In this document: positions 1 to 64,000 of the stretch, one piece after another
How the letters are laid out: every line of letters begins with the position of its first letter
How positions within the stretch are numbered: position 1 is the first letter of the stretch
Source of the DNA: Drouetiella hepatica Uher 2000/2452
Lineage (GTDB): Bacteria; Cyanobacteriota; Cyanobacteriia; Elainellales; Elainellaceae
Assembly: GCA_019359505.1 (NCBI GenBank)
Contig: JAHHHD010000015.1
Location: 1-64,000, forward strand
DNA: 64,000 nt
Direction: 5' to 3'
Notes under the pieces: model-generated
Seen by the model: only the letters and a program-made list of their open reading frames with translations
Database searches by the model: none
What the model was told of the DNA's origin: nothing
Made by a program: the position numbers and the translations under genes

Positions 1-2
1 AA

Positions 3-116
3 GCGTTGCGGGAACGAGTTCAAGACCTGTTTGATCAACTGACGCTAGAACAAGTAATGTCGGTTTCGTCCTACAACTTTATTTTGGAAGCACTCTTCTA
101 TGTGGCTTCACATTAA
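3..116 (+). CDS. C-terminal end of an unrecognised protein (partial)
   Basis: The only frame open from the window edge encodes 37 residues ending LFYVASH and stops at 114-116. The reading is ordinary protein-like text with amphipathic helix character (RERVQDLFDQLTLEQV), but no family is recognised. Its start lies outside the window. It sits about 160 bp upstream of the first attC-like site, so it could belong to an earlier cassette; that is inference. Confidence 0.4.
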   Translation, partial: ALRERVQDLFDQLTLEQVMSVSSYNFILEALFYVASH

Positions 117-197
117 ATTGGTATTAACCTTATCTTTAAAGTGAATGTTCTTTTTTATCATCTTATTTTCTACGCTATTAACTATAAAGGAGAGTAC

Positions 198-260
198 ATG
201 GACGTTAGTGAGCTTGGTTTTCCAATTAAGCAATACCCAGCCTGTGCCGAAACAGAGTAA
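198..260 (+). CDS. Possible 20-residue small ORF before the first attC site
   Basis: An ATG at 198 follows a strong Shine-Dalgarno run (AAAGGAGAG, 186-194) and opens a 20-codon frame beginning MDVSELGF and ending CAETE, with TAA at 258-260. It stops 16 bp before the attC-like site at 277, which is where cassette genes normally end. It may be a true small gene, or the surviving head of a longer gene. No function can be assigned. Confidence 0.3.
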   Translation: MDVSELGFPIKQYPACAETE

Positions 261-276
261 TTTGGCGGCAGCAGCA

Positions 277-362
277 GCCCAACACTGCGTTGGTGCGGAC
301 GTTACAGAGGCTATCTGTGAGAGTTCAAAGTTATCTGCCGCCGCTGCGTTTTACCGTTAGCC
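277..362 (+). other. attC-like integron recombination site 1
   Basis: 86 bp bounded by GCCCAAC (277-283) and GTTAGCC (356-362). Inside, the left arm GTGCGGACG faces the right arm CCGCCGCTGC as an imperfect stem with an unpaired A, as in the inner boxes of attC sites. It is one of three sites of exactly 86 bp with similar arms and different centres. The outer right box departs by one base from the GTTRRRY consensus. Confidence 0.6.
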
Positions 363-551
363 CGTTCAGTTGTCTGCGGGGAGAGGGCAGCAACCTTATC
401 GGTTAGTGTTCAAAGTCCAGCTTTACCAGGATATTTAAGGGCGATCGCAAAATCCTCAAGAGTACCCTTAAGGGGAATTCAAAAGTTGGGTTACATCCAA
501 TAATCTCAAACGTGTGAACCCGCTACTTGCTGAAAAGGTGAAAGCGCCCTC

Positions 552-1091
552 ATGTTACAGGCTCCTGAAGTATTTACAACGGAAAGGCTTGTTTTACGCC
601 GCCCTCGCCTCTCAGATGCAGAGGCAATCTTTGAATACGCCAGCGATTCAACAGTCATTCACTACATGGATTATGGTTCTCGTACTGATGTCAGCGAGGT
701 TGTAAAATCCCTTGAGAGCCGTCCGGCAGAATGGGAATCAGGTAGTTTCTCCTGGGTACTTACAGTCAAGCCCGATGATCGCCCCATTGGCACGATCGGT
801 TGTTGGTTAGAAGATCATGCGGCTGGTTTTGGTTATCTGCTCAATCAGAAATATTGGGGAAAAGGTTACGCAACAGAAGCTGCTCGTACGGTTGTGAACT
901 GGGCAATCAGCTTGCCAGAAATTTATCGGGTTTGGGCAACTTGCGATACGGAGAACCTTGCTTCAGTTAAAGTTCTGGAGAAGAGTGGTTTAGTGTGTGA
1001 AGGGAGGTTGCGTTGTTATCTGATCCGCCCTAATATTTCAGCAATTCCTAGAGATGCGTTTATGTATGCTAGGGTGCGTGGTGCGAGCTAA
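552..1091 (+). CDS. GNAT family N-acetyltransferase (RimJ/RimL type), cassette gene
   Basis: 179 residues, normal length for the Acetyltransf_3 group that transfers acetyl from acetyl-CoA to an amine such as a protein N-terminus or small molecule. The opening TERLVLRRPRLSDAE is the usual RimJ-like start; the acetyl-CoA loop is near residues 96-110 (YWGKGYATEAAR), followed by NLASVKVLEKSGL, the conserved C-terminal Asn/Ser region. An AAAGGTG lies upstream of the ATG. The gene is flanked by attC-like sites and its stop overlaps the second one, the arrangement of an integron cassette. GNATs are common cassette cargo. Substrate is unknown. Confidence 0.85.
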   Translation: MLQAPEVFTTERLVLRRPRLSDAEAIFEYASDSTVIHYMDYGSRTDVSEVVKSLESRPAEWESGSFSWVLTVKPDDRPIGTIGCWLEDHAAGFGYLLNQKYWGKGYATEAARTVVNWAISLPEIYRVWATCDTENLASVKVLEKSGLVCEGRLRCYLIRPNISAIPRDAFMYARVRGAS

Positions 1092-1171
1092 CCCTTCATG
1101 GTAGCGGACGGTCGAAAGCCCCTGGTGCTGAGTTCGAGGTTACTTGCCGCCGCTGCATTTTGCCATTGGGC
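1086..1171 (+). other. attC-like integron recombination site 2
   Basis: 86 bp from AGCTAAC (1086-1092) to ATTGGGC (1165-1171). Left arm ATGGTAGCGGACGG faces right arm CCGCCGCTGCATTTTGCCAT, giving an imperfect stem with an extrahelical A. It overlaps the stop codon of the acetyltransferase gene. The left outer box is degenerate and the right one has A instead of the first G of GTTRRRY. Confidence 0.6.
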
Positions 1172-1235
1172 TGCTTTAAGCTATATACAAGGAGAATATT
1201 TCAAGGTTGTGGGTAAGCAGGAGAAATTCATAAAA

Positions 1236-1727
1236 ATGAAAAAAAGCAGCATTTGGCAAACAATACAATACCTCATATTTCCTGGAGTTCCTGCTAGTCT
1301 CTGCATCTTGTTTGGAACAGCTGTATCAATCCGAGGACTCTCAGATTATCAAACTGCGGGTGATTTCTGGAATAATGCTATTGAAACTAGAGGCACCATC
1401 GTTAAGACAAGTCTTGAATCTAGAACAGCGTCGAGTGGTGGTATTCCCATATCGCATGCAGTTAACGTCTCCACTATTCAATTCATAACTCAACATGGAG
1501 AGATAATCACATTTGAAGGCGATGATGATATGTGTGTCGATCGTCCGAACTCTAGTCTCTGCATGGGAAGAGAAGTAGAGATTGTATATGACTCTAGTAA
1601 TCCTCACCAAGCAATAGTCAAAGGAAGTGCTAGTCCTTTGGCTAGACTCAGGTATGGCATTGGGTGGGGCATGTTTATCTTGCTTAGTGGAATAGTAATT
1701 ATGGTTGCTCCCACTCGGCATAACTAA
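1236..1727 (+). CDS. DUF3592-like membrane protein, cassette gene
   Basis: 163 residues from the ATG at 1236, chosen because AGGAG (1219-1223) precedes it and because a longer frame would run through the attC site. A first membrane segment lies near residues 13-35 and a second near the C-terminus (YGIGWGMFILLSGIVIMV). Between them is a soluble part with the DUF3592 look: TRGTIVKTSLES, a strand around IITFEGDDD, and GREVEIVYDSSNPHQAIV. Function of the family is unknown. It is the second gene in the attC-bounded array and ends about 34 bp before site 3. Base composition is lower in GC than the chromosomal genes nearby, which fits transfer. Confidence 0.65.
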   Translation: MKKSSIWQTIQYLIFPGVPASLCILFGTAVSIRGLSDYQTAGDFWNNAIETRGTIVKTSLESRTASSGGIPISHAVNVSTIQFITQHGEIITFEGDDDMCVDRPNSSLCMGREVEIVYDSSNPHQAIVKGSASPLARLRYGIGWGMFILLSGIVIMVAPTRHN

Positions 1728-1760
1728 TGAAGTTGAAGAGTGCTAGGACAAGCAATTGTA

Positions 1761-1846
1761 GCCCAACGACGTTGGAGCCGAACGCCTTGAGCTGAATTAG
1801 TTAGGGTCGCAAGATTATCTGCGTCGGCTCAACTATGCCATTAGGC
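1761..1846 (+). other. attC-like integron recombination site 3
   Basis: 86 bp from GCCCAAC (1761-1767) to ATTAGGC (1840-1846), the clearest of the three. Left arm GTTGGAGCCGAACGC pairs with right arm GCGTCGGCTCAAC, with one unpaired A, and the outer boxes GCCCAAC and ATTAGGC are near complementary. The spacing of boxes matches sites 1 and 2. No cassette gene follows; the next gene faces the opposite way. Confidence 0.65.
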
Positions 1847-1944
1847 TGCACTGTCTTTTAGTGGACACATCTCACCTACCTAGGTGCAATTCTGCCGCCC
1901 GTTGCAAGCAAGGTAGTGAACCGCTTACCCTAATCTCGTGACAA

Positions 1945-3036
1945 TCAAGATAGGGCGATAGTCCCGACTGGTACATCGAGCGTAGACATATCGATCACCA
2001 GACGATAGCGCACCTCTCCCCGATCGAGCCGTTCAAACCCATCCTCAATATCCATAGCCGAGATAATTTCGACATCAGCAGAGATATGGTGCTGGCTACA
2101 GAAGTCCAGCATCTCCTGCGTTTCAAGCGTACCTGCCACCCCTGAGCTTGCCAGCCGTCGCCGTCCCAACGTCAGGAAGACGGGACTGAAATCCAGATTT
2201 GCGGGAATGCCAAGACAGCAGAGCGTCCCGTCGAGTTTGAGCGATCGCAGATACGGGTTTAGAGGATGACGAGATGAAACAGTATCGAGAATGAAATCGA
2301 AGCGTGAGGCTTGCTTTGCCATTTGCGCTTCGTCGGTTGAGAGGATTGCCTCATCTGCTCCCAGCGCTTTTGCATCGGCAAGCTTATCTGGCGAGGTACT
2401 GAACAGCACAACATCAGCCCCCAGCGCATGCGCGAATTTCACTGCCATGTGACCTAGACCGCCCAAACCGACAATCCCAACCGTCTTGCCAATCCCTACA
2501 TCCCAATGACGTAGGGGTGACCAAGTGGTCACTCCTGCACAGAGCAGCGGTGCAACGCTTGCCGGATCAAGACCAGCGGGGAGATGGTAGGCAAACTGAG
2601 CGTCGACGACATAGTCATTGGAGTAGCCGCCGCGCGTGATGCTGCCATCCTGCCTGTCGATGCCATCATAGGTGGTGGTCACTCCCTCCAAGCAATATTG
2701 TTCCAGCTGGCGTTGGCACGAAGAGCAATGACCGCAAGAATCGACGATCGTGCCCACCGCCACCGCATCACCGACTCGGAACGTTGTGACATCTGTGCCG
2801 ATCGCCGTCACCTCACCCACGATCTCATGCCCTGGAACGAGCGGAAAGCGGCTTACCCCTCGAATGGCGTGCAGATCACTATGGCAGATGCCACAGAACT
2901 GAATTTTTATGGTGATGTCGGTCGGTCGCAATTGCCGACGCTCAAATGCCCAGGGAACAAGGCGATCGCCCTGATTGAGAACCGCAAGTCCGTAAGAGAG
3001 ATCGATCGCAGTGTTCTGCTTAGTCGTTTCTGACAT
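1945..3036 (-). CDS. Zinc-dependent NAD(P) alcohol dehydrogenase (YahK/CAD-like)
   Basis: 363 residues, full length for the cinnamyl-alcohol-dehydrogenase branch of medium-chain dehydrogenases, which interconvert aldehydes and alcohols. Visible are the catalytic zinc ligands C48 (CGICHSDLH) and H70-E71 (GHEIVGEV), the four structural-zinc cysteines C101, C104, C107, C115, and the dinucleotide fold GLGGLGHMAVK. The gene lies 47 bp downstream of the SDR gene on the same strand, probably co-transcribed, with an AraC regulator divergent to both. A role in detoxifying aldehydes is an inference from family and context. Confidence 0.88.
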   Translation of the reverse strand: MSETTKQNTAIDLSYGLAVLNQGDRLVPWAFERRQLRPTDITIKIQFCGICHSDLHAIRGVSRFPLVPGHEIVGEVTAIGTDVTTFRVGDAVAVGTIVDSCGHCSSCQRQLEQYCLEGVTTTYDGIDRQDGSITRGGYSNDYVVDAQFAYHLPAGLDPASVAPLLCAGVTTWSPLRHWDVGIGKTVGIVGLGGLGHMAVKFAHALGADVVLFSTSPDKLADAKALGADEAILSTDEAQMAKQASRFDFILDTVSSRHPLNPYLRSLKLDGTLCCLGIPANLDFSPVFLTLGRRRLASSGVAGTLETQEMLDFCSQHHISADVEIISAMDIEDGFERLDRGEVRYRLVIDMSTLDVPVGTIALS

Positions 3037-3083
3037 GTGCTGTTTTCCTGGTTGTGATCTGAGGGGAATGAATATGCAATGCT

Positions 3084-3824
3084 CTAGAAGGCGCTTGCTG
3101 TCGGGCGAACAATGATTTCATTGACATCCACATCTTCAGGTTGAGCGATTGCATATAAAACGGCTCTGGCGATCGCATCTGGCATGAGTGCAGTCTTGCG
3201 AAGTTCTTGTAAAAAACCTTTGCTGGTATCATCCGTGATATCAGAGCCAAGTTCGGTTTCGACTACGCCAGGAGAGATGAGGGTAACGCGGATATTTTTT
3301 GACTCCTGACGCAGCCCATCAGAGATTGCCCACACCGCATATTTTGTAGCGGAATAGACGGCGCTGGTGGGTCCCACCATGTGCGCGGCGATCGATGCCG
3401 TATTGATAAATTGTCCACCGCCTTGCGCTTCCATGATTGGCAGTCCCGCCGCAATGCCATTCAATACGCCGTGGATGTTGACATTAATCATGTTGTCCCA
3501 CTCCTCGACTTTTAAGGCATTCATCCGCGATAGAGGCATCACACCTGCATTGTTAAAAATCACATCCACGCGACCAAATTTATCTTTTGCAAAGTGAATG
3601 AATGCTTTCACATCCTCGCGATTTGTGACATCGACTGCTTTGAATTCTGCTGTGTTACCTTGATCACGAATTTCCTCGACAATCTTGCCGAGCTTCTCTG
3701 TCCGCCGCGCCCCCAAAACGACTTTTGCGCCATTTTGAGATAGCAATCGAGCGGTTGCTTCACCAATTCCACTACTGGCGCCAGTAATAGCGACAACTTT
3801 TTCGTTAATGTTCAACATAGTCAT
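3084..3824 (-). CDS. SDR family oxidoreductase
   Basis: 246 residues, classical short-chain dehydrogenase. The cofactor motif TGASSGIG is at 14-21, NNAG at 91-94, the catalytic Ser at about 144, and YSATK gives Tyr157 and Lys161. The C-terminal part contains SPGVVETELG as in the YdfG-like group. Two ATGs are possible (3824 and 3818); AGGA upstream fits either. It is first in a two-gene unit with the alcohol dehydrogenase and divergent from the AraC regulator at 3981. The substrate cannot be read from sequence. Confidence 0.88.
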   Translation of the reverse strand: MTMLNINEKVVAITGASSGIGEATARLLSQNGAKVVLGARRTEKLGKIVEEIRDQGNTAEFKAVDVTNREDVKAFIHFAKDKFGRVDVIFNNAGVMPLSRMNALKVEEWDNMINVNIHGVLNGIAAGLPIMEAQGGGQFINTASIAAHMVGPTSAVYSATKYAVWAISDGLRQESKNIRVTLISPGVVETELGSDITDDTSKGFLQELRKTALMPDAIARAVLYAIAQPEDVDVNEIIVRPTASAF

Positions 3825-3980
3825 TTTTCCTGATTGATCTGCTTCTATTTACATTAGAAGTAAAAGCAAGAATGCTAAATACACAGACCTCGCAAGTTAT
3901 TGCCTAATCCTCCAAGTTGGAATTTTTTGAGTGCTCTATAATGCTGAATGGAGCAGGATTCAATGAGTCGATAGAACAAC

Positions 3981-4913
3981 ATGACAACTGAAATCATTGG
4001 CTCAGTTATCAATCAAGGTGAGATCGCGAAGCAGTTCCAAGAATTAGCGGCACTGATCACCCGGCACACGGATGGCAAGGGGGATGGGTTTCATCAAACC
4101 GCGATTGCTCAATTGGAATTTCAGCGAGAATCTTTAGTTTCCACTGCACTACGCGGTGTCTGTGACCCGATCTTTGCAATTCTAGTTCAAGGTAGAAAAG
4201 AACTGTTGCTGAATGAGGAAATCTATCGGTATGGTGCGGCTCAATACTTGGTTGTTTCAGTTGATTTGCCGTTAAGCGCATTTATTACAGAGGCGACTCC
4301 CGACAAGCCTTATCTAGGATTTAAACTAACGTTAGATTCCCATCAGCTGTGTGACCTAATTACTCAAACCAGTACGATTCAGCGTCAGCAAGAGAACGCT
4401 GTGAGAGGACTGTTTGTCAGCACTATTGACATCCCATTGCTCGATTGCGTTCTCAGACTGACAAAGCTTTTAGATACGCCACAGGATATTCCAATCCTTG
4501 CGCCGCTAATGATTCGTGAAATCTACTATCGCCTTTTAATGAGTGAGCAAGGCGAAGCAGTTCGTCAAATTGCCACATCTAGCAGCAATATGCAACGGAT
4601 TGCAGAGGTGATAAAACGGCTCAAGGCTGATTTTGTCCAACCGTTGCGGATTGAGGATCTAGCAGGACAAGCGAAGATGTCTGCCTCCTCATTTCATCAC
4701 CACTTCAAAGCCGTGACAGCTATGAGTCCGCTGCAATATCAAAAGCAATTAAGACTATTAGAAGCGCGCCGTCTAATGCTTTCCGAGAACTCCGATGCGT
4801 CTAATGCTGCCTATCAGGTGGGGTATGAGAGTGCTTCACAGTTCAGCCGTGAATATTCTCGGATGTTTGGTGCGCCGCCGATTCGGGATATTGAACAGTT
4901 ACGAATAGCCTGA
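3981..4913 (+). CDS. AraC family transcriptional regulator
   Basis: 310 residues: an AraC_N-type sensor domain (about 25-180, with PIFAILVQGRKELLL) and a C-terminal double helix-turn-helix (about 205-305, with IEDLAGQAKMSASSFHHHFK and AAYQVGYESASQFSREYSR). It is divergent from the SDR-ADH pair with a 156-bp shared intergenic region. AraC_N regulators are often placed beside SDR/ADH genes they control; regulation here is inferred from that layout. Confidence 0.85.
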   Translation: MTTEIIGSVINQGEIAKQFQELAALITRHTDGKGDGFHQTAIAQLEFQRESLVSTALRGVCDPIFAILVQGRKELLLNEEIYRYGAAQYLVVSVDLPLSAFITEATPDKPYLGFKLTLDSHQLCDLITQTSTIQRQQENAVRGLFVSTIDIPLLDCVLRLTKLLDTPQDIPILAPLMIREIYYRLLMSEQGEAVRQIATSSSNMQRIAEVIKRLKADFVQPLRIEDLAGQAKMSASSFHHHFKAVTAMSPLQYQKQLRLLEARRLMLSENSDASNAAYQVGYESASQFSREYSRMFGAPPIRDIEQLRIA

Positions 4914-4920
4914 ACATGAC

Positions 4921-6324
4921 TCAGCGATCGTTCAAAAAATCTTGACACAATCGCCGAAAGTGATCGCCCCTCTGCTCAAAATTAGGATATTGGTCAAAGC
5001 TGGCGCAGGCAGGTGAAAGCAAAACCACTTTTGCTCCAAGCTGGTGCGCTAGTTCTGCCCCTCTTGTCACGGCACAATCCATCGTTTCCACAATTTCTAT
5101 ATTGGCGTAGCCCACCTGTTTGAGGCGTTCTGCAAAGGCAGGAGCGGCTTTGCCAATCAGCAAAACGGCGATCGCTCTGTCATGAATAGTTTGCAGCCAG
5201 CCTGTATCATCTCCGGCTTTAGCCTCTCCCCCGGCAATCAAAATCACGGGTGCTGCTACTGAAGATAAGCCGACTTGCGCCGCGTCATAGTTTGTCGCTT
5301 TGCTGTCGTTAATAAAATCAATTCCCTCCCATGTGCAGAGATATTCTAGGCGATGGGGTACTCCAGGGAAAGCCGCAACTGCTTCAGCGATCGCCTCTCG
5401 TTCAATTCCGGCAAGCCTTGCCGCTAAGACTGCCATCAGCAGGTTCTGCTGGTTATGTGCTCCCACCATCCGTAAAGCTGAGGCTTCGACGATCGGTTCA
5501 CCGAGAGCCATTACCCACCCGTTCTCTAGGTATGCCCCGCGATCGGCATCGCCCAAGAGTCCGGCTCTACCTGTTACGCTCGTCCAGCAAGCCTGTGACC
5601 ACTGATCAGAGGCTCCCCGCAAATAGGGATCATCTCCGTTGAAAATCTGATGCTGCGACTGTTTTAGCAGCTGGGCTTTGATGCTGTAGTAGTTCTCTAG
5701 GGTTTTGTGCCGACTGAGGTGATCAGGGGTGAAAGTCGTCCAGATGCCAATTTGGGGAGCAAGGGTGGAAGAAGCCTCAATTTGGTAGCTGCTGAGTTCT
5801 GCGATCGCCCAGTCAAGCTGAAAGTCAACCTGACCCGTGGCAGACGCCGGATAGAGTGTGTCGAGCGCCAGATCGCAAGCCGCATAGCCAATATTTCCAC
5901 AGGCAGGGGCATGAAGTCCGGCAGCCTGAAAGATGGCGGCAATCAGAGCCGTTGTGGTGGTCTTGCCATTGGTGCCTGTAATACCCACCCAGGGATAAGA
6001 CTGGAGCGATCGCCATGCCAATTCCATCTCGCCGATTGTTTCGATGCCTAGCGATCGGGCTTCTATAAGCGCAGGCAGATTCCAGGGTACACCAGGGCTA
6101 ACCACAATCCGCTGCATCAGATCAGGCTGGGGCTTAAGCCGATGCCCCAACTGAACGGCAATACCCTTTGTTTGCAGTTCCTGCTGAGTCTGCTGGAGCG
6201 CATCAGACGTTCCAGAGTCGCTGATGGTGACTTGCCAACCTACCTGGTGTAGCAGGTGAGCAGCGGCAATTCCCGATCGCCCCAACCCTATCACATAGGC
6301 ACTCCTCGTCTCAGCTCTAAGCAT
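4921..6324 (-). CDS. murD: UDP-N-acetylmuramoyl-L-alanine:D-glutamate ligase
   Basis: Cytoplasmic ATP-dependent ligase that adds D-glutamate to UDP-MurNAc-L-Ala in peptidoglycan synthesis. About 467 residues from the ATG at 6324. Near the start is the Rossmann motif [12 protein letters not shown]; then the Mur ATP loop GTNGKTTTT (117-125), NDSKATN and a C-terminal [18 protein letters not shown], which is typical of MurD rather than other Mur ligases. The frame extends to a TTG at 6363 without a ribosome site; the ATG start is preferred but not certain. It ends 7 bp from the AraC gene, convergent. Confidence 0.93.
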
Positions 6325-6670
6325 TATTTCAATGGCCACTTCGGATTTAGCGACTTCAGGCAAAGCAGAATCATAGTACCGCAGTGAGGGTTCACCCCGG
6401 CATTTGAGCGGTGAATTTGTATCGATGTAAAGCCAAATTGGACAGAAATTGCGACCTAATAAAATTTTTTATAGTCAAAAGGCGAGTTTGCCCTCACTAA
6501 TGTAGTCTCAGATGCAAAATGATTTCTTCAGAATTGGTGCAATCATTCAAGCCGTGGTTTTGATAAATGGTTTCCGCATCAGTTTCCCGCAACAATGCCC
6601 AGATCTTAAAAATTTGGTGTTTCTGATGCGGCTGTGTACTGAATCTCCCCGATCTTTAGCATTTGCCCGT

Positions 6671-6698
6671 GTAAACTCAGAGAGATTTCTGAGTTTAC
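6671..6698. promoter_or_regulatory. Perfect 11-bp inverted repeat upstream of amt
   Basis: GTAAACTCAGA (6671-6681) and its exact complement TCTGAGTTTAC (6688-6698) are separated by 6 bp, 45 bp before the amt start codon. The length and position fit a protein-binding operator or a stem in the 5' leader. It does not match the NtcA consensus GTA-N8-TAC. Confidence 0.5.
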
Positions 6699-6743
6699 GG
6701 TATTATTTACCACAACGTACGTTTCAGACATATCTTAAGGATC

Positions 6744-8183
6744 ATGCTCGTGTTGAAGAAAGTTTTCCTGACTGTACTACTTGCCATCTGTTTCTTTGGT
6801 GGTCCTCTGGCAGACGCTGCCTGGGCACAAGACGATAGGGTCGCGGGTCTGCTTGACAGTGGTGACACGGCTTTTATGTTGATTTGCTCGGCGCTGGTTC
6901 TGTTCATGACGCCTGGACTAGCGTTTTTCTACGGGGGCTTGGTGAAGTCTCGCAATGTCCTCAACACCATGATGATGAGTCTGGTGCTAATGGGTATTGT
7001 GGGAGTCACTTGGGTGTTGTGGGGCTATAGCATTGCTTTTGCGCCAACTGATGTTTCCCCGATTGCCGTGGCTGCTGACGGTGTGCCCACGTTTACCTAT
7101 ACGTCAAATCCAATTATCGGTAGCCTTAGATGGCTGTTTCTAGGAGGTGTTGAGGCAGGTCAACCTGATCCAATCGGGTATGCACCTACCATTCCTCACC
7201 AGGTTTTCATGATCTACCAGATGATGTTTGCCATCATCACCCCGGCACTCATCTCTGGAGCGATCGTTGAGCGCATGAGCTTCAAGGCATACTTCTGGTT
7301 TGTCTTGCTGTGGTCTACGCTGATTTACGCTCCTCTGGCTCACTGGGTCTGGGGTAAGGGTTTCATTGGGATTAATATCGGCGCTCTCGACTTTGCAGGC
7401 GGCACGGTGGTTCACGTTAGCTCTGGTATTTCAGCGGTCGTCGCCGTTTTGGTTCTGGGTGCACGCAAAAATTATCCGGCTCAACCCACCGTTCCTCACA
7501 ACGTGCCTTTCGTGATGTTAGGGATTGGAATGCTCTGGTTCGGCTGGTTTGGGTTCAATGCTGGAAGCGCCGTGGCGGCAGGCGGATCTTTGGCAACGGT
7601 GGCTTTCGTGTCTACAGCGATCGCTCCTGCTGCTGCGGGTCTGACTTGGGTCGTGATGGAATGGGTGCTGCGCGGTAAGCCGACTGCGGTCGGTATTGCC
7701 AGTGGTTTCCTGGCTGGTCTAGTGGGAGTTACACCTGCCGCTGGTTTTGTGACCCCGATCGGCGCAATCTTGATTGGCTCTATCACCTCAGTGGTTTGCT
7801 TCTTTGCAGTCAGCCTGAAAGCGAAGCTTCAGTTTGACGATTCGCTGGACACTTTCCCAATCCATGGAGTTGGGGGAACGGTTGGAGCGCTGCTCACAGG
7901 CATATTTTGTACCAAGGCGGTGAATGCTGCTGGTTTTGATGGTCTGCTGTACGGCAACCCAGGTCAGCTTTGGAACCAGTTCTTGGGAGTGGCTGTCACC
8001 TATATTTTTGCGGGTATCGGGACGTTCCTCATTCTTAAGTTTCTGGCGCTATTTATGGATCTGCGTGTCAAGCCTTCCATTGAAGATCAGGGCTTGGATG
8101 TCAGCGAACATGGTGAAGAAGGTTACGGCGAGGAATTTGTGGGCGGAATGACCCTAGTCGAGGATTCTATCCCGCAGACGTAG
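6744..8183 (+). CDS. amt: Ammonium transporter (Amt family)
   Basis: 479 residues. Conducts ammonium/ammonia across the plasma membrane. A signal peptide (about 1-28, cleavage after AWA before QDD) precedes eleven membrane segments as in bacterial Amt proteins. Family motifs are visible: FFYGGLVKSRNVLN near the N-terminus, FAGGTVVHVSSG, and FPIHGVGGTVGALLTGIF. The C-terminal tail is acidic (SEHGEEGYGEEF). No glnB follows; two strong hairpins lie just downstream. Nitrogen control is expected for the family, but no clean NtcA box is visible upstream. Confidence 0.95.
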   Translation: MLVLKKVFLTVLLAICFFGGPLADAAWAQDDRVAGLLDSGDTAFMLICSALVLFMTPGLAFFYGGLVKSRNVLNTMMMSLVLMGIVGVTWVLWGYSIAFAPTDVSPIAVAADGVPTFTYTSNPIIGSLRWLFLGGVEAGQPDPIGYAPTIPHQVFMIYQMMFAIITPALISGAIVERMSFKAYFWFVLLWSTLIYAPLAHWVWGKGFIGINIGALDFAGGTVVHVSSGISAVVAVLVLGARKNYPAQPTVPHNVPFVMLGIGMLWFGWFGFNAGSAVAAGGSLATVAFVSTAIAPAAAGLTWVVMEWVLRGKPTAVGIASGFLAGLVGVTPAAGFVTPIGAILIGSITSVVCFFAVSLKAKLQFDDSLDTFPIHGVGGTVGALLTGIFCTKAVNAAGFDGLLYGNPGQLWNQFLGVAVTYIFAGIGTFLILKFLALFMDLRVKPSIEDQGLDVSEHGEEGYGEEFVGGMTLVEDSIPQT

Positions 8184-8233
8184 TTCTTTGCAGCAGCGTT
8201 CTTTGCAGCAGCTCTCATGATGAATTTCATATC

Positions 8234-8266
8234 GGGGAGTTTGCGCCCGCAGGGCGCAAACTCCCC
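8234..8266. terminator. Perfect 15-bp hairpin downstream of amt
   Basis: GGGGAGTTTGCGCCC (8234-8248), loop GCA, then its exact complement (8252-8266), 50 bp after the amt stop. No T-run follows, so alone it is not a canonical terminator; it stands directly before a second hairpin. Confidence 0.5.
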
Positions 8267-8268
8267 CA

Positions 8269-8317
8269 ACAAAGTCCGAAAAAAGCCCGCCGCAGGCGGG
8301 CTTTTTTCGGACTTTGT
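8269..8317. terminator. Perfect 23-bp hairpin, likely bidirectional terminator of amt
   Basis: A 23-nt arm (8269-8291) ending GCCCGCC, loop GCA, and its exact complement (8295-8317). The stem contains a run of A on the left and T on the right, so transcription from either side meets a GC stem followed by T residues. It is a good rho-independent terminator for amt. Confidence 0.75.
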
Positions 8318-8498
8318 TTCAAAATAAGAATTGCTGAGTTCTTTGAGCTAGATTTGTGTAAATTCTGGATTCATTTAGACAAGGTAAGGGGTTGCAGGAT
8401 TGCAGCCCCTTTTTCAATAGCAGATTTTAGGAACCGTCTGAGATAATAGCTAAACAAGATTACTCAACAAGCTCAGCTTGACCGACAGGGGGAATGGG

Positions 8499-11435
8499 AT
8501 GAAGCGCCAAGATCTACAGATCTTCACTCGACAGATCTTCATAGGGGTGTCGCGGAGCAGCGCGGTTCTCTCAATTCTTTTGCTGTCTGCGGCTACAGCG
8601 CAAGCTACAGCGCGATCGGCGAACTGGATGCCAGCAGTGCTTCCAGACAGCCAAGTGATGACGATCCGTTCGCCGCTCCTCGCCCAATCACTCTCACAGA
8701 ACGAGCAGCAAGAGCTAGAGCGACTGCGTAGCCTGAGCCGCACGACAACGCTGTTTAACATCATGCTGGGGGTGTTGGCGGTACTACTGACGGCAGCAAT
8801 TGCTGGACTCTATCTGTTGCGGCGATCGGTAATCCGAGAAGTCACGGCCATTGTTCAAACGCACCTGAAAGAACTGGGCGATCTAGAAGGGCAGATTGGC
8901 GTAGCGAAGCAAGAAGTTAGAAAGCTATTGCGAGATTACGAGCATTATGCTGAGGATTTGGGCAAAGATGCCGAGTCGTTTCAGCAGGAAATTGAGGAAA
9001 AGCGGGGGACATTGGTGCGGCTAGTTGCCGAAGTGGCGCAGCGTCAGCAGGAGACTGCTGGGGCGATCGCCCAACAGCTAGACGTTGCGAAGCGGCATCT
9101 AGATGAGCAGCAAGCAGGATTTGCGGCAGAGTTAGCTAATCTTCAAGGCGTAGCGCAAGCTCAGAAAGATACAGCGCTACAGTCCTTTGCCCAGTCAGGA
9201 ATCGAATTTGCTGGAGAGCTGGATGTACTGCGATCGGCAGCCCAGCAGCACAAAGAAGCAACTTACCAGCAGTTGGGACAGCTTCAAGCTGAGCTATCGC
9301 CCTATCTGGATAATCTACGGCAATCTACCCAAACCGAAACGCAACAGCACAAAGAGGCAGCCCTGACGCAGCTCCGCCAGATCGAAGCCGAATTTGCTGG
9401 ACAGCTTGTCGCCATTCAGACCGATGCTGCTCAGCGCCGAGATCAGGTTTTCGCTAATTTGGACAGCCTCCGAGCCGATCTGATGGGTCAGCTCTCCCAG
9501 CTTCAAACTGATACCCAAAATCAGCTAGATACCCTGCGGCAAAGCCTGGAGCAGCTTCAGATCGAATTGGCAAATCAGCGATCGCAGCTTCAGCTTGAAG
9601 CCCAGACCCAGCGAGACGAAATGCGGCAGGGCTTACGGCGTTTGAGCGAAGATTTTGCCGTGCAGCGATCGGATCTGACCGCCGATACCGAACGCCAAAA
9701 AGCCGACATTCGCCAGAACATTCAGCAGATGAGCGTTGAGTTTAAGGCGCGGTTGGCAGAGCTACAGGCCGATATTCAGAATCAGAAGGAAGCAATTCGG
9801 CAAAATATGGTGCAGCTCGATGCCGCCTTTGTCCAACAGCAGGCAGACCTCCAGCAGGCTGCCCAGGCAAAAAGAGCCGATCTCGATCGCCTGCTCACCC
9901 AGCTTGAAACCGAAATGGCGGCAGAGCGATCGCGTCTGCAGACCGATGCACAAGCCAAGCAAGCCGAACTCCAGCAAGCCCTCGATCGTTTGGAAGCCGA
10001 CTTTGCCAGCCAGCGATCGGGCTTAGAGGGCATTGCCCAAGTCCGTCAAGAAGAGTTGCAGCAAGTCATCAACCAGCTTCAAGAGGCTTTCACGGCTCAG
10101 CTGACCGAACTTCAGGTCAGCGGCAAAGAGCGGCGAGATGCCATCCTCAAGAGTCTAGAAAAAACCGAAGCCGATTTGGTGGCGCAGCTTGTGACCTTGA
10201 AGGCAGATGTACAAGCGCAGCGCGATAAAATGCGGCAAAACCTGGAAAGGTTAGAGGGGCGCTTTGCCGACCAGCTTGCCGACCTGCAAACGGGAGCCGT
10301 TGCCCAGCGCGAGGCGACGATTCAAAATTTGCGGACGTTAGAAACGGAGGTCGCCACCCAGCTGACGGCACTGCAATCCGCCGCCCAGACCGAAAAAGAC
10401 CAGATTATGCAGCGGCTCTCGGAAGTAACTCCCCAGTTTGTTGCTGACTCCTTCATCGTCGCCACTCAGCAGCGCCTGGACGATCTCTACAGCCAGTTTG
10501 AGACGTTGAAACAAAGCCAGCCGGAGCTATTCTTTACCCCTGCCGACTATATTCAGCAAGCCGAAACGCTGTTTGCCGCCGGACAGCATGAAGCCGCGAT
10601 CGCCTTCTCGGAAAAAGCGATTGCCACCCAGCCCGATAGCCCCTCTCTGTGGCTGACGTGCGGCATGGCGTTGGCAGAGCTAAAGCGTAATGACGAAGCT
10701 CTGACCGCCTTCGACAATGCTCTCAAGCTCCAGCCCGATAGCGCGATCGCTTGGTATCACCAAGGCATTCTCCTGAAGGAAATGAAGCAGTACGACGCGT
10801 CGTTGGCGGCATTCGACAGCGCTCTCAAGTTCCAGCCCAACGACTACAAGGCATTGCTGAATCGCGGCGTGACTCTGGGACGGCTGAAGCAGCCCGATGA
10901 AGCGATCGCCGCCTTCGATAAAGCCCTGGAGATTAAGCCCGACTACCACGAAGCCTGGGTAAATCGCGGCGTAATTTTGGGCACAATGCAGCGCCCTGAA
11001 GAAGCCTTTGCCGCCTTTGACAAAGCCACCGAAACTGATCCCGATAATTCCACCGCCTGGCTCAATCGCGGGTTGTCTCAACTTGAGCTAGAGCGCTACG
11101 AAGACGCGATCGCCTCTTTCGACAAAGTGACCCAACTCAAGTCTGATTCGCCCAAAGCCTGGGACAGTCGCGGCTATGCCCTGCTGCAACTCGGACGCGA
11201 CAAAGAGGCGATCGCCAGCTTTAATCGCGCCCTTAAAATCAAGCCCGACTATGCCAGCGCCCACTACAACAAGGCGGCTTGCTATGCCCTGCGCGGCGAA
11301 GCCGACCTGGCCCTAGAAAGTTTGCAAAAGGCGATCGATCTCAACCCCAAATATCGCAAGGAAGCCAAGACCGATACCAATTTCAGCGAACTCGCTCAGG
11401 ATGACTGGTTTCAAGAAATCACGGATGTTAAATAG
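8499..11435 (+). CDS. Membrane-anchored coiled-coil protein with 29-residue repeats and C-terminal TPRs
   Basis: 978 residues from the ATG at 8499 (AGGGGG upstream). A signal-like segment near the N-terminus is followed by a membrane segment (MLGVLAVLLTAAIAGLYLL). Residues about 223-632 are fourteen consecutive repeats, thirteen of exactly 29 residues and one of 33, on the pattern RD.MRQNL..LE.EF..QL..LQ.DAQ.Q, forming a long continuous helix. From about 690 to 970 come tetratricopeptide repeats of about 34 residues (EALTAFDNALKLQPDSAIAW and relatives). Such architecture suggests an extended tether presenting a TPR docking platform. It lies 14 bp before the FAD oxidoreductase gene, probably one transcript. 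Function unknown. Confidence 0.8.
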   Translation: MKRQDLQIFTRQIFIGVSRSSAVLSILLLSAATAQATARSANWMPAVLPDSQVMTIRSPLLAQSLSQNEQQELERLRSLSRTTTLFNIMLGVLAVLLTAAIAGLYLLRRSVIREVTAIVQTHLKELGDLEGQIGVAKQEVRKLLRDYEHYAEDLGKDAESFQQEIEEKRGTLVRLVAEVAQRQQETAGAIAQQLDVAKRHLDEQQAGFAAELANLQGVAQAQKDTALQSFAQSGIEFAGELDVLRSAAQQHKEATYQQLGQLQAELSPYLDNLRQSTQTETQQHKEAALTQLRQIEAEFAGQLVAIQTDAAQRRDQVFANLDSLRADLMGQLSQLQTDTQNQLDTLRQSLEQLQIELANQRSQLQLEAQTQRDEMRQGLRRLSEDFAVQRSDLTADTERQKADIRQNIQQMSVEFKARLAELQADIQNQKEAIRQNMVQLDAAFVQQQADLQQAAQAKRADLDRLLTQLETEMAAERSRLQTDAQAKQAELQQALDRLEADFASQRSGLEGIAQVRQEELQQVINQLQEAFTAQLTELQVSGKERRDAILKSLEKTEADLVAQLVTLKADVQAQRDKMRQNLERLEGRFADQLADLQTGAVAQREATIQNLRTLETEVATQLTALQSAAQTEKDQIMQRLSEVTPQFVADSFIVATQQRLDDLYSQFETLKQSQPELFFTPADYIQQAETLFAAGQHEAAIAFSEKAIATQPDSPSLWLTCGMALAELKRNDEALTAFDNALKLQPDSAIAWYHQGILLKEMKQYDASLAAFDSALKFQPNDYKALLNRGVTLGRLKQPDEAIAAFDKALEIKPDYHEAWVNRGVILGTMQRPEEAFAAFDKATETDPDNSTAWLNRGLSQLELERYEDAIASFDKVTQLKSDSPKAWDSRGYALLQLGRDKEAIASFNRALKIKPDYASAHYNKAACYALRGEADLALESLQKAIDLNPKYRKEAKTDTNFSELAQDDWFQEITDVK

Positions 11436-11449
11436 CGGCGCCGCAACCT

Positions 11450-13057
11450 ATGACTACAGCCACTCGCTCCTATGACTTTATTGGATTTGGGGATGAAGTT
11501 CCCGGAATTTTGGCGCTAGTCTCTGCTGCCAGAGAATACTACAGCCGCACAGGTCGCTATCCCAAGAGCGTCCTGATGCTGCGAGGTAATGCTCAAGACG
11601 GTGTGGGCGGTCATCTGGTGCGCGGCAGGCTAGCCTACCTCGATCGCAGCAGCGTCCCAGAGCCTACCCGCCGAAACTTTTACCTGGAGAACTTTGGCGA
11701 TCCCCCCGCCATCTATCGGGAGTTTTTGCAGCGATCGGGTGTGGACAAAGTGGCGCTCGACCCCGGCAATGCTACTCTGGTACTCCGGGAGATGATGGGC
11801 GAAGTTGGGATAGATATTCTCAGCAACGCCAAGGTTGCCTCTGTGCTTAAATCGGGCGGCAAAATTACGGGCTTGCAGCTTGCTAGAGGCGAGACTTTTT
11901 TGGGCAAGCAGTTCATTGACTCTACGGTAAATGGTGAACTGGCACAGTTGGCAGGCATTAAAAAGCTGGTAGGATATGCGTCGCTGGGCTTGCCAGAGGC
12001 TGAGCTGTCGGTAACGCTGGTTTTTACAACTCAGGGACTTAGTCCGCAGACCTTGAGAAATATTGAATATGCTTACCTCAAGCGCTTCATCAACGCATCG
12101 GATGTAGAAGCCCAGAAGTGGATCGACATAGCGGCAGGCGGCGATGATTCTCTGGCGCAGTTTCTAAGAAACTCGCTGACCCGTGCCTATGGACAGCTCA
12201 ATACTATGGATTGGGGCACAGACTACATCGATGTTTATAGCCGTGCTTTGTCGATCGCCTATCATGCCTTCCGAGGCTCCAAGCACTACCTGCCTGAAAG
12301 CAAAGCCATTTTCGACAATCCCAATATTGCGGTGCTTCCGGGCGATCGCCTGTTCTGGAACGGAGTGCTGTTTTTTGTCAACGCCGCCCAAGCTGAAGCC
12401 TTAGCCCGTGGTGGAGCCAAACCCACAGCCGAGATGCTACAGGAAATGGGCTATGTTGAGCGCTGGCTCAAGAGTTTAGGGGCAACATCAGTGAGGGTCG
12501 CTCCAGAACTCTACATTCGCCATGCGGGCAATATTGTCGGTGCGGTCGAGCCGCTCAGCGGTGCCCAAATGACGGCGGGTGGCGTATCTGCTGCTCAGGC
12601 ATTGGGCACCTTCGGCTACCACTTTGACACGCGCGGCGGCATTCTCGGTCTGTGGCAGCGGGCAGCGAAGGTCGGCGTGAAAAAGTTTGCCTTCAAAGCG
12701 CCGCTGCTAAACGTGGGGATGCGCCACGCTTTTTTCAAAGAGATTTCTAATCTAGCCGTAGTTAGTCCAGCCTCTGGATTTACAGGCGGCGCTAGCGCTG
12801 TGGGACGAATTGTGGAATTTAATGTGGCGGTCGGACAGGCGGTTGGCATTGCCATGGCGATCGCTCATCTCAGCAACCGTAACCTCTCGGATATCGCCAA
12901 CTCAGAAGTGCATAATATCCTGGTGAAGACAGACAGATTGCCAAAAATCTACGGCAGATACGATCCGACCGAAACCTCCACCATGGGAGATTTTGAGAGA
13001 CGGATGTATGATGCAAGTCTGGCCGTTTCGGTAGACTTTGATGGGGCGATCGCCTAG
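11450..13057 (+). CDS. FAD-dependent oxidoreductase
   Basis: 535 residues. The N-terminus (YDFIGFGDEVPGILALVSAA) is a variant dinucleotide-binding start, followed by QDGVGGHLVRGRLAYLDRS and, further on, GIDILSNAKVASVL and FIDSTVNGELAQLAG, the layout of the FAD_oxidored family (PF12831). Substrate is unknown; in this family the C-terminal half gives specificity. It follows the repeat protein after 14 bp, so the two are likely co-expressed. Confidence 0.7.
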   Translation: MTTATRSYDFIGFGDEVPGILALVSAAREYYSRTGRYPKSVLMLRGNAQDGVGGHLVRGRLAYLDRSSVPEPTRRNFYLENFGDPPAIYREFLQRSGVDKVALDPGNATLVLREMMGEVGIDILSNAKVASVLKSGGKITGLQLARGETFLGKQFIDSTVNGELAQLAGIKKLVGYASLGLPEAELSVTLVFTTQGLSPQTLRNIEYAYLKRFINASDVEAQKWIDIAAGGDDSLAQFLRNSLTRAYGQLNTMDWGTDYIDVYSRALSIAYHAFRGSKHYLPESKAIFDNPNIAVLPGDRLFWNGVLFFVNAAQAEALARGGAKPTAEMLQEMGYVERWLKSLGATSVRVAPELYIRHAGNIVGAVEPLSGAQMTAGGVSAAQALGTFGYHFDTRGGILGLWQRAAKVGVKKFAFKAPLLNVGMRHAFFKEISNLAVVSPASGFTGGASAVGRIVEFNVAVGQAVGIAMAIAHLSNRNLSDIANSEVHNILVKTDRLPKIYGRYDPTETSTMGDFERRMYDASLAVSVDFDGAIA

Positions 13058-13064
13058 CCGCTGG

Positions 13065-13736
13065 CTACTGCCCATACCACGCTTTTTTCCACTGCTGCAT
13101 CTGAGAAATTTCCTGCTGCTGACTGCTGATAATCTCTTGAGCGAGCTGCTTAATTTCGGGGCGATCGCTCTTCTGCAATGCCTCTTGTGCCATCACGAGC
13201 GCGCCTTCATGATGGGGAACCATGGCGTTGATGAAGCGCAGATCAAACTGGTTATCTGCGGCTCCCAAGTCCACGTTCATCATCATGCTCGATTTCATCT
13301 CGGCAGACATCGGCATCATGTGCCCCATTTCTGCGCTGTACATCATTGGCGTATCCCCAACATTGGGATACCATGCCTTTCTCCACTGCTGCATCTGGGC
13401 AATTTCTTTTTTCTGAGCCTCAATAATGGCTTGAGCCAACTGCTTGATTTCAGGTCGCTGCGACTTTTGCAGTGCCTCTTGCGCCATAACAACGGCTCCG
13501 TCGTGATGGGGAGTCATGCCGTCTAAGAAGCGCAGGTCAAAGTTTTCATCCTTGGGGCCTAGGCTCATGTTCATAGAGCCATGATCCTTCATAGAGCCAT
13601 GATCCATCCCTGGCATGGATTGTGCCCCATCTGGCGAGGTGCTAGCAGAGGGGCTGCTGGCATCAGGATTGGAACAGGCGCTCAGAATCAGGGTTCCAGC
13701 AAAAGCGAGGGATAGTAAGGGAGTTTTAAGTTTCAT
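13065..13736 (-). CDS. Tandem DUF305 lipoprotein with Met/His-rich linker
   Basis: 223 residues. A lipoprotein signal ends in LILSACSN. After a Ser/Pro stretch comes a metal-ligand-rich run (MPGMDHGSMKDHGSMNM), then two DUF305 copies, each with DLRF..MTPHH(D/E)GA(V)MAQEAL and ending QMQQW(R/K)KAWY. DUF305 belongs to the ferritin-like/CopG-type helical family found with copper tolerance genes. A periplasmic copper- or metal-binding role is inferred. It is convergent with the FAD oxidoreductase gene, 7 bp away. Confidence 0.85.
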   Translation of the reverse strand: MKLKTPLLSLAFAGTLILSACSNPDASSPSASTSPDGAQSMPGMDHGSMKDHGSMNMSLGPKDENFDLRFLDGMTPHHDGAVVMAQEALQKSQRPEIKQLAQAIIEAQKKEIAQMQQWRKAWYPNVGDTPMMYSAEMGHMMPMSAEMKSSMMMNVDLGAADNQFDLRFINAMVPHHEGALVMAQEALQKSDRPEIKQLAQEIISSQQQEISQMQQWKKAWYGQ

Positions 13737-14130
13737 AGGTTTGTGGGTTAATGCATTTTATGCGGTTTCTGCTTTACCCTTCGATCGAGCAGAAATCTAT
13801 CTGAGCCAGTGTATTTCTATTATCTTTACAAATGATTATGAAATTGGCATGACGAGTAGCGAGCTGCTTCTTCACTATAAAAACATAATCCTGTAAGACT
13901 CATTTTATAGCGGTTTAATCTGCTGCAAATGGCGATCGATTTTCCTGACCTCTAGGCTTCACTCTGTATCAATGAAGCAGGACTCGGATCATCGGAGTCA
14001 ATAGACAAAACCTTTTTCTAAAGGCTTTTGCTAATTTTGGTACTGATTCAGGCAAAGAGCATAGACAGGCGAAAAGTGTTTTGCCTATCACGAACTTTGT
14101 CTTCGTCGGGCTGCAATTCAAGGATAGGTT
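13737..14130. other. Intergenic region without a gene (394 bp)
   Basis: It holds the divergent upstream regions of the DUF305 gene and the TolC-like gene. No open frame of note is seen. A small imperfect stem (AGGCGAAAA and TTTTGCCT) lies near 14069-14088, about 45 bp before the TolC-like start. Confidence 0.4.
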
Positions 14131-15891
14131 ATGCGTATTTCAGTTGCTACAGTGTGTGCTTTTGCCGCTATTTTAGGCAGGGATATTAATCAGCGGACGA
14201 TCGCGGCTCCCCTCATAGCAGGCGATTCGAGCGGAGGAGACACAACCCAGCGTCTGCCTGTCCCGGATGTGAATATTCCTGCGCCTGATATTGCACCGCC
14301 TGAAAATATCGCACCGCCAAGCAATGTCTCGCTACCAGACCTTATTCCCCTATCAGACCCTATTCCCCTATCAGACCCTATTCCAAATCCCTCGGTTCCG
14401 TCTGCTCCGTCCTTAGAACTGCGACCTCTGGTTGTGCAAGTAGAAGCGATCGATATTCCGGTTCCCTACCCTATCCCGGCTGAAGCTAAGGAATCGCCAA
14501 CAGAAGAGTCTTTGCCCTTGCTTCCTGACTCCCTACCCCCTACCTCCCCAACTCTTACTTCCCCACCAGCGCCAACAGCAGTTTCACCCGCCCTAGATAA
14601 CTTTACGCCTGCGCCTAATCTTTTTCGCCCGACGCAGCTTGACGAAGTGGAAACCCAGGAGGTTGTTCCTATTACTCTGGAGCAGGCACTAGAGCTGGCA
14701 CGCCGCAATAATTTGGAGCTGCAAATTGCTCAACTAGAGCTAGAGCGGACTCAGGCTGCCCTGCAAGAGGCTCAGGCGGCAAACTCGCCTACGGTGGATG
14801 CCACGGCTGATTTGAGCGCACAACGGGCAAACGATCGCGATAACAATACTTCCGCAGATGCTCTGTTGGGTGGTTCGGTAGAGGTTAACTATGACATCTA
14901 TACTTCGGGACGGCGATCGGCATTGATCCGGGCGGCTGAGGGACGGGTGCAGGCACAATCGCTGCAAGTCAAGACGGTTGCCGAAACGCTGGAGCTAGAT
15001 ATCACCAATGCCTACTATGATCTTCAGCAAGCCGATGGACAGGTGAGAATTGCCCAGGCTGCAGCCGCCCAATCGGAGCTGAGTTTACGGAATGCGATCG
15101 CCACAGAAGAGGCAGGCATCGGCACTCGATTCGATCGCCTACAAACGGAAGTTGACTTAGCCAATGCTCGACAGGAGCTAGTGATTGCCTTGAGTCAGCA
15201 GCAGGTCGTGCGCCGCCAGATCAAGCGACGGCTGAATATTGCCGAGTCGATTGGTCTATCGGCAGCTGACCCGGTGCAAATGGCGGGCACCTGGAATTCT
15301 AGTTTGGAAGAAACGATTCTGTTGGCTTACCAAAATCGGGCTGAGCTAGAACAACAGCTAGTGCAGCGAGACATTAGCCAGCAGCAGCGTCGTGCCGCTC
15401 TAGCAGAGTCAAAGCCCCAAGTTTCGGCGTTTGCTAACTACAGCGTTCAAAGTTCTCTCCTTCAAGGCAATGGTTTGAATGACGATTACCAGGTGGGTGC
15501 TAGAGTGCGTTTTCGTCTCATTGACGGCGGTGCATCTAAAGCCAGGGCAGCTCAAGAGGCGGCAAATGTGGCGATCGCTGAAGCCAGATTTGCTGACACC
15601 CGTGACCAAATTCGCCTTGAAGTGGAAGAAGCTTATTTGACGCTACAGTCTAATTTCGACAATACTCAGACTGCATCTCAGGCAGTCAATGCAGCAGCGG
15701 CAGCTCTGGATCTGGCGAGGCTGCGATTTCAGGCGGGGGTAGACACCCAAACCGATATCTCTCGATTGCAAACTGAATTAACTCGCGCAGAGGGCAATCG
15801 TCTTCAGACTATCTTGGGCTACAATCGCGCTCTAGCCGCATTGCAGCGATCGATTAGCCAAATGCCGTTTACGGAACAGCCGCCGACCTAG
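14131..15891 (+). CDS. TolC family outer-membrane efflux protein
   Basis: 586 residues, longer than E. coli TolC because of an N-terminal extension of about 150 residues rich in Pro, including the repeat LSDPIP. From about residue 178 (ITLEQALELARRNNLELQIA) the two OEP repeats follow: the first with DATADLSAQ and YDIYTSGRRSALIRAAEGRV, the second with YQVGARVRFRLIDGGASKARA. Ends AALQRSISQMP. It forms the trimeric outer-membrane duct for type I secretion or RND efflux. No partner pump lies next to it. An AGGATAGG stands upstream of the ATG. Confidence 0.9.
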   Translation: MRISVATVCAFAAILGRDINQRTIAAPLIAGDSSGGDTTQRLPVPDVNIPAPDIAPPENIAPPSNVSLPDLIPLSDPIPLSDPIPNPSVPSAPSLELRPLVVQVEAIDIPVPYPIPAEAKESPTEESLPLLPDSLPPTSPTLTSPPAPTAVSPALDNFTPAPNLFRPTQLDEVETQEVVPITLEQALELARRNNLELQIAQLELERTQAALQEAQAANSPTVDATADLSAQRANDRDNNTSADALLGGSVEVNYDIYTSGRRSALIRAAEGRVQAQSLQVKTVAETLELDITNAYYDLQQADGQVRIAQAAAAQSELSLRNAIATEEAGIGTRFDRLQTEVDLANARQELVIALSQQQVVRRQIKRRLNIAESIGLSAADPVQMAGTWNSSLEETILLAYQNRAELEQQLVQRDISQQQRRAALAESKPQVSAFANYSVQSSLLQGNGLNDDYQVGARVRFRLIDGGASKARAAQEAANVAIAEARFADTRDQIRLEVEEAYLTLQSNFDNTQTASQAVNAAAAALDLARLRFQAGVDTQTDISRLQTELTRAEGNRLQTILGYNRALAALQRSISQMPFTEQPPT

Positions 15892-15933
15892 ACTTTAGAC
15901 GTTGTACAAAAAAGAGACACTGTACACAAAAAG

Positions 15934-16007
15934 GGCGAACGATGGGGATCGAACCCACGAATGGAGGTACCACAAACCTCTGCCTTAACCACTTGGCTAC
16001 GCTCGCC
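15934..16007 (-). tRNA. tRNA-His (GUG)
   Basis: On the minus strand the 74-nt sequence folds as a cloverleaf: acceptor GCGAGCG with CGTTCGC, D-arm with AGCCAAGTGGTTAAGGC, anticodon stem GAGGT/ACCTC around TTGTGGT (anticodon GTG), and T-arm GTGGGTTCGATCCCCAT. The extra G at -1 is encoded and faces C73, the identity feature of tRNA-His. CCA is not encoded. Confidence 0.95.
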
Positions 16008-16078
16008 GTACGGTTATGAATTATAGCATCAGACTAGGGTGAGAAGGCAAGAGGTAAAATGCCTCGGACGGGATGCTA

Positions 16079-16444
16079 CTAACCTGCCAGAGATTTTAGC
16101 AGCCACCCCAACATCACGCCCAGCCCACCAAAACGAACGGCCTGCCAAAAGACTTCTTTCAACCCGCTCCAAGAAAAAAGCTGGCTCTCTAGGGCAAGTT
16201 CCAGTCCTTCAAGCTGTTGCTGGATTTGCTTCAGTTCAGCCTTCAAAGACTGAGAGCGATCGCGCCTCATTTGGCGTTGGGTTTCGCTAAGGCGCTGCTG
16301 TAAAACCTCCTGCTGCTGACGATCTGCCTGAACTTGGGCATAGCGCGCCTTGAGCAGCAGCAAAGATTGCTCTACCTCTTGGAGAGATTGCTCAAAGTCA
16401 GTTTCATGAAAGTCAGCATCGGGTTGAGGAGGTTGAGGAGACAT
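16079..16444 (-). CDS. Small coiled-coil protein with hydrophobic C-terminus
   Basis: 121 residues from the ATG at 16444. The frame is open further upstream, but that part runs into a repeat element, so the inner ATG (MSPQPPQP) is chosen. Residues about 20-85 are a Gln/Glu/Arg-rich coiled coil (LLLKARYAQVQADRQQQEVL); the last 30 residues are hydrophobic (FGGLGVMLGWLLKSLAG), perhaps a tail anchor. No family recognised. Confidence 0.6.
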   Translation of the reverse strand: MSPQPPQPDADFHETDFEQSLQEVEQSLLLLKARYAQVQADRQQQEVLQQRLSETQRQMRRDRSQSLKAELKQIQQQLEGLELALESQLFSWSGLKEVFWQAVRFGGLGVMLGWLLKSLAG

Positions 16445-16513
16445 TATTATGGGGAGTTTTATTGACGTTGTACAGTAGAGATAGCGCTGGCATTTCACCC
16501 AGCTCGTCAGTTT

Positions 16514-16605
16514 GCAGCTGTCGTAAGTTTGCTTAAGACATTTTTGGTGGGGCGCTTCGCGCCCCACCAAAAATTTCCCCGTCCTAACCGCCTTGGCGGT
16601 TGCTA
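16514..16605 (-). mobile_element. MITE-like family A element, copy A1
   Basis: Reads on the minus strand as TAGCAACCGCC ... TTAGGAC ... central hairpin ... TAAGCAAAC ... CGACAGC. The central hairpin ATTTTTGGTGGGGCGC (16540-16555), loop TTC, is an exact inverted repeat with 16559-16574. The distal end is degenerate compared with other copies. Confidence 0.7.
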
Positions 16606-16623
16606 CAATAGCTCATCATTTTA

Positions 16624-16974
16624 ATGAATATGTCTGATTCAAGTCAGGTTACTTCTCAAATTGTCTCTAATCAGGTGCCGATTAAAGCATTGCCTAGTCC
16701 TAGAGCCAGTAGCTTGTCAGATGGTGCTAAGCCTGTTTCTGAGCTGAGTACAGTAGAACTGGCTCAGGCGCTAGCAGAACGTCTGGCGATCGCCCCAGAC
16801 GACTGGCATCGCCTCAAGTCAAACCGTAAGGTGCGGGCTGGAGAACAGGCGGCAGCAGCGCTCGTATACCTGCTTAAAGATCAGCCTCAAGAAGCCTTGG
16901 CAAGGCTGCACCAATCGGTAGGCTGGCTCGATCGATCCATTTCAGCACCGCCCTGCCCCACTCATGGGCATTGA
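16624..16974 (+). CDS. Small conserved cyanobacterial protein (DUF6439-like)
   Basis: 116 residues. The C-terminal half (LAQALAERLAIAPDDWHRLK, AGEQAAAALVYLL, ARLHQSVGWLDRSIS, then APPCPTHGH) matches what I know as a short conserved cyanobacterial family (DUF6439). No motif indicates catalysis. The N-terminal 45 residues are low in conservation signals. Start ATG at 16624; a second ATG two codons on is possible. Function unknown. Confidence 0.65.
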   Translation: MNMSDSSQVTSQIVSNQVPIKALPSPRASSLSDGAKPVSELSTVELAQALAERLAIAPDDWHRLKSNRKVRAGEQAAAALVYLLKDQPQEALARLHQSVGWLDRSISAPPCPTHGH

Positions 16975-16982
16975 GGTGTGAC

Positions 16983-17561
16983 TCAAACCTGCCACTCAAA
17001 AGCCTGAAGCCGCCGATACTCATAGGCTCCCATAATTGCCCCCCAGAGTGAAGCGCCCGTTTCTAGGTCAACGCCGCGATCGTAGCTGAGAAAGCGATCG
17101 GCACTCACCTCAAAGCCTAAGCTCACCTGTCGGGTTTGCCCATCATACTGAAAGCAGCATTTGGTATCGGGTTCTGGCTCTGCTTTAAACCCAATGCCAG
17201 ATTGCCTCACGATAAGCAAGCAACCTGGCAGAGCCTCCAGATCTTCCAGGCTTAGCGTCTCTAACAGCTGAGGATTGGCTCCCGCTCCTTTAAATTTTTC
17301 AGGCTGCTGAAATGCCCAATACTGAACTTGAAACACCTGGGGATCGTCGGTAGGCTTTAGTTCGGCAATGCGCTGACGGTAGGGGCGATCGCTGTACAGG
17401 ATATTTGCTTGTTCTGCAAACAGCGCCAGGTTGCCATTAATCCGCTGAGGCAAAGGGCGATGCCACAGCCGCAAATGCACAAACCAGACGGGCTGATCGA
17501 GGGCTTGCGCCTTATTGTCAAATTCGCCTGTCAACCATTGAGCAAGGAGTGGCAGAGACAT
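16983..17561 (-). CDS. CpcT/CpeT-family phycobiliprotein bilin lyase
   Basis: 192 residues from the ATG at 17561 (MSLPLLAQWLTGEFDN), the usual length and start for the family; the longer frame adds a non-conserved hydrophobic leader. Typical features: an N-terminal tract PVWFVHLRLWHRPLP, then YRQRIAEL, VQYWAFQQPEKFKGAG, LPGCLLIVRQ, and CCFQYDGQTRQVSLGFEVS. CpcT/CpeT lyases attach or help attach phycobilin to Cys of phycobiliproteins. No phycobilisome structural genes lie nearby, so the exact target is not known. Confidence 0.88.
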   Translation of the reverse strand: MSLPLLAQWLTGEFDNKAQALDQPVWFVHLRLWHRPLPQRINGNLALFAEQANILYSDRPYRQRIAELKPTDDPQVFQVQYWAFQQPEKFKGAGANPQLLETLSLEDLEALPGCLLIVRQSGIGFKAEPEPDTKCCFQYDGQTRQVSLGFEVSADRFLSYDRGVDLETGASLWGAIMGAYEYRRLQAFEWQV

Positions 17562-17632
17562 GGGAAAGATAAATATGAAATATTTATAACTAGACTTTAA
17601 ACCAATCAAGTTAGAAAAAGGCAGTTATGGCT

Positions 17633-17659
17633 GTCCTGAGCAAACTGGCGACAGCTATA
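17633..17659 (+). mobile_element. Solo 3' end of a family A element (A2)
   Basis: GTCCTGAGCAAACTGG followed by CGACAGCTATA matches the right end of the family A elements; the left part and hairpin are missing. It lies in the intergenic space upstream of the bilin lyase gene. Confidence 0.6.
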
Positions 17660-17712
17660 GGAGCGCGATCGTATTCAGAAGTTTGGGTATGGTCATCCTA
17701 ACCGGATTTCTT

Positions 17713-17979
17713 TTAGAGGAAATAGCGATAAATCTCGCGTCGATGGCGGACTCTGGTAAAGGTTATAGCGTTGTCTTCGATGAAGAGACTGATGCGGTAG
17801 TCGCTCACTCGAATTCGATAGGCTCGATCGTATCCTTTGATTTTCTTGAGGTCAGAAATTTGGTCAATGCCGCTGGTAGGAATTTCTTCAAATGCTAAAT
17901 GTCTAATCGTTTCGTAAATGAGAGATTTTTTGAGCGCTTTCAAGTCTCGGATGAAACTTGGCAAATCATTGCCGATCAC
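17713..17979 (-). CDS. RelE/ParE-type toxin
   Basis: 88 residues from a GTG at 17979. The body is a RelE fold: LPSFIRDLKALKKSLIYETI, IDQISDLKKIKGYDRAYRIR, DYRISLFIEDN, and the C-terminal TRVRHRREIYRYFL. RelE toxins cleave mRNA on the ribosome. The usual beginning (M.VEFSPSFIRDL) is altered to VIGNDLPSFIRDL and there is no ATG, so the N-terminus may be damaged. No antitoxin gene is visible upstream. Possibly an orphan or a decaying toxin. Confidence 0.6.
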   Translation of the reverse strand: MIGNDLPSFIRDLKALKKSLIYETIRHLAFEEIPTSGIDQISDLKKIKGYDRAYRIRVSDYRISLFIEDNAITFTRVRHRREIYRYFL

Positions 17980-18132
17980 GGTTTTTCTAGTTCTAACAAG
18001 GCAGCCTCCAGACTGAGGGGGTTTCGGAGGAAACTTCCTGCATTGCTCCGGTATAGCCCCTCGTCTTCTGGGGCTTTCTGGGGCTTCTAGTAATTTTTGA
18101 CTGAAGCTACTGTAACCCTGTCTCTGCCACGA

Positions 18133-18230
18133 CCGCGATCGCCCTTCAGCTTTGAGCCAAGACGATCGTGACGGGCTAGGCGCGATCGCCTCAGTTGCTG
18201 TAGCATTCCCCGTGTCACGGGGTGATCTGA
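18133..18230. repeat. Interspersed island repeat, copy 1
   Basis: Begins CCGCGATCGCCCTTCAGC, continues TTTGAGCCAAGACGATCG, then GATCGCCTCAGTTGCTGTAG. The same order recurs at 18746, 19184 and 19700, each time between toxin-antitoxin modules; the right part matches the 3' coding end of the STAND gene at 20421. Confidence 0.6.
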
Positions 18231-18261
18231 GGGCTATCCTAACGCGATTTACCAACAGTTG

Positions 18262-18501
18262 CTAAAACAGCCGCTCGACTAATTGATCACGCGTCAGGTT
18301 GAAATGTTGGGCAATGTCTTTCAAAATCGAATTGAGCGTGCCCACTTTGATGGGGCTGTGATTTGGAATCGTAACGTGATGTTCGCCGTTCTGCTGTGTT
18401 GTCAGGCGAATATGGCTTCCGGTTTGGCGATCAATCTGATATCCCAGTGATTTGAGTGCCTGCGCCAACAGTTCATCCGACAAGTCTCGCGGCAGTTTCA
18501 T
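18262..18501 (-). CDS. hicA: HicA-type toxin (module 1)
   Basis: 79 residues, an mRNA interferase of the HicA double-stranded-RNA-binding fold. Visible: ALKSLGYQIDRQTGSHIRL with the catalytic His after GS, HHVTIPNHSPIKVGTLNSIL, typical of the family. It overlaps the upstream hicB by 4 bp (ATGA), an intact operon in the order hicB-hicA. Confidence 0.85.
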   Translation of the reverse strand: MKLPRDLSDELLAQALKSLGYQIDRQTGSHIRLTTQQNGEHHVTIPNHSPIKVGTLNSILKDIAQHFNLTRDQLVERLF

Positions 18502-18707
18502 GAGGCAATCACTTCGTCATGTACCACATGAAGGCGAATCAGCTTGGGGCGGGTTTGCTCATCAGGAAAGTGACAGTGAACCGCGTCTCGGACATATCCT
18601 TTGAGTTCTTCCAGGCTATCTGCTTGGGTAAAGATAGATTCTCCGATCGCCCTGGCAGTATAGCCACCGTCGGGATCATCTTCAACTAAGAAAATAATTT
18701 CAGTCAT
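18498..18707 (-). CDS. hicB: HicB-type antitoxin (module 1)
   Basis: 69 residues from the ATG at 18707 (MTEIIFLVEDDPDGGYTARA); a longer frame adds nine residues with no conservation. Short HicB partial RNase-H-like fold with GGYTARAIGESIFTQADSLE. It would neutralise the overlapping HicA and repress the promoter. Confidence 0.8.
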   Translation of the reverse strand: MTEIIFLVEDDPDGGYTARAIGESIFTQADSLEELKGYVRDAVHCHFPDEQTRPKLIRLHVVHDEVIAS

Positions 18708-18745
18708 CGGCTCGTCCTGATCTTTGAGGTTCAATTTCAGTTATA

Positions 18746-18834
18746 CCCGCGATCGCCCTTCAGCTTTGAGCAAGAGCGATCGCCCCTAGCCTTTGACGAT
18801 CGCCTCAGTTACTTCAGGACTGCCTGTGTGGTTG
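18746..18834. repeat. Interspersed island repeat, copy 2
   Basis: CCCGCGATCGCCCTTCAGC then TTTGAGCAAGAGCGATCG and GACGATCGCCTCAGTTACTT, ending in CTGCCTGTGTGGTTGGA. Similar to copies 1, 3 and 4. It fills the space between the hicB gene and the DUF4926 gene. Confidence 0.6.
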
Positions 18835-18852
18835 GAGCTTTGCTGCTGGAAC

Positions 18853-19116
18853 CTATGAAACTGCCAGCTCTGAGTGCAAAACTAACAACTCTTCAGCATT
18901 GAGAGTTGCCATTGCATACTCGCAGCCTTGAGCATCGGAGAACTCTACTTGATAGAATCGATCGCCGTTTTGTTCGTAAACTTCGACGATCGCGCCAATT
19001 AATTCAGCAGGTAGTTGTTGAACACTGGCGTAGGCTGGCTCTAGCAGGGTGAGGCGATTGGCTGGAATATCTTTCAGTAATGCAACCGTATCCAGGAGTT
19101 TGGGTGTAGGTTTCAT
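18853..19116 (-). CDS. DUF4926 domain protein
   Basis: 87 residues. Starts KLLDTVALLKDIPANRL and contains AELIGAIVEVYEQNGDRFYQ and VEFSDAQGCEYAMATLNAEE, the pattern of DUF4926, a small beta-rich family often found beside toxin-like or nuclease genes in cyanobacteria. Molecular role unknown. It stands alone between two HicBA modules, flanked by copies of the island repeat. Confidence 0.75.
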   Translation of the reverse strand: MKPTPKLLDTVALLKDIPANRLTLLEPAYASVQQLPAELIGAIVEVYEQNGDRFYQVEFSDAQGCEYAMATLNAEELLVLHSELAVS

Positions 19117-19183
19117 CGTTTAATAAAGGCGATCGCCGTTGGGTAATTTCATGCCGCTGATGGATGGCTGACCCTAATGATAT

Positions 19184-19242
19184 CCGCGATCGCCCTTCAG
19201 CTTTGAGCCAAGACGATCGCCCTTAGCCTGTCACGATCGCTG
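19184..19242. repeat. Interspersed island repeat, copy 3 (short)
   Basis: CCGCGATCGCCCTTCAGC then TTTGAGCCAAGACGATCG and CCTTAGCCTGTCACGATCGC; ends at the hicA stop region. It lacks the right part that resembles the STAND gene end. Confidence 0.55.
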
Positions 19243-19467
19243 TTATTCAGTTTTCCACTCACTTGTGGAAATATCGGCAGTTGTCATGATGTTTCGTAAG
19301 GTGCCCATAGGAAGATCGCGTCCCTTGTGATACGGCACAATCACCTGAAGCTGTCGTTCTGAGTTGCGCCACTTGCGATGGCTGCCTTTCTGAGAAACTA
19401 ATGTGAAACCGTAACGGCGCAAAATCGCTTCAACCTGGTCAACATTCATCCGTCGATCGCGGGTCAT
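19243..19467 (-). CDS. hicA: HicA-type toxin (module 2)
   Basis: 74 residues; YcfA/HicA family. VEAILRRYGFTLVSQKGSHR shows the GSH catalytic site, followed by VIVPYHKGRDLPMGTLRNIM. Its ATG overlaps the hicB stop (ATGA at 19464-19467). A second ATG six codons on (MNVDQVEA) is also possible. Distinct in sequence from the HicA at 18262, so not a recent duplicate. Confidence 0.88.
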   Translation of the reverse strand: MTRDRRMNVDQVEAILRRYGFTLVSQKGSHRKWRNSERQLQVIVPYHKGRDLPMGTLRNIMTTADISTSEWKTE

Positions 19468-19667
19468 CCCACAAAAACCTCGCGGGTGAGAGCGCTAGCG
19501 GGAAGTTCGATCGCATCGGGTTCTAAGTAGAGTTCAATCGCTTCTTGAATATTCGCTAAAGCTTCTATTTCAGTAGCTCCGGCAGAAACGCAGCCGGGTA
19601 GTTCTGGACACCAAACTGCCCATTCTCCAGTTTCAGGATCAGGTTCTAGAATGACGCGCCATTTCAT
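19464..19667 (-). CDS. hicB: HicB-type antitoxin (module 2)
   Basis: 67 residues. MKWRVILEPDPETGEWAVWC, PELPGCVSAGATEIEALANI and QEAIELYLEP are the classic HicB_like (UPF0150) motifs. Translationally coupled to the downstream hicA. Confidence 0.9.
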   Translation of the reverse strand: MKWRVILEPDPETGEWAVWCPELPGCVSAGATEIEALANIQEAIELYLEPDAIELPASALTREVFVG

Positions 19668-19699
19668 AGAGTCTCCGAATTCTGTTCTATCTCAGTCTA

Positions 19700-19830
19700 C
19701 CCGCGATCGCCCCTCAGCTTTGAGCCAAGACGATCGCGCCTAGCCTTTCACGATCGCCTCAGTTGCTCTAGCATTGCCTGTGTCGTTGGATGATCGGATA
19801 ACTGCCCGGTTTGCCCTGCCTACATTGCTT
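19700..19830. repeat. Interspersed island repeat, copy 4 (long)
   Basis: Starts CCCGCGATCGCCCCTCAGC; the right part (GCCTCAGTTGCTCTAGCAT, TGTGTCGTTGGATGATCGGA, TAACTGCCCGGTTTGCCCTG) is nearly identical to the last about 70 bp of the STAND gene at 20425-20500. It looks like a copied or left-over gene end. Confidence 0.65.
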
Positions 19831-19855
19831 CTCCAATCATTCGATAGAATTAGCC

Positions 19856-20134
19856 TCAAGGAAAGTAGCGATAAATTTCCTTGCGATGTAGAACTCGAAT
19901 AAAGTCCACTGAATTAGATTGAACCGCGATGCCGATTCTGTAATCTCCAATCTTGATACGATAGTGGTTGCCTTCGGCTTTAAGCTTGCTAAGATTGCTG
20001 ACTGCCTCAAGACTCTCAGCCCCTTTTACTCAATGACAGCCTACTTCTTCAATAGCGGCAATTCGTTGCAGCAGTGAGGCATCGCGGAGTTTACGCAGGT
20101 CTTTTTCAAAGCTTTTTCGGAACTCAACCTTCAC
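19856..20134 (-). pseudogene. RelE-type toxin interrupted by an in-frame TGA
   Basis: From a GTG at 20134 the frame reads VKVEFRKSFEKDLRKLRDAS then LLQRIAAIEEVGCH, meets TGA (20030-20032), and continues in the same frame SLEAVSNLSKLKAEGNHYRI, KIGDYRIGIAV, and ends VLHRKEIYRYFP. Both halves are good RelE sequence, so this is one toxin gene with a nonsense codon after residue 34. The GTG overlaps the antitoxin stop (GTGA). The toxin is probably inactive. Confidence 0.8.
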
Positions 20135-20340
20135 GCTTGCTGCTCCAGCAGTTTGAAGATATCGGCTCGGCTAGCTGGTTCGGTAGCTTCGCCTTCTACA
20201 ATCGCCCGTTCTAGCCCAATCTCTTCGATCGCTTCTGCAATTAGATCGGTGAAGGCATCGCGATTTTCTTGGAACAGCTCAAGCAGTGCAACTTTGACGA
20301 TCGCTTTAAGTTGAGTTTGATCTAATGTTAGCTCAGACAT
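20131..20340 (-). CDS. Antitoxin partner of the broken RelE
   Basis: 69 residues: helical N-terminus (LDQTQLKAIVKVALLELFQE), acidic middle (DLIAEAIEEIGLERAIVEGE) and C-terminal ADIFKLLEQQA. This is the common cyanobacterial antitoxin paired with RelE; the stop codon overlaps the toxin start. With the toxin broken it may survive as a repressor or as protection against related toxins. Confidence 0.7.
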   Translation of the reverse strand: MSELTLDQTQLKAIVKVALLELFQENRDAFTDLIAEAIEEIGLERAIVEGEATEPASRADIFKLLEQQA

Positions 20341-20420
20341 GATTGTCTCCGGTCTTCAGGTGGGTGTCTACTAAGCTGATGCTTAAGACTTAGGCTATGC
20401 CACCATACTACTCTTTGCCT

Positions 20421-22211
20421 CTACAATCGCCTCAGTTGCTCTAGCACGTCCTGTGTCGTTGGATGATCGGACAACTGCGCGGTTTGCCCTGCCTGAATCA
20501 CCTGCCTCAAAAACTCAACGAAATTACCCCAAACGGTTTGGAAGGTGGGATGGGTTTCGCCCAGTTGATCGTGAAAAATTACCACTGCCCGAAGATACAA
20601 AGGCTCGGCATCACTGTAGCGTCCGGTGGATTGGTACAGCGCTGCCAAATTGTTGAGGCTGCCGGCAGTGTCGGGATGGTCGGCTCCTAACTGTCGCTCA
20701 TTAATTTGCAGCGATCGCACATACAAAGGCTCGGCATCACTGTAGCGTCCGGTGGATTGGTACAGCAATGCCAAATTGTTGAGGCTGCTGGCTGTGGCGG
20801 GATGGTCGGCTCCTAACTGTTGCTCTCTGATTTGCAGCGATCGCACATACAAAGGCTCGGCATCACTGTAGCGTCCGGTGGATTGGTACAGCAATGCCAA
20901 ATTGTTGAGGCTGGTTGCCACAGCGGGATGGGTTTTGCCTAGACGGGTTTCGGCGGTTGCTCGGCATTGTTCCAACCACGGTTGCGCCTGAGCATAGGCC
21001 GCCTGTCCTTCGTAAAACCAGGCAATTCGAATGTAGGGCGTAATCAAGTCATCGTCTGTGAGGCAGTCGGTGAGGGCGGTTGCCACTTCTTCTAGATGGG
21101 GAATGAGAGGCGTGAATTGGGCGATTAGATCTAGCGTCAGGGTTTGGGGAATTTGTTTTGCCTCTGCCACCATCACCCGACACAGGGTTTGCTGCATCGC
21201 GGCTTCGGCTGGCATTTGCTGCCGCTTTGCCGCAAAGAATTCTCGCAAGAGCTGATGCAGTTGGTATATGCCTGCCTCTGAGGGTTGCAGCAGATGCAGC
21301 CCCAGCAGGTCTTCGTCTCGCACATCCTCCAGATCTTCCTCATTCCACTCTGGCAAACAGGCTTGCACCAGCCGCCAAGCGATCGGCGCGAGGGCAAACA
21401 AACTCAGCCATGCGGCTAGCTCTTTTGCCGACGGCTTTAGCTCTTGCCAACTCAGCTCAAACGCCGCCGCCACCCCCAGCGATGCCGTCATTCCCGGTTC
21501 GGCTTGCAGCAGCGCCCTTGCCTCCAGCCGTTTTTCTTGCAGCCGTTGCAGCAGGGTGGCGATCGACACCTCTTTCCTGCGCGCCAGATACCGCCCCACC
21601 AGCTCCAATCCCAACGGCAAATAGCCCACCCATTGACAAAGCTGCCGCTCCAGACCTCCGATTTCTTCAAGAAATCGAAGGTCTTTGACCTCTCCGCCCT
21701 GGGTGACGATCGCCCTCAGCAAATCTAGCGCCGCTTCTTCCCTCAATACCTCCAGCCGCAACTGCCGCACCGATGCCCCCAGATCGACCCGCGTGGTCAA
21801 CAAAATCTGGAAGCGATCGCCCCTCGGCGGCAGGTAGGGCTGAACTTCGGCATAGTTGCTTACGTCATCCCAGATCAATAGCGCCTTGCCCTCGCGCCAG
21901 TGGCTCCAGCAATAGGCGACCTGCTGCGACAAATCCAGCTCAGTCGGTAGCGATAAGTCTAGGTAAATTCTGGCAAAGCCGACAATTTGAGTGCCGATGT
22001 CTTCCCGCGATCGCAGCCAGCACACCCCCCCCGGATATTGGTCTTGCGCCAGTGCGCCATAGGCATATTGCAACGCCAATTCAGTCTTGCCAATGCCGCC
22101 CATGCCCTGAATCGCCGTAATTGCCAGCAGGTTAGATTCTTGGAGGCGATCGTGCAGCGTTTTTAGGTCGGCTTCTCGCCCAACAAACTCAGTGGCTCCG
22201 GTGTAGGGCAA
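20421..22211 (-). CDS. STAND NTPase (NB-ARC-like) with TPR repeats, downstream part of a split gene
   Basis: 596 residues if read from a TTG at 22211. It opens with TGATEFVGREADLKTLHDRL, a P-loop GMGGIGKT (36-43), Walker B LLIWDD (111-116) and a GLPL-type motif (LPLGLEL). Residues about 450-570 are kinesin-light-chain-type TPRs of 42 residues, of which three are nearly identical in DNA (126-bp units, 20640-20930). STAND proteins oligomerise on ligand sensing and drive signalling or abortive defence. The same frame continues upstream of a TGA into the gene at 22260-22721, so the start here is doubtful. Confidence 0.8.
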   Translation of the reverse strand: MPYTGATEFVGREADLKTLHDRLQESNLLAITAIQGMGGIGKTELALQYAYGALAQDQYPGGVCWLRSREDIGTQIVGFARIYLDLSLPTELDLSQQVAYCWSHWREGKALLIWDDVSNYAEVQPYLPPRGDRFQILLTTRVDLGASVRQLRLEVLREEAALDLLRAIVTQGGEVKDLRFLEEIGGLERQLCQWVGYLPLGLELVGRYLARRKEVSIATLLQRLQEKRLEARALLQAEPGMTASLGVAAAFELSWQELKPSAKELAAWLSLFALAPIAWRLVQACLPEWNEEDLEDVRDEDLLGLHLLQPSEAGIYQLHQLLREFFAAKRQQMPAEAAMQQTLCRVMVAEAKQIPQTLTLDLIAQFTPLIPHLEEVATALTDCLTDDDLITPYIRIAWFYEGQAAYAQAQPWLEQCRATAETRLGKTHPAVATSLNNLALLYQSTGRYSDAEPLYVRSLQIREQQLGADHPATASSLNNLALLYQSTGRYSDAEPLYVRSLQINERQLGADHPDTAGSLNNLAALYQSTGRYSDAEPLYLRAVVIFHDQLGETHPTFQTVWGNFVEFLRQVIQAGQTAQLSDHPTTQDVLEQLRRL

Positions 22212-22259
22212 ATTGTGGGGCGTGCCTCGCTCTGTCGGTGCCCTTCCCGACGACTCCAG

Positions 22260-22721
22260 TCAATCAGATTGGGGAGCAGATCCAAAATGAAAGGTCGGAT
22301 TTCCCTGAACTTGAATCACGGGCTGATTGGGATCATTCACCTGTAATCCCTGCGCTTGCCCGGTTACATACTGCACGTTCCGCGCCTGAATATCGTTGTT
22401 CGTTACTTCCAGATGGATCTCTGCCGCCAGCTTCTGCGCTTCCTGCTTCAGTGCCAGATCAGATTCCAAAACCTTATGTAGATAGGTTATCAACTGCTTT
22501 TGAGCCTCTGTCGAACCCTCCGCTGCCTGTTGCAAGATTTGATCGGTGCCCGGTTTGCCCCGTAAACATTTCTCCCACATCAACTTGCCCAACTGCTGCA
22601 CCTTATCCGGCAGCATCTCCACCGCCTTTTCGCCCAACTTAGACCCCACGCCCTCATAAAACTTATCCAATATTGCCTTAGCGATCGGCGTAGCTAGCAG
22701 CAGCGTAATTTGCTCAATCAT
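22260..22721 (-). CDS. N-terminal effector-side part of the split STAND gene
   Basis: 153 residues. Helical N-terminus (ITLLLATPIAKAILDKFYEG), then EKAVEMLPDKVQQLGKLMWE, KLAAEIHLEVTNN, and a C-terminal linker. It ends at TGA (22260-22262). Reading through that codon in the same frame gives LESSGRAPTERGTPHNLPYT and joins the NB-ARC part directly; such TERGTPHNLP linkers commonly precede NB-ARC in cyanobacterial STAND proteins. Either one nonsense mutation split the gene, or it is translated in two parts or with readthrough. Confidence 0.65.
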   Translation of the reverse strand: MIEQITLLLATPIAKAILDKFYEGVGSKLGEKAVEMLPDKVQQLGKLMWEKCLRGKPGTDQILQQAAEGSTEAQKQLITYLHKVLESDLALKQEAQKLAAEIHLEVTNNDIQARNVQYVTGQAQGLQVNDPNQPVIQVQGNPTFHFGSAPQSD

Positions 22722-22852
22722 GGGGGGAAAACGCAGAAAACTACTGGCTTAACTTTACTTCAGCCGCCTCTATTTGTCGCTGATTTGCTTGCTATTGGGC
22801 GCTCGCAACGCAGAAAATGCCAACATTTTCACTCTCACCGAGAAACGTCAAG

Positions 22853-23112
22853 CTTTGAACTCGAAGCGTTGAGCTTTGAACAGCAACTGTCGAGCTTTGA
22901 ACACGAAACGCCAGCCTTTGAACACGGAACGCCACACTTTTTTCGAGAACATTTCTGTTTAGAACTCGGAACGTCTCACTTGAAACAAGAACAATGCAGC
23001 TTCAAACAGGAAACGCCACACTTTTTACTCCAATGATGCAGTTCAGAACACGAAACATCTCACTTGAAACTGAAATACTTCTATTTCAAACCAAAACACT
23101 GCTGTTTCAAGT
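22853..23112. repeat. 21-bp degenerate tandem repeat array (12 units)
   Basis: Twelve consecutive 21-bp units with no insertion or deletion, then a partial one. The clearest are CTTTGAACACGAAACGCCAGC and CTTTGAACACGGAACGCCACA. Units diverge strongly but hold phase at 22853 + 21n. A plus-strand frame reads them as heptapeptides (SFEHETP, AFEHGTP) for the first eight units, then stops, so coding is unlikely. There are no unique spacers, so this is not CRISPR. Confidence 0.75.
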
Positions 23113-23204
23113 GACATTAATGGAGAGGGCGATCGCAATTTTTGTTTTTGAGGGGCGATCGCTGACACTCTCGCTCTAATAAACCTCATCATGAGAGCCA
23201 AGCG

Positions 23205-23450
23205 CTAAGGCAGAAGTTCCTCTTGCCCTAAATCCAGTTCTGTCATTAAGTCAGTGACAGAGCCGCGTTGAACATTACCTGTGGCGTAATCCCGTTCGGC
23301 TTCAGAGACTTGCCCTAGCAGATCTTCTCTGCGCTGGTGTTTAAGGCGCTGTTGAACGAGGTTTAGCAATGCTGCCTGATCCTCCAGCGACAGAGCTTCC
23401 ACAGCCTCGATCGCCTGTTGAAATGTAGAGGTTTTCTCAGTTTGCTGCAT
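23205..23450 (-). CDS. Small antitoxin-like protein
   Basis: 81 residues: TFQQAIEAVEALSLEDQAAL and NLVQQRLKHQRREDLLGQVS with a C-terminal SVTDLMTELDL. This pattern is familiar as the first gene of cyanobacterial RelE/ParE modules. No toxin follows; instead the 21-bp array lies downstream. Probably an orphan antitoxin. Confidence 0.6.
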   Translation of the reverse strand: MQQTEKTSTFQQAIEAVEALSLEDQAALLNLVQQRLKHQRREDLLGQVSEAERDYATGNVQRGSVTDLMTELDLGQEELLP

Positions 23451-23489
23451 GATTAGCGCCTAAACTCTCTGCCCTATCGACCGCCGTTT

Positions 23490-23738
23490 TCATTCTAATC
23501 GAATATACTTCGTCACCACACTCATCCATTTGCCCGTCATCGGCTCCGGCTGCAAGTCGCTCCACTCATCGGCATTGGCAACCGCCTTTAGGTGCAGCGT
23601 GTGAATCATCGTGATCACGCCCGTGCGCGAACTCACCACAATTAGTCGTACCGATTCACGATCGCCCCTCGAATACTGCAACTCGCTGGGGGGCAAGCTG
23701 TTGGAATCTGGGCGATCGGATAGAAAATCTTCAGTCAT
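23490..23738 (-). CDS. Hypothetical 82-residue protein, founder of duplicated fragments
   Basis: 82 residues, start MTEDFLSDRPDSNSLPPSEL, then RGDRESVRLIVVSSRTGVIT and WMSVVTKYIRLE at the end. No family recognised. It is divergent from the XRE gene at 23843. Pieces of it recur at 25118-25195 (3' end) and 26160-26280 (5' end), each next to another XRE paralogue, so the pair was duplicated as a unit. Confidence 0.5.
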   Translation of the reverse strand: MTEDFLSDRPDSNSLPPSELQYSRGDRESVRLIVVSSRTGVITMIHTLHLKAVANADEWSDLQPEPMTGKWMSVVTKYIRLE

Positions 23739-23842
23739 AAAATCATCTCAACTAAAGTGTGATCAAATAATACACTAAATTCTTGTTTTGAAATCAAATA
23801 AGTAACATTTACGGTTTCATCATCCTCTGACACGATTGGGGC

Positions 23843-24322
23843 ATGGGAAAAGTAGGTCAAGCGCTCCGTCAGGTTTTAGAGGCTTATGCCATTAGTCAGA
23901 ATAAGCTAGCGGTTACGATGGGCATTGAGCGCACTCATGTCCATCGCTGGGTACAAGAAAAAACCGATCCTGGTGGAGAGGCGATCGCCAACATTACAGA
24001 GTCCCTACAGCAACTCAATCCTGAAGCTGCGAGAGAATTTGTTCAGCGTTACTTAGGCGAGATTCTAGGGGTGGGTCAAGCAAGTCAGGCACTCAGACAA
24101 GTTTTAGAAACCTATGGAATCAGCCAGAACAAGCTAGCTGTCACAATGGGCATTAGCCGAGCCAACGTCGGTCGCTGGTTTCATGGACTAGATCCGAGTG
24201 CCGAAAATATTGCTGAGATCACCAAAGCTTTGAAACAAATTAACCCTGAAGCTGCAAGAGAATTTGTTCAGCTTTATTTAGGCAACCTGCTGGAAGACCC
24301 GGAGAAATTAGAGGATGAGTAG
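23843..24322 (+). CDS. Double XRE-type helix-turn-helix regulator
   Basis: 159 residues made of two tandem XRE HTH domains, about 1-75 and 79-155, each with ALRQVLE.Y.ISQNKLAVTMG and ending with EAAREFVQ.YLG. The two halves are similar to each other and to the single-domain paralogues at 25272 and 26387, so this is an in-frame duplication. It is preceded by the conserved leader ACATTTACGGTTTCATCATC. Likely binds DNA as an intramolecular dimer; targets unknown. Confidence 0.8.
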   Translation: MGKVGQALRQVLEAYAISQNKLAVTMGIERTHVHRWVQEKTDPGGEAIANITESLQQLNPEAAREFVQRYLGEILGVGQASQALRQVLETYGISQNKLAVTMGISRANVGRWFHGLDPSAENIAEITKALKQINPEAAREFVQLYLGNLLEDPEKLEDE

Positions 24323-24337
24323 AGCGATCGTCAGTCA

Positions 24338-24727
24338 CTATGAGATTGGGGGGTGAGTCAATTTAGCCTCTGCGAGTTCCAAAAACTGTTTTGCTCTATG
24401 GATCTGTTCCGTGGCTTGAGCTTCTGTAAGGTCTGGATTAGCATCGTAATCGCCTTGCAGCCGAAGTTGCTCTGCTGTAATTAGAAAACGGTGAAATTCA
24501 GTAGGGACTGCTCCCGCCTTCACAAACTCTCGTCCGAAAGCTGAAATTACAGCCGAATGCTTGGAAAAACTCAAGCCCTTGCCCTCTAAAAAAGCTTCTG
24601 CCACATAAAACATCGTGTAATAAGCGCGAGAGGCTGCAAATTCAGGCATATTTTGTTGATTGAGAAGTTCTGCCGCATCTAAGCTTCTGTAGGCTTTTTG
24701 CAGTAAAGCTCTCTGCTCAGGAGTCAT
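24338..24727 (-). CDS. HEPN domain protein of an MNT/HEPN toxin-antitoxin pair
   Basis: 129 residues. Four-helix HEPN fold with SRAYYTMFYVAEAFLEGKG (about 33-51) and a second long helix near ATEQIHRAKQFLELAEAKL. The RX4-6H ribonuclease motif ends in Tyr41 instead of His, as seen in part of this subfamily, so nuclease activity is uncertain. It overlaps the MNT gene by 4 bp (24724-24727). Confidence 0.85.
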   Translation of the reverse strand: MTPEQRALLQKAYRSLDAAELLNQQNMPEFAASRAYYTMFYVAEAFLEGKGLSFSKHSAVISAFGREFVKAGAVPTEFHRFLITAEQLRLQGDYDANPDLTEAQATEQIHRAKQFLELAEAKLTHPPIS

Positions 24728-25044
24728 ACAGCAATTCCCTCTCTACGAACGTTACGTAAAAAGCCGCCCTGCTGTTGACTGAAGCGATCGCGCCCTACAA
24801 ATGTGCAAGAAATCAAGACATCATCCTTTAAGCAAATCGACGAAACCAGATAGCTTGTTCGCTCGATTTCAGTTACATAATCAACAGGCTCTTTCAAAAC
24901 CACCAGAATATCAATATCAGAATCAGGGTGGGCATCGCCTCTAGCTTGAGAACCATAGAGAATTATCTGGCAGAGACGATCGCCATACACATCCTCTAGC
25001 TGCTCTTTTAACTCCTGCAAAATTACAGACAACAGCGCATTCAT
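24724..25044 (-). CDS. MNT-type nucleotidyltransferase
   Basis: 106 residues. The minimal nucleotidyltransferase signature GSQARGDAHPDSDIDILVVL spans 31-50, with Asp43 and Asp45 as metal ligands. In known MNT/HEPN pairs the MNT protein adds AMP to the HEPN toxin and silences it. First gene of the overlapping pair. Confidence 0.88.
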   Translation of the reverse strand: MNALLSVILQELKEQLEDVYGDRLCQIILYGSQARGDAHPDSDIDILVVLKEPVDYVTEIERTSYLVSSICLKDDVLISCTFVGRDRFSQQQGGFLRNVRREGIAV

Positions 25045-25117
25045 CTACTTACTCATCTTTAAGTCTCTCAAACCAGCATACATCAGGCTATCAGAGCGAT
25101 CGCCCCCACCGCTCACG

Positions 25118-25195
25118 CTACTCCAGCCGAATATATTTCGTCACCACACTCATCCATTTACCCGTCATCGTCTCTGGCTGCAAATTGCTCCACTC
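25118..25195 (-). pseudogene. 3' fragment of the 82-residue hypothetical gene
   Basis: Reads EWSNLQPETMTGKWMSVVTK then YIRLE and stop, nearly identical to the C-terminus of the protein at 23490-23738. The 5' part is missing; its break point lies just before the leader of the XRE gene at 25272. Confidence 0.75.
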
Positions 25196-25271
25196 AACAG
25201 AACAATCTTACAGCATGACCACAAAAACGTGTACATTTACGAGTTCATCATCCTCTGACACGATTGGGGGC

Positions 25272-25526
25272 ATGGGAAAAGCCGGAAAAGCCCTCAGACA
25301 AGTATTAGAGCAATACAAAATTAGCCAAAACAAATTGGCTGTCACTTTAGGCGTTCAGCGGTATGTGGTCTACCGATGGTTTCACGAACAGGTTGATCCC
25401 AGCGGAGAAACGATCGCTGAGATCACGCAAGCGCTCAAACAAATCAATTCAGATGCAGCTCAGGAATTTGTTCAGCTTTATCTGGGCAACCTGCTAGGAG
25501 ACCCAGAGACATTGAAGGATGAATAG
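25272..25526 (+). CDS. XRE-type HTH regulator, paralogue 2
   Basis: 84 residues from the ATG at 25272, chosen by alignment with the other copies and by the shared leader ending GACACGATTGGGGGC just before it. HTH region ISQNKLAVTLGVQRYVVYRW; the recognition helix differs between copies. C-terminal DAAQEFVQLYLGNLLGDPE is shared. Confidence 0.8.
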   Translation: MGKAGKALRQVLEQYKISQNKLAVTLGVQRYVVYRWFHEQVDPSGETIAEITQALKQINSDAAQEFVQLYLGNLLGDPETLKDE

Positions 25527-25629
25527 GGCGATCGCCAGGAGTAGTTATATCCTCCAGAGCGCATCTCATCACGTAAATAACTGTTAGAGCTTGGGAATCC
25601 TATAGACGAAGCACTCGATTAGTTCAAAG

Positions 25630-26001
25630 ATGGATGATCTTGATGGAGATGGACTTTTTAGCCTCTACTTCGGAATAGGTTTGATCTTGTTTAGCACAGT
25701 CGGAGTTTTTGTAGGTATGGTGGCTGCTATGATTTCAGCGATCGTGATTGAGCGATTGAGCCGATCTAGCTATGACTATGATGCCCTTCAAGTTCTCCCT
25801 TGGACATTGAGTGGATGTTTTATTGGATTCTCGATAGCCCTATTAACAGCTCTTGGCTTAATTCATTGCATTGATAGTTCCCAAACCTGTATTCTTTCAA
25901 TTCCATTTGAGTTGGCTGATTTAGCAGTTCGACTAATCGGAATAGTGCCTTCTTTAAGTGCAATTATTGGAGGTGCAGTGTACTGGCGAAGATACCAATA
26001 A
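25630..26001 (+). CDS. Small three-helix membrane protein
   Basis: 123 residues with membrane segments near 12-40 (LYFGIGLILFSTVGVFVGMV), 58-78 (LSGCFIGFSIALLTALGLI) and 97-117 (LIGIVPSLSAIIGGAVYW). No family recognised. It lies between two XRE copies; possible partner of a neighbouring module but nothing proves it. Confidence 0.55.
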   Translation: MDDLDGDGLFSLYFGIGLILFSTVGVFVGMVAAMISAIVIERLSRSSYDYDALQVLPWTLSGCFIGFSIALLTALGLIHCIDSSQTCILSIPFELADLAVRLIGIVPSLSAIIGGAVYWRRYQ

Positions 26002-26159
26002 CGTTAAGTATCATTCACTGCTACACCTATGCCGCCGTTAGCGAAAGAACACTCCTCACGCACTAGGCGATGAGAATCGCCGCTCAGCCAACATAGTCCA
26101 TGCAACAGGCGAGTAATGATTGCTGGTGTGGCTACAAAGGTGTGGGTCATCGCTGATGG

Positions 26160-26280
26160 CGATCGTATGTGAACCCACCACAATCAGTCGCACGGATTCA
26201 CGATCGCCTCTGGAGTACTACAACTCGCTAGGGGGCAAGCTGTTGGAATCTGGGCGATCGGACAAGAAATCTTCAGTCAT
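26160..26280 (-). pseudogene. 5' fragment of the 82-residue hypothetical gene with a nonsense codon
   Basis: Starts MTEDFLSDRPDSNSLPPSEL, then TAG, then YSRGDRESVRLIVVGS, matching the N-terminal part of the protein at 23490-23738. The remainder is missing. It is divergent from the XRE gene at 26387, as the intact copy is from 23843. Confidence 0.75.
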
Positions 26281-26302
26281 CAACTTCACCTTCTACAATA
26301 AT

Positions 26303-26320
26303 GTTGTCCACATAGACAAC
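26303..26320. promoter_or_regulatory. Inverted-repeat operator candidate 1
   Basis: GTTGTC-N6-GACAAC, a perfect 6-bp inverted repeat, upstream of the XRE gene at 26387. A second site of the same form starts 30 bp further on. Confidence 0.5.
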
Positions 26321-26332
26321 ATAACACAGAAT

Positions 26333-26350
26333 GTGGTCGATCTAGACAAC
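26333..26350. promoter_or_regulatory. Inverted-repeat operator candidate 2
   Basis: GTGGTC-N6-GACAAC, same half-sites and spacer as candidate 1 with one mismatch. The 30-bp start-to-start distance is close to three helical turns, suited to cooperative binding. Likely autoregulation by the XRE protein at 26387. Confidence 0.5.
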
Positions 26351-26386
26351 ATTTACGGGCTTGCCATCCTTTGACAGGATTGGGGC

Positions 26387-26641
26387 ATGGGAAGGGCAAG
26401 TCAGGCGCTAAAACAGGTTTTAGAAAAATTTGGCATCAGCCAGAACAAACTGGCAGTCGCGCTTGGAATCGATCGCTCTGCGGTATTCAAATGGGTTCAT
26501 GATCAGCGAGAGCCGACTTCTGAAACGATCGTGGAAGTCACCAAAGCCTTGAAACAGATTAACTCAGATGCAGCCCAAGAATTTGTTCAGCTTTATTTAG
26601 GCAACCTGCTGGATGATTCAGAGGAACTAGGGGATGAGTAG
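26387..26641 (+). CDS. XRE-type HTH regulator, paralogue 3
   Basis: 84 residues: ALKQVLEKFGISQNKLAVAL, recognition helix RSAVFKWVHDQRE, and DAAQEFVQLYLGNLLDDSEE. Same leader as the other copies, ending GACAGGATTGGGGC before the ATG. Two inverted repeats stand 37-84 bp upstream. Confidence 0.8.
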   Translation: MGRASQALKQVLEKFGISQNKLAVALGIDRSAVFKWVHDQREPTSETIVEVTKALKQINSDAAQEFVQLYLGNLLDDSEELGDE

Positions 26642-26827
26642 AGCGATCGCCCTGTCCAATATCGCAATCCCTAAGCAATGCTGAGCAACCCGAACGCGAT
26701 AGGGGGATAATCCCTACTTCATTACATATCGTTAGATAGGTTTGGCGATCCGTCTGTCGTTTATGCTGGAGAAAACGAATTCACCGACTGAAATCTTCGT
26801 TTAATCATCTCAAAGCAGGAGGTCACT

Positions 26828-27211
26828 GTGAACCCAAATAGCTTTAGAAGCTGGCAATTTAACCTATCGGGTCTACGCTTCTGGCTTGTCCTTTTCGCAG
26901 TGATCTGGCTACTAGGGGCGATCGGTCTAGGGTGGCTGGTCAAGTCAATATTTATCTTGCTAGTTCTGCTGATTCTGGCACCCATTGTTGGGTTTTTGGT
27001 TTTTCGCTGGTGGCTCAAACGCAACCTGGTTTCTGATCAGTGTCCTGTCTGTCGCAATGAGGTGGCTGGCATCAACGGTGTAGATATGCGCTGTCCTAGC
27101 TGCGGTGAACCTCTCCACATTGACAAGGGGCACTTTCAGCGAGTCACACCACCCGGAACCGTCGATGTTGAGGCGATCGACGTTTCGGTGAAGCAGATTG
27201 AAGACCAGTAA
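26828..27211 (+). CDS. Membrane-anchored zinc-ribbon protein
   Basis: 127 residues from a GTG with a strong GGAGGT upstream. Two membrane segments (about 18-38 and 41-62) are followed by a cytoplasmic zinc ribbon CPVC (72-75) and CPSC (89-92). C-terminal tail acidic. No exact family is recognised; membrane zinc-ribbon proteins of this size often act in envelope processes, but nothing specific can be said. Confidence 0.6.
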   Translation: MNPNSFRSWQFNLSGLRFWLVLFAVIWLLGAIGLGWLVKSIFILLVLLILAPIVGFLVFRWWLKRNLVSDQCPVCRNEVAGINGVDMRCPSCGEPLHIDKGHFQRVTPPGTVDVEAIDVSVKQIEDQ

Positions 27212-27261
27212 GGCTACGAGCAGCGCTCTGGGCACTTCTAGGCAAATGCAGTTCCAGAGTT

Positions 27262-28137
27262 TTAACGATTGCCTCTGGGGTCAAGACTATCGCGCAATCC
27301 ATCTCCCAAAAGATTGAACGCTAGCACGATCAGCGTAATCATCAAACCGGGCATCAGAATTGTCCAGGGAGCCGAAAGCGCGTAGCCGTTGGTGAAAGAA
27401 TCCGACAGCATCGTGCCCAGTTCTGGCGTGGGCGGTTTTGCACCCAATCCTAGAAATCCCAGCCCAGCCGCCTCCAAGGTTGCCGTCCCGATCGATAAGG
27501 TTGCCTGAACCACAATCGGCGCAAGGCTAGAAGGCAAAATGTGATTAAAAATAATCCGTCCAGGCTTGGCACCAAAGGCGCGCACCGTCTGGACAAACCC
27601 CTGCTCTCGCAAAGACAAAACCATGCTGCGCGTCAGGCGAATAAACTTGGGAATCTCTACCACGCCCACCGCAATCATGACGCTTTGCAGACTGGCTCCA
27701 ATCACCGTGGCAATGGCGATCGCCAGCAAAATCGAAGGAAATGCCAGCAAAATATCTGTCATCCAGCCAATGACTCGCTCTAGCCAGCCTCTAAAATACC
27801 CGGCAATTAGCCCCAAAAATGTCCCGATGATCAACCCCAGCACTACGGACACAATGCTGACTAACAGCGATACGCGAATGCCGTACCACACCAAGCTCAG
27901 CATGTCGCGCCCTAGCCCATCTGTGCCCAACCAGTGAACGGCACTAGGCGGCTTAAGCCGAGCGGCAAAGTCACGGGCGGTTGCCGGATCGAAGGGGCGT
28001 AGGATGGGCGCGAGCAGGGCGAGAAGAATAATGGCGATCGTCAAAACTAGCCCCACTCTGCCTGAAATAGACTTGAGGAATCGTTTCTTAGCTTTTTGAA
28101 ATGAAGATTCTTGAGCGGCTAGCGCGATCGAGTCCAT
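27262..28137 (-). CDS. ABC transporter permease (DppC/OppC type)
   Basis: 291 residues. N-terminal OppC_N region with FLKSISGRVGLVLTIAIILL, then HWLGTDGLGRDMLSLVWYG, the standard sequence of peptide/nickel permeases, and the BPD inner-membrane loop AFGAKPGRIIFNHILPSSLA. About six membrane segments. It would form half the channel for peptide or metal-chelate uptake. No binding protein, second permease or ATPase gene is adjacent, so it works with genes elsewhere. Confidence 0.92.
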   Translation of the reverse strand: MDSIALAAQESSFQKAKKRFLKSISGRVGLVLTIAIILLALLAPILRPFDPATARDFAARLKPPSAVHWLGTDGLGRDMLSLVWYGIRVSLLVSIVSVVLGLIIGTFLGLIAGYFRGWLERVIGWMTDILLAFPSILLAIAIATVIGASLQSVMIAVGVVEIPKFIRLTRSMVLSLREQGFVQTVRAFGAKPGRIIFNHILPSSLAPIVVQATLSIGTATLEAAGLGFLGLGAKPPTPELGTMLSDSFTNGYALSAPWTILMPGLMITLIVLAFNLLGDGLRDSLDPRGNR

Positions 28138-28224
28138 GCTGTGTCTCTACTCGATGAGGTTATTCTTCTATGATTAAAGGTCAAATTTGCGTACCGTGAT
28201 CATTCCAAAAAGCTGCCAATCTGA

Positions 28225-28866
28225 CTAGGGCTGAGAGGTCTGAGCTGGAGTATTTTCACAGTCACAAATCAGTCCTTCTAGCAGAGTCTCGATTGTGGCA
28301 ACGATCGGCTCAATTCTGTCCTTAATTCGTTCAACGTCTTTGACGAACTTCAGCAGAGATACTCCATCAATATAGAGTTCTGGGGTGGGGTAATTTTCCA
28401 GATACTCCAGCAGTGAAATTTTGTTGTCTTCGCTAGTCGAAAGCAGCAAAGCCGCTCGATTTGCCTGAATATTGGCGCGATCGGAACGGGTGCGAATCGT
28501 GTTGCCAATTTGATACAGAATGAATTCCCCCGGTAAGGAATAGGTGACGCGATCGACCAAGCGCTGGCTCAAATTCACTTCCTGATTTAACGCCTGCTGA
28601 AGGGCTTCAGGACTGAGGTCGGCAAGATTCAAATACCACCGAATCTGTCTAGTTGCTTCTCCAGTCTCAGCCAATGTTCTCAAATCTTCAATGGGAATTG
28701 AGCGTCCGATCGGGCCAAGCGTGAAGACTAGACGCTGCGCCGCCACAGCCGGAGGCACAGGCAGCGCGGCAGAAATGCCAATTCCTAGAACCCAAGCCCC
28801 TCCCATCAATTTGATCAGATTCCGACTCAGCAAGCGCTGGAAAAGCGGTGAAGAAAAACATTTCAT
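28225..28866 (-). CDS. DUF1400 domain protein (stand-alone)
   Basis: 213 residues. Signal peptide up to about residue 42 (PPAVAA), then a DUF1400 domain: LVFTLGPIGRSIPIEDLRTL, ISLLEYLENYPTPELYIDGV, ending in ICDCEN. In cyanobacteria DUF1400 usually heads an alpha/beta hydrolase; here the hydrolase part is absent. It is immediately downstream of a second DUF1400 gene on the same strand. Confidence 0.8.
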   Translation of the reverse strand: MKCFSSPLFQRLLSRNLIKLMGGAWVLGIGISAALPVPPAVAAQRLVFTLGPIGRSIPIEDLRTLAETGEATRQIRWYLNLADLSPEALQQALNQEVNLSQRLVDRVTYSLPGEFILYQIGNTIRTRSDRANIQANRAALLLSTSEDNKISLLEYLENYPTPELYIDGVSLLKFVKDVERIKDRIEPIVATIETLLEGLICDCENTPAQTSQP

Positions 28867-28877
28867 GAGGGACTGTC

Positions 28878-29711
28878 TCAGGGGGTGGGAGAAGATGATT
28901 GAGATAAAGCGCCATGGCTTGAAAGAACTGCACCTGAGGGCTGAGTCGTTACAGGTGAACTAGAGGCAGCAGAACCAGAGGCAGCAGGAGAAGTGGAACA
29001 GGCAACCGCACGATCGCCCTCAACATTGCTGCTCTGAGGCTCGCCTGCCGCAGGCTGCTCACAATCACAAATGATGTCCTGGAGGTACTCTTTGGCTACT
29101 TCTAGCGCAGGCAAAACGCGACCGACGAAAGAGCTAATGTCTCCGTAAATTCCTACCAGGCTCGTCACATTGACGCTGACCCGATCCGCAGGATACTTTT
29201 CAATAATTTCCAGTAAAGAGATGTTGCGATCGTCTTGGATTGAACCTTGGATTGCTGCGCGCAAATTGGGCGAAGCATTCGAGCCTTGAATCAGCTTTTC
29301 AAGCTGAAGCACTACAAATCTGCCGATAGAACTGTCTACAAAATCTTGCCCAAAATTGGAGGGCACCTGAATTTGCTCTGTCAAAATTTGCTGAATAGGA
29401 GCCGGATCTTGCTGATTAATATTGAAAAATTCTCTAGCCTCCTGTCGCAACTCACCAGACTGCACAAACTGCTTGATCTCATCTAAAGAGAGCGTCACCT
29501 CAGAAGGAACAGAAGGGTCAGAGCCATAATATCGCAACTGAATAGTCTCAACGGCCTGGGCACTGTTCGCGACAAAGATGCTTCCTGTACTGAGCAACAG
29601 AGCCGCGAGACTCGTCAACTTTGATTTGAGGCTAAGAGATTTGAGGCTGAGAGATTTGAGGCTAAGAGATCTAGGATTAAAGCGGCGCGAGAGTTTAGAC
29701 ATTGTATTCAT
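28878..29711 (-). CDS. DUF1400 domain protein with low-complexity tail
   Basis: 277 residues. N-terminus has a fivefold near-repeat SLSLKSLSLKS before a signal peptide ending NSAQAVE. DUF1400 body with LSLDEIKQFVQSGELRQEAR, NISLLEIIEKYPADRVSVNV and DIICDCEQ; then a Ser/Pro/Ala-rich tail of about 55 residues. Paralogue of the next gene, 11 bp away, probably one operon. The start could also be the ATG three codons in. Exported; function unknown. Confidence 0.75.
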   Translation of the reverse strand: MNTMSKLSRRFNPRSLSLKSLSLKSLSLKSKLTSLAALLLSTGSIFVANSAQAVETIQLRYYGSDPSVPSEVTLSLDEIKQFVQSGELRQEAREFFNINQQDPAPIQQILTEQIQVPSNFGQDFVDSSIGRFVVLQLEKLIQGSNASPNLRAAIQGSIQDDRNISLLEIIEKYPADRVSVNVTSLVGIYGDISSFVGRVLPALEVAKEYLQDIICDCEQPAAGEPQSSNVEGDRAVACSTSPAASGSAASSSPVTTQPSGAVLSSHGALSQSSSPTP

Positions 29712-30048
29712 CAGATTCTGCGAATCGCTAGGGTGCTAGGTGCTAGGTGAAGTGTGTGCCAGAGAATGTGTGCCGGAGAATAGACTGTCAGGTGAACTGT
29801 AAACGTGAACTATAAAATAAGAACTCCAAAATGTGAACTACCTTCAGTAATAAATTTGCTTAAGGTAGCAGTACAGCAAAAAGGGAGACGATCGCTAGAC
29901 TCCATGAGAATGAAATAACTTACTTAACTCCGATTTTTGCTGTCACCTGAGTCACATTTCAGACGTTAAGATTCTAGATAGGCTGAGTAAAAATCTGCCC
30001 GATCTACTTATAAAACCCTATGCCTACTCCTCAGAGTCCGAACCCAAG
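29712..30048. other. Intergenic region without a gene (337 bp)
   Basis: Shared upstream region of the DUF1400 pair and the response regulator. It contains short direct repeats (GTGCTAGGTGCTAGGTG; TGTGTGCC(A/G)GAGAAT twice; GTGAACT three times) and an A/T-rich stretch before 30049. No gene is seen. Confidence 0.4.
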
Positions 30049-30756
30049 ATGGACATCCTGATTGTTGAAGACGAATCCGAAATTTCTCAGCTTATCCAGC
30101 TCTACTTGGAGAAAGAGGGATTTAATTGCCGCACCTGCCGAGATGGATTGACGGCGATTCAGCTGTTTCAAGACCATCAGCCGGATCTAATTATTCTGGA
30201 TTTAATGATTCCCGGTATGGATGGGTTAGAGGTTTGCACCCGCATTCGGCAAAAGCCGGGAAGCAAAGACCCGTACATTATGATGCTGACGGCAAAAGGG
30301 GAAGAGATCGATCGCATCATCGGTCTTTCCACAGGTGCAGACGACTACATGGTCAAGCCGTTTAGCCCCAGAGAGCTAGTGGCGCGGGTCAGGGCGCTCT
30401 TGCGGCGAACGCTGCGCCAAGGCGGACAAACTCGTACTTTTCAAACGCCCCACTTCTCAGCCGATGTCGATCAGCGCGTTGCGAGTCGCCAGATCGAGGG
30501 CGGCGAGGTAGAGCCATTAGAGCTAACCACGCTAGAGTTTGACCTACTGACTACCTTCATGAGCTATCCCGGACGCGTGTGGAACCGGACTCAGCTCATT
30601 GAAAAACTCTGGGGTAATGACTTCTTCGGCGATGAGCGCGTGGTGGATACTCATGTAGCCCGTCTTCGCAAAAAAATCGAGCCTGATCCCGCCAATCCAG
30701 CTTTTCTCAAAACGGTGATTGGGGTAGGGTACAAGTTCGAGGATGTAGCTAGCTAA
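30049..30756 (+). CDS. OmpR-family response regulator
   Basis: 235 residues: receiver domain 1-120 with Asp8, Asp51 (the phosphorylation site in LIILDLMIPGMDG) and Lys103 (MVKPFSP), and a winged-helix output domain about 135-233 ending DTHVARLRKKIEPDPANPAF. No histidine kinase is adjacent. Target genes unknown. A family A repeat starts about 10 bp after the stop. Confidence 0.9.
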   Translation: MDILIVEDESEISQLIQLYLEKEGFNCRTCRDGLTAIQLFQDHQPDLIILDLMIPGMDGLEVCTRIRQKPGSKDPYIMMLTAKGEEIDRIIGLSTGADDYMVKPFSPRELVARVRALLRRTLRQGGQTRTFQTPHFSADVDQRVASRQIEGGEVEPLELTTLEFDLLTTFMSYPGRVWNRTQLIEKLWGNDFFGDERVVDTHVARLRKKIEPDPANPAFLKTVIGVGYKFEDVAS

Positions 30757-30765
30757 TATTGTGTA

Positions 30766-30858
30766 TGACAGCCGCCAAGGCGGTTGAGACAAGCACATTT
30801 AGGGTGAGGCGCTTCGCGCCCCATCCTAAATGTGCTAAGCAAACTGGCGAACGCTACA
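30766..30858 (+). mobile_element. MITE-like family A element, copy A3 (degenerate)
   Basis: CAGCCGCCAAGGCGGTTGAG at the left and TAAGCAAACTGGCGAACGC at the right match family A. The central stem ACATTTAGGGTGAGGCGC, loop TTC, pairs with the right arm with a few mismatches, unlike the perfect stems elsewhere, so this is an old copy. It may serve as terminator for the response regulator. Confidence 0.7.
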
Positions 30859-30890
30859 GTGAAAATCGGCATTGCTTAATCTGGGTATAA

Positions 30891-30928
30891 ACTTTTTTTG
30901 GAAAGGGGCACACCCCTTTCCAAAAAGT
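30891..30928. terminator. Hairpin, possible terminator
   Basis: ACTTTTTTTGGAAAGGGG and CCCCTTTCCAAAAAGT around CACA form a long stem with A/T tracts on both sides, a bidirectional terminator shape between the response regulator and the minus-strand gene at 30972. Confidence 0.55.
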
Positions 30929-30971
30929 CACACATAAAATTAGCCACGCCTGAAAATCTAGTGAAAAATGC

Positions 30972-31232
30972 CTAGGACTGTCGGTTCACCTCTTGCTGGA
31001 GCCATGCATCCACAGGCTGACCGTCCTTACGCTGTAGCTCAATTTCAATAGCGATCGCCTGTGCTGCCCCCACAGGAGCGGGCTTTTGATGGAACAGGAT
31101 GTTGTAGGCGATCGGGTCTTGATTATGATCTCGTAGCCAGTCTTGCACCTTAGTGACAGCAAAAAAAGACTGCCCCTGTTCAAACAAACGAGTGACTTGC
31201 AGTTGCAGGGTGTAGGGATCGAACCGAGCCAT
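30972..31232 (-). CDS. Hypothetical 86-residue protein
   Basis: 86 residues, MARFDPYTLQLQVTRLFEQG then QSFFAVTKVQDWLRDHNQDP and IEIELQRKDGQPVDAWLQQE. No family, signal peptide or membrane segment recognised. The amino-acid composition and HIP1 content look like a normal cyanobacterial gene. Confidence 0.55.
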   Translation of the reverse strand: MARFDPYTLQLQVTRLFEQGQSFFAVTKVQDWLRDHNQDPIAYNILFHQKPAPVGAAQAIAIEIELQRKDGQPVDAWLQQEVNRQS

Positions 31233-31317
31233 AGGGTTGCCTTCAAACGAACCAACCCTATTTTAAGCGGTTTTGCAGCAGTCAGCTGTATGTCTAAAGA
31301 GCGTACAGCCCAAGTCC

Positions 31318-31863
31318 CTACTGTCCTTGAATCACTGCCATTGCCTGTTGAATTCGCCCTGCCAACCCTGCATCTGACTTGTGCGCCATCGTAATTTCGT
31401 TGAAGCGGGTGATGCTGAGGTTGTTGGTCTCGACGATCGCGATTGCCTGATTGCAGTAATCAATGGCGATCGGGCGAATGCTAGTGTCGAGGCTATTAAG
31501 GCTGCTGGGGCGATGGCAGAGAATAGGCGGTACTTCCGCACCGCTCGCTCGCTTGATATTATCGTAGGCGGCTTGACGGATTGGCTCAATTTGCAGCACC
31601 GATCGCGCATAGCTCTGAATCTCACCCTCTGTAACGGCAGATTGGGCGTAGGCGGCACTGTCGAATGAAAGGTTAAAAGACGGACTATTTGAGGCTTCGG
31701 CTAACGTGCTGGCAGGCTGCTGTATAGGCACCCACCCGCACAGCAGTCCCATGAGGGCAAGGGAGCCGACCCACAGCGATCGCGACATCAAACGACTCAT
31801 CCCAAAGCGATCGCTGGAGCGACTAAAACTAGATTGAGGCAGCAAAGATAAGGCGGTCATCAT
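31318..31863 (-). CDS. DUF4168 domain protein, exported
   Basis: 181 residues. A signal-type segment (SLWVGSLALMGLLCGW) begins about residue 29, so an internal ATG such as the one at 31800 may be the true start. The DUF4168 body has EGEIQSYARSVLQIEPIRQA and ITRFNEITMAHKSDAGLAGR. Periplasmic, function unknown. Confidence 0.75.
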   Translation of the reverse strand: MMTALSLLPQSSFSRSSDRFGMSRLMSRSLWVGSLALMGLLCGWVPIQQPASTLAEASNSPSFNLSFDSAAYAQSAVTEGEIQSYARSVLQIEPIRQAAYDNIKRASGAEVPPILCHRPSSLNSLDTSIRPIAIDYCNQAIAIVETNNLSITRFNEITMAHKSDAGLAGRIQQAMAVIQGQ

Positions 31864-32104
31864 AGCGGAAACGCGAAACTCAATATCGAACAGCTCAAAT
31901 AATCAGAATCATTCTAAGGGTGAGAAGTTCCAGGAAGATGTATCGCCATGAGAACCTATCCCAGCAAAGTTGCGCGCAATAGTCTCCGATCGCCCTAAAA
32001 TAATACTCTGACGACTTCACGCACAGCGTCCGACCCAGTGTGACTTGGCTTTACTACGCCGTTTCGCCGTCACCTACTCTCGTTCCCTATTCCTAACCTT
32101 ACTT

Positions 32105-32854
32105 GTGAAAGTCTCTATTTTTCATACTCCTGAACTGATCCCCTCGGATAGCCAACCTGATTGTGCGATCGCCATTGATGTTTTACGAGCAACGAGCACC
32201 ATTTCAACGGCGCTGGCGGCAGGTGCCGAAGCGGTTCAGGCGTTCAGCTCAATGGATGAATTGATGCGGGTCAGTGAACAATGGCCAGCCGATAGGCGAC
32301 TCCGTGCCGGAGAACGAGGCGGAGCTAAAGTGGAAGGCTGTGAAATGGGCAACTCGCCCCTCGCCTGTACGCCTGAGTTGGTGGGCGGCAAGCGGCTGTT
32401 TATGAGTACCACCAACGGCACCCGCTGCTTGGAAAAAATTCAGCATGCCAAGACGGTTTTGGCGGCAGCGCTGATTAATCGTGCGGCGATCGTCCAGTAT
32501 TTGCTAAATCAGCAGCCCGACTCGATCTGGATTGCCGGATCGGGCTGGGAGGGGAGTTATTCCCTAGAGGATACGGTGTGCGCAGGGGCGATCGTCCATT
32601 CGTTAAGCGCCCATCTTGCCAGCCAAGGGCAGACGCTAGAGAGCATTGCGGGAAATGATGAAGCTTTTGCTGCCGTAGCGCTCTACACTCAATGGCAGGA
32701 TCGGCTGCTTGACCTGCTTTGTCATGCGACCCACGGTCAGCGATTGCTTCGCCTTGACTGTCTAGATGACCTGAAGTACTGCGCTCAACTTGATACTCTA
32801 GATGTGCTGCCTATCCAGCGTGAGCTAGGCGTATTGGTAAAGCACACAGCATAG
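32105..32854 (+). CDS. comB: ComB-family 2-phosphosulfolactate phosphatase
   Basis: 249 residues from a GTG at 32105 ([15 protein letters not shown]), which aligns with the family start better than the longer frame. Motifs: [48 protein letters not shown] and [20 protein letters not shown]. In archaea ComB works in coenzyme M synthesis; in cyanobacteria the substrate is not established. Confidence 0.85.
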
Positions 32855-32876
32855 ACTCTGTTCTCGGTGCTAGGGA

Positions 32877-32917
32877 TGAATTTTTGGAAAGGAGTGTGCC
32901 CCTTTCCGAAAAATTCA
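32877..32917. terminator. Imperfect hairpin after comB
   Basis: TGAATTTTTGGAAAGG pairs with CCTTTCCGAAAAATTCA apart from an extra base; it lies 22 bp after the comB stop and before the convergent pentapeptide gene. Probable bidirectional terminator, similar in style to the one at 30891. Confidence 0.6.
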
Positions 32918-32968
32918 TGACCAGATTAGAGAAGAGTAGGAATTGAGGGCTGTGGGCATCGGGTTAGC

Positions 32969-33874
32969 TCACAAACCTTCCAAAATACCGATCGATTGCT
33001 CATTCCAGTAAGTCTTGGTCAGCGTAGCCCGTCGGAAATCCGTGTTTTTTAGCACTGCTTGAGAGAAGTTTGCTCCCGTTAGATCTGAGCCTCTAAAGCT
33101 AGTGCCCCAACGCGCAAATACAGTTCTGCCCAAAACTCGAATCTGCTCTCGCAGTCGAAGCGTGCGCCAGCCCACATAGGCACTGAGGATCATCGCTGTT
33201 GTGGCGATTGCCACGGCAGCAACCGAAGTGCGAGTTTGATGCAGGGTGATGGCAAAAGCGATCACAAAAATAGCCGCTGCCGCCCAGGCAATCCGGGTGT
33301 TCATCGCAATTCGCGCCACGATAGCGACGATTGCAGCCACGATGGTGACGGCAGCGACGCAAAAATCAATCACGATGGCAATGGCGATCGCTCCGGCAAT
33401 AGGAATGGCAGCCGAATGAATGATTACCGCTGCAAAAGCCAGGGCAAGCGCGAGGGCAAAAATGCTGAACCCGGCAGTGATGCCTTTGCGCAGGGCAATC
33501 AGCAAAAAGCCAATGTGAACCAGAACTGCGATCGCCTTAGCGGAAATCTCTAGGGCATTGGTATGAAACTGTAGCCCGATGGTTGCTCCGATAAATCCTG
33601 CCAAAGTGCCTAGCAGCAAGGCTGTCGCTAGCAAAACTACCGAAAGGGCGATCGTTTCAGCGCGATTGAGTCCGGTGATGGCATGGCTAAAGTCGGCGTT
33701 TCTGAGAATTGCGTTGGTAAAATTTGTGCCTCGGATATCCGCCCCGCTGAAGTCCAGCCCAGATAGGTCTTCGCCCTTAAAGGACTGACCCCGTAAATCC
33801 TGTTTTTTAAAGCTTTTTCTTTCCGATGCAGAATAATCTGACGCAGAATGAGTGGATAGCTGTTTATTATGCAT
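32969..33874 (-). CDS. Pentapeptide-repeat protein split by a membrane domain
   Basis: 301 residues. Pentapeptide repeats at 20-68 (LRGQSFKGEDLSGLDFSGAD) are followed by about 150 residues of Ala/Ile/Val-rich membrane helices (about 73-230), then a second short pentapeptide block (SFRGSDLTGANFSQAVLKNT) at 262-285. The right-handed helix of repeats would sit on the same face of the membrane from both ends. Similar proteins occur in cyanobacteria; function unknown. Confidence 0.75.
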   Translation of the reverse strand: MHNKQLSTHSASDYSASERKSFKKQDLRGQSFKGEDLSGLDFSGADIRGTNFTNAILRNADFSHAITGLNRAETIALSVVLLATALLLGTLAGFIGATIGLQFHTNALEISAKAIAVLVHIGFLLIALRKGITAGFSIFALALALAFAAVIIHSAAIPIAGAIAIAIVIDFCVAAVTIVAAIVAIVARIAMNTRIAWAAAAIFVIAFAITLHQTRTSVAAVAIATTAMILSAYVGWRTLRLREQIRVLGRTVFARWGTSFRGSDLTGANFSQAVLKNTDFRRATLTKTYWNEQSIGILEGL

Positions 33875-34041
33875 GTTCGACCTCGACTGTGCTGAATAAC
33901 CAATAAACGCACCCGACTCAAAGCTAGTTCTGTAGCCGTTTCGCGCGGCTGATCGCTATTACTAAGCTGATTGCTATTACTAATTTGTATGAACGGCAGT
34001 GCGAATTAGGACAACCCAAAAACCCATGGCTGCATTATCCA

Positions 34042-35316
34042 TCAACTCGAAGCATTTTGTATCGCTTCAACACTGAAAATCTGATTTAAGCAGTCAGCAA
34101 TCCGGCTTGCCGCCCCTGATTCACCCATGCGGCGACATCCGTTTTCAGCAATGCGTTGCAGTCGCGGGGCATCTTGCAACAGCGATCGCACCTCTCCTGC
34201 TGCCGCTTCAGGAGATGCTACTAGACTAACCGAAATTCCTAGAAGGCGGGTTTGTGCCTCGGCAAATTTTGGCGTGAATTGTGGACCTTTCCCAGGCATC
34301 ACGATCGCGGGTTTTCCCAGTCCGACAAATTGCTCGGTTGCTGTGCCCGCCATAGCGATCGCTAGCTTTCCCTGATGGATACAGTCGTTAAACGCGGTTG
34401 TGATGATCAATGTAGCGTTCTTCTGCCTAAAAGCTGCGGGTGATGACGTTACTTTTTGCCAGTCAGCCTGCTCTAGCATTTGTTGCAGGGGCGCGAGATC
34501 GAGACTGGGGGCGATCGCCGCCAAAAATAAAAGCTCTTGAGCCGCAAACTCGATCCGTATTGCAGCCACAGCCTGAAGAATTATTTGCCAATTTTCGTAA
34601 GCTTCTGACACTCTGGAGCCGGGGAGAAGGGCGATCGTTAGAGGGATGCTTGAAGAAGCTAGGCTCTCAGAAGAAGCTAGAAAGTCCAGACCTGTTGGTT
34701 CCAGACCATCCATCATCGGATTGCCCAAATCAAACGCCCGAATAGCGTACCTTCTCAACACTTCTGCCGTCAGCCTGTCTCTGGGAAATACTGCTCTACA
34801 GCGAGGATGCTTCATCAGCCAACGCTCCCAGGGTAGATAGACAGAACCCAGCGAACTTTCCAGCTGCTCAAACCAGGACGGGCGTGGCAGCACACCCTGC
34901 TCATCTTGCAGATAATACTCCGACTTGGCAGTGCCCACAAAGGCGTAGGGGATACCGCTCCACCAGGCAAATAAGAGAGGCACAATATCGCCAACCGCCA
35001 AAATCATGCCGCCTTGCCGCGCCCAGGTTTTTATGGTGTGGAGCTGCGATCGCGTCAGACTCAGCAATCCGCCCTGCAAATCTCGCGCGAGCTGCCGTCC
35101 ATCCATATATAGAAAGCCGCCCGACGGCATGGATTTTGATTCACCGATGACTGGGATACCGTGTTGTTTGTAAGCTTGTCCTTCACCGACGATCGGCAAG
35201 GCGGCTAGTTCCATAGGTTCCATTTCTTCTAGAGAAGCATCTTGCTGAAGCGCTTGCAGGATACGCAGGGCGATCGCATCTTCACCGTGACCGTTGCTGA
35301 GACAAAGAAGGCGCAT
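34042..35316 (-). CDS. Lipid-A-disaccharide synthase-related glycosyltransferase
   Basis: 424 residues. MRLLCLSNGHGEDAIALRIL is the typical start of the LpxB-related family (TIGR03492) of cyanobacteria; further motifs are LAVGDIVPLLFAWWSG, LPGSRVSEAYENW and the donor-site region GTATEQFVGLGKPAIVMPGK. Likely a glycosyltransferase of envelope or glycolipid synthesis, not necessarily LpxB itself. Confidence 0.88.
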   Translation of the reverse strand: MRLLCLSNGHGEDAIALRILQALQQDASLEEMEPMELAALPIVGEGQAYKQHGIPVIGESKSMPSGGFLYMDGRQLARDLQGGLLSLTRSQLHTIKTWARQGGMILAVGDIVPLLFAWWSGIPYAFVGTAKSEYYLQDEQGVLPRPSWFEQLESSLGSVYLPWERWLMKHPRCRAVFPRDRLTAEVLRRYAIRAFDLGNPMMDGLEPTGLDFLASSESLASSSIPLTIALLPGSRVSEAYENWQIILQAVAAIRIEFAAQELLFLAAIAPSLDLAPLQQMLEQADWQKVTSSPAAFRQKNATLIITTAFNDCIHQGKLAIAMAGTATEQFVGLGKPAIVMPGKGPQFTPKFAEAQTRLLGISVSLVASPEAAAGEVRSLLQDAPRLQRIAENGCRRMGESGAASRIADCLNQIFSVEAIQNASS

Positions 35317-35519
35317 GGAGATCTGGTTTTACTGAGCCTGCACAATACCATGTTTAAGATACAGGCGTTCAAGATACAGACTTGTCATGGGTCGTCCCAA
35401 ATAAATCACTACCCGAATATCGCCTCATCGTGAAATTCTAAAGAGGAGCGATCGACATTTCTTCAGTCTGGTTCTAGAATCGAAGAACGTTTCAACAAAA
35501 GTTAATTAAAGAAAACTTG

Positions 35520-35837
35520 ATGCCATTAGCTACGATATCTCCCCTCATCGCCTCTGGCTTCCATGCCCTCTCCGAACCGCTGAGACTACAGATTTTAGAC
35601 TTATTGCGGAGCAAAGAGCTTTGTGTTTGCGACTTGTGTGAAGCTTTAGGCGTGTCGCAATCTAAGCTGTCTTTTCATCTCAAGGTGCTGAAAGAGGCTC
35701 GGCTGCTGCGCGCCCGCCAAGAAGGACGCTGGATGTACTACAGCCTTGATCTGCCGCAGTTTGTGGTGCTGGAGCAGCATTTGGGAGAGTTTCGCCGATT
35801 TAGCCCCATCGTTTCAGCTCGACCTTGCGATGACTAG
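35520..35837 (+). CDS. arsR: ArsR-family arsenic-sensing repressor
   Basis: 105 residues from the ATG at 35520. Winged-helix ArsR fold: LSEPLRLQILDLLRSKELCV, the metalloid-binding box with Cys35, Cys37 and Cys40, and the recognition helix SQSKLSFHLKVLKEARLL. In the family, arsenite binding to the cysteines releases DNA. It heads a cluster of arsenic genes on the same strand and probably represses it. Confidence 0.9.
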   Translation: MPLATISPLIASGFHALSEPLRLQILDLLRSKELCVCDLCEALGVSQSKLSFHLKVLKEARLLRARQEGRWMYYSLDLPQFVVLEQHLGEFRRFSPIVSARPCDD

Positions 35838-35857
35838 GCGTTTTGGTTGGGTGTCAC

Positions 35858-35930
35858 AGCATTTTCAAGAGATAGCATTTTCAAGAGATAGCATTTTCAA
35901 GAGATAGCGTTTTCAAGAGATAGCGTTCTT
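35858..35930. repeat. 16-bp tandem repeat between arsR and the pstS-like gene
   Basis: Four head-to-tail copies of AGC(A/G)TTTTCAAGAGAT (35858-35921) and the beginning of a fifth. It lies in the 240-bp gap where a promoter of the arsenic genes would be expected. Confidence 0.8.
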
Positions 35931-35980
35931 AACAAATATTGTCGAACTTGTGTTCTTCGCTGCTTGACTAAACAAATTTA

Positions 35981-35994
35981 ATTGATGTATCAAT
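35981..35994. promoter_or_regulatory. Candidate ArsR operator
   Basis: ATTGAT-GT-ATCAAT, a perfect 6-bp inverted repeat in an A/T-rich stretch about 90 bp before the pstS-like gene. ArsR/SmtB proteins bind imperfect inverted repeats with TTGAT/ATCAA half-sites, so this is a plausible target. Confidence 0.45.
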
Positions 35995-36080
35995 ATTTTT
36001 AGATGCAAATTTCAAAAAACATCAAGTTTCAAAGATTTTGCCCCTTTGCGTATTAGACATTTACCTAAGTAAGGAAATTT

Positions 36081-37142
36081 ATGACTTTTTTAATGCAGAT
36101 GAGGCTGAGGCTACCTATTTCTCTGGTCACTGCTGCCATCCTGTTTGTGTCATCCTGTAGCGCTCCATCTTCAACCTCCTCCCCATCAGCCGCTTCAGGG
36201 AGTCCAGTCGCAGGGTCGGCAGCCTCCGTTAAGGTTGATGGGTCTAGCACAGTTTTTCCCATCAGCGACGCAGTTGCCAAAGAGTTTCGACAGTCCAATC
36301 CCAGTGTAGAGGTGGCGGTTGAATCTTCTGGGACGACGGGCGGATTCAGAAAATTCTGTGCTGGAGAAACCGACATTAGCAATGCCTCTCGTCCCATTTC
36401 TACTGAGGAGATCGCGACATGTCGGAACGCAGGAATTAGATATGTTGAATTGCCGATCGCCTTTGATGCCCTGACGGTAGCGGTTAATCCCCAAAACGAT
36501 TGGGCAAAAGACTTGACGGTAGAGGAGCTAAAAAAACTTTGGGAGCCTGCCGCTCAGGGCAAAATCAAAACCTGGCAGCAGGTGCGCTCCTCGTTTCCTA
36601 ATCAGCCAATCACCCTCTATGGAGCGGGGACAGACTCCGGCACCTACGACTACTTCGCAGAGGTCATCATGGGCGGAGCCGATACCCGGACTGACTACAC
36701 GGGCAGCGAAAATGACGATGTTTTGGTGGAAGGCATTGCCAAAGATCCGACGGCTCTGGGCTTCTTTGGTCTAGCTTACTTTGAGAAGAATCAGAATCGT
36801 CTCAAGGCAGTGGCGATCGATGATGGCAAAGGCAAAGGAGCCGTTTTGCCTTCGCGCCAGACAGTCGAGAGCGCTGCTTATCAACCGCTGTCGCGTCCGC
36901 TGTTTATCTATATCAATCTTCAGGCATCCCAGAAAAACACAGGCTTGCGGGACTTCGTGCAGTTCTACCTGAAAAACGCTAAGCGCATCGTGGAAACGGT
37001 GGGCTACGCGCCGCTGCCCCAAGAAGCCTATGACATTGGCTCAGTCCACCTCTACAAGGGTGAAGTCGGCACAGCTTACGACGGCAAGCCTCAGCCTTAC
37101 CTGACGATTCGGGAGGTGCTTCTGAAAGAACAAACTTTCTAA
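36081..37142 (+). CDS. Phosphate-binding lipoprotein (PstS/SphX-like) in the ars cluster
   Basis: 353 residues. Lipobox FVSSC with Cys26, Ser-rich linker, then VDGSSTVFPISDAVAKEF, SSGTTGGFRKFCAGETDISN, and AGTDSGTYDYFAEVI, the phosphate-binding loops of PstS. Captures phosphate in the periplasm for the Pst transporter. No pstCAB genes are here; its position between arsR and the GAPDH gene suggests induction by arsenate, where a phosphate-selective receptor would be useful. That role is inferred. Confidence 0.9.
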   Translation: MTFLMQMRLRLPISLVTAAILFVSSCSAPSSTSSPSAASGSPVAGSAASVKVDGSSTVFPISDAVAKEFRQSNPSVEVAVESSGTTGGFRKFCAGETDISNASRPISTEEIATCRNAGIRYVELPIAFDALTVAVNPQNDWAKDLTVEELKKLWEPAAQGKIKTWQQVRSSFPNQPITLYGAGTDSGTYDYFAEVIMGGADTRTDYTGSENDDVLVEGIAKDPTALGFFGLAYFEKNQNRLKAVAIDDGKGKGAVLPSRQTVESAAYQPLSRPLFIYINLQASQKNTGLRDFVQFYLKNAKRIVETVGYAPLPQEAYDIGSVHLYKGEVGTAYDGKPQPYLTIREVLLKEQTF

Positions 37143-37187
37143 AGCCGTTCGATCAGATCTCGCTATTTTCAAGTGCAGGAAGAAATC

Positions 37188-38198
37188 ATGAGTGTAAGGG
37201 TTGGGATTAATGGGTTTGGGCGGATCGGGCGATTGGCGCTCCGGGCTGCTTGGGGCTGGTCGGAACTAGAGTTTGTCCATATCAACGAGCTGAAGGGCGG
37301 CGCGGTCACGGCTGCACATCTGCTGAAATTTGACTCTGTACATGGACGCTGGGCACCTGAAGTCGAAGCCAAAGACGGGAAGGTGTGGATTGATGACAAA
37401 TCCCTTAGCTTCAGTGAATGCGCTTCACCCAGCGAAGTCTCTTGGGACGATCTGGGCGTCGATCTGGTGCTAGAGGCATCCGGCAAGTTCCGCACGACCG
37501 AAACCCTCGACCCTTACTTCAAACGCGGGGTGAAAAAGGTAATTGTTGCGGCTCCGGTCAAACAGGGCGCGCTGAACATTGTCATGGGCGTGAACGATGA
37601 CCTCTATCAGCCGGATCAGCATCACCTTTTAACTGCCGCTTCCTGCACCACCAACTGTCTCGCGCCCGTAGTGAAGGTGATCCAGGAGGGGCTGGGCATT
37701 CGGCATGGCGTGATTACGACGATTCACGACAACACCAACACCCAAACGATCGTCGATGCCCCCCACAAAGATCTGCGCCGCGCCAGAGCTACCAGCCTGT
37801 CGCTGATTCCTACCACCACGGGATCGGCAACGGCGATCGGTCTAATCTATCCAGAACTCAACGGCAAGCTGAATGGCTTAGCCGTGCGGGTGCCGCTACT
37901 CAACGCCTCTCTGACTGACTGCGTTTTTGAAGTCGCGCGTCCTACCACCGTCGAAGAAGTTAATAGCCTGCTGAAAACCGCTTCTGAGCAAGAGCCGCTT
38001 AAAGGCATTCTGGGCTATGAGGAACGTCCTCTGGTGTCGATCGACTACAAAGACGATCCGCGCTCTGCCATCATCGATGCCCTGTCTACGATGGTGGTGG
38101 ATGAGACGCAGGTGAAAATCTTTGCCTGGTATGACAATGAGTGGGGCTATGCCAACCGCATGGTGGAACTGGCCAGAAAAGTTGCGTTGAGCCTTTGA
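37188..38198 (+). CDS. ArsJ-associated glyceraldehyde-3-phosphate dehydrogenase
   Basis: 336 residues from the ATG at 37188 (AGGAAG before it). NAD-binding start [18 protein letters not shown] and the catalytic SCTTNC with Cys153. Located 24 bp before arsJ. In known ArsJ systems such a GAPDH uses arsenate instead of phosphate and makes 1-arseno-3-phosphoglycerate, which ArsJ exports. A house-keeping role is less likely given the location. Confidence 0.92.
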
Positions 38199-38222
38199 CC
38201 TTTACATTCTGACGCTAAACCC

Positions 38223-39479
38223 ATGGCTACCGCCTCTCAAGCTAATCTACGCAACTACATGCTGGTGACGATCGCCTACTGGGGCTTCACGCTCACAGAT
38301 GGCGCGCTGCGAATGCTGGTGTTGCTGTACTTCTACAACATTGGCTACACGCCGCTGCAAATTGCGTTCCTGTTTTTGTTCTACGAAATCTTTGGCGTCA
38401 TCACAAACTTTTTGGGCGGCTGGATTGGCTCTCAGTTGGGGCTAAAGGTGACGCTGTACGCCGGGATTGCGCTACAGGTTTTGGGTCTGGGAATGCTGGC
38501 TTTCCTCGATCCGGGCTGGTCGCAGGGGGTGGCGATCGCCTATGTCATGACGGCTCAAGCTTTCTCAGGCATTGCCAAAGACTTGACCAAAATGAGTTCC
38601 AAAAGCGCCATTCGTTTGGTCGTGCCCCAGGAGGCGCAGTCTTCTCTGTTTAAGTGGGTGGCAGTGCTGACCGGATCAAAGAATGCGTTAAAGGGGGTAG
38701 GCTTTTTCCTCGGTGCGGCTCTGCTGGAAGTCTTTGGGTTTAAGAATGCGCTGCTGATCATGGCGGCAGGACTAATCGCCGTTCTGTTGACAGGATTCTT
38801 CTTGCCTAACGGCATGGGCAAAATTAAGAAGAAGGTGGGCTTTAGTCAACTGTTTTCCAAAAGCCGAGAAATCAATATTCTTTCGGCTGCTCGGTTCTTT
38901 CTGTTTGGCTCCAGGGATATCTGGTTTGTGGTGGGCTTGCCTGTGTTCTTACGTGGACCATTAGGCTGGTCGTTTTACCAGGTGGGCGGTTTCATGGCTT
39001 GCTGGGTGATCGGCTATGGCTTGGTGCAGTTCCTGGCTCCGGTGCTGCTGAAGCGATTTGGCAACGGGCAGCCGCCGAATGCCAACACCATTCAGTTTTG
39101 GACGTTTGCCCTGATCGCAGTACCCGCAGGAATTGCGATCGCCCTTCAGATGAACCTTCCCCCAGACGCAGTAATTGTCGTGGGTCTGACGATTTTTGGG
39201 ATTGTCTTTGCCTTCAACTCAGCCGTGCATTCCTATTTGGTGCTGGCATACACTGATGACGACAAGGTTGCCCTCAACGTTGGCTTCTATTACATGGCGA
39301 ACTCTGGTGGGCGATTAATCGGCACGGTTCTGTCGGGTCTGGTGTTTCAGTTTTTTAACCTAGTAGGCTGTCTCTGGGTGTCTAGCTTCTTTGTATTAGC
39401 AGCAGCGCTGATCTCATTAAAGCTACCTGACCCGCAACCCCAAAAAGCGATCGCCTGGAAAGCCGGAGAGGGAGATTAG
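38223..39479 (+). CDS. arsJ: Organoarsenical efflux MFS transporter ArsJ
   Basis: 418 residues, about twelve membrane helices. Starts [20 protein letters not shown] and contains [20 protein letters not shown] and [18 protein letters not shown], typical of ArsJ. Exports 1-arseno-3-phosphoglycerate, which decays to arsenate outside. Directly after the GAPDH gene and 1 bp before acr3, so certainly one transcription unit. Its last codons and the acr3 start are copied at 41545-41680. Confidence 0.92.
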
Positions 39480-39480
39480 A

Positions 39481-40536
39481 ATGAAGACCCAAGCGCCAAG
39501 ACTTTCATTTCTCGATCGCTTTCTCACTCTGTGGATTTTTCTGGCAATGGCGATCGGGGTGGGGATAGGCTATTTCTTCCCTGGAGTTGAGGGAGTCATT
39601 GACCAGTTTCAGGTGGGTGCGACCAATATTCCGATCGCGATCGGGTTGATCCTGATGATGTATCCGCCGTTGGCTAAGGTGCGGTACGAGGAATTGGGCG
39701 ATGTCTTTCGCAACGGCAAGGTTCTGGGTATTTCGCTGGTACAAAACTGGATCATTGGTCCGTTCCTGATGTTTTTTCTGGCGATTATCTTTCTGCGCGA
39801 CTACCCAGAATATATGGTGGGGCTAATCCTGATTGGGTTGGCGCGATGCATTGCTATGGTGGTCGTCTGGAGCGACTTGGCACGGGGCAACACGGAATAC
39901 ACGGCTGGGCTAGTTGCCTTCAACAGCATTTTTCAGGTGATTTTCTACAGCCCTTATGCCTGGTTTTTTATTAGCGTCTTGCCGCCGCTGTTTGGGTTAC
40001 AGGGCAGCGTGGTCAATATCAGCATTGCCGAGATCGCCAAAAGCGTGATGATTTATCTTGGCATTCCCTTTCTGGCTGGATTTCTGACGCGCTTTTTTCT
40101 GGTGAAAGCAAAGGGCAGGCAATGGTATCACGAGGAATTTGTGCCAAAAATCAGCCCGATTACCCTGGTTGCCCTACTGTTTACGATCGCCGTCATGTTT
40201 AGCCTCAAAGGCAATCTGCTGGTGCAAATTCCGCTAGATGTAGTTCGGATTGCCATCCCGCTGATCCTCTACTTCGTCCTCATGTTTTTTATCAGCTTCT
40301 ATATGGCATGGCGGGTCAAGACGGATTACTCCAGAGCCGCTAGCGTGGCGTTTACGTCCGCAGGCAATAATTTTGAGCTGGCGATCGCGGTCGCCATTGC
40401 CGTATTTGGCATCAATTCGGGTGCTGCCTTCGCAGTTGTCGTCGGGCCTCTAGTAGAGGTGCCGATGTTGATTAGTCTAGTCAATGTTTCTCTCTGGTTT
40501 CAGAGGCGTTATTTTAAGGTCGCATCGCTGGATTAA
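39481..40536 (+). CDS. acr3: Arsenite efflux transporter Acr3
   Basis: 351 residues, ten membrane helices. Conserved Cys123 in [34 protein letters not shown], and [18 protein letters not shown] are Acr3 hallmarks. Pumps arsenite out by proton exchange. Follows arsJ after one base. A family B repeat lies 8 bp after the stop. Confidence 0.95.
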
Positions 40537-40544
40537 TTGTGTTA

Positions 40545-40642
40545 TGGCATTACGTAATTGAGTTAGGACGAGTTATTTTTTGAGAGCCGCGCGGAGCGCG
40601 GCTCTCAAAAAATAACTCATTGGATCTAAGCGCGTAGCGCTA
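40545..40642 (+). mobile_element. MITE-like family B element, copy B1
   Basis: 98 bp flanked on both sides by TA (40543-40544, 40643-40644). Left end TGGCATTACGTAATTG, right end GCGCGTAGCGCTA. The core is a perfect 23-bp hairpin, 40570-40592 with 40596-40618, loop GGA, reading GAGTTATTTTTTGAGAGC outward in. It sits between acr3 and the phosphatase gene. Confidence 0.8.
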
Positions 40643-40665
40643 TATCTAGAGAGAGGTTCAGAACG

Positions 40666-41127
40666 ATGGAGCAACAAGCTATTCAGCCGATCCTGGAAAC
40701 CCTATGGTGGGTGATTCCAGACAAGCTAGCGGGAGTGCGCAAGCCGACGGCAGAGGAATTGGCTGAGCTACAGGCTGCGGGAGTGGGGGCGATCGTCTCC
40801 GTGCTGGATGATTCCTCTAATCTGGATTTGTATCAGCAGATCCAAATTCCTTACCGCTGGCTGCCGACTAAAGGGGGTACGCCTCCCAGTCAAAAGCAAG
40901 TTCAGGAGCTACAGAATTTTGTGGATAGCCAAAATCTTTTGGGTCACGCGGTGGCGGTTCACTGTACTAACGGCAAGCGCCGAACCGGAACTCTCTTAGC
41001 GGCATACTTGATTGCTGGCGGTTTGTCTTACCCAGATGCGATGCAGATGATCCATCGCGCTAATTCTGACCTCGATCTTCGAGAGACTCAAATCTTATTC
41101 TTGCAAACCTTGGCAGGAGTCAGATGA
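40666..41127 (+). CDS. Dual-specificity-type protein phosphatase in the ars cluster
   Basis: 153 residues. The CX5R signature HCTNGKRRTG has Cys100 and Arg106; upstream Asp49/Asp50 (VLDDSSNLD) may be the general acid. Cys-based phosphatases of this fold can act on phosphotyrosine or be recruited for arsenate. It overlaps the next phosphatase gene by 4 bp (ATGA). Function in arsenic handling is inferred from position. Confidence 0.8.
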   Translation: MEQQAIQPILETLWWVIPDKLAGVRKPTAEELAELQAAGVGAIVSVLDDSSNLDLYQQIQIPYRWLPTKGGTPPSQKQVQELQNFVDSQNLLGHAVAVHCTNGKRRTGTLLAAYLIAGGLSYPDAMQMIHRANSDLDLRETQILFLQTLAGVR

Positions 41128-41588
41128 AAACCATCCTCTTCCTTTGTACGGGCAATTACTACCGCAGTCGATTTTCCGAGCATTGGTTCAACCACCTGGC
41201 AACCCAGCAGAATTTAGACTGGCGCGCCACATCTCGCGGATTAGGGCTGCACCGCGAGAACAATAATGTGGGAGCAGTTTCGCCAGACGTGATTGCCGTT
41301 CTGAAGGAGCGCGGTGTGCAGGTGCCAGATAGCCTAAGAAATCCTACGCAAGTTACCGACACAGACTTAAGGGCAGCCGATCACATCATCGCTGTGGATG
41401 AGCCGGAACACCGACCGTTGGTAATTGCTCAATTTCCTGAATGGGTCGATACGGTGGAATATTGGCGGGTGCGCGATTTGGATGAAACCACTACAGAGTC
41501 TCCCTTAATTCAGCTTGAACGGAACATTCAGAAACTCGTCGAACTGCTGAAACTGCCTGATCCGCAGCCCCAAAAAGCGATCGAATGA
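41124..41588 (+). CDS. Low-molecular-weight phosphatase / arsenate reductase-like protein
   Basis: 154 residues. P-loop CTGNYYRS with Cys8 and Arg14, as in LMW protein tyrosine phosphatases and ArsC of the thioredoxin-linked type; NPTQVTDTDLRAADHIIAVD fits this fold. The context suggests arsenate reduction to arsenite for Acr3. The last 13 residues [13 protein letters not shown] copy the tail of ArsJ, so the gene end has been replaced by recombination. Confidence 0.75.
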   Translation: MKTILFLCTGNYYRSRFSEHWFNHLATQQNLDWRATSRGLGLHRENNNVGAVSPDVIAVLKERGVQVPDSLRNPTQVTDTDLRAADHIIAVDEPEHRPLVIAQFPEWVDTVEYWRVRDLDETTTESPLIQLERNIQKLVELLKLPDPQPQKAIE

Positions 41589-41589
41589 A

Positions 41590-41680
41590 AAGCCGGAGGT
41601 GTAGATTAAGATAAAGCCCCAAGCCCCAAGCGCCAAAACTTTCATTTCTCGATCGCTTTCTCACCCTGTGGATTTTTCTG
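41590..41680 (+). pseudogene. Relic of the arsJ/acr3 junction
   Basis: AAAGCCGGAGGTGTAGATTA then CCAAGCGCCAAAACTTTCAT and TTCTCGATCGCTTTCTCACC align with 39460-39543, the end of arsJ and first codons of acr3. The start ATG has become ATA and the copy breaks off after GATTTTTCTG. It marks a partial duplication of the ars genes. Confidence 0.85.
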
Positions 41681-41742
41681 TTCTATAACTAGACTTGAGA
41701 CAGTTCTCCTATTTGAAAAAGTAACAATACAACAAGAGTACG

Positions 41743-42507
41743 ATGAGAGCTATTTTCTTAAATTTTTTAATTCTCTCACTGTCTAGTTTAGCGACATTTC
41801 AGATGAACTTCTATACTGTGGCGACCGCATCCCCTGATCCTGTTACTCAACAGACAAATTTAGAAGAACAGGCGAGAGGTTATGAGCTTATCTTGCAGCA
41901 AGAACCCAATAATCAGACTGCACTTGCGGGACTGCTAAACATTCGTCTTCGACAAGGTAGGTTTGAGGCAACAATTACTCCGTTAGAAAAACTGGTTGAA
42001 TTAAACCCTAATAGAGTCGAGTACGGAATTCTTCTAGCACAGATGAGGCAACAGTTTGGCAACGTTGAGGGATCTGTGCAAGCCTATCGCGATGTCTTGG
42101 CAATTCGACCACTAGAAATTAGAGCCCTCAGTGGATTAATTTATCTTATGGTGCAGCAAAACCGTTCAGGAGAAGCCATTAGCCTTTTACAAGACACATT
42201 ACAGAATGCTGGAACCCTTGATACCCAGAATACTGGAACCCTTAATACCTGCCAGTCTAGAACAGATATCATTGCAGTTCAAATGTTATTAGGATCAATT
42301 CATGCTAAACAGGGGCAATTCAATGAGGCGATCGCTGTCTACAACCAGGTAATTGAGAGCGATCGCCAAGATTTCCGTCCAGTTCTAGGCAAGGCATTAG
42401 TCTTACAACAGCAGGAACGTATTAAGGAAGCTAAGGCTCTGTTCGCCGTTGCTGCGTCCCTTGCTCCTGAACAGTTTAGAGATCAAATTAACCAACTGTC
42501 TAGATGA
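41743..42507 (+). CDS. Exported TPR protein
   Basis: 254 residues. Signal peptide about 1-29 (FLNFLILSLSSLATF), then TPRs (RGYELILQQEPNNQTALAGL; ITPLEKLVELNPNRVEYGIL; EAIAVYNQVIESDRQDFRPV). A short near-repeat GTLDTQNTGTLNT lies about residue 158. A protein-docking role is expected for TPRs. It stands between the phosphatases and arsH, but nothing in the sequence ties it to arsenic. Confidence 0.8.
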   Translation: MRAIFLNFLILSLSSLATFQMNFYTVATASPDPVTQQTNLEEQARGYELILQQEPNNQTALAGLLNIRLRQGRFEATITPLEKLVELNPNRVEYGILLAQMRQQFGNVEGSVQAYRDVLAIRPLEIRALSGLIYLMVQQNRSGEAISLLQDTLQNAGTLDTQNTGTLNTCQSRTDIIAVQMLLGSIHAKQGQFNEAIAVYNQVIESDRQDFRPVLGKALVLQQQERIKEAKALFAVAASLAPEQFRDQINQLSR

Positions 42508-42559
42508 AATGTCTCAGTTATGATGAATTCGCTTTAGCAAGAACGCTAAAAGTTGATGT

Positions 42560-43213
42560 ATGACTAGATTGGATCACCCGCCCAGAATTTTGTTTTTGTA
42601 CGGCTCTCTCCGGGATCGCTCCTACAGCCGACTAGCTGCCGAAGAAGCGGCTCGGATTATTCAAGAATTTGGGGCAGAGGTGCGGTTTTTTGACCCGCGT
42701 GAGTTGCCTCTCTATGGCAGCGTGCCCGACACCCATCCCAAAGTGCAGGAATTGCGAGAGTTAAGCCTCTGGTCTGAAGGGCAGGTCTGGTCTAGCCCAG
42801 AGATGCATGGCACGATCACAGGCATCCTGAAAAATCAGATTGACTGGATTCCCCTCAGCATCGGTGCCGTCCGACCCACTCAGGGTAGAACCTTGGCGGT
42901 CATGCAGGTGAGCGGCGGATCGCAATCGTTCAACGCCGTCAACACGATGCGCTTGCTGGGGCGCTGGATGCGGATGTTCACCATTCCCAATCAGTCCTCG
43001 ATCGCCAAGGCATACCAGGAGTTCAACGACGACGGCACAATGAAAGACTCGCCCTACCGCGATCGCGTGATTGACGTGATGGAAGAACTCTACAAGTTCA
43101 CGCTGCTCCTGCGGGACAAGGTGGATTATTTGACCGATCGGCACAGCGAACGCAAGGCAAAGCTTGAGCGCAAGGAAGAGAGCGATCGTCCAAGTCTGCA
43201 CCCGAAGCTTTGA
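42560..43213 (+). CDS. arsH: ArsH NADPH-dependent FMN reductase
   Basis: 217 residues. Flavodoxin-like: FMN loop [20 protein letters not shown], then [20 protein letters not shown] and [20 protein letters not shown], the known ArsH signature. ArsH oxidises trivalent organoarsenicals and has quinone/azo reductase activity. Last gene of the arsenic region. Confidence 0.95.
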
Positions 43214-43319
43214 GGTTCTTAAGGCTCCAGTTTTTCAAATACTTTCAAATACTAATCAAATCGTTAGGTGATTTGATTCCAGAGATAGTAGGCTGGACTT
43301 GAACTCTGGTGTGTAGGCG

Positions 43320-44711
43320 ATGACCACAGGATTGGTCTTGATTGTAGCGGTGCTAATACTGGGAGGGGTGATTGCCACGGTAGGCGATCGCTTGGGTACG
43401 AAGGTGGGCAAAGCGCGGCTGACGCTGTTTAATCTACGCCCTCGCAAAACTGCAACCTTAATTACTATTCTTACGGGCGGAATTATTTCAGCATCGACGC
43501 TAGGGATTTTGTTTGCAGTCAGTGACCAGCTCAGGACAGGAGTCTTTGAGCTAGAAAGAATTCAGGATGATCTGAAATCGGCTCGTGACGAGTTGACCCA
43601 AGCCAAAACGGAGCAGAATAAAACCGAGCAGCGGCTTCAGAATGCTCGCCGTCAGCAGTCTACGGCTCAGCGACGACTAGAGCGAATCAATCAATCGCTT
43701 CAGGCCGCGATCGACAAACAGGCTCGTACCGAAGAGCAGCTCAGCACCACGCAATCCCAGCTTCAGCAGATTCAGTCCAACTTTCAGCAGGCGCAAACCT
43801 TGCTGGGTTCTGTTTCACAGCAGGCTTCCGCTCTAAGAAGCGAAATTCAGCAGCTCCAGACCGATCGCCAAGATCTAGTCCGCCAGCGAGATGAGGTGAG
43901 GACGCAAATTGCCCAACGCGATCAGGACATTGCCCAACGCGATCGCGCCATTGCCGAACGAGAGGCAAAGCTGCGGCAGCTTGAAGTGCAGCGGAGTTCT
44001 CTGACGCAAGAAATTGATATCCTCGATCGCCAATACCAGTCGCTAGAGCAAGAATATCAAGACCTGCGGCAAGGCAACGTTGCCATTCTTCGCAACCAGA
44101 CGCTAGCGGCTGGAGCTGTGCGGGTCAGCGATCCCACTGCGGCACAGCAGGTGATCAATCAGCTTTTGCAGACGGCCAATCTCCGGGCAGCTCAGCGCCT
44201 CCGCCCCGACACGACTGATGTTGCCGAGCAAATCATTCAAATCACCAATGCCGAAGCTACCCGAATCATCGATCAGATTCAAGACGGCAAGGTTTACGTG
44301 ATTCGCGTCTTGTCAGATGGTAATTATGTGGTGGGCGAACCCTGCGTGTTGGCAGGGGAAGACTGCGTTCAGGTGAATGTGAGCGCCATTCCCAATCAGC
44401 TTGTTTACCGTCAGGGCGAAGTGGTTGCCTCTACAACGGTTGATCCTAAAACCATGCCCGAAGACGAACTCAAGATGCGAATTAATCAAATGATTACTGC
44501 CGCTCAATTTCGGGCGCGACAAGCCGGAATTGTGCCTGAAACCATCCAAATTGCCAACCGCGATCGCCTCTACAGCTTTCTGGAGCAGCTTAAGAAAGTT
44601 GAGCAGCCTATAGAAGTTCAGGCGATCGCGGCTGAAGAAGCCTATACGGCGGGTATTCGGCTTGATCTACAGGCAGTACAAGCTGGGCAGATCCTATTTG
44701 GAACGCAGTAG
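43320..44711 (+). CDS. DUF3084 domain protein
   Basis: 463 residues. Two N-terminal membrane segments (about 5-25 and 48-66, with LTLFNLRPRKTATLITILTG between), a coiled coil of about 150 residues (85-245), then a C-terminal globular part containing YVIRVLSDGNYVVGEPCVLA. This layout is the conserved cyanobacterial/chlorobial DUF3084 family of unknown function. Confidence 0.88.
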   Translation: MTTGLVLIVAVLILGGVIATVGDRLGTKVGKARLTLFNLRPRKTATLITILTGGIISASTLGILFAVSDQLRTGVFELERIQDDLKSARDELTQAKTEQNKTEQRLQNARRQQSTAQRRLERINQSLQAAIDKQARTEEQLSTTQSQLQQIQSNFQQAQTLLGSVSQQASALRSEIQQLQTDRQDLVRQRDEVRTQIAQRDQDIAQRDRAIAEREAKLRQLEVQRSSLTQEIDILDRQYQSLEQEYQDLRQGNVAILRNQTLAAGAVRVSDPTAAQQVINQLLQTANLRAAQRLRPDTTDVAEQIIQITNAEATRIIDQIQDGKVYVIRVLSDGNYVVGEPCVLAGEDCVQVNVSAIPNQLVYRQGEVVASTTVDPKTMPEDELKMRINQMITAAQFRARQAGIVPETIQIANRDRLYSFLEQLKKVEQPIEVQAIAAEEAYTAGIRLDLQAVQAGQILFGTQ

Positions 44712-45140
44712 GGGCAGAGTCAGAAGCTAGCATTCGGGAGAGTCAGAAGCTAGGAGAGGCGGCAAACCCCCCTGTTCCTTACGGTTCGCCCCCATTCCGT
44801 CGATCGCCAAAATCCTTAAACTAAGAGCATTAGAGCAATTTTAGAAGCAATTTGGATTCACTTAGCTTTGAGGCTGCCAAAACCCTGAGCTTTTGGGGTC
44901 TTCAATCCAAAGTCCAAATTCTAAACTCTAAAATTTCCAAACCGTCCAAATTCTTGTTCGGTAAACACCCCTTCATCAGATGGATAAAGGTACACAGTAT
45001 ATAAGTAGTGCGGATATAGGGCGTGGCGATCGTCGCGCATTCAGGCTCTCATTTATCATGTGCCGACCATCCTTAAGGGCGCGGTTATCAGTCAGCAGTT
45101 AGTCAGCATAGAGCTACGTTAGAACCGGAGTAATCGATTT
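44712..45140. other. Intergenic region upstream of dnaK (429 bp)
   Basis: It holds a direct repeat (GAGTCAGAAGCTAG twice, near 44718 and 44741) and A/T-rich sequence; the dnaK promoter must lie here. No CIRCE element (TTAGCACTC-N9-GAGTGCTAA) and no open frame are seen. Confidence 0.4.
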
Positions 45141-47033
45141 ATGGCAAAGGTTGTTGGAATAGACTTAGGGACGACAAACTCGTGCGTTGCAGTTATGGAG
45201 GGAGGAAAGCCCACCGTTATCGCCAACGCCGAAGGGTTTCGCACGACGCCTTCTGTAGTGGCATATGCTAAGAATGGCGATCGCCTGGTGGGGCAAATTG
45301 CCAAGCGTCAAGCCGTGATGAACACGGATAATACCTTTTACTCCGTGAAGCGGTTTATTGGTCGTCGCTTTGACGAAATTACAAATGAGGCGACTGAGGT
45401 TGCCTACAAAGTGCTGAACGTGGGCGGCAATGTCAAGATTGACTGCCCAGCTCAAAGCAAGCAGTTTTCGCCCGAAGAAATCTCGGCTCAGGTGTTGCGG
45501 AAGCTCAAGGAAGATGCCAGCAAGTACCTGGGTGAAGATGTGACTCAGGCAGTCATCACCGTTCCAGCGTACTTCAACGACTCTCAGCGTCAGGCGACCA
45601 AGGACGCAGGTAAGATTGCCGGATTAGAAGTCCTGCGGATTATCAACGAGCCGACGGCTGCCTCTCTGGCATACGGTCTAGACAAGAAGAGCAACGAAAC
45701 CGTTCTTGTGTTTGACTTAGGCGGCGGTACGTTTGACGTATCGATTCTGGAAGTGGGCGACGGCGTGTTTGAAGTGTTGTCTACCTCTGGTGACACGCAC
45801 CTAGGTGGTGACGACTTCGACAAGAAGATCGTAGACTTCCTGGCTGAAGGCTTCCGGAGCGCCGAAGGCATTGACCTCCGCAAAGACAAACAGGCATTGC
45901 AGCGGCTGACCGAAGCGGCAGAAAAAGCCAAGATTGAGCTGTCTAGCGTGACTCAAGCTGAGATCAACCTGCCCTTTATCACCGCAACGCAGGATGGCCC
46001 CAAGCACTTGGACACCACCTTGACTAGGGCGAAGTTTGAAGAGCTGTGTTCCGACTTGATCGATCGCTGCCGCATTCCCGTCGAAAACTCGATGCGTGAT
46101 GCCAAGAAAGACAAGAGCAACATTGACGAAGTGGTTCTCGTGGGCGGTTCGACCCGGATTCCGGCTGTGCAGGAGCTAGTGAAGCGCATCCTGGGCAGAG
46201 ATCCCAACCAGACCGTGAACCCTGACGAAGTGGTTGCAGTCGGTGCGGCAATTCAGGCAGGCGTACTGTCTGGCGAAGTCAAAGATATTTTGCTGCTTGA
46301 CGTGACCCCGCTCTCTTTGGGCGTGGAAACCTTGGGTGGCGTGATGACCAAAATCATTCCTCGCAACACGACCGTTCCTGCCAAAAAGTCGGAAGTCTTC
46401 TCGACGGCGGCTGATGGTCAGAGCAATGTAGAGATTCACGTGCTGCAAGGCGAACGTGAAATGTCTAATGACAACAAGAGCTTGGGAACCTTCCGTCTGG
46501 ACGGTATTCCTCCCGCTCCTCGTGGCGTGCCTCAGATCGAAGTCATCTTTGACATCGACGCAAACGGCATCTTGAACGTTCGGGCAAAGGACAAGGGCAC
46601 AGGCAAAGAGCAGTCCATCAGCATCACGGGAGCTTCTACGCTGCCTTCCGATGAAGTTGAAAGAATGGTGCGCGATGCTGAAAACAATGCCTCGACGGAC
46701 AAAGAGCGCCGCGAACGCATCGACATGAAGAACCAGGCTGATTCTTTGGCTTACCAAGCCGAGAAGCAGATGGCTGACCTAGGCGACAAGGTTCCTGCCG
46801 AGGAGAAAGCCAAGGTTGACGAGCTAGTAAAAAATCTGCGCGATGCCGTCACGGTAGAAGACTTTGACAAGATCAAGTCTTTGACCACCGAGCTTCAGCA
46901 GGTCTTGTACACGATCGGCAGCAGCCTCTATCAAGGTGCCCCTGGCGAAGGCATGGGCAACCCTGAAGGTGGCGTACCTCCTACAGGTGGCGAAGATGAC
47001 GTGATTGATGCTGAGTTCTCTGAAGATAAGTAA
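45141..47033 (+). CDS. dnaK: Chaperone DnaK (Hsp70)
   Basis: 630 residues. ATPase domain with [39 protein letters not shown] and [14 protein letters not shown]; substrate-binding domain with [16 protein letters not shown]; helical lid and a C-terminus ending [12 protein letters not shown]. Full length. No grpE or dnaJ gene is adjacent. Cyanobacteria carry several dnaK genes; which paralogue this is cannot be decided. Confidence 0.97.
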
Positions 47034-47096
47034 TCTCAGGCGATCGCAGCTCACTAATTTATGGCGTGTAGAGTGCGTCATAATTCAATAAGAAGA

Positions 47097-47132
47097 AGGC
47101 TTTCTAGGGTACTGCTCTGGAAAGCCTTTTTT
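47097..47132 (+). terminator. Rho-independent terminator of dnaK
   Basis: AGGCTTTC and GGAAAGCCT form the stem around a 14-base loop, followed directly by a T-run (CCTTTTTTATTG). About 65 bp after the dnaK stop. Confidence 0.8.
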
Positions 47133-47211
47133 ATTGCTCTCAATGATTTGGGAAAATGATTTGGGAAAACAAGAAGTAATAACTTACCCAGCATAGGGGC
47201 GATCGCCCTCA

Positions 47212-47562
47212 GTGATTTCCATCGCCCCTTACAGCCTAGAGCGCCTCGAAACTGCCACCCTCAAACTCACAGAACCCAAGCCCAAACTCAAAGCCGACCA
47301 CGCCCAAGGCATCATTTATCTAGACGACAACACTCAGCTCCGAGGCATCCTTGCGATCGCCTGGGACTACAAGCTCGGCAACCGATCGGCATTGGAATGG
47401 ATTCTCGACCAATACAAAGAGAAAAAGCCCAAAGATGGGACGATCGCCGCCAAATTTAACACCTATCGCTTTGCCGACTACAAAACTCAGGTGATAGATT
47501 TGCTGCAACGGGTCTGCACCGTCAGCGTCGAAACGATGCACATTATCAGGCAAATGCCCTAG
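47212..47562 (+). pseudogene. C-terminal remnant of a type ISP-like restriction/helicase protein
   Basis: 116 residues from a GTG with no clear ribosome site. GIIYLDDNTQLRGI, AWDYKLGNRSALEWILDQYK and VIDLLQRVCTVSVETMHIIR resemble the extreme C-terminus of large type ISP restriction-modification proteins and related DEAD-box helicases (the LGNRSALEW motif). The other 1,000 or so residues are missing; dnaK lies immediately upstream. Probably a gene remnant, though a stand-alone product is possible. Confidence 0.6.
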
Positions 47563-47828
47563 CGCTCAAGAAAGCGATTGGTTCTGAGATAAATTGGGAG
47601 CGATCGCCCCTCCTCATATCGTCCTTGCTCAAATGAAGACAGCTCACCGGGTAACTTTGGGCTAGACTCAAACACAATCTCAAACTGAGCATCGGGCTGC
47701 ATTTGTCGCATGATTCGCACATAATCTTCGGCATTGTTGCGGTTGCGGAAGCGTTCCATCATCAGGCGCTGGCAATTGGGCAGCAGACGATAGACCACCC
47801 AGGGACGGAGTTGGTCAGAATAGAGCAT
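47559..47828 (-). CDS. Hypothetical 89-residue protein
   Basis: 89 residues: LRPWVVYRLLPNCQRLMMER, FRNRNNAEDYVRIMRQMQPD, AQFEIVFESSP. Resembles small cyanobacterial proteins of unknown function; no domain named. Divergent from the XRE gene at 47976 and overlapping the end of the type ISP remnant by 4 bp. Confidence 0.6.
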   Translation of the reverse strand: MLYSDQLRPWVVYRLLPNCQRLMMERFRNRNNAEDYVRIMRQMQPDAQFEIVFESSPKLPGELSSFEQGRYEEGRSLPIYLRTNRFLER

Positions 47829-47922
47829 AATTTATTTGCACTAGATAAAATGAGACACGAAAGCGAGGGCAAGCTATTACTCCTGGAGGACTCTGGCTGC
47901 TTACCCCGTTCTTATTTTCTTA

Positions 47923-47939
47923 TTCGTCATTATGACGAA
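47923..47939. promoter_or_regulatory. Perfect palindrome, operator candidate
   Basis: TTCGTCA-TTA-TGACGAA, a 7-bp perfect inverted repeat 36 bp before the XRE gene. With the palindrome at 47943 it likely forms a double operator for autoregulation. Confidence 0.6.
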
Positions 47940-47942
47940 CTT

Positions 47943-47954
47943 ACGATAAATCGT
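47943..47954. promoter_or_regulatory. Second short palindrome, operator candidate
   Basis: ACGAT-AA-ATCGT, 20 bp centre-to-centre-scale distance from the palindrome at 47923 and 21 bp before the XRE start codon; it would overlap the core promoter or the ribosome site. Confidence 0.5.
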
Positions 47955-47975
47955 CAAGATGGCGAACTAATTTAG

Positions 47976-48236
47976 ATGAACAGCAAGCGGGAGAGGCGAC
48001 TTCAAGATAGTGAATCACCGATCGAACTTCTGAGAATTCAGCGCACAAAGCTGTCTCAGAACGAGTTTGCCATACATTGCGATATTCCACCCCGCACCTA
48101 TCAGCGCTGGATTGCTGGCAAAACCGAAGCCAAACTCTCGCCTCGGCAGTGGAAGGCGTTAATGCAGATCTTGAACTTAACCGCCGATGAGATTCCTGAT
48201 GATTTTGGGGCGATCGAGCAAGATCCGGCTTCCTAA
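47976..48236 (+). CDS. XRE-type HTH regulator
   Basis: 86 residues. HTH at about 20-60: IELLRIQRTKLSQNEFAIHC and PPRTYQRWIAGKTEAKLSPR. Not closely similar to the XRE copies at 23843-26641. Divergent from the 89-residue hypothetical gene with two palindromes between, suggesting control of both. Confidence 0.8.
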   Translation: MNSKRERRLQDSESPIELLRIQRTKLSQNEFAIHCDIPPRTYQRWIAGKTEAKLSPRQWKALMQILNLTADEIPDDFGAIEQDPAS

Positions 48237-48281
48237 AAATAAGGGCGATTTTTGAGCTTGCCTATTGCTCATTTCGCCTCA

Positions 48282-49850
48282 TTAATTAGCCTCATTAATT
48301 ACAATTGTGCCGTCATCCTCAATCAGCAGCGGCGTAACGGGAAAATCACTTTCAATCAAATTGCGCACAAAGCTGACACTTCGGAACGTGTCGTCAACAT
48401 AGGGCACACCGTTGGCATCCAAGAGCACCGGAATCACCTTGCCCCCGACAAACTTGCCCTCATCATTCAAATCAGCCTGTAAAATCATCGAGTTGCCCAA
48501 AACGCCCTGACTAGACAGCGTTTGGTAGCCCACGAAGTTGCCCAGCGAATAGGCGATCAGCCTGCTCTTGTAAAGCTCAAGCGATCGCGGCACATGCGGC
48601 CCATGCCCTAGCACCAGACTGGCTCCCTGATCAATCATGGCATGGGCAAACTGGACAGAATTTCCCCGATCTTCGCCAAAAAACAGCTCTGAGCGATCGG
48701 GTGTATTCATGGCATCGCTGCCTTCGGCTCCCGCATGAACTGAAATCACGATAATCTGAGCTTGCTGCTTGGCTTGATCGACTAATGCCCTTGCCGTATC
48801 CAAATCCAGCATCCAGTTGTGATCTGGCAAATAGCTGAAGCCGATAAAGGCGATCGGCACACCCTTGACCGTGAGATAGGAGATTTTACCCTTCTGACCG
48901 ATCGCCGTCATCCCCAACTGCTCAATATTGGCGATCGTGTCGGCAAAGCCCTGATCAGAAAAATCGAACGAGTGATTGTTTGCCACGCTGAGAACGTTGA
49001 AGCCTGCGTCCTTCAGCACATTGGCAAAAGCGGGCGGCGTACGGAAAGCAAAAGTCATCCCCTGGTTGATATCTTTTGCCGAGTAGGGATAATCTGTTAG
49101 CGTACTTTCAAAATTGCCGAACAAAATATCTGCCCCCGCGAAGTAGGGCTTAACGTCGTCAAATAGCCACTGTCCGCCGTCGGCCGGGAGGCGATCGCCC
49201 GGAAAATTGGTTCCTAGCACCATATCGCCGACTGCCTTGATCGAAATGATTGGCTTGGCTGAGCTAGAGGGCAACGCCGCCAGGGGCGAGGCAAGGCTGG
49301 GCTTAGGCGCTGGCAATTCAACATCAGCCGTTGGTGGAATCAACGCGACTCTTGCAGAATTTGCCTCAGCAGCTTGGCTAGAGCCTGGAGCCTGACGCTG
49401 GGAAAAAAAGCTTAAGCCTATTCCGGTCAAGAAGCTAACCAGAATCGTGGGCAGCAGGAGCAAGGCGATTTTGGGGTGAGGTGAGGAGGTGGGAGGGTGG
49501 GAGGGTAAGGGGGTAAGGGAAGGACGATCGCTCTTCAGCGTTTGGCTATGGGCAGCTCGATTTCTTTCATCTCCCAGCGCAAAGTTCTGCGTCCACACGG
49601 TTTGCTGTCCTTGCTGCCCAAAGACCCGTAGAGATTGAATTACAGGAGAATCTAGACCCAGCAGCGTCGCGTAAACGACCCGTGCCAACGGGCGATCGGG
49701 CAAACGGGATGATTGCAAAACCACCTGCAAATTGCCGCCTTGCAGCAGCGTTTCCACCTGAACTGTCTGATTCAGCAGCGCTCTCTGAATCAGTTGGGCG
49801 ATCGCCTCTTCATTTCCCGTACGCGCCAACTCTATCTGCCGATCGCCCAC
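48282..49850 (-). CDS. CapA-family protein
   Basis: 522 residues from a GTG (MGDRQIELARTGN). The first 120 residues are a cytoplasmic part, then a membrane segment (LLLPTILVSFLTGIGLSFF), a Pro/Ser linker and the CapA metallophosphatase-like domain: GNFESTLTDYP, ANNHSFDFSDQGFADTIANI, HAGAEGSD, LGHGPHVPRSLELYKSRLIA and YSLGNFVG. CapA proteins take part in poly-gamma-glutamate or other capsule formation. The membrane-anchored layout is common in cyanobacteria. Confidence 0.88.
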   Translation of the reverse strand: MGDRQIELARTGNEEAIAQLIQRALLNQTVQVETLLQGGNLQVVLQSSRLPDRPLARVVYATLLGLDSPVIQSLRVFGQQGQQTVWTQNFALGDERNRAAHSQTLKSDRPSLTPLPSHPPTSSPHPKIALLLLPTILVSFLTGIGLSFFSQRQAPGSSQAAEANSARVALIPPTADVELPAPKPSLASPLAALPSSSAKPIISIKAVGDMVLGTNFPGDRLPADGGQWLFDDVKPYFAGADILFGNFESTLTDYPYSAKDINQGMTFAFRTPPAFANVLKDAGFNVLSVANNHSFDFSDQGFADTIANIEQLGMTAIGQKGKISYLTVKGVPIAFIGFSYLPDHNWMLDLDTARALVDQAKQQAQIIVISVHAGAEGSDAMNTPDRSELFFGEDRGNSVQFAHAMIDQGASLVLGHGPHVPRSLELYKSRLIAYSLGNFVGYQTLSSQGVLGNSMILQADLNDEGKFVGGKVIPVLLDANGVPYVDDTFRSVSFVRNLIESDFPVTPLLIEDDGTIVINEAN

Positions 49851-49973
49851 AGCCCATTACTCCAAAAAAAGAATAAGTGACTTTAATCATAGATCTTTAG
49901 AGCGTTTCTGACAGAGATAAGCGGCATATGTAGCGTAGAAAATTGAAATTCCTCCACCTGTAGCGGAGGTTAG

Positions 49974-50870
49974 TTAAACGCCTAGCTTATCTAAGACCGA
50001 TCGCGTAGAAACCACGTGACGATCGAGTCCTAGCTCCTTGGGCGACACCCCTAGCGCCAGTGCCACTAGCTGCGGCAGATGCAGCACAGGCAGACCCAAC
50101 GCCTGCCCCACCACCTTCTCGACTTCAGGCTGACGCGAATCTAGATTGAGATGGCAGAGCGGGCAAGGGGTAACGATGCAGTCTGCCCCGGCAGCGATCG
50201 CCTCCTGGATATGTCCGCCTGCCATCTTAAAGGACTCCGTTGTGGCATAGCTCGACAGCGGCCAGCCACAGCACTGGGTTCGCCCCCGGTAGTAGACGGG
50301 CGTTGCGCCGATCGCCTCAAACACACGCTCCATCGACTGCGGATTGTAAGGATCGTCGTAGGGCAAATGATCCTGGGCGCGCAGCAGATAGCAGCCATAA
50401 AAAGCGGCGCATTTCAAACCTGCCAGCTTGCGCGTTACCCTTTCTTGCAGGGCTTCGATGCCAAAATCAGCTACGAGCGCCCACAGCAGGTGTTTGACTT
50501 CAGTGCTGCCCTGGTAGGGAGAGCAGCCTTCCTGCTTCAGCAAGCCGTTGACCTGAGCCAGATAAGCGGGATCGTCCTGCTGAGCTGCTTTAAGCCGCTC
50601 ATCCACATGACCAATCACGCCCTGGCAGGTGCTGCAATGGGTCAGTAGCGGCAGATTTAGCGATTCTGCCAGGGCAATGTTTCGAGCATTAACTGTATCT
50701 TCAAGGAGCTGAGAATCTTCTTTGAAGGTGCCGGAGCCGCAGCAGGATGCTTTTTTTAGCTCGATCAGCTCAATACCCAGAGCCTGAGTGAGCGATCGCG
50801 TTGACATATACAGCTCCCGGCAGGCTCCTTGGGCGACGCAACCTGGGAAATAGGCGTACTTTAAAGTCAT
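49974..50870 (-). CDS. HdrB-like iron-sulfur protein (CCG domains)
   Basis: 298 residues with two cysteine-rich CCG domains: first YFPGCVAQGACREL, KASCCGSGTFKED, THCSTC; second CAAFYGCYLL, TQCCGWPLSSYATTESFK, TPCPLCHLNLDSRQ. This is the heterodisulfide-reductase subunit B family, in cyanobacteria linked to succinate dehydrogenase-type or other electron transfer. Partner subunits are not adjacent. Family assignment is firm, role is not. Confidence 0.88.
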   Translation of the reverse strand: MTLKYAYFPGCVAQGACRELYMSTRSLTQALGIELIELKKASCCGSGTFKEDSQLLEDTVNARNIALAESLNLPLLTHCSTCQGVIGHVDERLKAAQQDDPAYLAQVNGLLKQEGCSPYQGSTEVKHLLWALVADFGIEALQERVTRKLAGLKCAAFYGCYLLRAQDHLPYDDPYNPQSMERVFEAIGATPVYYRGRTQCCGWPLSSYATTESFKMAGGHIQEAIAAGADCIVTPCPLCHLNLDSRQPEVEKVVGQALGLPVLHLPQLVALALGVSPKELGLDRHVVSTRSVLDKLGV

Positions 50871-50976
50871 GAATCTTGTATCTTGTGTAGTCCTCTCTCC
50901 TCTATCATGCGGTCTTTATTCCCCGAATGTCTGTCTCGTCATACTCTCTTACAGCGCTTTGCGCTGGGTTAAGTGT

Positions 50977-51085
50977 CGGTTATTTTTTAGAAGCCGCGCG
51001 GAGCGCGGCTTCTATAGCAACCGCCAAGGCGGTTAGGACGGAGACATTTCCTAAGCAAACTGGCAACAGCTATAAAAAATAACCG
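50977..51085. repeat. Family B-type hairpin interrupted by a family A insertion
   Basis: Left arm CGGTTATTTTTTAGAAGCC..GCGC (50977-50999), loop GGA, and right arm 51003-51014 continued at 51073-51085 (TAAAAAATAACCG after the break). With 51015-51072 plus one TA removed, the right arm is the exact complement of the left. Confidence 0.9.
51015..51072 (+). mobile_element. MITE-like family A element, copy A4 (core-less, nested)
   Basis: 58 bp: TAGCAACCGCCAAGGCGG, TTAGGACGGAGACATTTCC, TAAGCAAACTGGCAACAGCTA. It lacks the central hairpin. It is inserted in the arm of a hairpin at 50977-51085 with a TA duplicated on either side (51013-51014 and 51073-51074), direct evidence that family A moved as a unit. 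Confidence 0.85.
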
Positions 51086-51112
51086 TGGTTTAGGCAATTG
51101 AAAATTGCTGCA

Positions 51113-51210
51113 TAGCATTACGTAATTGATTTAGGACGAGTTATTTTTTGAGAGCCGCGCGGAGCGCGGCTCTCAAAAAATAACTCATTGAGCCTAAGCG
51201 CGTAGCGCTA
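51113..51210 (+). mobile_element. MITE-like family B element, copy B2
   Basis: 98 bp, nearly identical to B1: TAGCATTACGTAATTGATTT at the left, GCGTAGCGCTA at the right, followed by TA. Core hairpin 51138-51160 with 51164-51186, 23 bp perfect, loop GGA. The left flank is CA instead of TA. Confidence 0.8.
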
Positions 51211-51279
51211 TAAGAGTCGCGAGAGGAGTTTGAGGTAAATTTACTAATACGTTTACGTTTCCAAGCTGTTTGTCACCCA

Positions 51280-51576
51280 ATGCTTTCCCAAATCTTTTAT
51301 CTCGTTCGCTCTAGGGCAGATGGTCAATATCTGGTGGCACGCACCCAGCCCAATGCCGATGCACCTCCCAACCCTGGCTACCTACTGATGTTTAAAGAAC
51401 ATGCCGATGCCCTCAGCTATCTGAATACCCACGGCGGCGAGGTCGCCCATCGATTTTCGGTAGAGTCGCTTCCGGGCACTCAGCTCAAAGCCCTGATCAA
51501 GCGCTGGGGATTTATCGGCGTGGGCATGGTGCAAGATCCGCTGATTCCACAAATTGAGTTTCTGCTGCAAGATTGA
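51280..51576 (+). CDS. Hypothetical 98-residue protein
   Basis: 98 residues: IFYLVRSRADGQYLVARTQP, YLLMFKEHADALSYLNTHGG and a C-terminal MVQDPLIPQIEFLLQD. It is probably a small conserved cyanobacterial protein; no domain recognised. 58 bp before leuB on the same strand. Confidence 0.65.
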   Translation: MLSQIFYLVRSRADGQYLVARTQPNADAPPNPGYLLMFKEHADALSYLNTHGGEVAHRFSVESLPGTQLKALIKRWGFIGVGMVQDPLIPQIEFLLQD

Positions 51577-51634
51577 GCGCCCCCTCATTTGAGATAAAAT
51601 ACTGAATCGCCCACCGACCCTCTTTTTACGACTC

Positions 51635-52714
51635 ATGACACATTACCGCATTACCCTTCTTCCTGGCGATGGCATCGGACCCGAAATTATGGAGGTGACG
51701 GTAGCCGTGATGAAGCGCGTCGGGGAACACCTCGACCTGCAATTCAGCTTCAAGGAGGCGCTGATGGGCGGAGCGGCGATCGATGCTACAGGCAATCCTC
51801 TCCCTGATGAGACGCTGGAGATTTGCAAGGACAGCGACGCCGTTTTGCTAGCAGCGATCGGGGGCTACAAGTGGGATTCATTGCCCAACAACCTGCGTCC
51901 AGAGCGGGGTCTGCTAGATCTGCGGGCTGGGCTGGGACTCTTTGCTAACCTGCGTCCGGCAAAGATTTTGCCGCAGCTGATTGATGCCTCTACCCTGAAG
52001 CGCGAAGTTGTGGAAGGTGTCGATATTATGGTGGTGCGAGAGCTAACGGGCGGCATTTACTTTGGGCAGCCGAAGGGTATCTTTACGACCGAAACAGGCG
52101 AAAAACGCGGCGTAAACACCATGGTTTACTCCGAAAGCGAGATCGATCGCATTGGCAAGGTCGCCTTTGAAGCAGCCCGGAAACGCGGCAGCCGACTCTG
52201 CTCAGTAGACAAAGCCAACGTGCTGGAAGTCTCGCAACTCTGGCGCGATCGCATCACCCAGCTTAGCGCCGACTACCCCGACGTAGAGCTATCTCACCTG
52301 TACGTAGACAACGCCGCAATGCAGCTCGTGCGTTCCCCCAAGCAGTTCGACACGATCGTTACAGGCAATCTGTTTGGCGATATTCTCTCTGATGCGGCTG
52401 CCATGCTGACGGGCAGTATTGGTATGTTGCCCTCTGCGAGTTTGGGAGCTTCAGGCCCCGGCGTGTTTGAACCCGTTCACGGCTCTGCTCCTGATATTGC
52501 CGGACAGGACAAGGCAAATCCTCTAGCTCAAGTCCTGAGTGCCGCCATGATGATGCGTTACGGGCTAAATGAACCGGAAGCAGGCGATCGCCTAGAGCAA
52601 GCCGTGATGACGGTGCTAGACGCAAACTACCGCACGGGCGATATTATGTCTCCCGGCATGAAGCTTGTCGGCTGCAAAGAAATGGGCGCAGCATTGATGC
52701 AAGCCCTGGGCTAA
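51635..52714 (+). CDS. leuB: 3-isopropylmalate dehydrogenase
   Basis: 359 residues. NAD-dependent oxidative decarboxylation in leucine synthesis. Starts [18 protein letters not shown]; contains [26 protein letters not shown] and [36 protein letters not shown]. Full length for bacterial LeuB. leuCD are not adjacent. Confidence 0.95.
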
Positions 52715-52741
52715 CACTCTGGCACTGCTGATTTTATGCAC

Positions 52742-52786
52742 AAATTTTTTTGAGAGGGGCGCGGAGCGCCCCTCTCAAAAAAATTT
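52742..52786. terminator. Perfect 21-bp hairpin after leuB
   Basis: AAATTTTTTTGAGAGGGGC.. (52742-52762), loop GGA, exact complement 52766-52786. Its core style is that of the family B elements, but conserved ends are absent. Could terminate leuB and the convergent glgA. A lone half-arm TATTTTTTGAGTGCCGCGC follows at 52813-52831. Confidence 0.7.
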
Positions 52787-53015
52787 ATACCCAGATGTGC
52801 TTACGAGGCAGATATTTTTTGAGTGCCGCGCTTAGACCTTAAAACAGTATTAGGCAGGGTACTCTAATGGGATTTGAGAATCAATGGCAGGAGGAAGCAA
52901 GAGAGAAAAAAGAGACGGCAAAAATGATGTCTAGATGTACGACCAAGAGAATAAACTGACTTGAAGTAAAGTCTGTTTTAGGAAACAAGCAAAGCGCAAG
53001 TTTGACCGAATAAAC

Positions 53016-54494
53016 TTACTTATGGCGAATTAACTCGTAAATTGCCAGATAATCCTGACCCGGATTATTCCAGGAATAGTCGTACTTCATGCCCTGAATC
53101 ACCAGATCCTTAAAGCCTTCTGGATCGCCATGCCACAGACCCAACGCCCGATCGATCGCAAATTCCAACGCATAGTTGTCGCTTTGGTAAAACATATAGC
53201 CATTGCGCTCTTCAAGCGGATGAAACTCGTCATAGTCGCGATCGAACACCGTATTTACCAGACCCCCAACCCCTCGGACGATCGGCACCGTGCCATACCG
53301 CAAGCCAATCATTTGGGTGAGTCCGCAAGGCTCGTAGTTGCTAGGCACAATGATGAAATCTGCACCCGCATAGATCAGGTGAGACAGCTCTTCATTAAAG
53401 CCTAACTCCAGATGACAGTCAGGACTGTCGTTCAAAACGTTTTTCTCATGCCAGAAGTGCGCATTGATGCCAGACTCTGTTGCCGAACCCAGCAAAACAA
53501 ACTGTGCCCCACGCCCCAGCGTGAAATAGATCGCGTGATGAACCAGATGAACTCCTTTTTGCTCATCTAGCCGCCCAATAAACGCCACGATCGGCTTTTC
53601 ATCGTCCTGACTGAGGAGGAGGCGATCGCGCAGTGCCCGCTTATTTTTTGCTTTAATGTCTAGCTTCTCGACGGTGTAGCTGTAGGGAATGTAGCCATCC
53701 GCCTCTGGATTCCACACATCGTAATCAATGCCGTTTAGCACCCCCCTAAACTTGTGCTGATGCATGTGCAGCGTATGCCCCAGACCATAGCCAATCTCGG
53801 TATGATGCGCTTCCCAGGCATGATGGGGCGAAACGGTGGTGACATAGTTGGAATAGACAATACCACCCTTCATGAAGTTCAAGCCAAAGGGATTGAAGTT
53901 GTCCTGAAGGCGATCGTACTCAAAGTAATACTCAGCCCGGTTTAGCCCGGTTGCCCACAGTAGCTCTGTTCCGGCTATGCCCTGATGCTTAAAGTTGTGA
54001 ATGGTGTAGCAAACGCGCTGATTCTCCATGCCAGAATACTGATACATTTCGTACAGCATCACAGGCACTAAGCCCGTTTGCCAGTCATGGCAGTGCAAAA
54101 CATCCGGGCGCTTGTTGGTTTTCAACAGAAACTCTAGCGCCGCCTTGCTGAAAAAGGCGAAGCGCAGGTTGTCATCCGAGCAGCCATAGTAAACGCCCCG
54201 GTTGAAAAATTGGTCTTGCGACTGTGGCTCAATGAAAAAACAGAGCTGCCCTAGCACCCAGCCACACAAAACCTGGCAGCGGATTGCACCATCGCACCAA
54301 GGCACCATCAGATCTCGGTAGGCTTCGTGCAGTCCCCAGATCTGGTCATACCGCATGCAGTCATACTTGGGCAGAATGATTTCGACTGTATGCCCCCGAA
54401 TCGCCATCTCTCGGCTCAGCCCATAGACCACGTCGCCCAAACCGCCAGCTTTGATAACGGGGGCACACTCGGAGGCGATCTGAACGATGTACAT
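53016..54494 (-). CDS. glgA: Glycogen (starch) synthase
   Basis: 492 residues. ADP-glucose-dependent chain elongation of glycogen. GT5 motifs: KAGGLGDVVYGLSREMAIRG near residues 15-34, HCHDWQTGLVPVMLYEMYQY, GVLNGIDYDVWNPE, and the C-terminal acceptor/donor region PSNYEPCGLTQMIGLRYGTV. Cyanobacteria often have two GlgA isoforms; the length and the motif set resemble the second group, but that call is tentative. Confidence 0.93.
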   Translation of the reverse strand: MYIVQIASECAPVIKAGGLGDVVYGLSREMAIRGHTVEIILPKYDCMRYDQIWGLHEAYRDLMVPWCDGAIRCQVLCGWVLGQLCFFIEPQSQDQFFNRGVYYGCSDDNLRFAFFSKAALEFLLKTNKRPDVLHCHDWQTGLVPVMLYEMYQYSGMENQRVCYTIHNFKHQGIAGTELLWATGLNRAEYYFEYDRLQDNFNPFGLNFMKGGIVYSNYVTTVSPHHAWEAHHTEIGYGLGHTLHMHQHKFRGVLNGIDYDVWNPEADGYIPYSYTVEKLDIKAKNKRALRDRLLLSQDDEKPIVAFIGRLDEQKGVHLVHHAIYFTLGRGAQFVLLGSATESGINAHFWHEKNVLNDSPDCHLELGFNEELSHLIYAGADFIIVPSNYEPCGLTQMIGLRYGTVPIVRGVGGLVNTVFDRDYDEFHPLEERNGYMFYQSDNYALEFAIDRALGLWHGDPEGFKDLVIQGMKYDYSWNNPGQDYLAIYELIRHK

Positions 54495-54663
54495 AATAAT
54501 TTCTTAAAAGATAGTGAGTAAAGCTCCAACTCGTGGGAAATTATACTCGAATGCGGGTGGGAGTAAGAAGAGCCTGATGGAAGAGTTTAGCCAGGAAGGG
54601 GAAGGGCTTGATATATTGCAGAGGTGTCCGTAAAGAATCTGGTCTTCCAGGGAATCTGAGCTT

Positions 54664-54758
54664 TGTAGCAACCGCCAAGGCGGTTAGGACGGGGACATTG
54701 AGGGTGGGGCGCGAAGCGCCCCACCCTCAATGTCCTAAGCAAACTGGCGACAGCTATA
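54664..54758 (+). mobile_element. MITE-like family A element, copy A5
   Basis: TGTAGCAACCGCC at the left, GGCGACAGCTATA at the right. First small stem AACCGCC-AA-GGCGGTT; main hairpin 54693-54712 with 54716-54735, 20 bp perfect, loop GAA, outer arm GGACATTGAGGG. Between glgA and the HAD gene. Confidence 0.8.
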
Positions 54759-54787
54759 CCAGGAATCTAATATGCTAAGGAATCTCT

Positions 54788-55453
54788 ATGTTAAAGGCTC
54801 TACTGTTTGATATTGACGGGACGCTGGTCGAAACAGATACGCTCCATTACGAGATTTGGCGTCAGGTGCTGGCAGAAGAAGGGCTAGAGATTGATGACGC
54901 AGCCTATAAACAAAAGATCAGCGGTCGGCTGAATCCCAACATTGTCAGAGATCTCTTGCCCCATCTTTCCTCAGAGCAGCAGACTGCTTTTGCCGAACAT
55001 AAAGAGGCAGTTTTTCGGGAACAGGCGGCTTTAGAGCCGCTAAACGGGCTGCTAGATTGTCTAAGCTGGGCAAGCGATCGCCACCTCATCCGTGCCGTGG
55101 TCAGCAATGCGCCCAAAGAGAATGCTGAATTTATGTTGAAGTCCCTCAAGGTGGCAGATGCTTTTTCGCTGGTGGTGCTGGGCGGCGAGCTGCCCCATGG
55201 CAAACCCCATCCTTTGCCCTACCAAGAGGCGCTGCGGCTGCTCAATCTTTCACCCGAAGAAGCGATCGCCTTTGAAGACTCGCCATCGGGCATTCAGTCT
55301 GCGGTAGCGGCAGAAATCGCGGTCGTGGGCGTGGCTTCAACCCATGATCCAGAAGAATTGAAGAAATTGGGAGCAGCGATCGTGATCAAAGATTTTGCCG
55401 ATCCTCTACTCATGAAATGGCTGAGCCAAAAGTTGGACGCAATGCCCGTTTGA
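54788..55453 (+). CDS. HAD-family phosphatase (beta-PGM/CbbY-like)
   Basis: 221 residues. HAD motif I DIDGT with Asp8 and Asp10, cap domain after residue 16, motif II Ser near VVSNAPKEN, motif IV FEDSPSGIQSAVAA. It resembles phosphoglycolate phosphatase / beta-phosphoglucomutase relatives. The substrate is unknown; glgA is divergent and 293 bp away. Confidence 0.88.
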   Translation: MLKALLFDIDGTLVETDTLHYEIWRQVLAEEGLEIDDAAYKQKISGRLNPNIVRDLLPHLSSEQQTAFAEHKEAVFREQAALEPLNGLLDCLSWASDRHLIRAVVSNAPKENAEFMLKSLKVADAFSLVVLGGELPHGKPHPLPYQEALRLLNLSPEEAIAFEDSPSGIQSAVAAEIAVVGVASTHDPEELKKLGAAIVIKDFADPLLMKWLSQKLDAMPV

Positions 55454-55974
55454 AACACCTTTGAAAAGCGCCTTTAACCAACTCTTGATCTCTTCATCTT
55501 TGTGATCTTTGGTAGTCCTCAAAAATCATGACAACGCGATGTGCAACTTGGTCTGAAAGTCTTGTAGGATGAGCGTCTCGCCCGTCCGAATCTGGGCAGG
55601 TAAGATGTCTGCCCCACGTAGATCAAGAGCTTTAGAAAAATAGTCGCACATCGCGTTACCTGGATACCAGTACCTAATCTTTTATCAAAGTTTCAAGTTT
55701 GAGCTAGCAGATTTAACCTCAGATCAGGGCATACTGGAAATCAGTAAACCGGATATGGGCTGGCGGCTGGCAATTGCTGGCAGTTTCAGCTGGGATATCG
55801 CAGTCATGTCGCAGCTCTACCGTCCGCCTCATCGGCTGTCCTGACAGGAGCAAGCGGTGGGCGGATAATAGTGGGTAAACTACTGGTAGGTGACTGCGGG
55901 TAAACTGCCTACAGCCTACTCTTCAATTCAGCTATCCTTATTTCTATCTCTAACGGATTCTAGAGGCTAAGCCA
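55454..55974. other. Intergenic region (521 bp) with a 125-bp inverted-repeat element
   Basis: AACGCGATGTGC (55533-55544) and its exact complement GCACATCGCGTT (55646-55657) bound a 125-bp segment containing a smaller stem (TGGGCAG and CTGCCCCA). The rest is without open frames; the region 55820-55930 has several GGGTAAACT-type short repeats. Confidence 0.5.
55533..55657. mobile_element. Possible MITE with 12-bp terminal inverted repeats
   Basis: Perfect 12-bp ends AACGCGATGTGC/GCACATCGCGTT, inner segment of 101 bp without coding capacity. Only one copy in the window; target duplication (AC?) is not decisive. Confidence 0.45.
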
Positions 55975-56481
55975 ATGATTGAGATGAAAGTCGCTGGAAT
56001 TGCCTTGGATGCGGTATCTCGCAGTCCGATCGTGCTTCTGAGAGACGCGACAGAGCGCCGTCAGCTGCCTATCTACATCGGACAAGATCAGGCAAGGGCG
56101 ATCATCAGTGCATTAGAAAACCAGGCTCCGCCTCGCCCCCTCACCCACGACCTGATGGTCAATCTTCTCAATGAATGGGATATGGTTCTAGAGCGTATTG
56201 TCATCCATTCCCTTCAAGACAATACGTTTTATGCCATCCTACAGCTCCGTCAGGGCGAGGCTCGCAAGGAAGTGGATTCTCGCCCTAGCGACGCGATCGC
56301 CCTAGCTATCCGCACCAAAAGCCCCATTTGGGTGATGGAAGAAGTGGTTGCTGATGCTTCCATGCCCGTCGATCGCGATGCCGATGAAGCCGATCGCAGA
56401 GCCTTTAGAGACTTTCTGGACACCATTCGTCCAGATGACTTTAAACAGGGCGGACGGTTCAGCAAACAAGACGAGGGGTAG
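55975..56481 (+). CDS. Bifunctional nuclease family protein (DUF151)
   Basis: 168 residues. DUF151 signature: IGQDQARAIISALENQAPPR, RPLTHDLMVNLL, SRPSDAIALAIRTKSPIWVM. Plant and cyanobacterial members have DNase/RNase activity in vitro. Two bp before the aldo/keto reductase gene, so likely one operon. Physiological role unclear. Confidence 0.9.
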   Translation: MIEMKVAGIALDAVSRSPIVLLRDATERRQLPIYIGQDQARAIISALENQAPPRPLTHDLMVNLLNEWDMVLERIVIHSLQDNTFYAILQLRQGEARKEVDSRPSDAIALAIRTKSPIWVMEEVVADASMPVDRDADEADRRAFRDFLDTIRPDDFKQGGRFSKQDEG

Positions 56482-56483
56482 GG

Positions 56484-57599
56484 ATGCAGTATCGGCGCTT
56501 TGGCAAAACCGATCTGCGCCTGTCAATTTTCTCGTTGGGGACGATGCGCTATCTAGCATCTGAGGCAAATGCGATCGCCACGGTAGAAAGAGCGATCGCC
56601 CTAGGCATCAATCATCTGGAAACCGCTCAGGGCTACGGCAGCAGCGAAAAATTTCTGGGCTTGGCGCTGCGATCGGTGCCCCGGCAGCAGGTTTACATTA
56701 CCAGCAAAATTCCGCCCACGCCGGATGCTGACACTCTGGAGCGGCAGATCGACCAATCTTTGCACCGATTAGGCGTTGACTATCTCGATTGTTTTGCCCT
56801 TCACGGGGTGAATACTGTCGAGCATCTTGCCTGGATCGAAAACCCGCACGGCTGTATGTCCGCCGTGGGCAAAGCTGTTGCCGACGGACGCATCCGCCAT
56901 GTGGGGTTCTCTACCCATGCGCCGCTGGAAGTGATTTTGCGGGCGATCGCCACCCATCAATTTGAGTTTGTCAATCTGCACTACTACTGGTTTAACCAGC
57001 GCAACGCCCCGGCAATCTCTCTCGCTTCAACCAACGATATGGGCGTGTTCATCATCTCGCCTGCCGATAAGGGGGGAATGCTGCACACGCCGCCGCTTGC
57101 CCTCAAAGCTCTGTGCCAGCCTTTTTCGCCGCTAGCGTTGACCTATCGGTTTTTGCTAAGCGATTGTCGCATTACCACCTTGAGCGTGGGCGCTGCCCAT
57201 CCTGATGAGCTAGGGGCGTTGAATGTGAGTGATGATCCCCTCACGCCGGAAGAGTCAATGGCGTTGAAACGATTGCAGCGTCACCATGCTGAAGCCTTGG
57301 GCACCGATCAGTGCAGCCAATGCCAACAGTGCTTGCCTTGTCCAGAGGCAATCAATATTCCAGAAGTGCTGCGGCTGCGAAATCTGGCGATCGCCTACGA
57401 CATGACGGATTACGGACAGTACCGCTACCGGATGTTTGAAAACGCCGGACATTGGTTTCCTGGACGGAAGGGCGATCGCTGCACAGACTGCGGCGACTGT
57501 CTGCCCCGGTGCCCTGAAAACCTAGATATTCCCCGCTTGCTGCGCGACACCCATGATCGGCTCAATGGAAAATCTAGACGGCGACTCTGGGGAGAGTAG
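56484..57599 (+). CDS. Aldo/keto reductase with 4Fe-4S C-terminal domain
   Basis: 371 residues. N-terminal AKR barrel: RRFGKTDLRLSIFSLGTMRY, catalytic Tyr in LETAQGYGSSEKF, Lys in VYITSKIPPTPDAD, His in CFALHGVN. The C-terminal 100 residues carry two cysteine clusters (CSQCQQCLPCP, then CTDCGDCLPRCP) for one or two iron-sulfur clusters. This fused type is found in cyanobacteria. Substrate unknown. Overlaps transcriptionally with the bifunctional nuclease gene. Confidence 0.9.
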   Translation: MQYRRFGKTDLRLSIFSLGTMRYLASEANAIATVERAIALGINHLETAQGYGSSEKFLGLALRSVPRQQVYITSKIPPTPDADTLERQIDQSLHRLGVDYLDCFALHGVNTVEHLAWIENPHGCMSAVGKAVADGRIRHVGFSTHAPLEVILRAIATHQFEFVNLHYYWFNQRNAPAISLASTNDMGVFIISPADKGGMLHTPPLALKALCQPFSPLALTYRFLLSDCRITTLSVGAAHPDELGALNVSDDPLTPEESMALKRLQRHHAEALGTDQCSQCQQCLPCPEAINIPEVLRLRNLAIAYDMTDYGQYRYRMFENAGHWFPGRKGDRCTDCGDCLPRCPENLDIPRLLRDTHDRLNGKSRRRLWGE

Positions 57600-57605
57600 A
57601 GATTT

Positions 57606-58091
57606 CTATTTGACTTGCACTGTTAGCTCAAATTGATTGAGGATGGAGCGATCCCCCTCCCACTGCCGCCATTCTTTGAGCTGAAGGTGAGCTGTGCCAG
57701 GAGATTTTGCTTGGAGGGTGAAAGTGCGTTGACCGCCTGCCCCAATGCCTGAATTCGCGGGAGAAAATTCTAAACTTTGCAGCTCCAGGATTTGCTCGTC
57801 CGGAGTTTGCAACGTCCAGCGATAGCCTGTTGTGGGGTTCTCAGCAAGCTGAATCGACAGGATATCACCTGAGCTAACCTCAAGGGTTTTGCCAGAATCG
57901 GCGGCAGTGAGGGCTAGAGGCATGGTTTGGCTCCCGGTTGGCTGAGAGGATGCTGAGCTAGAAGGACTGAATGAGCAAGATGGAAGAGCGATCGCGCCTG
58001 CCAGCAAGACAAGTATCAATACAGACCTAAGAATATTGAAAGATATTGCTGGAAGACCTAGCATTCGATCGGGGTTTAGCGGTTGTGGCAT
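57606..58091 (-). CDS. Chagasin-like (I42) protease inhibitor lipoprotein
   Basis: 161 residues. Lipobox LPSCS with Cys39, linker, then the chagasin fold: loop 1 NPTTGYRW (85-92), loop 2 GIGAGGQRTF, and a C-terminal LKEWRQWEGD. These loops insert in the active site of papain-family proteases. A papain-family protease gene lies 0.8 kb away on the same strand. It is anchored outside the cytoplasm. Confidence 0.85.
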   Translation of the reverse strand: MPQPLNPDRMLGLPAISFNILRSVLILVLLAGAIALPSCSFSPSSSASSQPTGSQTMPLALTAADSGKTLEVSSGDILSIQLAENPTTGYRWTLQTPDEQILELQSLEFSPANSGIGAGGQRTFTLQAKSPGTAHLQLKEWRQWEGDRSILNQFELTVQVK

Positions 58092-58133
58092 AGCTTATAG
58101 AATAAAAGCACATCGCCCATCGGTCTTCTTTTA

Positions 58134-58222
58134 TAGCAACCGCCTTGGCGGTTAGGACGGGGGCATTTTCGGTGGGGCGCACCGCCCCACCGAAAATGCC
58201 CTAAGCAAACTGGCGACCGCTA
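58134..58222 (+). mobile_element. MITE-like family A element, copy A6
   Basis: 89 bp with TA on both sides (58132-58133, 58223-58224). TAGCAACCGCCTTGGCGG at the left; AAGCAAACTGGCGACCGCTA at the right. Main hairpin 58161-58179 with 58183-58201, 19 bp perfect, loop CAC, outer arm GGGCATTTTCGG. It differs in the arm from A5 and A7 yet remains perfectly paired. Confidence 0.85.
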
Positions 58223-58233
58223 TAGGAGTTCAT

Positions 58234-58797
58234 GTGGTACAGATAAAGCCTCGAATTTTGACCTTAGAGGAATTCTTGACGCTGCCAGAAACCAAACCTG
58301 CTAGCGAGTACATTGATGGGCAAATTATTCAAAAACCGATGCCAAAAGGGAAACATAGCGCCATTCAAACAGAGCTGGCGACCGCGATCAATGTCATTCT
58401 TAAACCTCGCCGGATCGCCAGAGCTTTTTCAGAATTGCGTTGTACTTTTGGAGAGCGATCGATCGTGCCCGATGTGTCGGTGTTTGTTGGGTCTAGAATT
58501 CCGCGTGACGAAAATGGAGAAATTGCAGACGCTTTTCAAATGCAGCCAGATTGGGTTATTGAGATTTTGTCGCCAGAGCAAAGTCAGACGAAAGTGACTA
58601 AAAACATTCTACATTGCCTCGATCACGGAACTGAAATAGGCTGGCTGATTGACCCGGCTGAACAGACGGTGTTGATTTATTTGCCCAAACAGCAGACGAT
58701 GATTTTCGATGAACCAGAACAACTGCTTCTCGTTCCAGCTTTTGCAGGGGAGTTAAAGCTAAGCGTTGGAGAGATCTTTAGCTGGCTCTCTGAATAA
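58234..58797 (+). CDS. Uma2 family endonuclease (DUF820)
   Basis: 187 residues. PD-(D/E)XK-like fold: LTLEEFLTLPETKPASEYID, SIVPDVSVFVG, PDWVIEILSPEQSQTKVTKN, and LDHGTEIGWLIDPAEQTVLI. Uma2 proteins are abundant and dispersed in cyanobacteria; function unknown. Starts at a GTG 12 bp after the family A element, so transcription may begin in or before it. Confidence 0.88.
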   Translation: MVQIKPRILTLEEFLTLPETKPASEYIDGQIIQKPMPKGKHSAIQTELATAINVILKPRRIARAFSELRCTFGERSIVPDVSVFVGSRIPRDENGEIADAFQMQPDWVIEILSPEQSQTKVTKNILHCLDHGTEIGWLIDPAEQTVLIYLPKQQTMIFDEPEQLLLVPAFAGELKLSVGEIFSWLSE

Positions 58798-58921
58798 AAC
58801 AATTGATAGGAAAGGTGCTGACGATCGCCTCCTGTTTTGACACCTTGAGCGATCGCCAACATCCCATCTGCACTCATCAGTCGTCTTGGTTTCAAGCACC
58901 AGGTTTCAAGCACTGGCGCGA

Positions 58922-60193
58922 TTACGCAGGTTTAGCAGCATAAACGTAGAAGGCAATTCCCTCATTCGTCCATCTGTCTCCAATGCTGGGACTGGTGGAA
59001 TACTGATAACGCCAGGGTTCAGCCGCGACATAGCGATAGACCGGAATCGTGTTTTCCACCTGAGTTTCGTAGGCGTAGAAGGCAATACCGTCGTTTGTCC
59101 AGCCTTCGCCAATGCAGCCTTGAGTAGAGTAGAAATAGCGCCAGGGATTTTCTGCCCGACACTGGTAGACCGGAACGGTTCCGGGTTGGCTGGCTCCAAA
59201 AGCATAGAAGCCGATGCCGAGGCGCGTCCAGCCATCTTGCACATCGGGGCTAGTGGAATACTGATAGCGCCAGGGTGCGGTGGCGTTGTACTCGTAGACA
59301 GGAGCGATCATTGCCAGAGGCTCTACTACGCTATCAACTGCCCACATGGTGGCATCAATCCCACATTCGCCGTAGCCGATGCGGAAGAAGCCATTTTCGC
59401 CCCAGCCTTCGCCCCAGCTATTTTTGCAGATCCAGCAGCTTGCCACGTCGTCATAGCCGACGATCGAAACGCAATGCCCGCCTTCGTAGTCGCCTGAAAC
59501 ATAGCGATAGATGCCGTTGCTATAGTAGTAAAAGTCGCTGTAGACCGTGAAGCAGGCTACAAGTGCGCCTTTGGTAGACAGCCACTCTTTCATTTCAGCC
59601 AGGTCGGTAATCTCGTGGTGGCTCTTGATTTTGATGGCTTGGTTTTGCCAGTCCGCACAGACGACGCAAGCCTGATCTCCGGGTATATAGGGAAAGCAAG
59701 CTTCATCGCTGATGCCCGTGACAAAAGCCTCTAGAGCAGGAGACACCCACCAGCCTGTGCCGCAGCCGTAGCCATCCAGACTGGCATAGCAGTAGAAAAG
59801 CTGAGCTTCTGAAAGATCAATGCCTGAGTTGGGCTTGTTCTTTTGCATCTGGTAGGTTGCTTCTACGGTGGCAACGGCTCCAAAAGCTACGCAAGAACCG
59901 CAGCTCGACTGATCTTTGATTGGTGTGACGTAGCCGCCATCTTGCAGGTTGTGATACGAGGGATAGCTGAAGGTTTGCCCTTTGTCGATCGCCGACTGCA
60001 TCACGGCAAAGTTCATCCGCGCCGACTGTTCGCGCTGCTCTAGCGTCAGTTCCCCATCTGAAGGAACGTAGCCTAAGCGCATCCTTTTCTCAAGGGTAGA
60101 AAGCTGAGAAATGGTGGTTTCGTTGGCTTGCCACTGCGCTCCGGCAGCAGAAACAGCAGACTGTAGCTGAATGGGATTAATGTTGTCCGTCAT
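58922..60193 (-). CDS. Papain-like (C1) cysteine protease with three C-terminal repeats
   Basis: 423 residues. No signal peptide. After a pro-like segment (1-80) the C1 domain has Gln95 and Cys101 in KDQSSCGSCVAFGAV, His240 in EGGHCVSIVGYD and Asn258 in KNSWGEGWGENGFF, a full catalytic set. Residues 299-421 are three repeats of about 41 residues, each with PVY..A..PWRY.YST and (I)AFYA(Y/F). These carboxy repeats resemble the DUF5648 type. A chagasin-like inhibitor gene lies downstream on the same strand. Confidence 0.9.
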   Translation of the reverse strand: MTDNINPIQLQSAVSAAGAQWQANETTISQLSTLEKRMRLGYVPSDGELTLEQREQSARMNFAVMQSAIDKGQTFSYPSYHNLQDGGYVTPIKDQSSCGSCVAFGAVATVEATYQMQKNKPNSGIDLSEAQLFYCYASLDGYGCGTGWWVSPALEAFVTGISDEACFPYIPGDQACVVCADWQNQAIKIKSHHEITDLAEMKEWLSTKGALVACFTVYSDFYYYSNGIYRYVSGDYEGGHCVSIVGYDDVASCWICKNSWGEGWGENGFFRIGYGECGIDATMWAVDSVVEPLAMIAPVYEYNATAPWRYQYSTSPDVQDGWTRLGIGFYAFGASQPGTVPVYQCRAENPWRYFYSTQGCIGEGWTNDGIAFYAYETQVENTIPVYRYVAAEPWRYQYSTSPSIGDRWTNEGIAFYVYAAKPA

Positions 60194-60603
60194 AATGATT
60201 CTTCCAGGTTATTGAACTAGGGGGTGAGCAAGCTGTTGATCTTGAGCTGAAGTTAGGCGAAGTTTTAATAGGTTGAAAGCATCGGGTTATTGAGGAGCTT
60301 CCTATTGTTTTGAAAGCTGCTACCGCTTGGCTGCTACCGCTTGATGTATTTATCGTGCCAAAAAAGATTATTAGAGTACATTACCCGCGCGGGTACTCTT
60401 CAGATGCCCTGTAGCGTAAGGAGTTGCACGATCGCTACTCCTATTAAGCAATATTCAAAATTGTCTAAATAATCTACTTCAATTTAGGCAAGCTGAATAT
60501 TTTTAACTATACAAAATTGGGATTGCAATTGAGCATCGCAATCAAAGATAAATATTTGTGAGCTAATTCCGGAAATAAGTTTCTAAGTTTCCCTGCCCAT
60601 GAT
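60194..60603. other. Intergenic region without a gene (410 bp)
   Basis: Upstream of the protease. A direct repeat GCTGCTACCGCTTG occurs twice (about 60317 and 60331). It is A/T-rich from 60430 to 60590. No frame of note is seen. Confidence 0.4.
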
Positions 60604-61437
60604 TTAGAGCATTTCCAACGGTACAGCTTGGGTAGGCGCTGGAAATGCGGTGTCTAGTGCCATGAGTTCTTCTGAACTCAGCTTCAAATCCAGGGCGGCT
60701 CGGTTCTGATCAATATGTTCTACTCGACTTGATTTAGGAATGACAATGATGCCTTCCTGATGCAGCAGCCAAGCGATCGCCACCTGTGCCGCAGTCACAT
60801 TTCGCTGCTGGGCAATCTTCTGGAGCATCCGATTCTGGAGCAAACGACCTTGCTCAATGGGGGAATACGCCATAATCGGCATACTGCGCTGCCGACACCA
60901 AGGCAATAGATCCCACTCAGCGCCGCGCCGCATGAGATTGTAGAGTACCTGATTGGTGACGATCGCCTCTCCGCCCTTGATTCCACTGGCTTCTGCCATA
61001 TCACGGCGATCGAAATTGCTCACCCCATAGCTGCGGATTTTGCCAGACTGTTGCAACGTTTGAAATGCCTCCAGCGTCTCTGATAACGGGATAGAACCCC
61101 GCCAGTGCAGCAAATATAGGTCAAGATAGTCCGTTTTAAGCCGTTGCAGACTGCGCTCACAGGCAGCGATCGCTTTTTGGGAGGAAGCGTTATGGGGATA
61201 GACCTTGCTGACTAGAAAAACCTCTGAACGATGAGGGGCGATCGCTTCAGCAATCACCGCTTCTGCGCCTCCCTCACCATACATTTCGGCAGTGTCAATT
61301 AGAGAGATGCCCAAGTCTAAGCCATGTTGTAAAGCTCTAATTTCAGCTTGGCGCTGGCTGGCATTCTCTCCCATTCGCCAAGTCCCTAGACCCAATGCCG
61401 GGATGGATTGTCCAGAAGCTAAGTGAATTGTTTTCAC
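60604..61437 (-). CDS. Aldo/keto reductase
   Basis: 277 residues. AKR barrel: IPALGLGTWRMGENASQRQA, catalytic Tyr in LIDTAEMYGEGGAEAVIAEA, Lys in EVFLVSKVYPHNASSQ, His in LDLYLLHWRG. C-terminal IPKSSRVEHIDQNRAALD is the NADPH-binding region. Cytosolic; substrate unknown. Unrelated in detail to the fused AKR at 56484. Confidence 0.92.
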   Translation of the reverse strand: MKTIHLASGQSIPALGLGTWRMGENASQRQAEIRALQHGLDLGISLIDTAEMYGEGGAEAVIAEAIAPHRSEVFLVSKVYPHNASSQKAIAACERSLQRLKTDYLDLYLLHWRGSIPLSETLEAFQTLQQSGKIRSYGVSNFDRRDMAEASGIKGGEAIVTNQVLYNLMRRGAEWDLLPWCRQRSMPIMAYSPIEQGRLLQNRMLQKIAQQRNVTAAQVAIAWLLHQEGIIVIPKSSRVEHIDQNRAALDLKLSSEELMALDTAFPAPTQAVPLEML

Positions 61438-61482
61438 GGTGATACCCGTTGGGATGGTGAAGATGACTTAAGGGATTCGCGG

Positions 61483-62310
61483 TTAATCCTGATTGGGGTC
61501 AATGCCCATTGCTCGCAACCGTTCAGCTAAACGTTGGGCTTTCGCCTCGGCTTCTTGGGCTTTTGCCTCAGCTTCTTGGGCTTTTGCCTCGGCTTCCTGG
61601 GCTTTTGCCTCGGCTTCCTGGGCTTTTACCTCAGCTTCCTGGGCTTTTGCTTCAGATGCAACTGCCCTTTCCTTGCCTGTTGGAACAACTTTGCCCGTCC
61701 GATCGCACCAGCGCAGCCAGGTTCCTATCTGTTCCTCAAACTCGCCTTCCCAGAGCGTTAGCCCCACGCCTGCTTCTTCTAGCCAGAAAGGTGCGGGCAG
61801 TTCCATATACCGCCTAGCGTTGAGTGCCCACACCTTAAGAGATTCGCCATTCATCTCGTCTGATTTTTGAAGCTGCTTTAGCGGATCAAATACAACATAG
61901 TAAGGAATGCCAATTTGAGCATAGATCTGCTGCTTTTTGCCAAGTTCTTTGCCCTCCCGATTGGAGACAATCTCGATCGCCACATCGGGCATCTTGCCAA
62001 ACTCCCAGACAAAGTAGGAGCGGTTTTGCTTCTGGCTCCAGTCTTCGGGCATCTGCACCTCTAGGCTCAGAAAGACGTCAGGGACGATCGGGTCAAGCTT
62101 GAGTCCGTAGAATAGCCCAACGTTCGCAGCCGCAATAAAAGGAGGGGGTACAGCTTGAGAACTGTAAAGCGGCTCCACGAGAAGCCGCTGCTGTTTTTCA
62201 GACTGAAAATTATCCACGGGCGTGTCGTCTTCAGTAACAATGTGGCTGATGTCAGGAATGACAAGTTCTTCGGCTAAAAGCTCTGGAGTCATGGCATCTA
62301 GCAAGTGCAA
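61483..62310 (-). CDS. Uma2 family endonuclease with heptad tail
   Basis: 275 residues. Uma2/DUF820 domain (about 10-200): VPDVFLSLEVQMPEDWSQKQ, FGKMPDVAIEIVSNREGKEL, QIGIPYYVVFDPLKQLQ. The C-terminus has six consecutive AQEAE(A/V)K heptads (21-bp units), forming a helix. Such heptads are common in cyanobacterial Uma2 proteins and vary in copy number by slippage. Function unknown. Confidence 0.85.
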   Translation of the reverse strand: MHLLDAMTPELLAEELVIPDISHIVTEDDTPVDNFQSEKQQRLLVEPLYSSQAVPPPFIAAANVGLFYGLKLDPIVPDVFLSLEVQMPEDWSQKQNRSYFVWEFGKMPDVAIEIVSNREGKELGKKQQIYAQIGIPYYVVFDPLKQLQKSDEMNGESLKVWALNARRYMELPAPFWLEEAGVGLTLWEGEFEEQIGTWLRWCDRTGKVVPTGKERAVASEAKAQEAEVKAQEAEAKAQEAEAKAQEAEAKAQEAEAKAQRLAERLRAMGIDPNQD

Positions 62311-62333
62311 TAGTTCCTATATTACGTCTGATA

Positions 62334-62432
62334 TAGCACTACGTAATTGAGTTAGGACAAGTTATTTTTGGAGAGCCGCGCGGAGCGCGGCTCTCCAAAA
62401 ATAACTTATTGGATCTAAGCCGCATAGCGCCA
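62334..62432 (+). mobile_element. MITE-like family B element, copy B3
   Basis: 99 bp with TA on both sides (62332-62333, 62433-62434). Left end TAGCACTACGTAATTGAG, right end GCATAGCGCCA. Hairpin 62359-62381 with 62385-62407, 23 bp perfect, loop GGA; arm changes relative to B1 and B2 (two positions) are matched by complementary changes in the other arm. Confidence 0.85.
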
Positions 62433-62449
62433 TACTATGCCCAATGCTA

Positions 62450-62540
62450 TGGCAACCGCCAAGGCGGTTAGGACGAGGAAAGTTAGGGTGGGGCGCGAAG
62501 CGCCCCACCCTAACTTTCCTAAGCAAACGGGCGACAGCTA
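62450..62540 (+). mobile_element. MITE-like family A element, copy A7
   Basis: 91 bp, TA on both sides (62448-62449, 62541-62542). Left TGGCAACCGCCAAGGCGG; right TAAGCAAACGGGCGACAGCTA. Main hairpin 62476-62496 with 62500-62520, 21 bp perfect, loop GAA, arm AGGAAAGTTAGGG. Starts 15 bp after copy B3. Confidence 0.85.
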
Positions 62541-62563
62541 TATGTAGAGATGGGGGTATTCAG

Positions 62564-62603
62564 GGAAGGATTTTTTGTTGCGCACGCAACAAAAAATCCT
62601 TCC
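62564..62603. repeat. Perfect 19-bp hairpin before the DUF4268 gene
   Basis: GGAAGGATTTTTTGTTGCG (62564-62582), CA, exact complement 62585-62603. It lies 88 bp before the ATG at 62691; it could terminate transcription from upstream or be an attenuator. Confidence 0.6.
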
Positions 62604-62690
62604 TCTTTAACGATTACCTTACATAGGTTGCTCGAAAGGTTGTGTTCTGGCAGCGTAGGATGGAGAGAGAAATCATTCGTGCTGCTGAAT

Positions 62691-63839
62691 ATGCCATCTG
62701 AGCCTCTGCAAAAGCTAACTTTGGGACGATTGGAAAAAGTTGACTTGCGCACCTACTGGAGTGGGGAGAATGCTGAGTTCGCGTCTTGGCTGGCGCAAGC
62801 AGACATCATCAAGCTGTTGGGAGAAGCCATTGGCATAGAGCTAACGGTGTCCCAGGAAGAAACTGATTCAGCCGAGATTCTTTGTCGGGATGGTGACGAT
62901 CGCCCTATTTTGATCGAGACTCAGCTAGAGCCAACCGATCATTATCATCTGGGACAGCTTTTGACAGCGATGGCGCGTCTTCAGGCAGATACGCTTCAGG
63001 CAAACACGCTTCAGGCAGCTGCGGTAATCTGGATCGCCAGTAGCTTTACCTCAGAGCATCAGGCAGCGTTGAGTTGGCTAAATCAGATTGCTCCAGGAAT
63101 TCACTTCTTTGGGGTAGAGATTGAGCTGTGGCGCATTGGTGAATCAGTAGCTCCCAAGTTTAATTGGGTCGTCCAACCCCATAGAGAAACGATCGCTGTG
63201 TCTGACTCTCTAGCAGAGCTTTTACCAGAAGATCTCTCAGAGGTTCTTCCAGAGATTCTTCCAGAGATTCTGACAGAGGCACAACAGCAGAATCTAGATT
63301 TTTGGTATGGGCTGTGCCATCAGCTAGAGCGACGGGGCAGTATTGTAAAACCGAGTCACCCTTCGACTGAAGATAACATCAGCTTTGCTATTGGGAGAGC
63401 TGGATTTCGGCTGTATACCCGATTGGATGAATCTGATCAAGTTGAACCAGGCTCAAATGAACCAGGCTCAAATGAACTAGACGCAGATGAGCCAGAGCAG
63501 AGCCTAACTGTGGGGCTGTTGCTCTCCGGTGAAGACGCAAGACCCCACTTCTATTTGCTGGAAGAACAACAAGAGGCGATTGAAGCTGAGATTGGTATTC
63601 CCTTAGAATGGGATGCGGAAGGTGACGGAAAAACCTGCTTGATTTACTGTACTTTGGCGGATGTTGATCTTGCCGATCGCGATCAGTGGATTGAATATTA
63701 TCAGTGGTTCTGTGTCTACCTGGAACAGTTTCATGACGTGTTGGGCGATCGTATTAAGCGCCTCAACGCAAACGACTATCAGCCGCTACCAGACTATGGT
63801 TTTAATCCGCTGAAGTCAGCTAGTTTGCCTGGGTCTTAG
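62691..63839 (+). CDS. DUF4268 domain protein (restriction-like)
   Basis: 382 residues from the ATG at 62691; a longer frame would run through a hairpin. N-terminal LGRLEKVDLRTYWSGENAEF, nuclease-like ILIETQLEPTDHYHLGQLLT (the E-x-Q core), IVWIASSFTSEHQAALSWLN, and FFGVEIELWRIGES. The C-terminal half has an acidic insert and DUF4268 (QWIEYYQWFCVYLEQFHDVL). This family relates to PD-(D/E)XK nucleases and often is a stand-alone protein near mobile DNA. Function not shown. Confidence 0.8.
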   Translation: MPSEPLQKLTLGRLEKVDLRTYWSGENAEFASWLAQADIIKLLGEAIGIELTVSQEETDSAEILCRDGDDRPILIETQLEPTDHYHLGQLLTAMARLQADTLQANTLQAAAVIWIASSFTSEHQAALSWLNQIAPGIHFFGVEIELWRIGESVAPKFNWVVQPHRETIAVSDSLAELLPEDLSEVLPEILPEILTEAQQQNLDFWYGLCHQLERRGSIVKPSHPSTEDNISFAIGRAGFRLYTRLDESDQVEPGSNEPGSNELDADEPEQSLTVGLLLSGEDARPHFYLLEEQQEAIEAEIGIPLEWDAEGDGKTCLIYCTLADVDLADRDQWIEYYQWFCVYLEQFHDVLGDRIKRLNANDYQPLPDYGFNPLKSASLPGS

Positions 63840-63884
63840 AAAACAAGTAGGAATTGGAAGTCAGTAGGAATTTAGGGAAGTAAC

Positions 63885-64000
63885 GTGACTCACTTATCTT
63901 TTGAGAATAAGAAGGTCTTGGTGATAGGTGGATCGCGGGGTATTGGTAGAGCGATCGCCATTGCCTTTGCTCAAGCGGGAGCGAAATTAGGAATTCATTA
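63885..64000 (+). CDS. SDR family oxidoreductase (partial, start only)
   Basis: From a GTG (AGGGAAG upstream) the frame reads THLSFENKKVLVIGGSRGIG then RAIAIAFAQAGAKLGIH and runs off the window. The GGSRGIG motif is the cofactor site of short-chain dehydrogenases. Only 38 residues are visible. Confidence 0.75.
   Translation, partial: MTHLSFENKKVLVIGGSRGIGRAIAIAFAQAGAKLGIH

Follow-up and report, generated by a model that had tools for sequence, protein, structure and literature searches.

The left edge of the analysed DNA is very probably a CALIN derived from a cyanobacterial sedentary chromosomal integron, in which the cassettes are stranded, the integrase gene intI is broken, and cassettes have been dispersed by the steps proposed below. 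The DNA, hereafter the window, is a 64,000-nucleotide stretch that covers positions 1–64,000 of one contig (C66 in our labels), and its position 1 is the contig end. Three attC sites lie within 1.6 kb, with no IntI in the window and the contig end to the left. The earlier note had suggested either a CALIN or the margin of a chromosomal integron; this reading is supported, and CALIN is the correct label because neither attI nor intI adjoins the array and the genome's single intI, a pseudogene, lies on a different contig, for which reason the cassettes would be stranded in this species. The features of the array and its flanks are as follows, with scores of two attC covariance models, R1 and R2.

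1–120, plus strand: 3' part of a transposase gene of IS630 type (final 37 codons, 3–116) at the contig end, truncating cassette 1
117–260, plus strand: remnant of the cassette 1 gene, covering the C-terminal ~46 codons; the full-length protein has 470 aa and no clear family
277–362, plus strand: attC site 1, crossover G356/TT357; R1 75.2 bits, R2 77.1 bits
357–1165, plus strand: cassette 2, the GNAT acetyltransferase cassette, 809 bp; 96% identical copy at C19:31159–31973
552–1091, plus strand: GNAT acetyltransferase, 179 aa; PF13302, 1.6e-32; TAA stop inside R'' of site 2
1086–1171, plus strand: attC site 2, R' ATTGGGC (A1165/TT); R1 78.7 bits, R2 69.0 bits; GTT in the C19 copy
1166–1840, plus strand: cassette 3, 675 bp, bounded by the crossovers of sites 2 and 3
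1236–1727, plus strand: small protein, weakly DUF3592-like; PF12158, 20.0 bits, E 0.0011, gathering score 25.3
1761–1846, plus strand: attC site 3, the last of the array, R' ATTAGGC; R1 67.8 bits, R2 55.3 bits
1847–1944, no strand: junction of array and chromosome; no later attC in the window
1945–3036, minus strand: alcohol dehydrogenase, the first chromosomal gene 3' of the array

The three 86-bp segments described earlier have exactly the coordinates of the attC sites listed. GCCCAAC, quoted in the earlier note as the left box throughout, is the left box of sites 1 and 3, but site 2 has AGCTAAC. The right boxes (GTTAGCC, ATTGGGC and ATTAGGC in sites 1, 2 and 3) are as noted, and so are the complementary inner arms with one extra A (GCGG-A-CG, GCGG-A-CGG and GAGCCG-A-ACGC). 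Site 1 contains the core boxes RYYYAAC...GTTRRRY with one deviation; in sites 2 and 3, R' begins with ATT. Among 54 attC matches of this genome, R' starts with GTT in 42 and with ATT in three. As the C19 copy of site 2 has G before the crossover, we infer that ATT at sites 2 and 3 is a later decay of the crossover base.

A pattern-and-arm finder gave too much noise and did not recover sites 1 and 2, so covariance models were adopted instead. Since the training set of R1 consisted partly of the window sites, R2 was built from 42 sites, all from other species. The R2 scores of the window sites correspond to E-values of 2e-19 to 4e-13; the best other R2 match in the rest of the 64-kb window has 13.6 bits, and the array ends with site 3. 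Pairing of the R/L arms covaries over the 42 other-species sites and over the 54 own sites, with a covariation score reached in none of 500 shuffles; in the 42-site alignment 89% of R/L cells are paired and both sides are changed in 61 cells, the alignments being fitted to the model and hence biased towards its structure. The paired L''/L' arms, the extra unpaired base, the covariation and the score of an independent model identify the window segments as attC sites rather than chance similarities. Folding of the bottom strands, proposed earlier as a check, was carried out and gave them only a slight advantage over the top strands (free folding of the three sites, z −0.7 to −1.9), which is unremarkable and not decisive by itself. 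A search of Rfam (cmscan) gave no attC match, one tRNA being the sole find.

The cassettes themselves behave as mobile units. Positions 109–344 of the window share 95% DNA identity with an intact cassette of another genus (locus L180, contig C486 of genome G020), in which ORF 3830–5242 is whole and encodes the same C-terminal peptide as the cassette 1 remnant. Identity of murD between the two genomes is 72% versus 95% for cassette 1, which points to cassette sharing between genera. Site 1 matches the G020 site in 66 of its first 68 bases and in only 10 of its last 18, and these last 18 bases match site 2 at 13 positions, which suggests that site 1 is a hybrid formed by deletion between two attC sites. 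In the C19 copy of cassette 2, identity stops exactly at the crossovers, at CCGTTAGCC at one end and at the TT of R' at the other end, and the copies on C66 and C19 have different neighbours. A HAD hydrolase cassette is likewise present in copies on C19 and C26 (96.7% identity over 829 bp, ending at the crossover). Both the GNAT and the HAD unit have thus been duplicated exactly between G^TT crossovers, as expected of gene cassettes.

The GNAT acetyltransferase that had been noticed between sites 1 and 2 is confirmed by its Pfam match; its stop lies within site 2. For the protein described as DUF3592-like the open reading frame is present, but the Pfam match is weak and lies below the cut-off. 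Comparison of the GNAT genes on C66 and C19 yields dN 0.015 and dS 0.12, and from the resulting dN/dS of 0.12 the enzyme seems to have been kept functional. No full attC was found by covariance model at the GNAT relatives in other cyanobacteria. Broken attC remnants were seen by eye at the copies from Nodosilinea (L183 and L184; 84% and 80% amino acid identity), one split by ~90 bp and one consisting of the left half only (L183 3500–3760, L184 3500–3600).

On the left, the array is cut by the end of a mobile element that is 93% identical at the DNA level to C7:232–360 of the same genome and 90% identical to a sequence of another genus. The transposase fragment shows 94.6% amino acid identity to the transposase ORF of the C7 copy; among the own-genome loci compared, matches are on C7 and C66 only. 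From the DDE-type motif of its transposase, we take the element to be of IS630 type. The left side of the array is the contig end inside this element, and no attI or intI adjoining the window array is present in the assembly. On the right, homology of the sister species G006 to the 3' flank of the window begins at 1979. No empty site for the window array was found in that genome, where the 3' genes stand beside mutL; in the genome studied here, unlike in G006, mutL is on another contig. Further along the window, a group of genes at 36081–43213 encodes a PBP-like binding protein, GAPDH, an MFS transporter, an SBF-family (ACR3-like) transporter, a phosphatase and an FMN reductase, and looks like an arsenic-handling operon.

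No integrase had been seen in the window; indeed, none is encoded within the 64 kb, which begin at a contig edge and for this reason show none. The genome has one intI, at C52:1090–2037 on the minus strand (TIGR02249, 295 bits summed). It is split over three reading frames by breaks near 1590, 1490 and 1257, and it keeps the IntI-type region YPNANREWIWQFVFPSSQ. Judging from these three frame changes the gene is a pseudogene; assembly errors could produce them in principle, but three within ~350 bp are unlikely. Other tyrosine recombinases of the genome fall below the integrase cut-off, and an intact intI, the mark of a functional integron, is absent from the genome. The species G007 of the same genus has an intact IntI of 322 aa (TIGR02249, 460 bits; match to the IntI4 structure 2a3v, 5e-92). 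Upstream of intI across the family there is a conserved motif like GTCTATTAATAG; TTRRRY comes next, and beyond it the sequences no longer resemble each other. This motif, ending in G^TTRRRY, is the attI. The own copy is next to intI, at ~C52:2271, and is lacking beside the window array. The first attC past it (C52:3380–3468) has the orientation known from integrons, pointing away from intI.

The draft genome (6.4 Mb, 87 contigs, completeness 99.8%) contains the HIP1 octamer GCGATCGC 94 times versus 1.7 expected, and the closest relatives of the GNAT protein are cyanobacterial; for these two reasons the earlier assignment of the DNA to a cyanobacterium is correct. The order-wide comparison covered 36 genomes of one cyanobacterial order. 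Genomes compared individually include the sister species G006 and G007, G020 from another genus, and the single-contig genome G029. A genome-wide covariance search, which had also been proposed, found 42 attC sites on 21 contigs of the own genome (R1, E<1e-3), that is, ~40 further sites on 20 contigs other than that of the window. The 86-bp segments score far above background and similar sites are found elsewhere in the genome, the opposite of the two outcomes named by the earlier note as speaking against its reading. Cassette genes at the own attC sites encode a PIN-type toxin, a DUF433/DUF5615 pair, a HAD hydrolase, short-chain dehydrogenases, regulators and a methyltransferase, several of them named by eye from translations. 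At the level of the order, attC sites (E≤1e-5) are present in 36 of 36 genomes and intI over the cut-off in 18 of 36, at least 11 of which have a full-length copy free of stops.

Near-identical attC sites (CCATAATTC...TTGGAGC) at C62:103–185, C71:103–186, C26:33181–33264 and C9:41917–41999 lie ~100–120 bp from contig ends; the assembly probably breaks off at these places because a cassette end is present in multiple copies. A second attC subtype, in which the R-L spacer is complementary too (CCGCTT/AAGCGG, GCCCAT/ATGGGC) and apparently covaries, was observed at C19:29551, C52:3380 and C72:82173. A candidate cobalamin riboswitch was seen by eye directly after the attC at C25:27916–28002 (minus strand).

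We propose that the tyrosine recombinase IntI would capture and shuffle cassettes, each of one or few genes plus attC, by recombining folded attC bottom strands at G^TT. Dispersal would result from IntI-made insertions at attI, at attC and at non-attI chromosomal G^TT sequences (attG type), and would be followed by insertions of IS elements, rearrangements and decay of the R' box. An insertion of the last type is observed on another contig:

L032 (own C38:86000–97000) 5864–8067, minus strand: cassette of 2,204 bp with one attC

Its genes encode an HNH nuclease, an XRE regulator and a C5 methyltransferase, likely a type II restriction-modification set, so that defence genes could be spread by cassette insertion too. 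The cassette is inserted at CATAG^TTAGCC, which is uninterrupted, to the exact base, in G006 (CATAGTTAGCC) and G007 (CATAATTTAGCC). With its cassette in a chromosomal G^TT outside any att site and the empty site known, C38 is at least one well-supported attG-type insertion, in which IntI would be the agent. On C69, too, a cassette has no counterpart in the orthologous spacer of G007, but its ends are less exact. Empty-site searches gave rearranged synteny only for the cluster at C52:83–85 kb, and a match downstream only for C43, C47 and C72.

The window array might have reached its place by the same route, as an attG-type insertion at a chromosomal G^TT. C38 is an exact precedent in the same genome and C69 a second consistent case, but the lack of an empty site for the window array stands against this, and a rearrangement or an IS-mediated move fits equally; we consider the route a serious possibility while leaning somewhat against it. 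The window array could also be undispersed: the far end of a single large array linked to intI, broken up in the assembly at IS copies and near-identical attC sites. Draft assemblies are known to split integrons (PMC9024848), the contig starts within a repeated IS, and several contigs (C62, C71, C9 and C26) end near attC-bearing repeats. However, on C52 a single good attC (at 3380) comes after intI and the next match appears only at 83 kb, and the other own clusters are inside long contigs between chromosomal genes. In G029, 50 sites form 13 clusters, only two of them beside an intI, and 38 of the 50 sites are far from both intI genes; in G030, none of ten sites in eight clusters is closer than ~50 kb to intI. 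A split array is therefore unlikely. That the segments are other attC-like inverted repeats (MITE, REP or terminator) with no integron history fits their multiple copies, fixed length and modest folding, but is rejected as highly improbable given the conserved R boxes, the L-arm covariation and extra base, the presence of intI and attI in the family, the gene-sized spacing and the duplications whose ends fall exactly on G^TT.

A CALIN of a sedentary chromosomal integron thus remains the preferred reading of the window edge. A wider and rather doubtful proposal is that integrons of this order act mainly as genome-wide dispersers: IntI would put cassettes at attG-type sites, so that most cassettes would come to rest away from the integron and, maintained by selection, persist after intI is lost. 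Integron research has dealt mostly with Proteobacteria, and attG insertion outside integrons has been demonstrated mainly in experiments. With attC in all genomes compared, intI over the cut-off in half of them and the empty site of C38, the order gives a natural series for measuring the dispersal and stranding of cassettes. Integrons and CALINs as such are already known, and the interest for specialists is in order-wide dispersal with intI loss and in the base-exact empty site.

A CALIN is a cluster of attC sites lacking an integron integrase (Cury 2016; IntegronFinder 2.0, PMC9024848). Like a CALIN, the window array consists of two or more consecutive attC sites with a single small gene in each interval and has no adjoining intI; it differs in that a pseudogenized intI and an attI motif survive elsewhere in the genome and that R' is ATT in two of its three sites. 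Cyanobacteria are already among the listed carriers of integrons (PMC2426708), and an attC model of Cyanobacteria type is available (PMC8352920). The chromosomal integrons of cyanobacteria share intI, attI and attC arrays with the system described here, whereas in this order attC clusters are genome-wide in every genome compared, half of which lack intI over the cut-off. The lone C38 cassette at a non-attI chromosomal G^TT has the geometry reported for attG insertions, as far as the work of Loot 2024 (Nat Microbiol 9:228) is described in PMC11023631 and PMC12444791; that work, by these accounts, used an experimental E. coli library, whereas C38 is a natural event fixed between cyanobacterial sister species. 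The sedentary chromosomal integrons of Vibrio and Xanthomonas are similar in the homogeneous length of attC, in acetyltransferase and toxin-antitoxin cassettes, and in an IntI akin to the IntI4/VchIntIA type of Vibrio (2a3v). In contrast to their one large array, the cassettes here are found in many short clusters and singletons.
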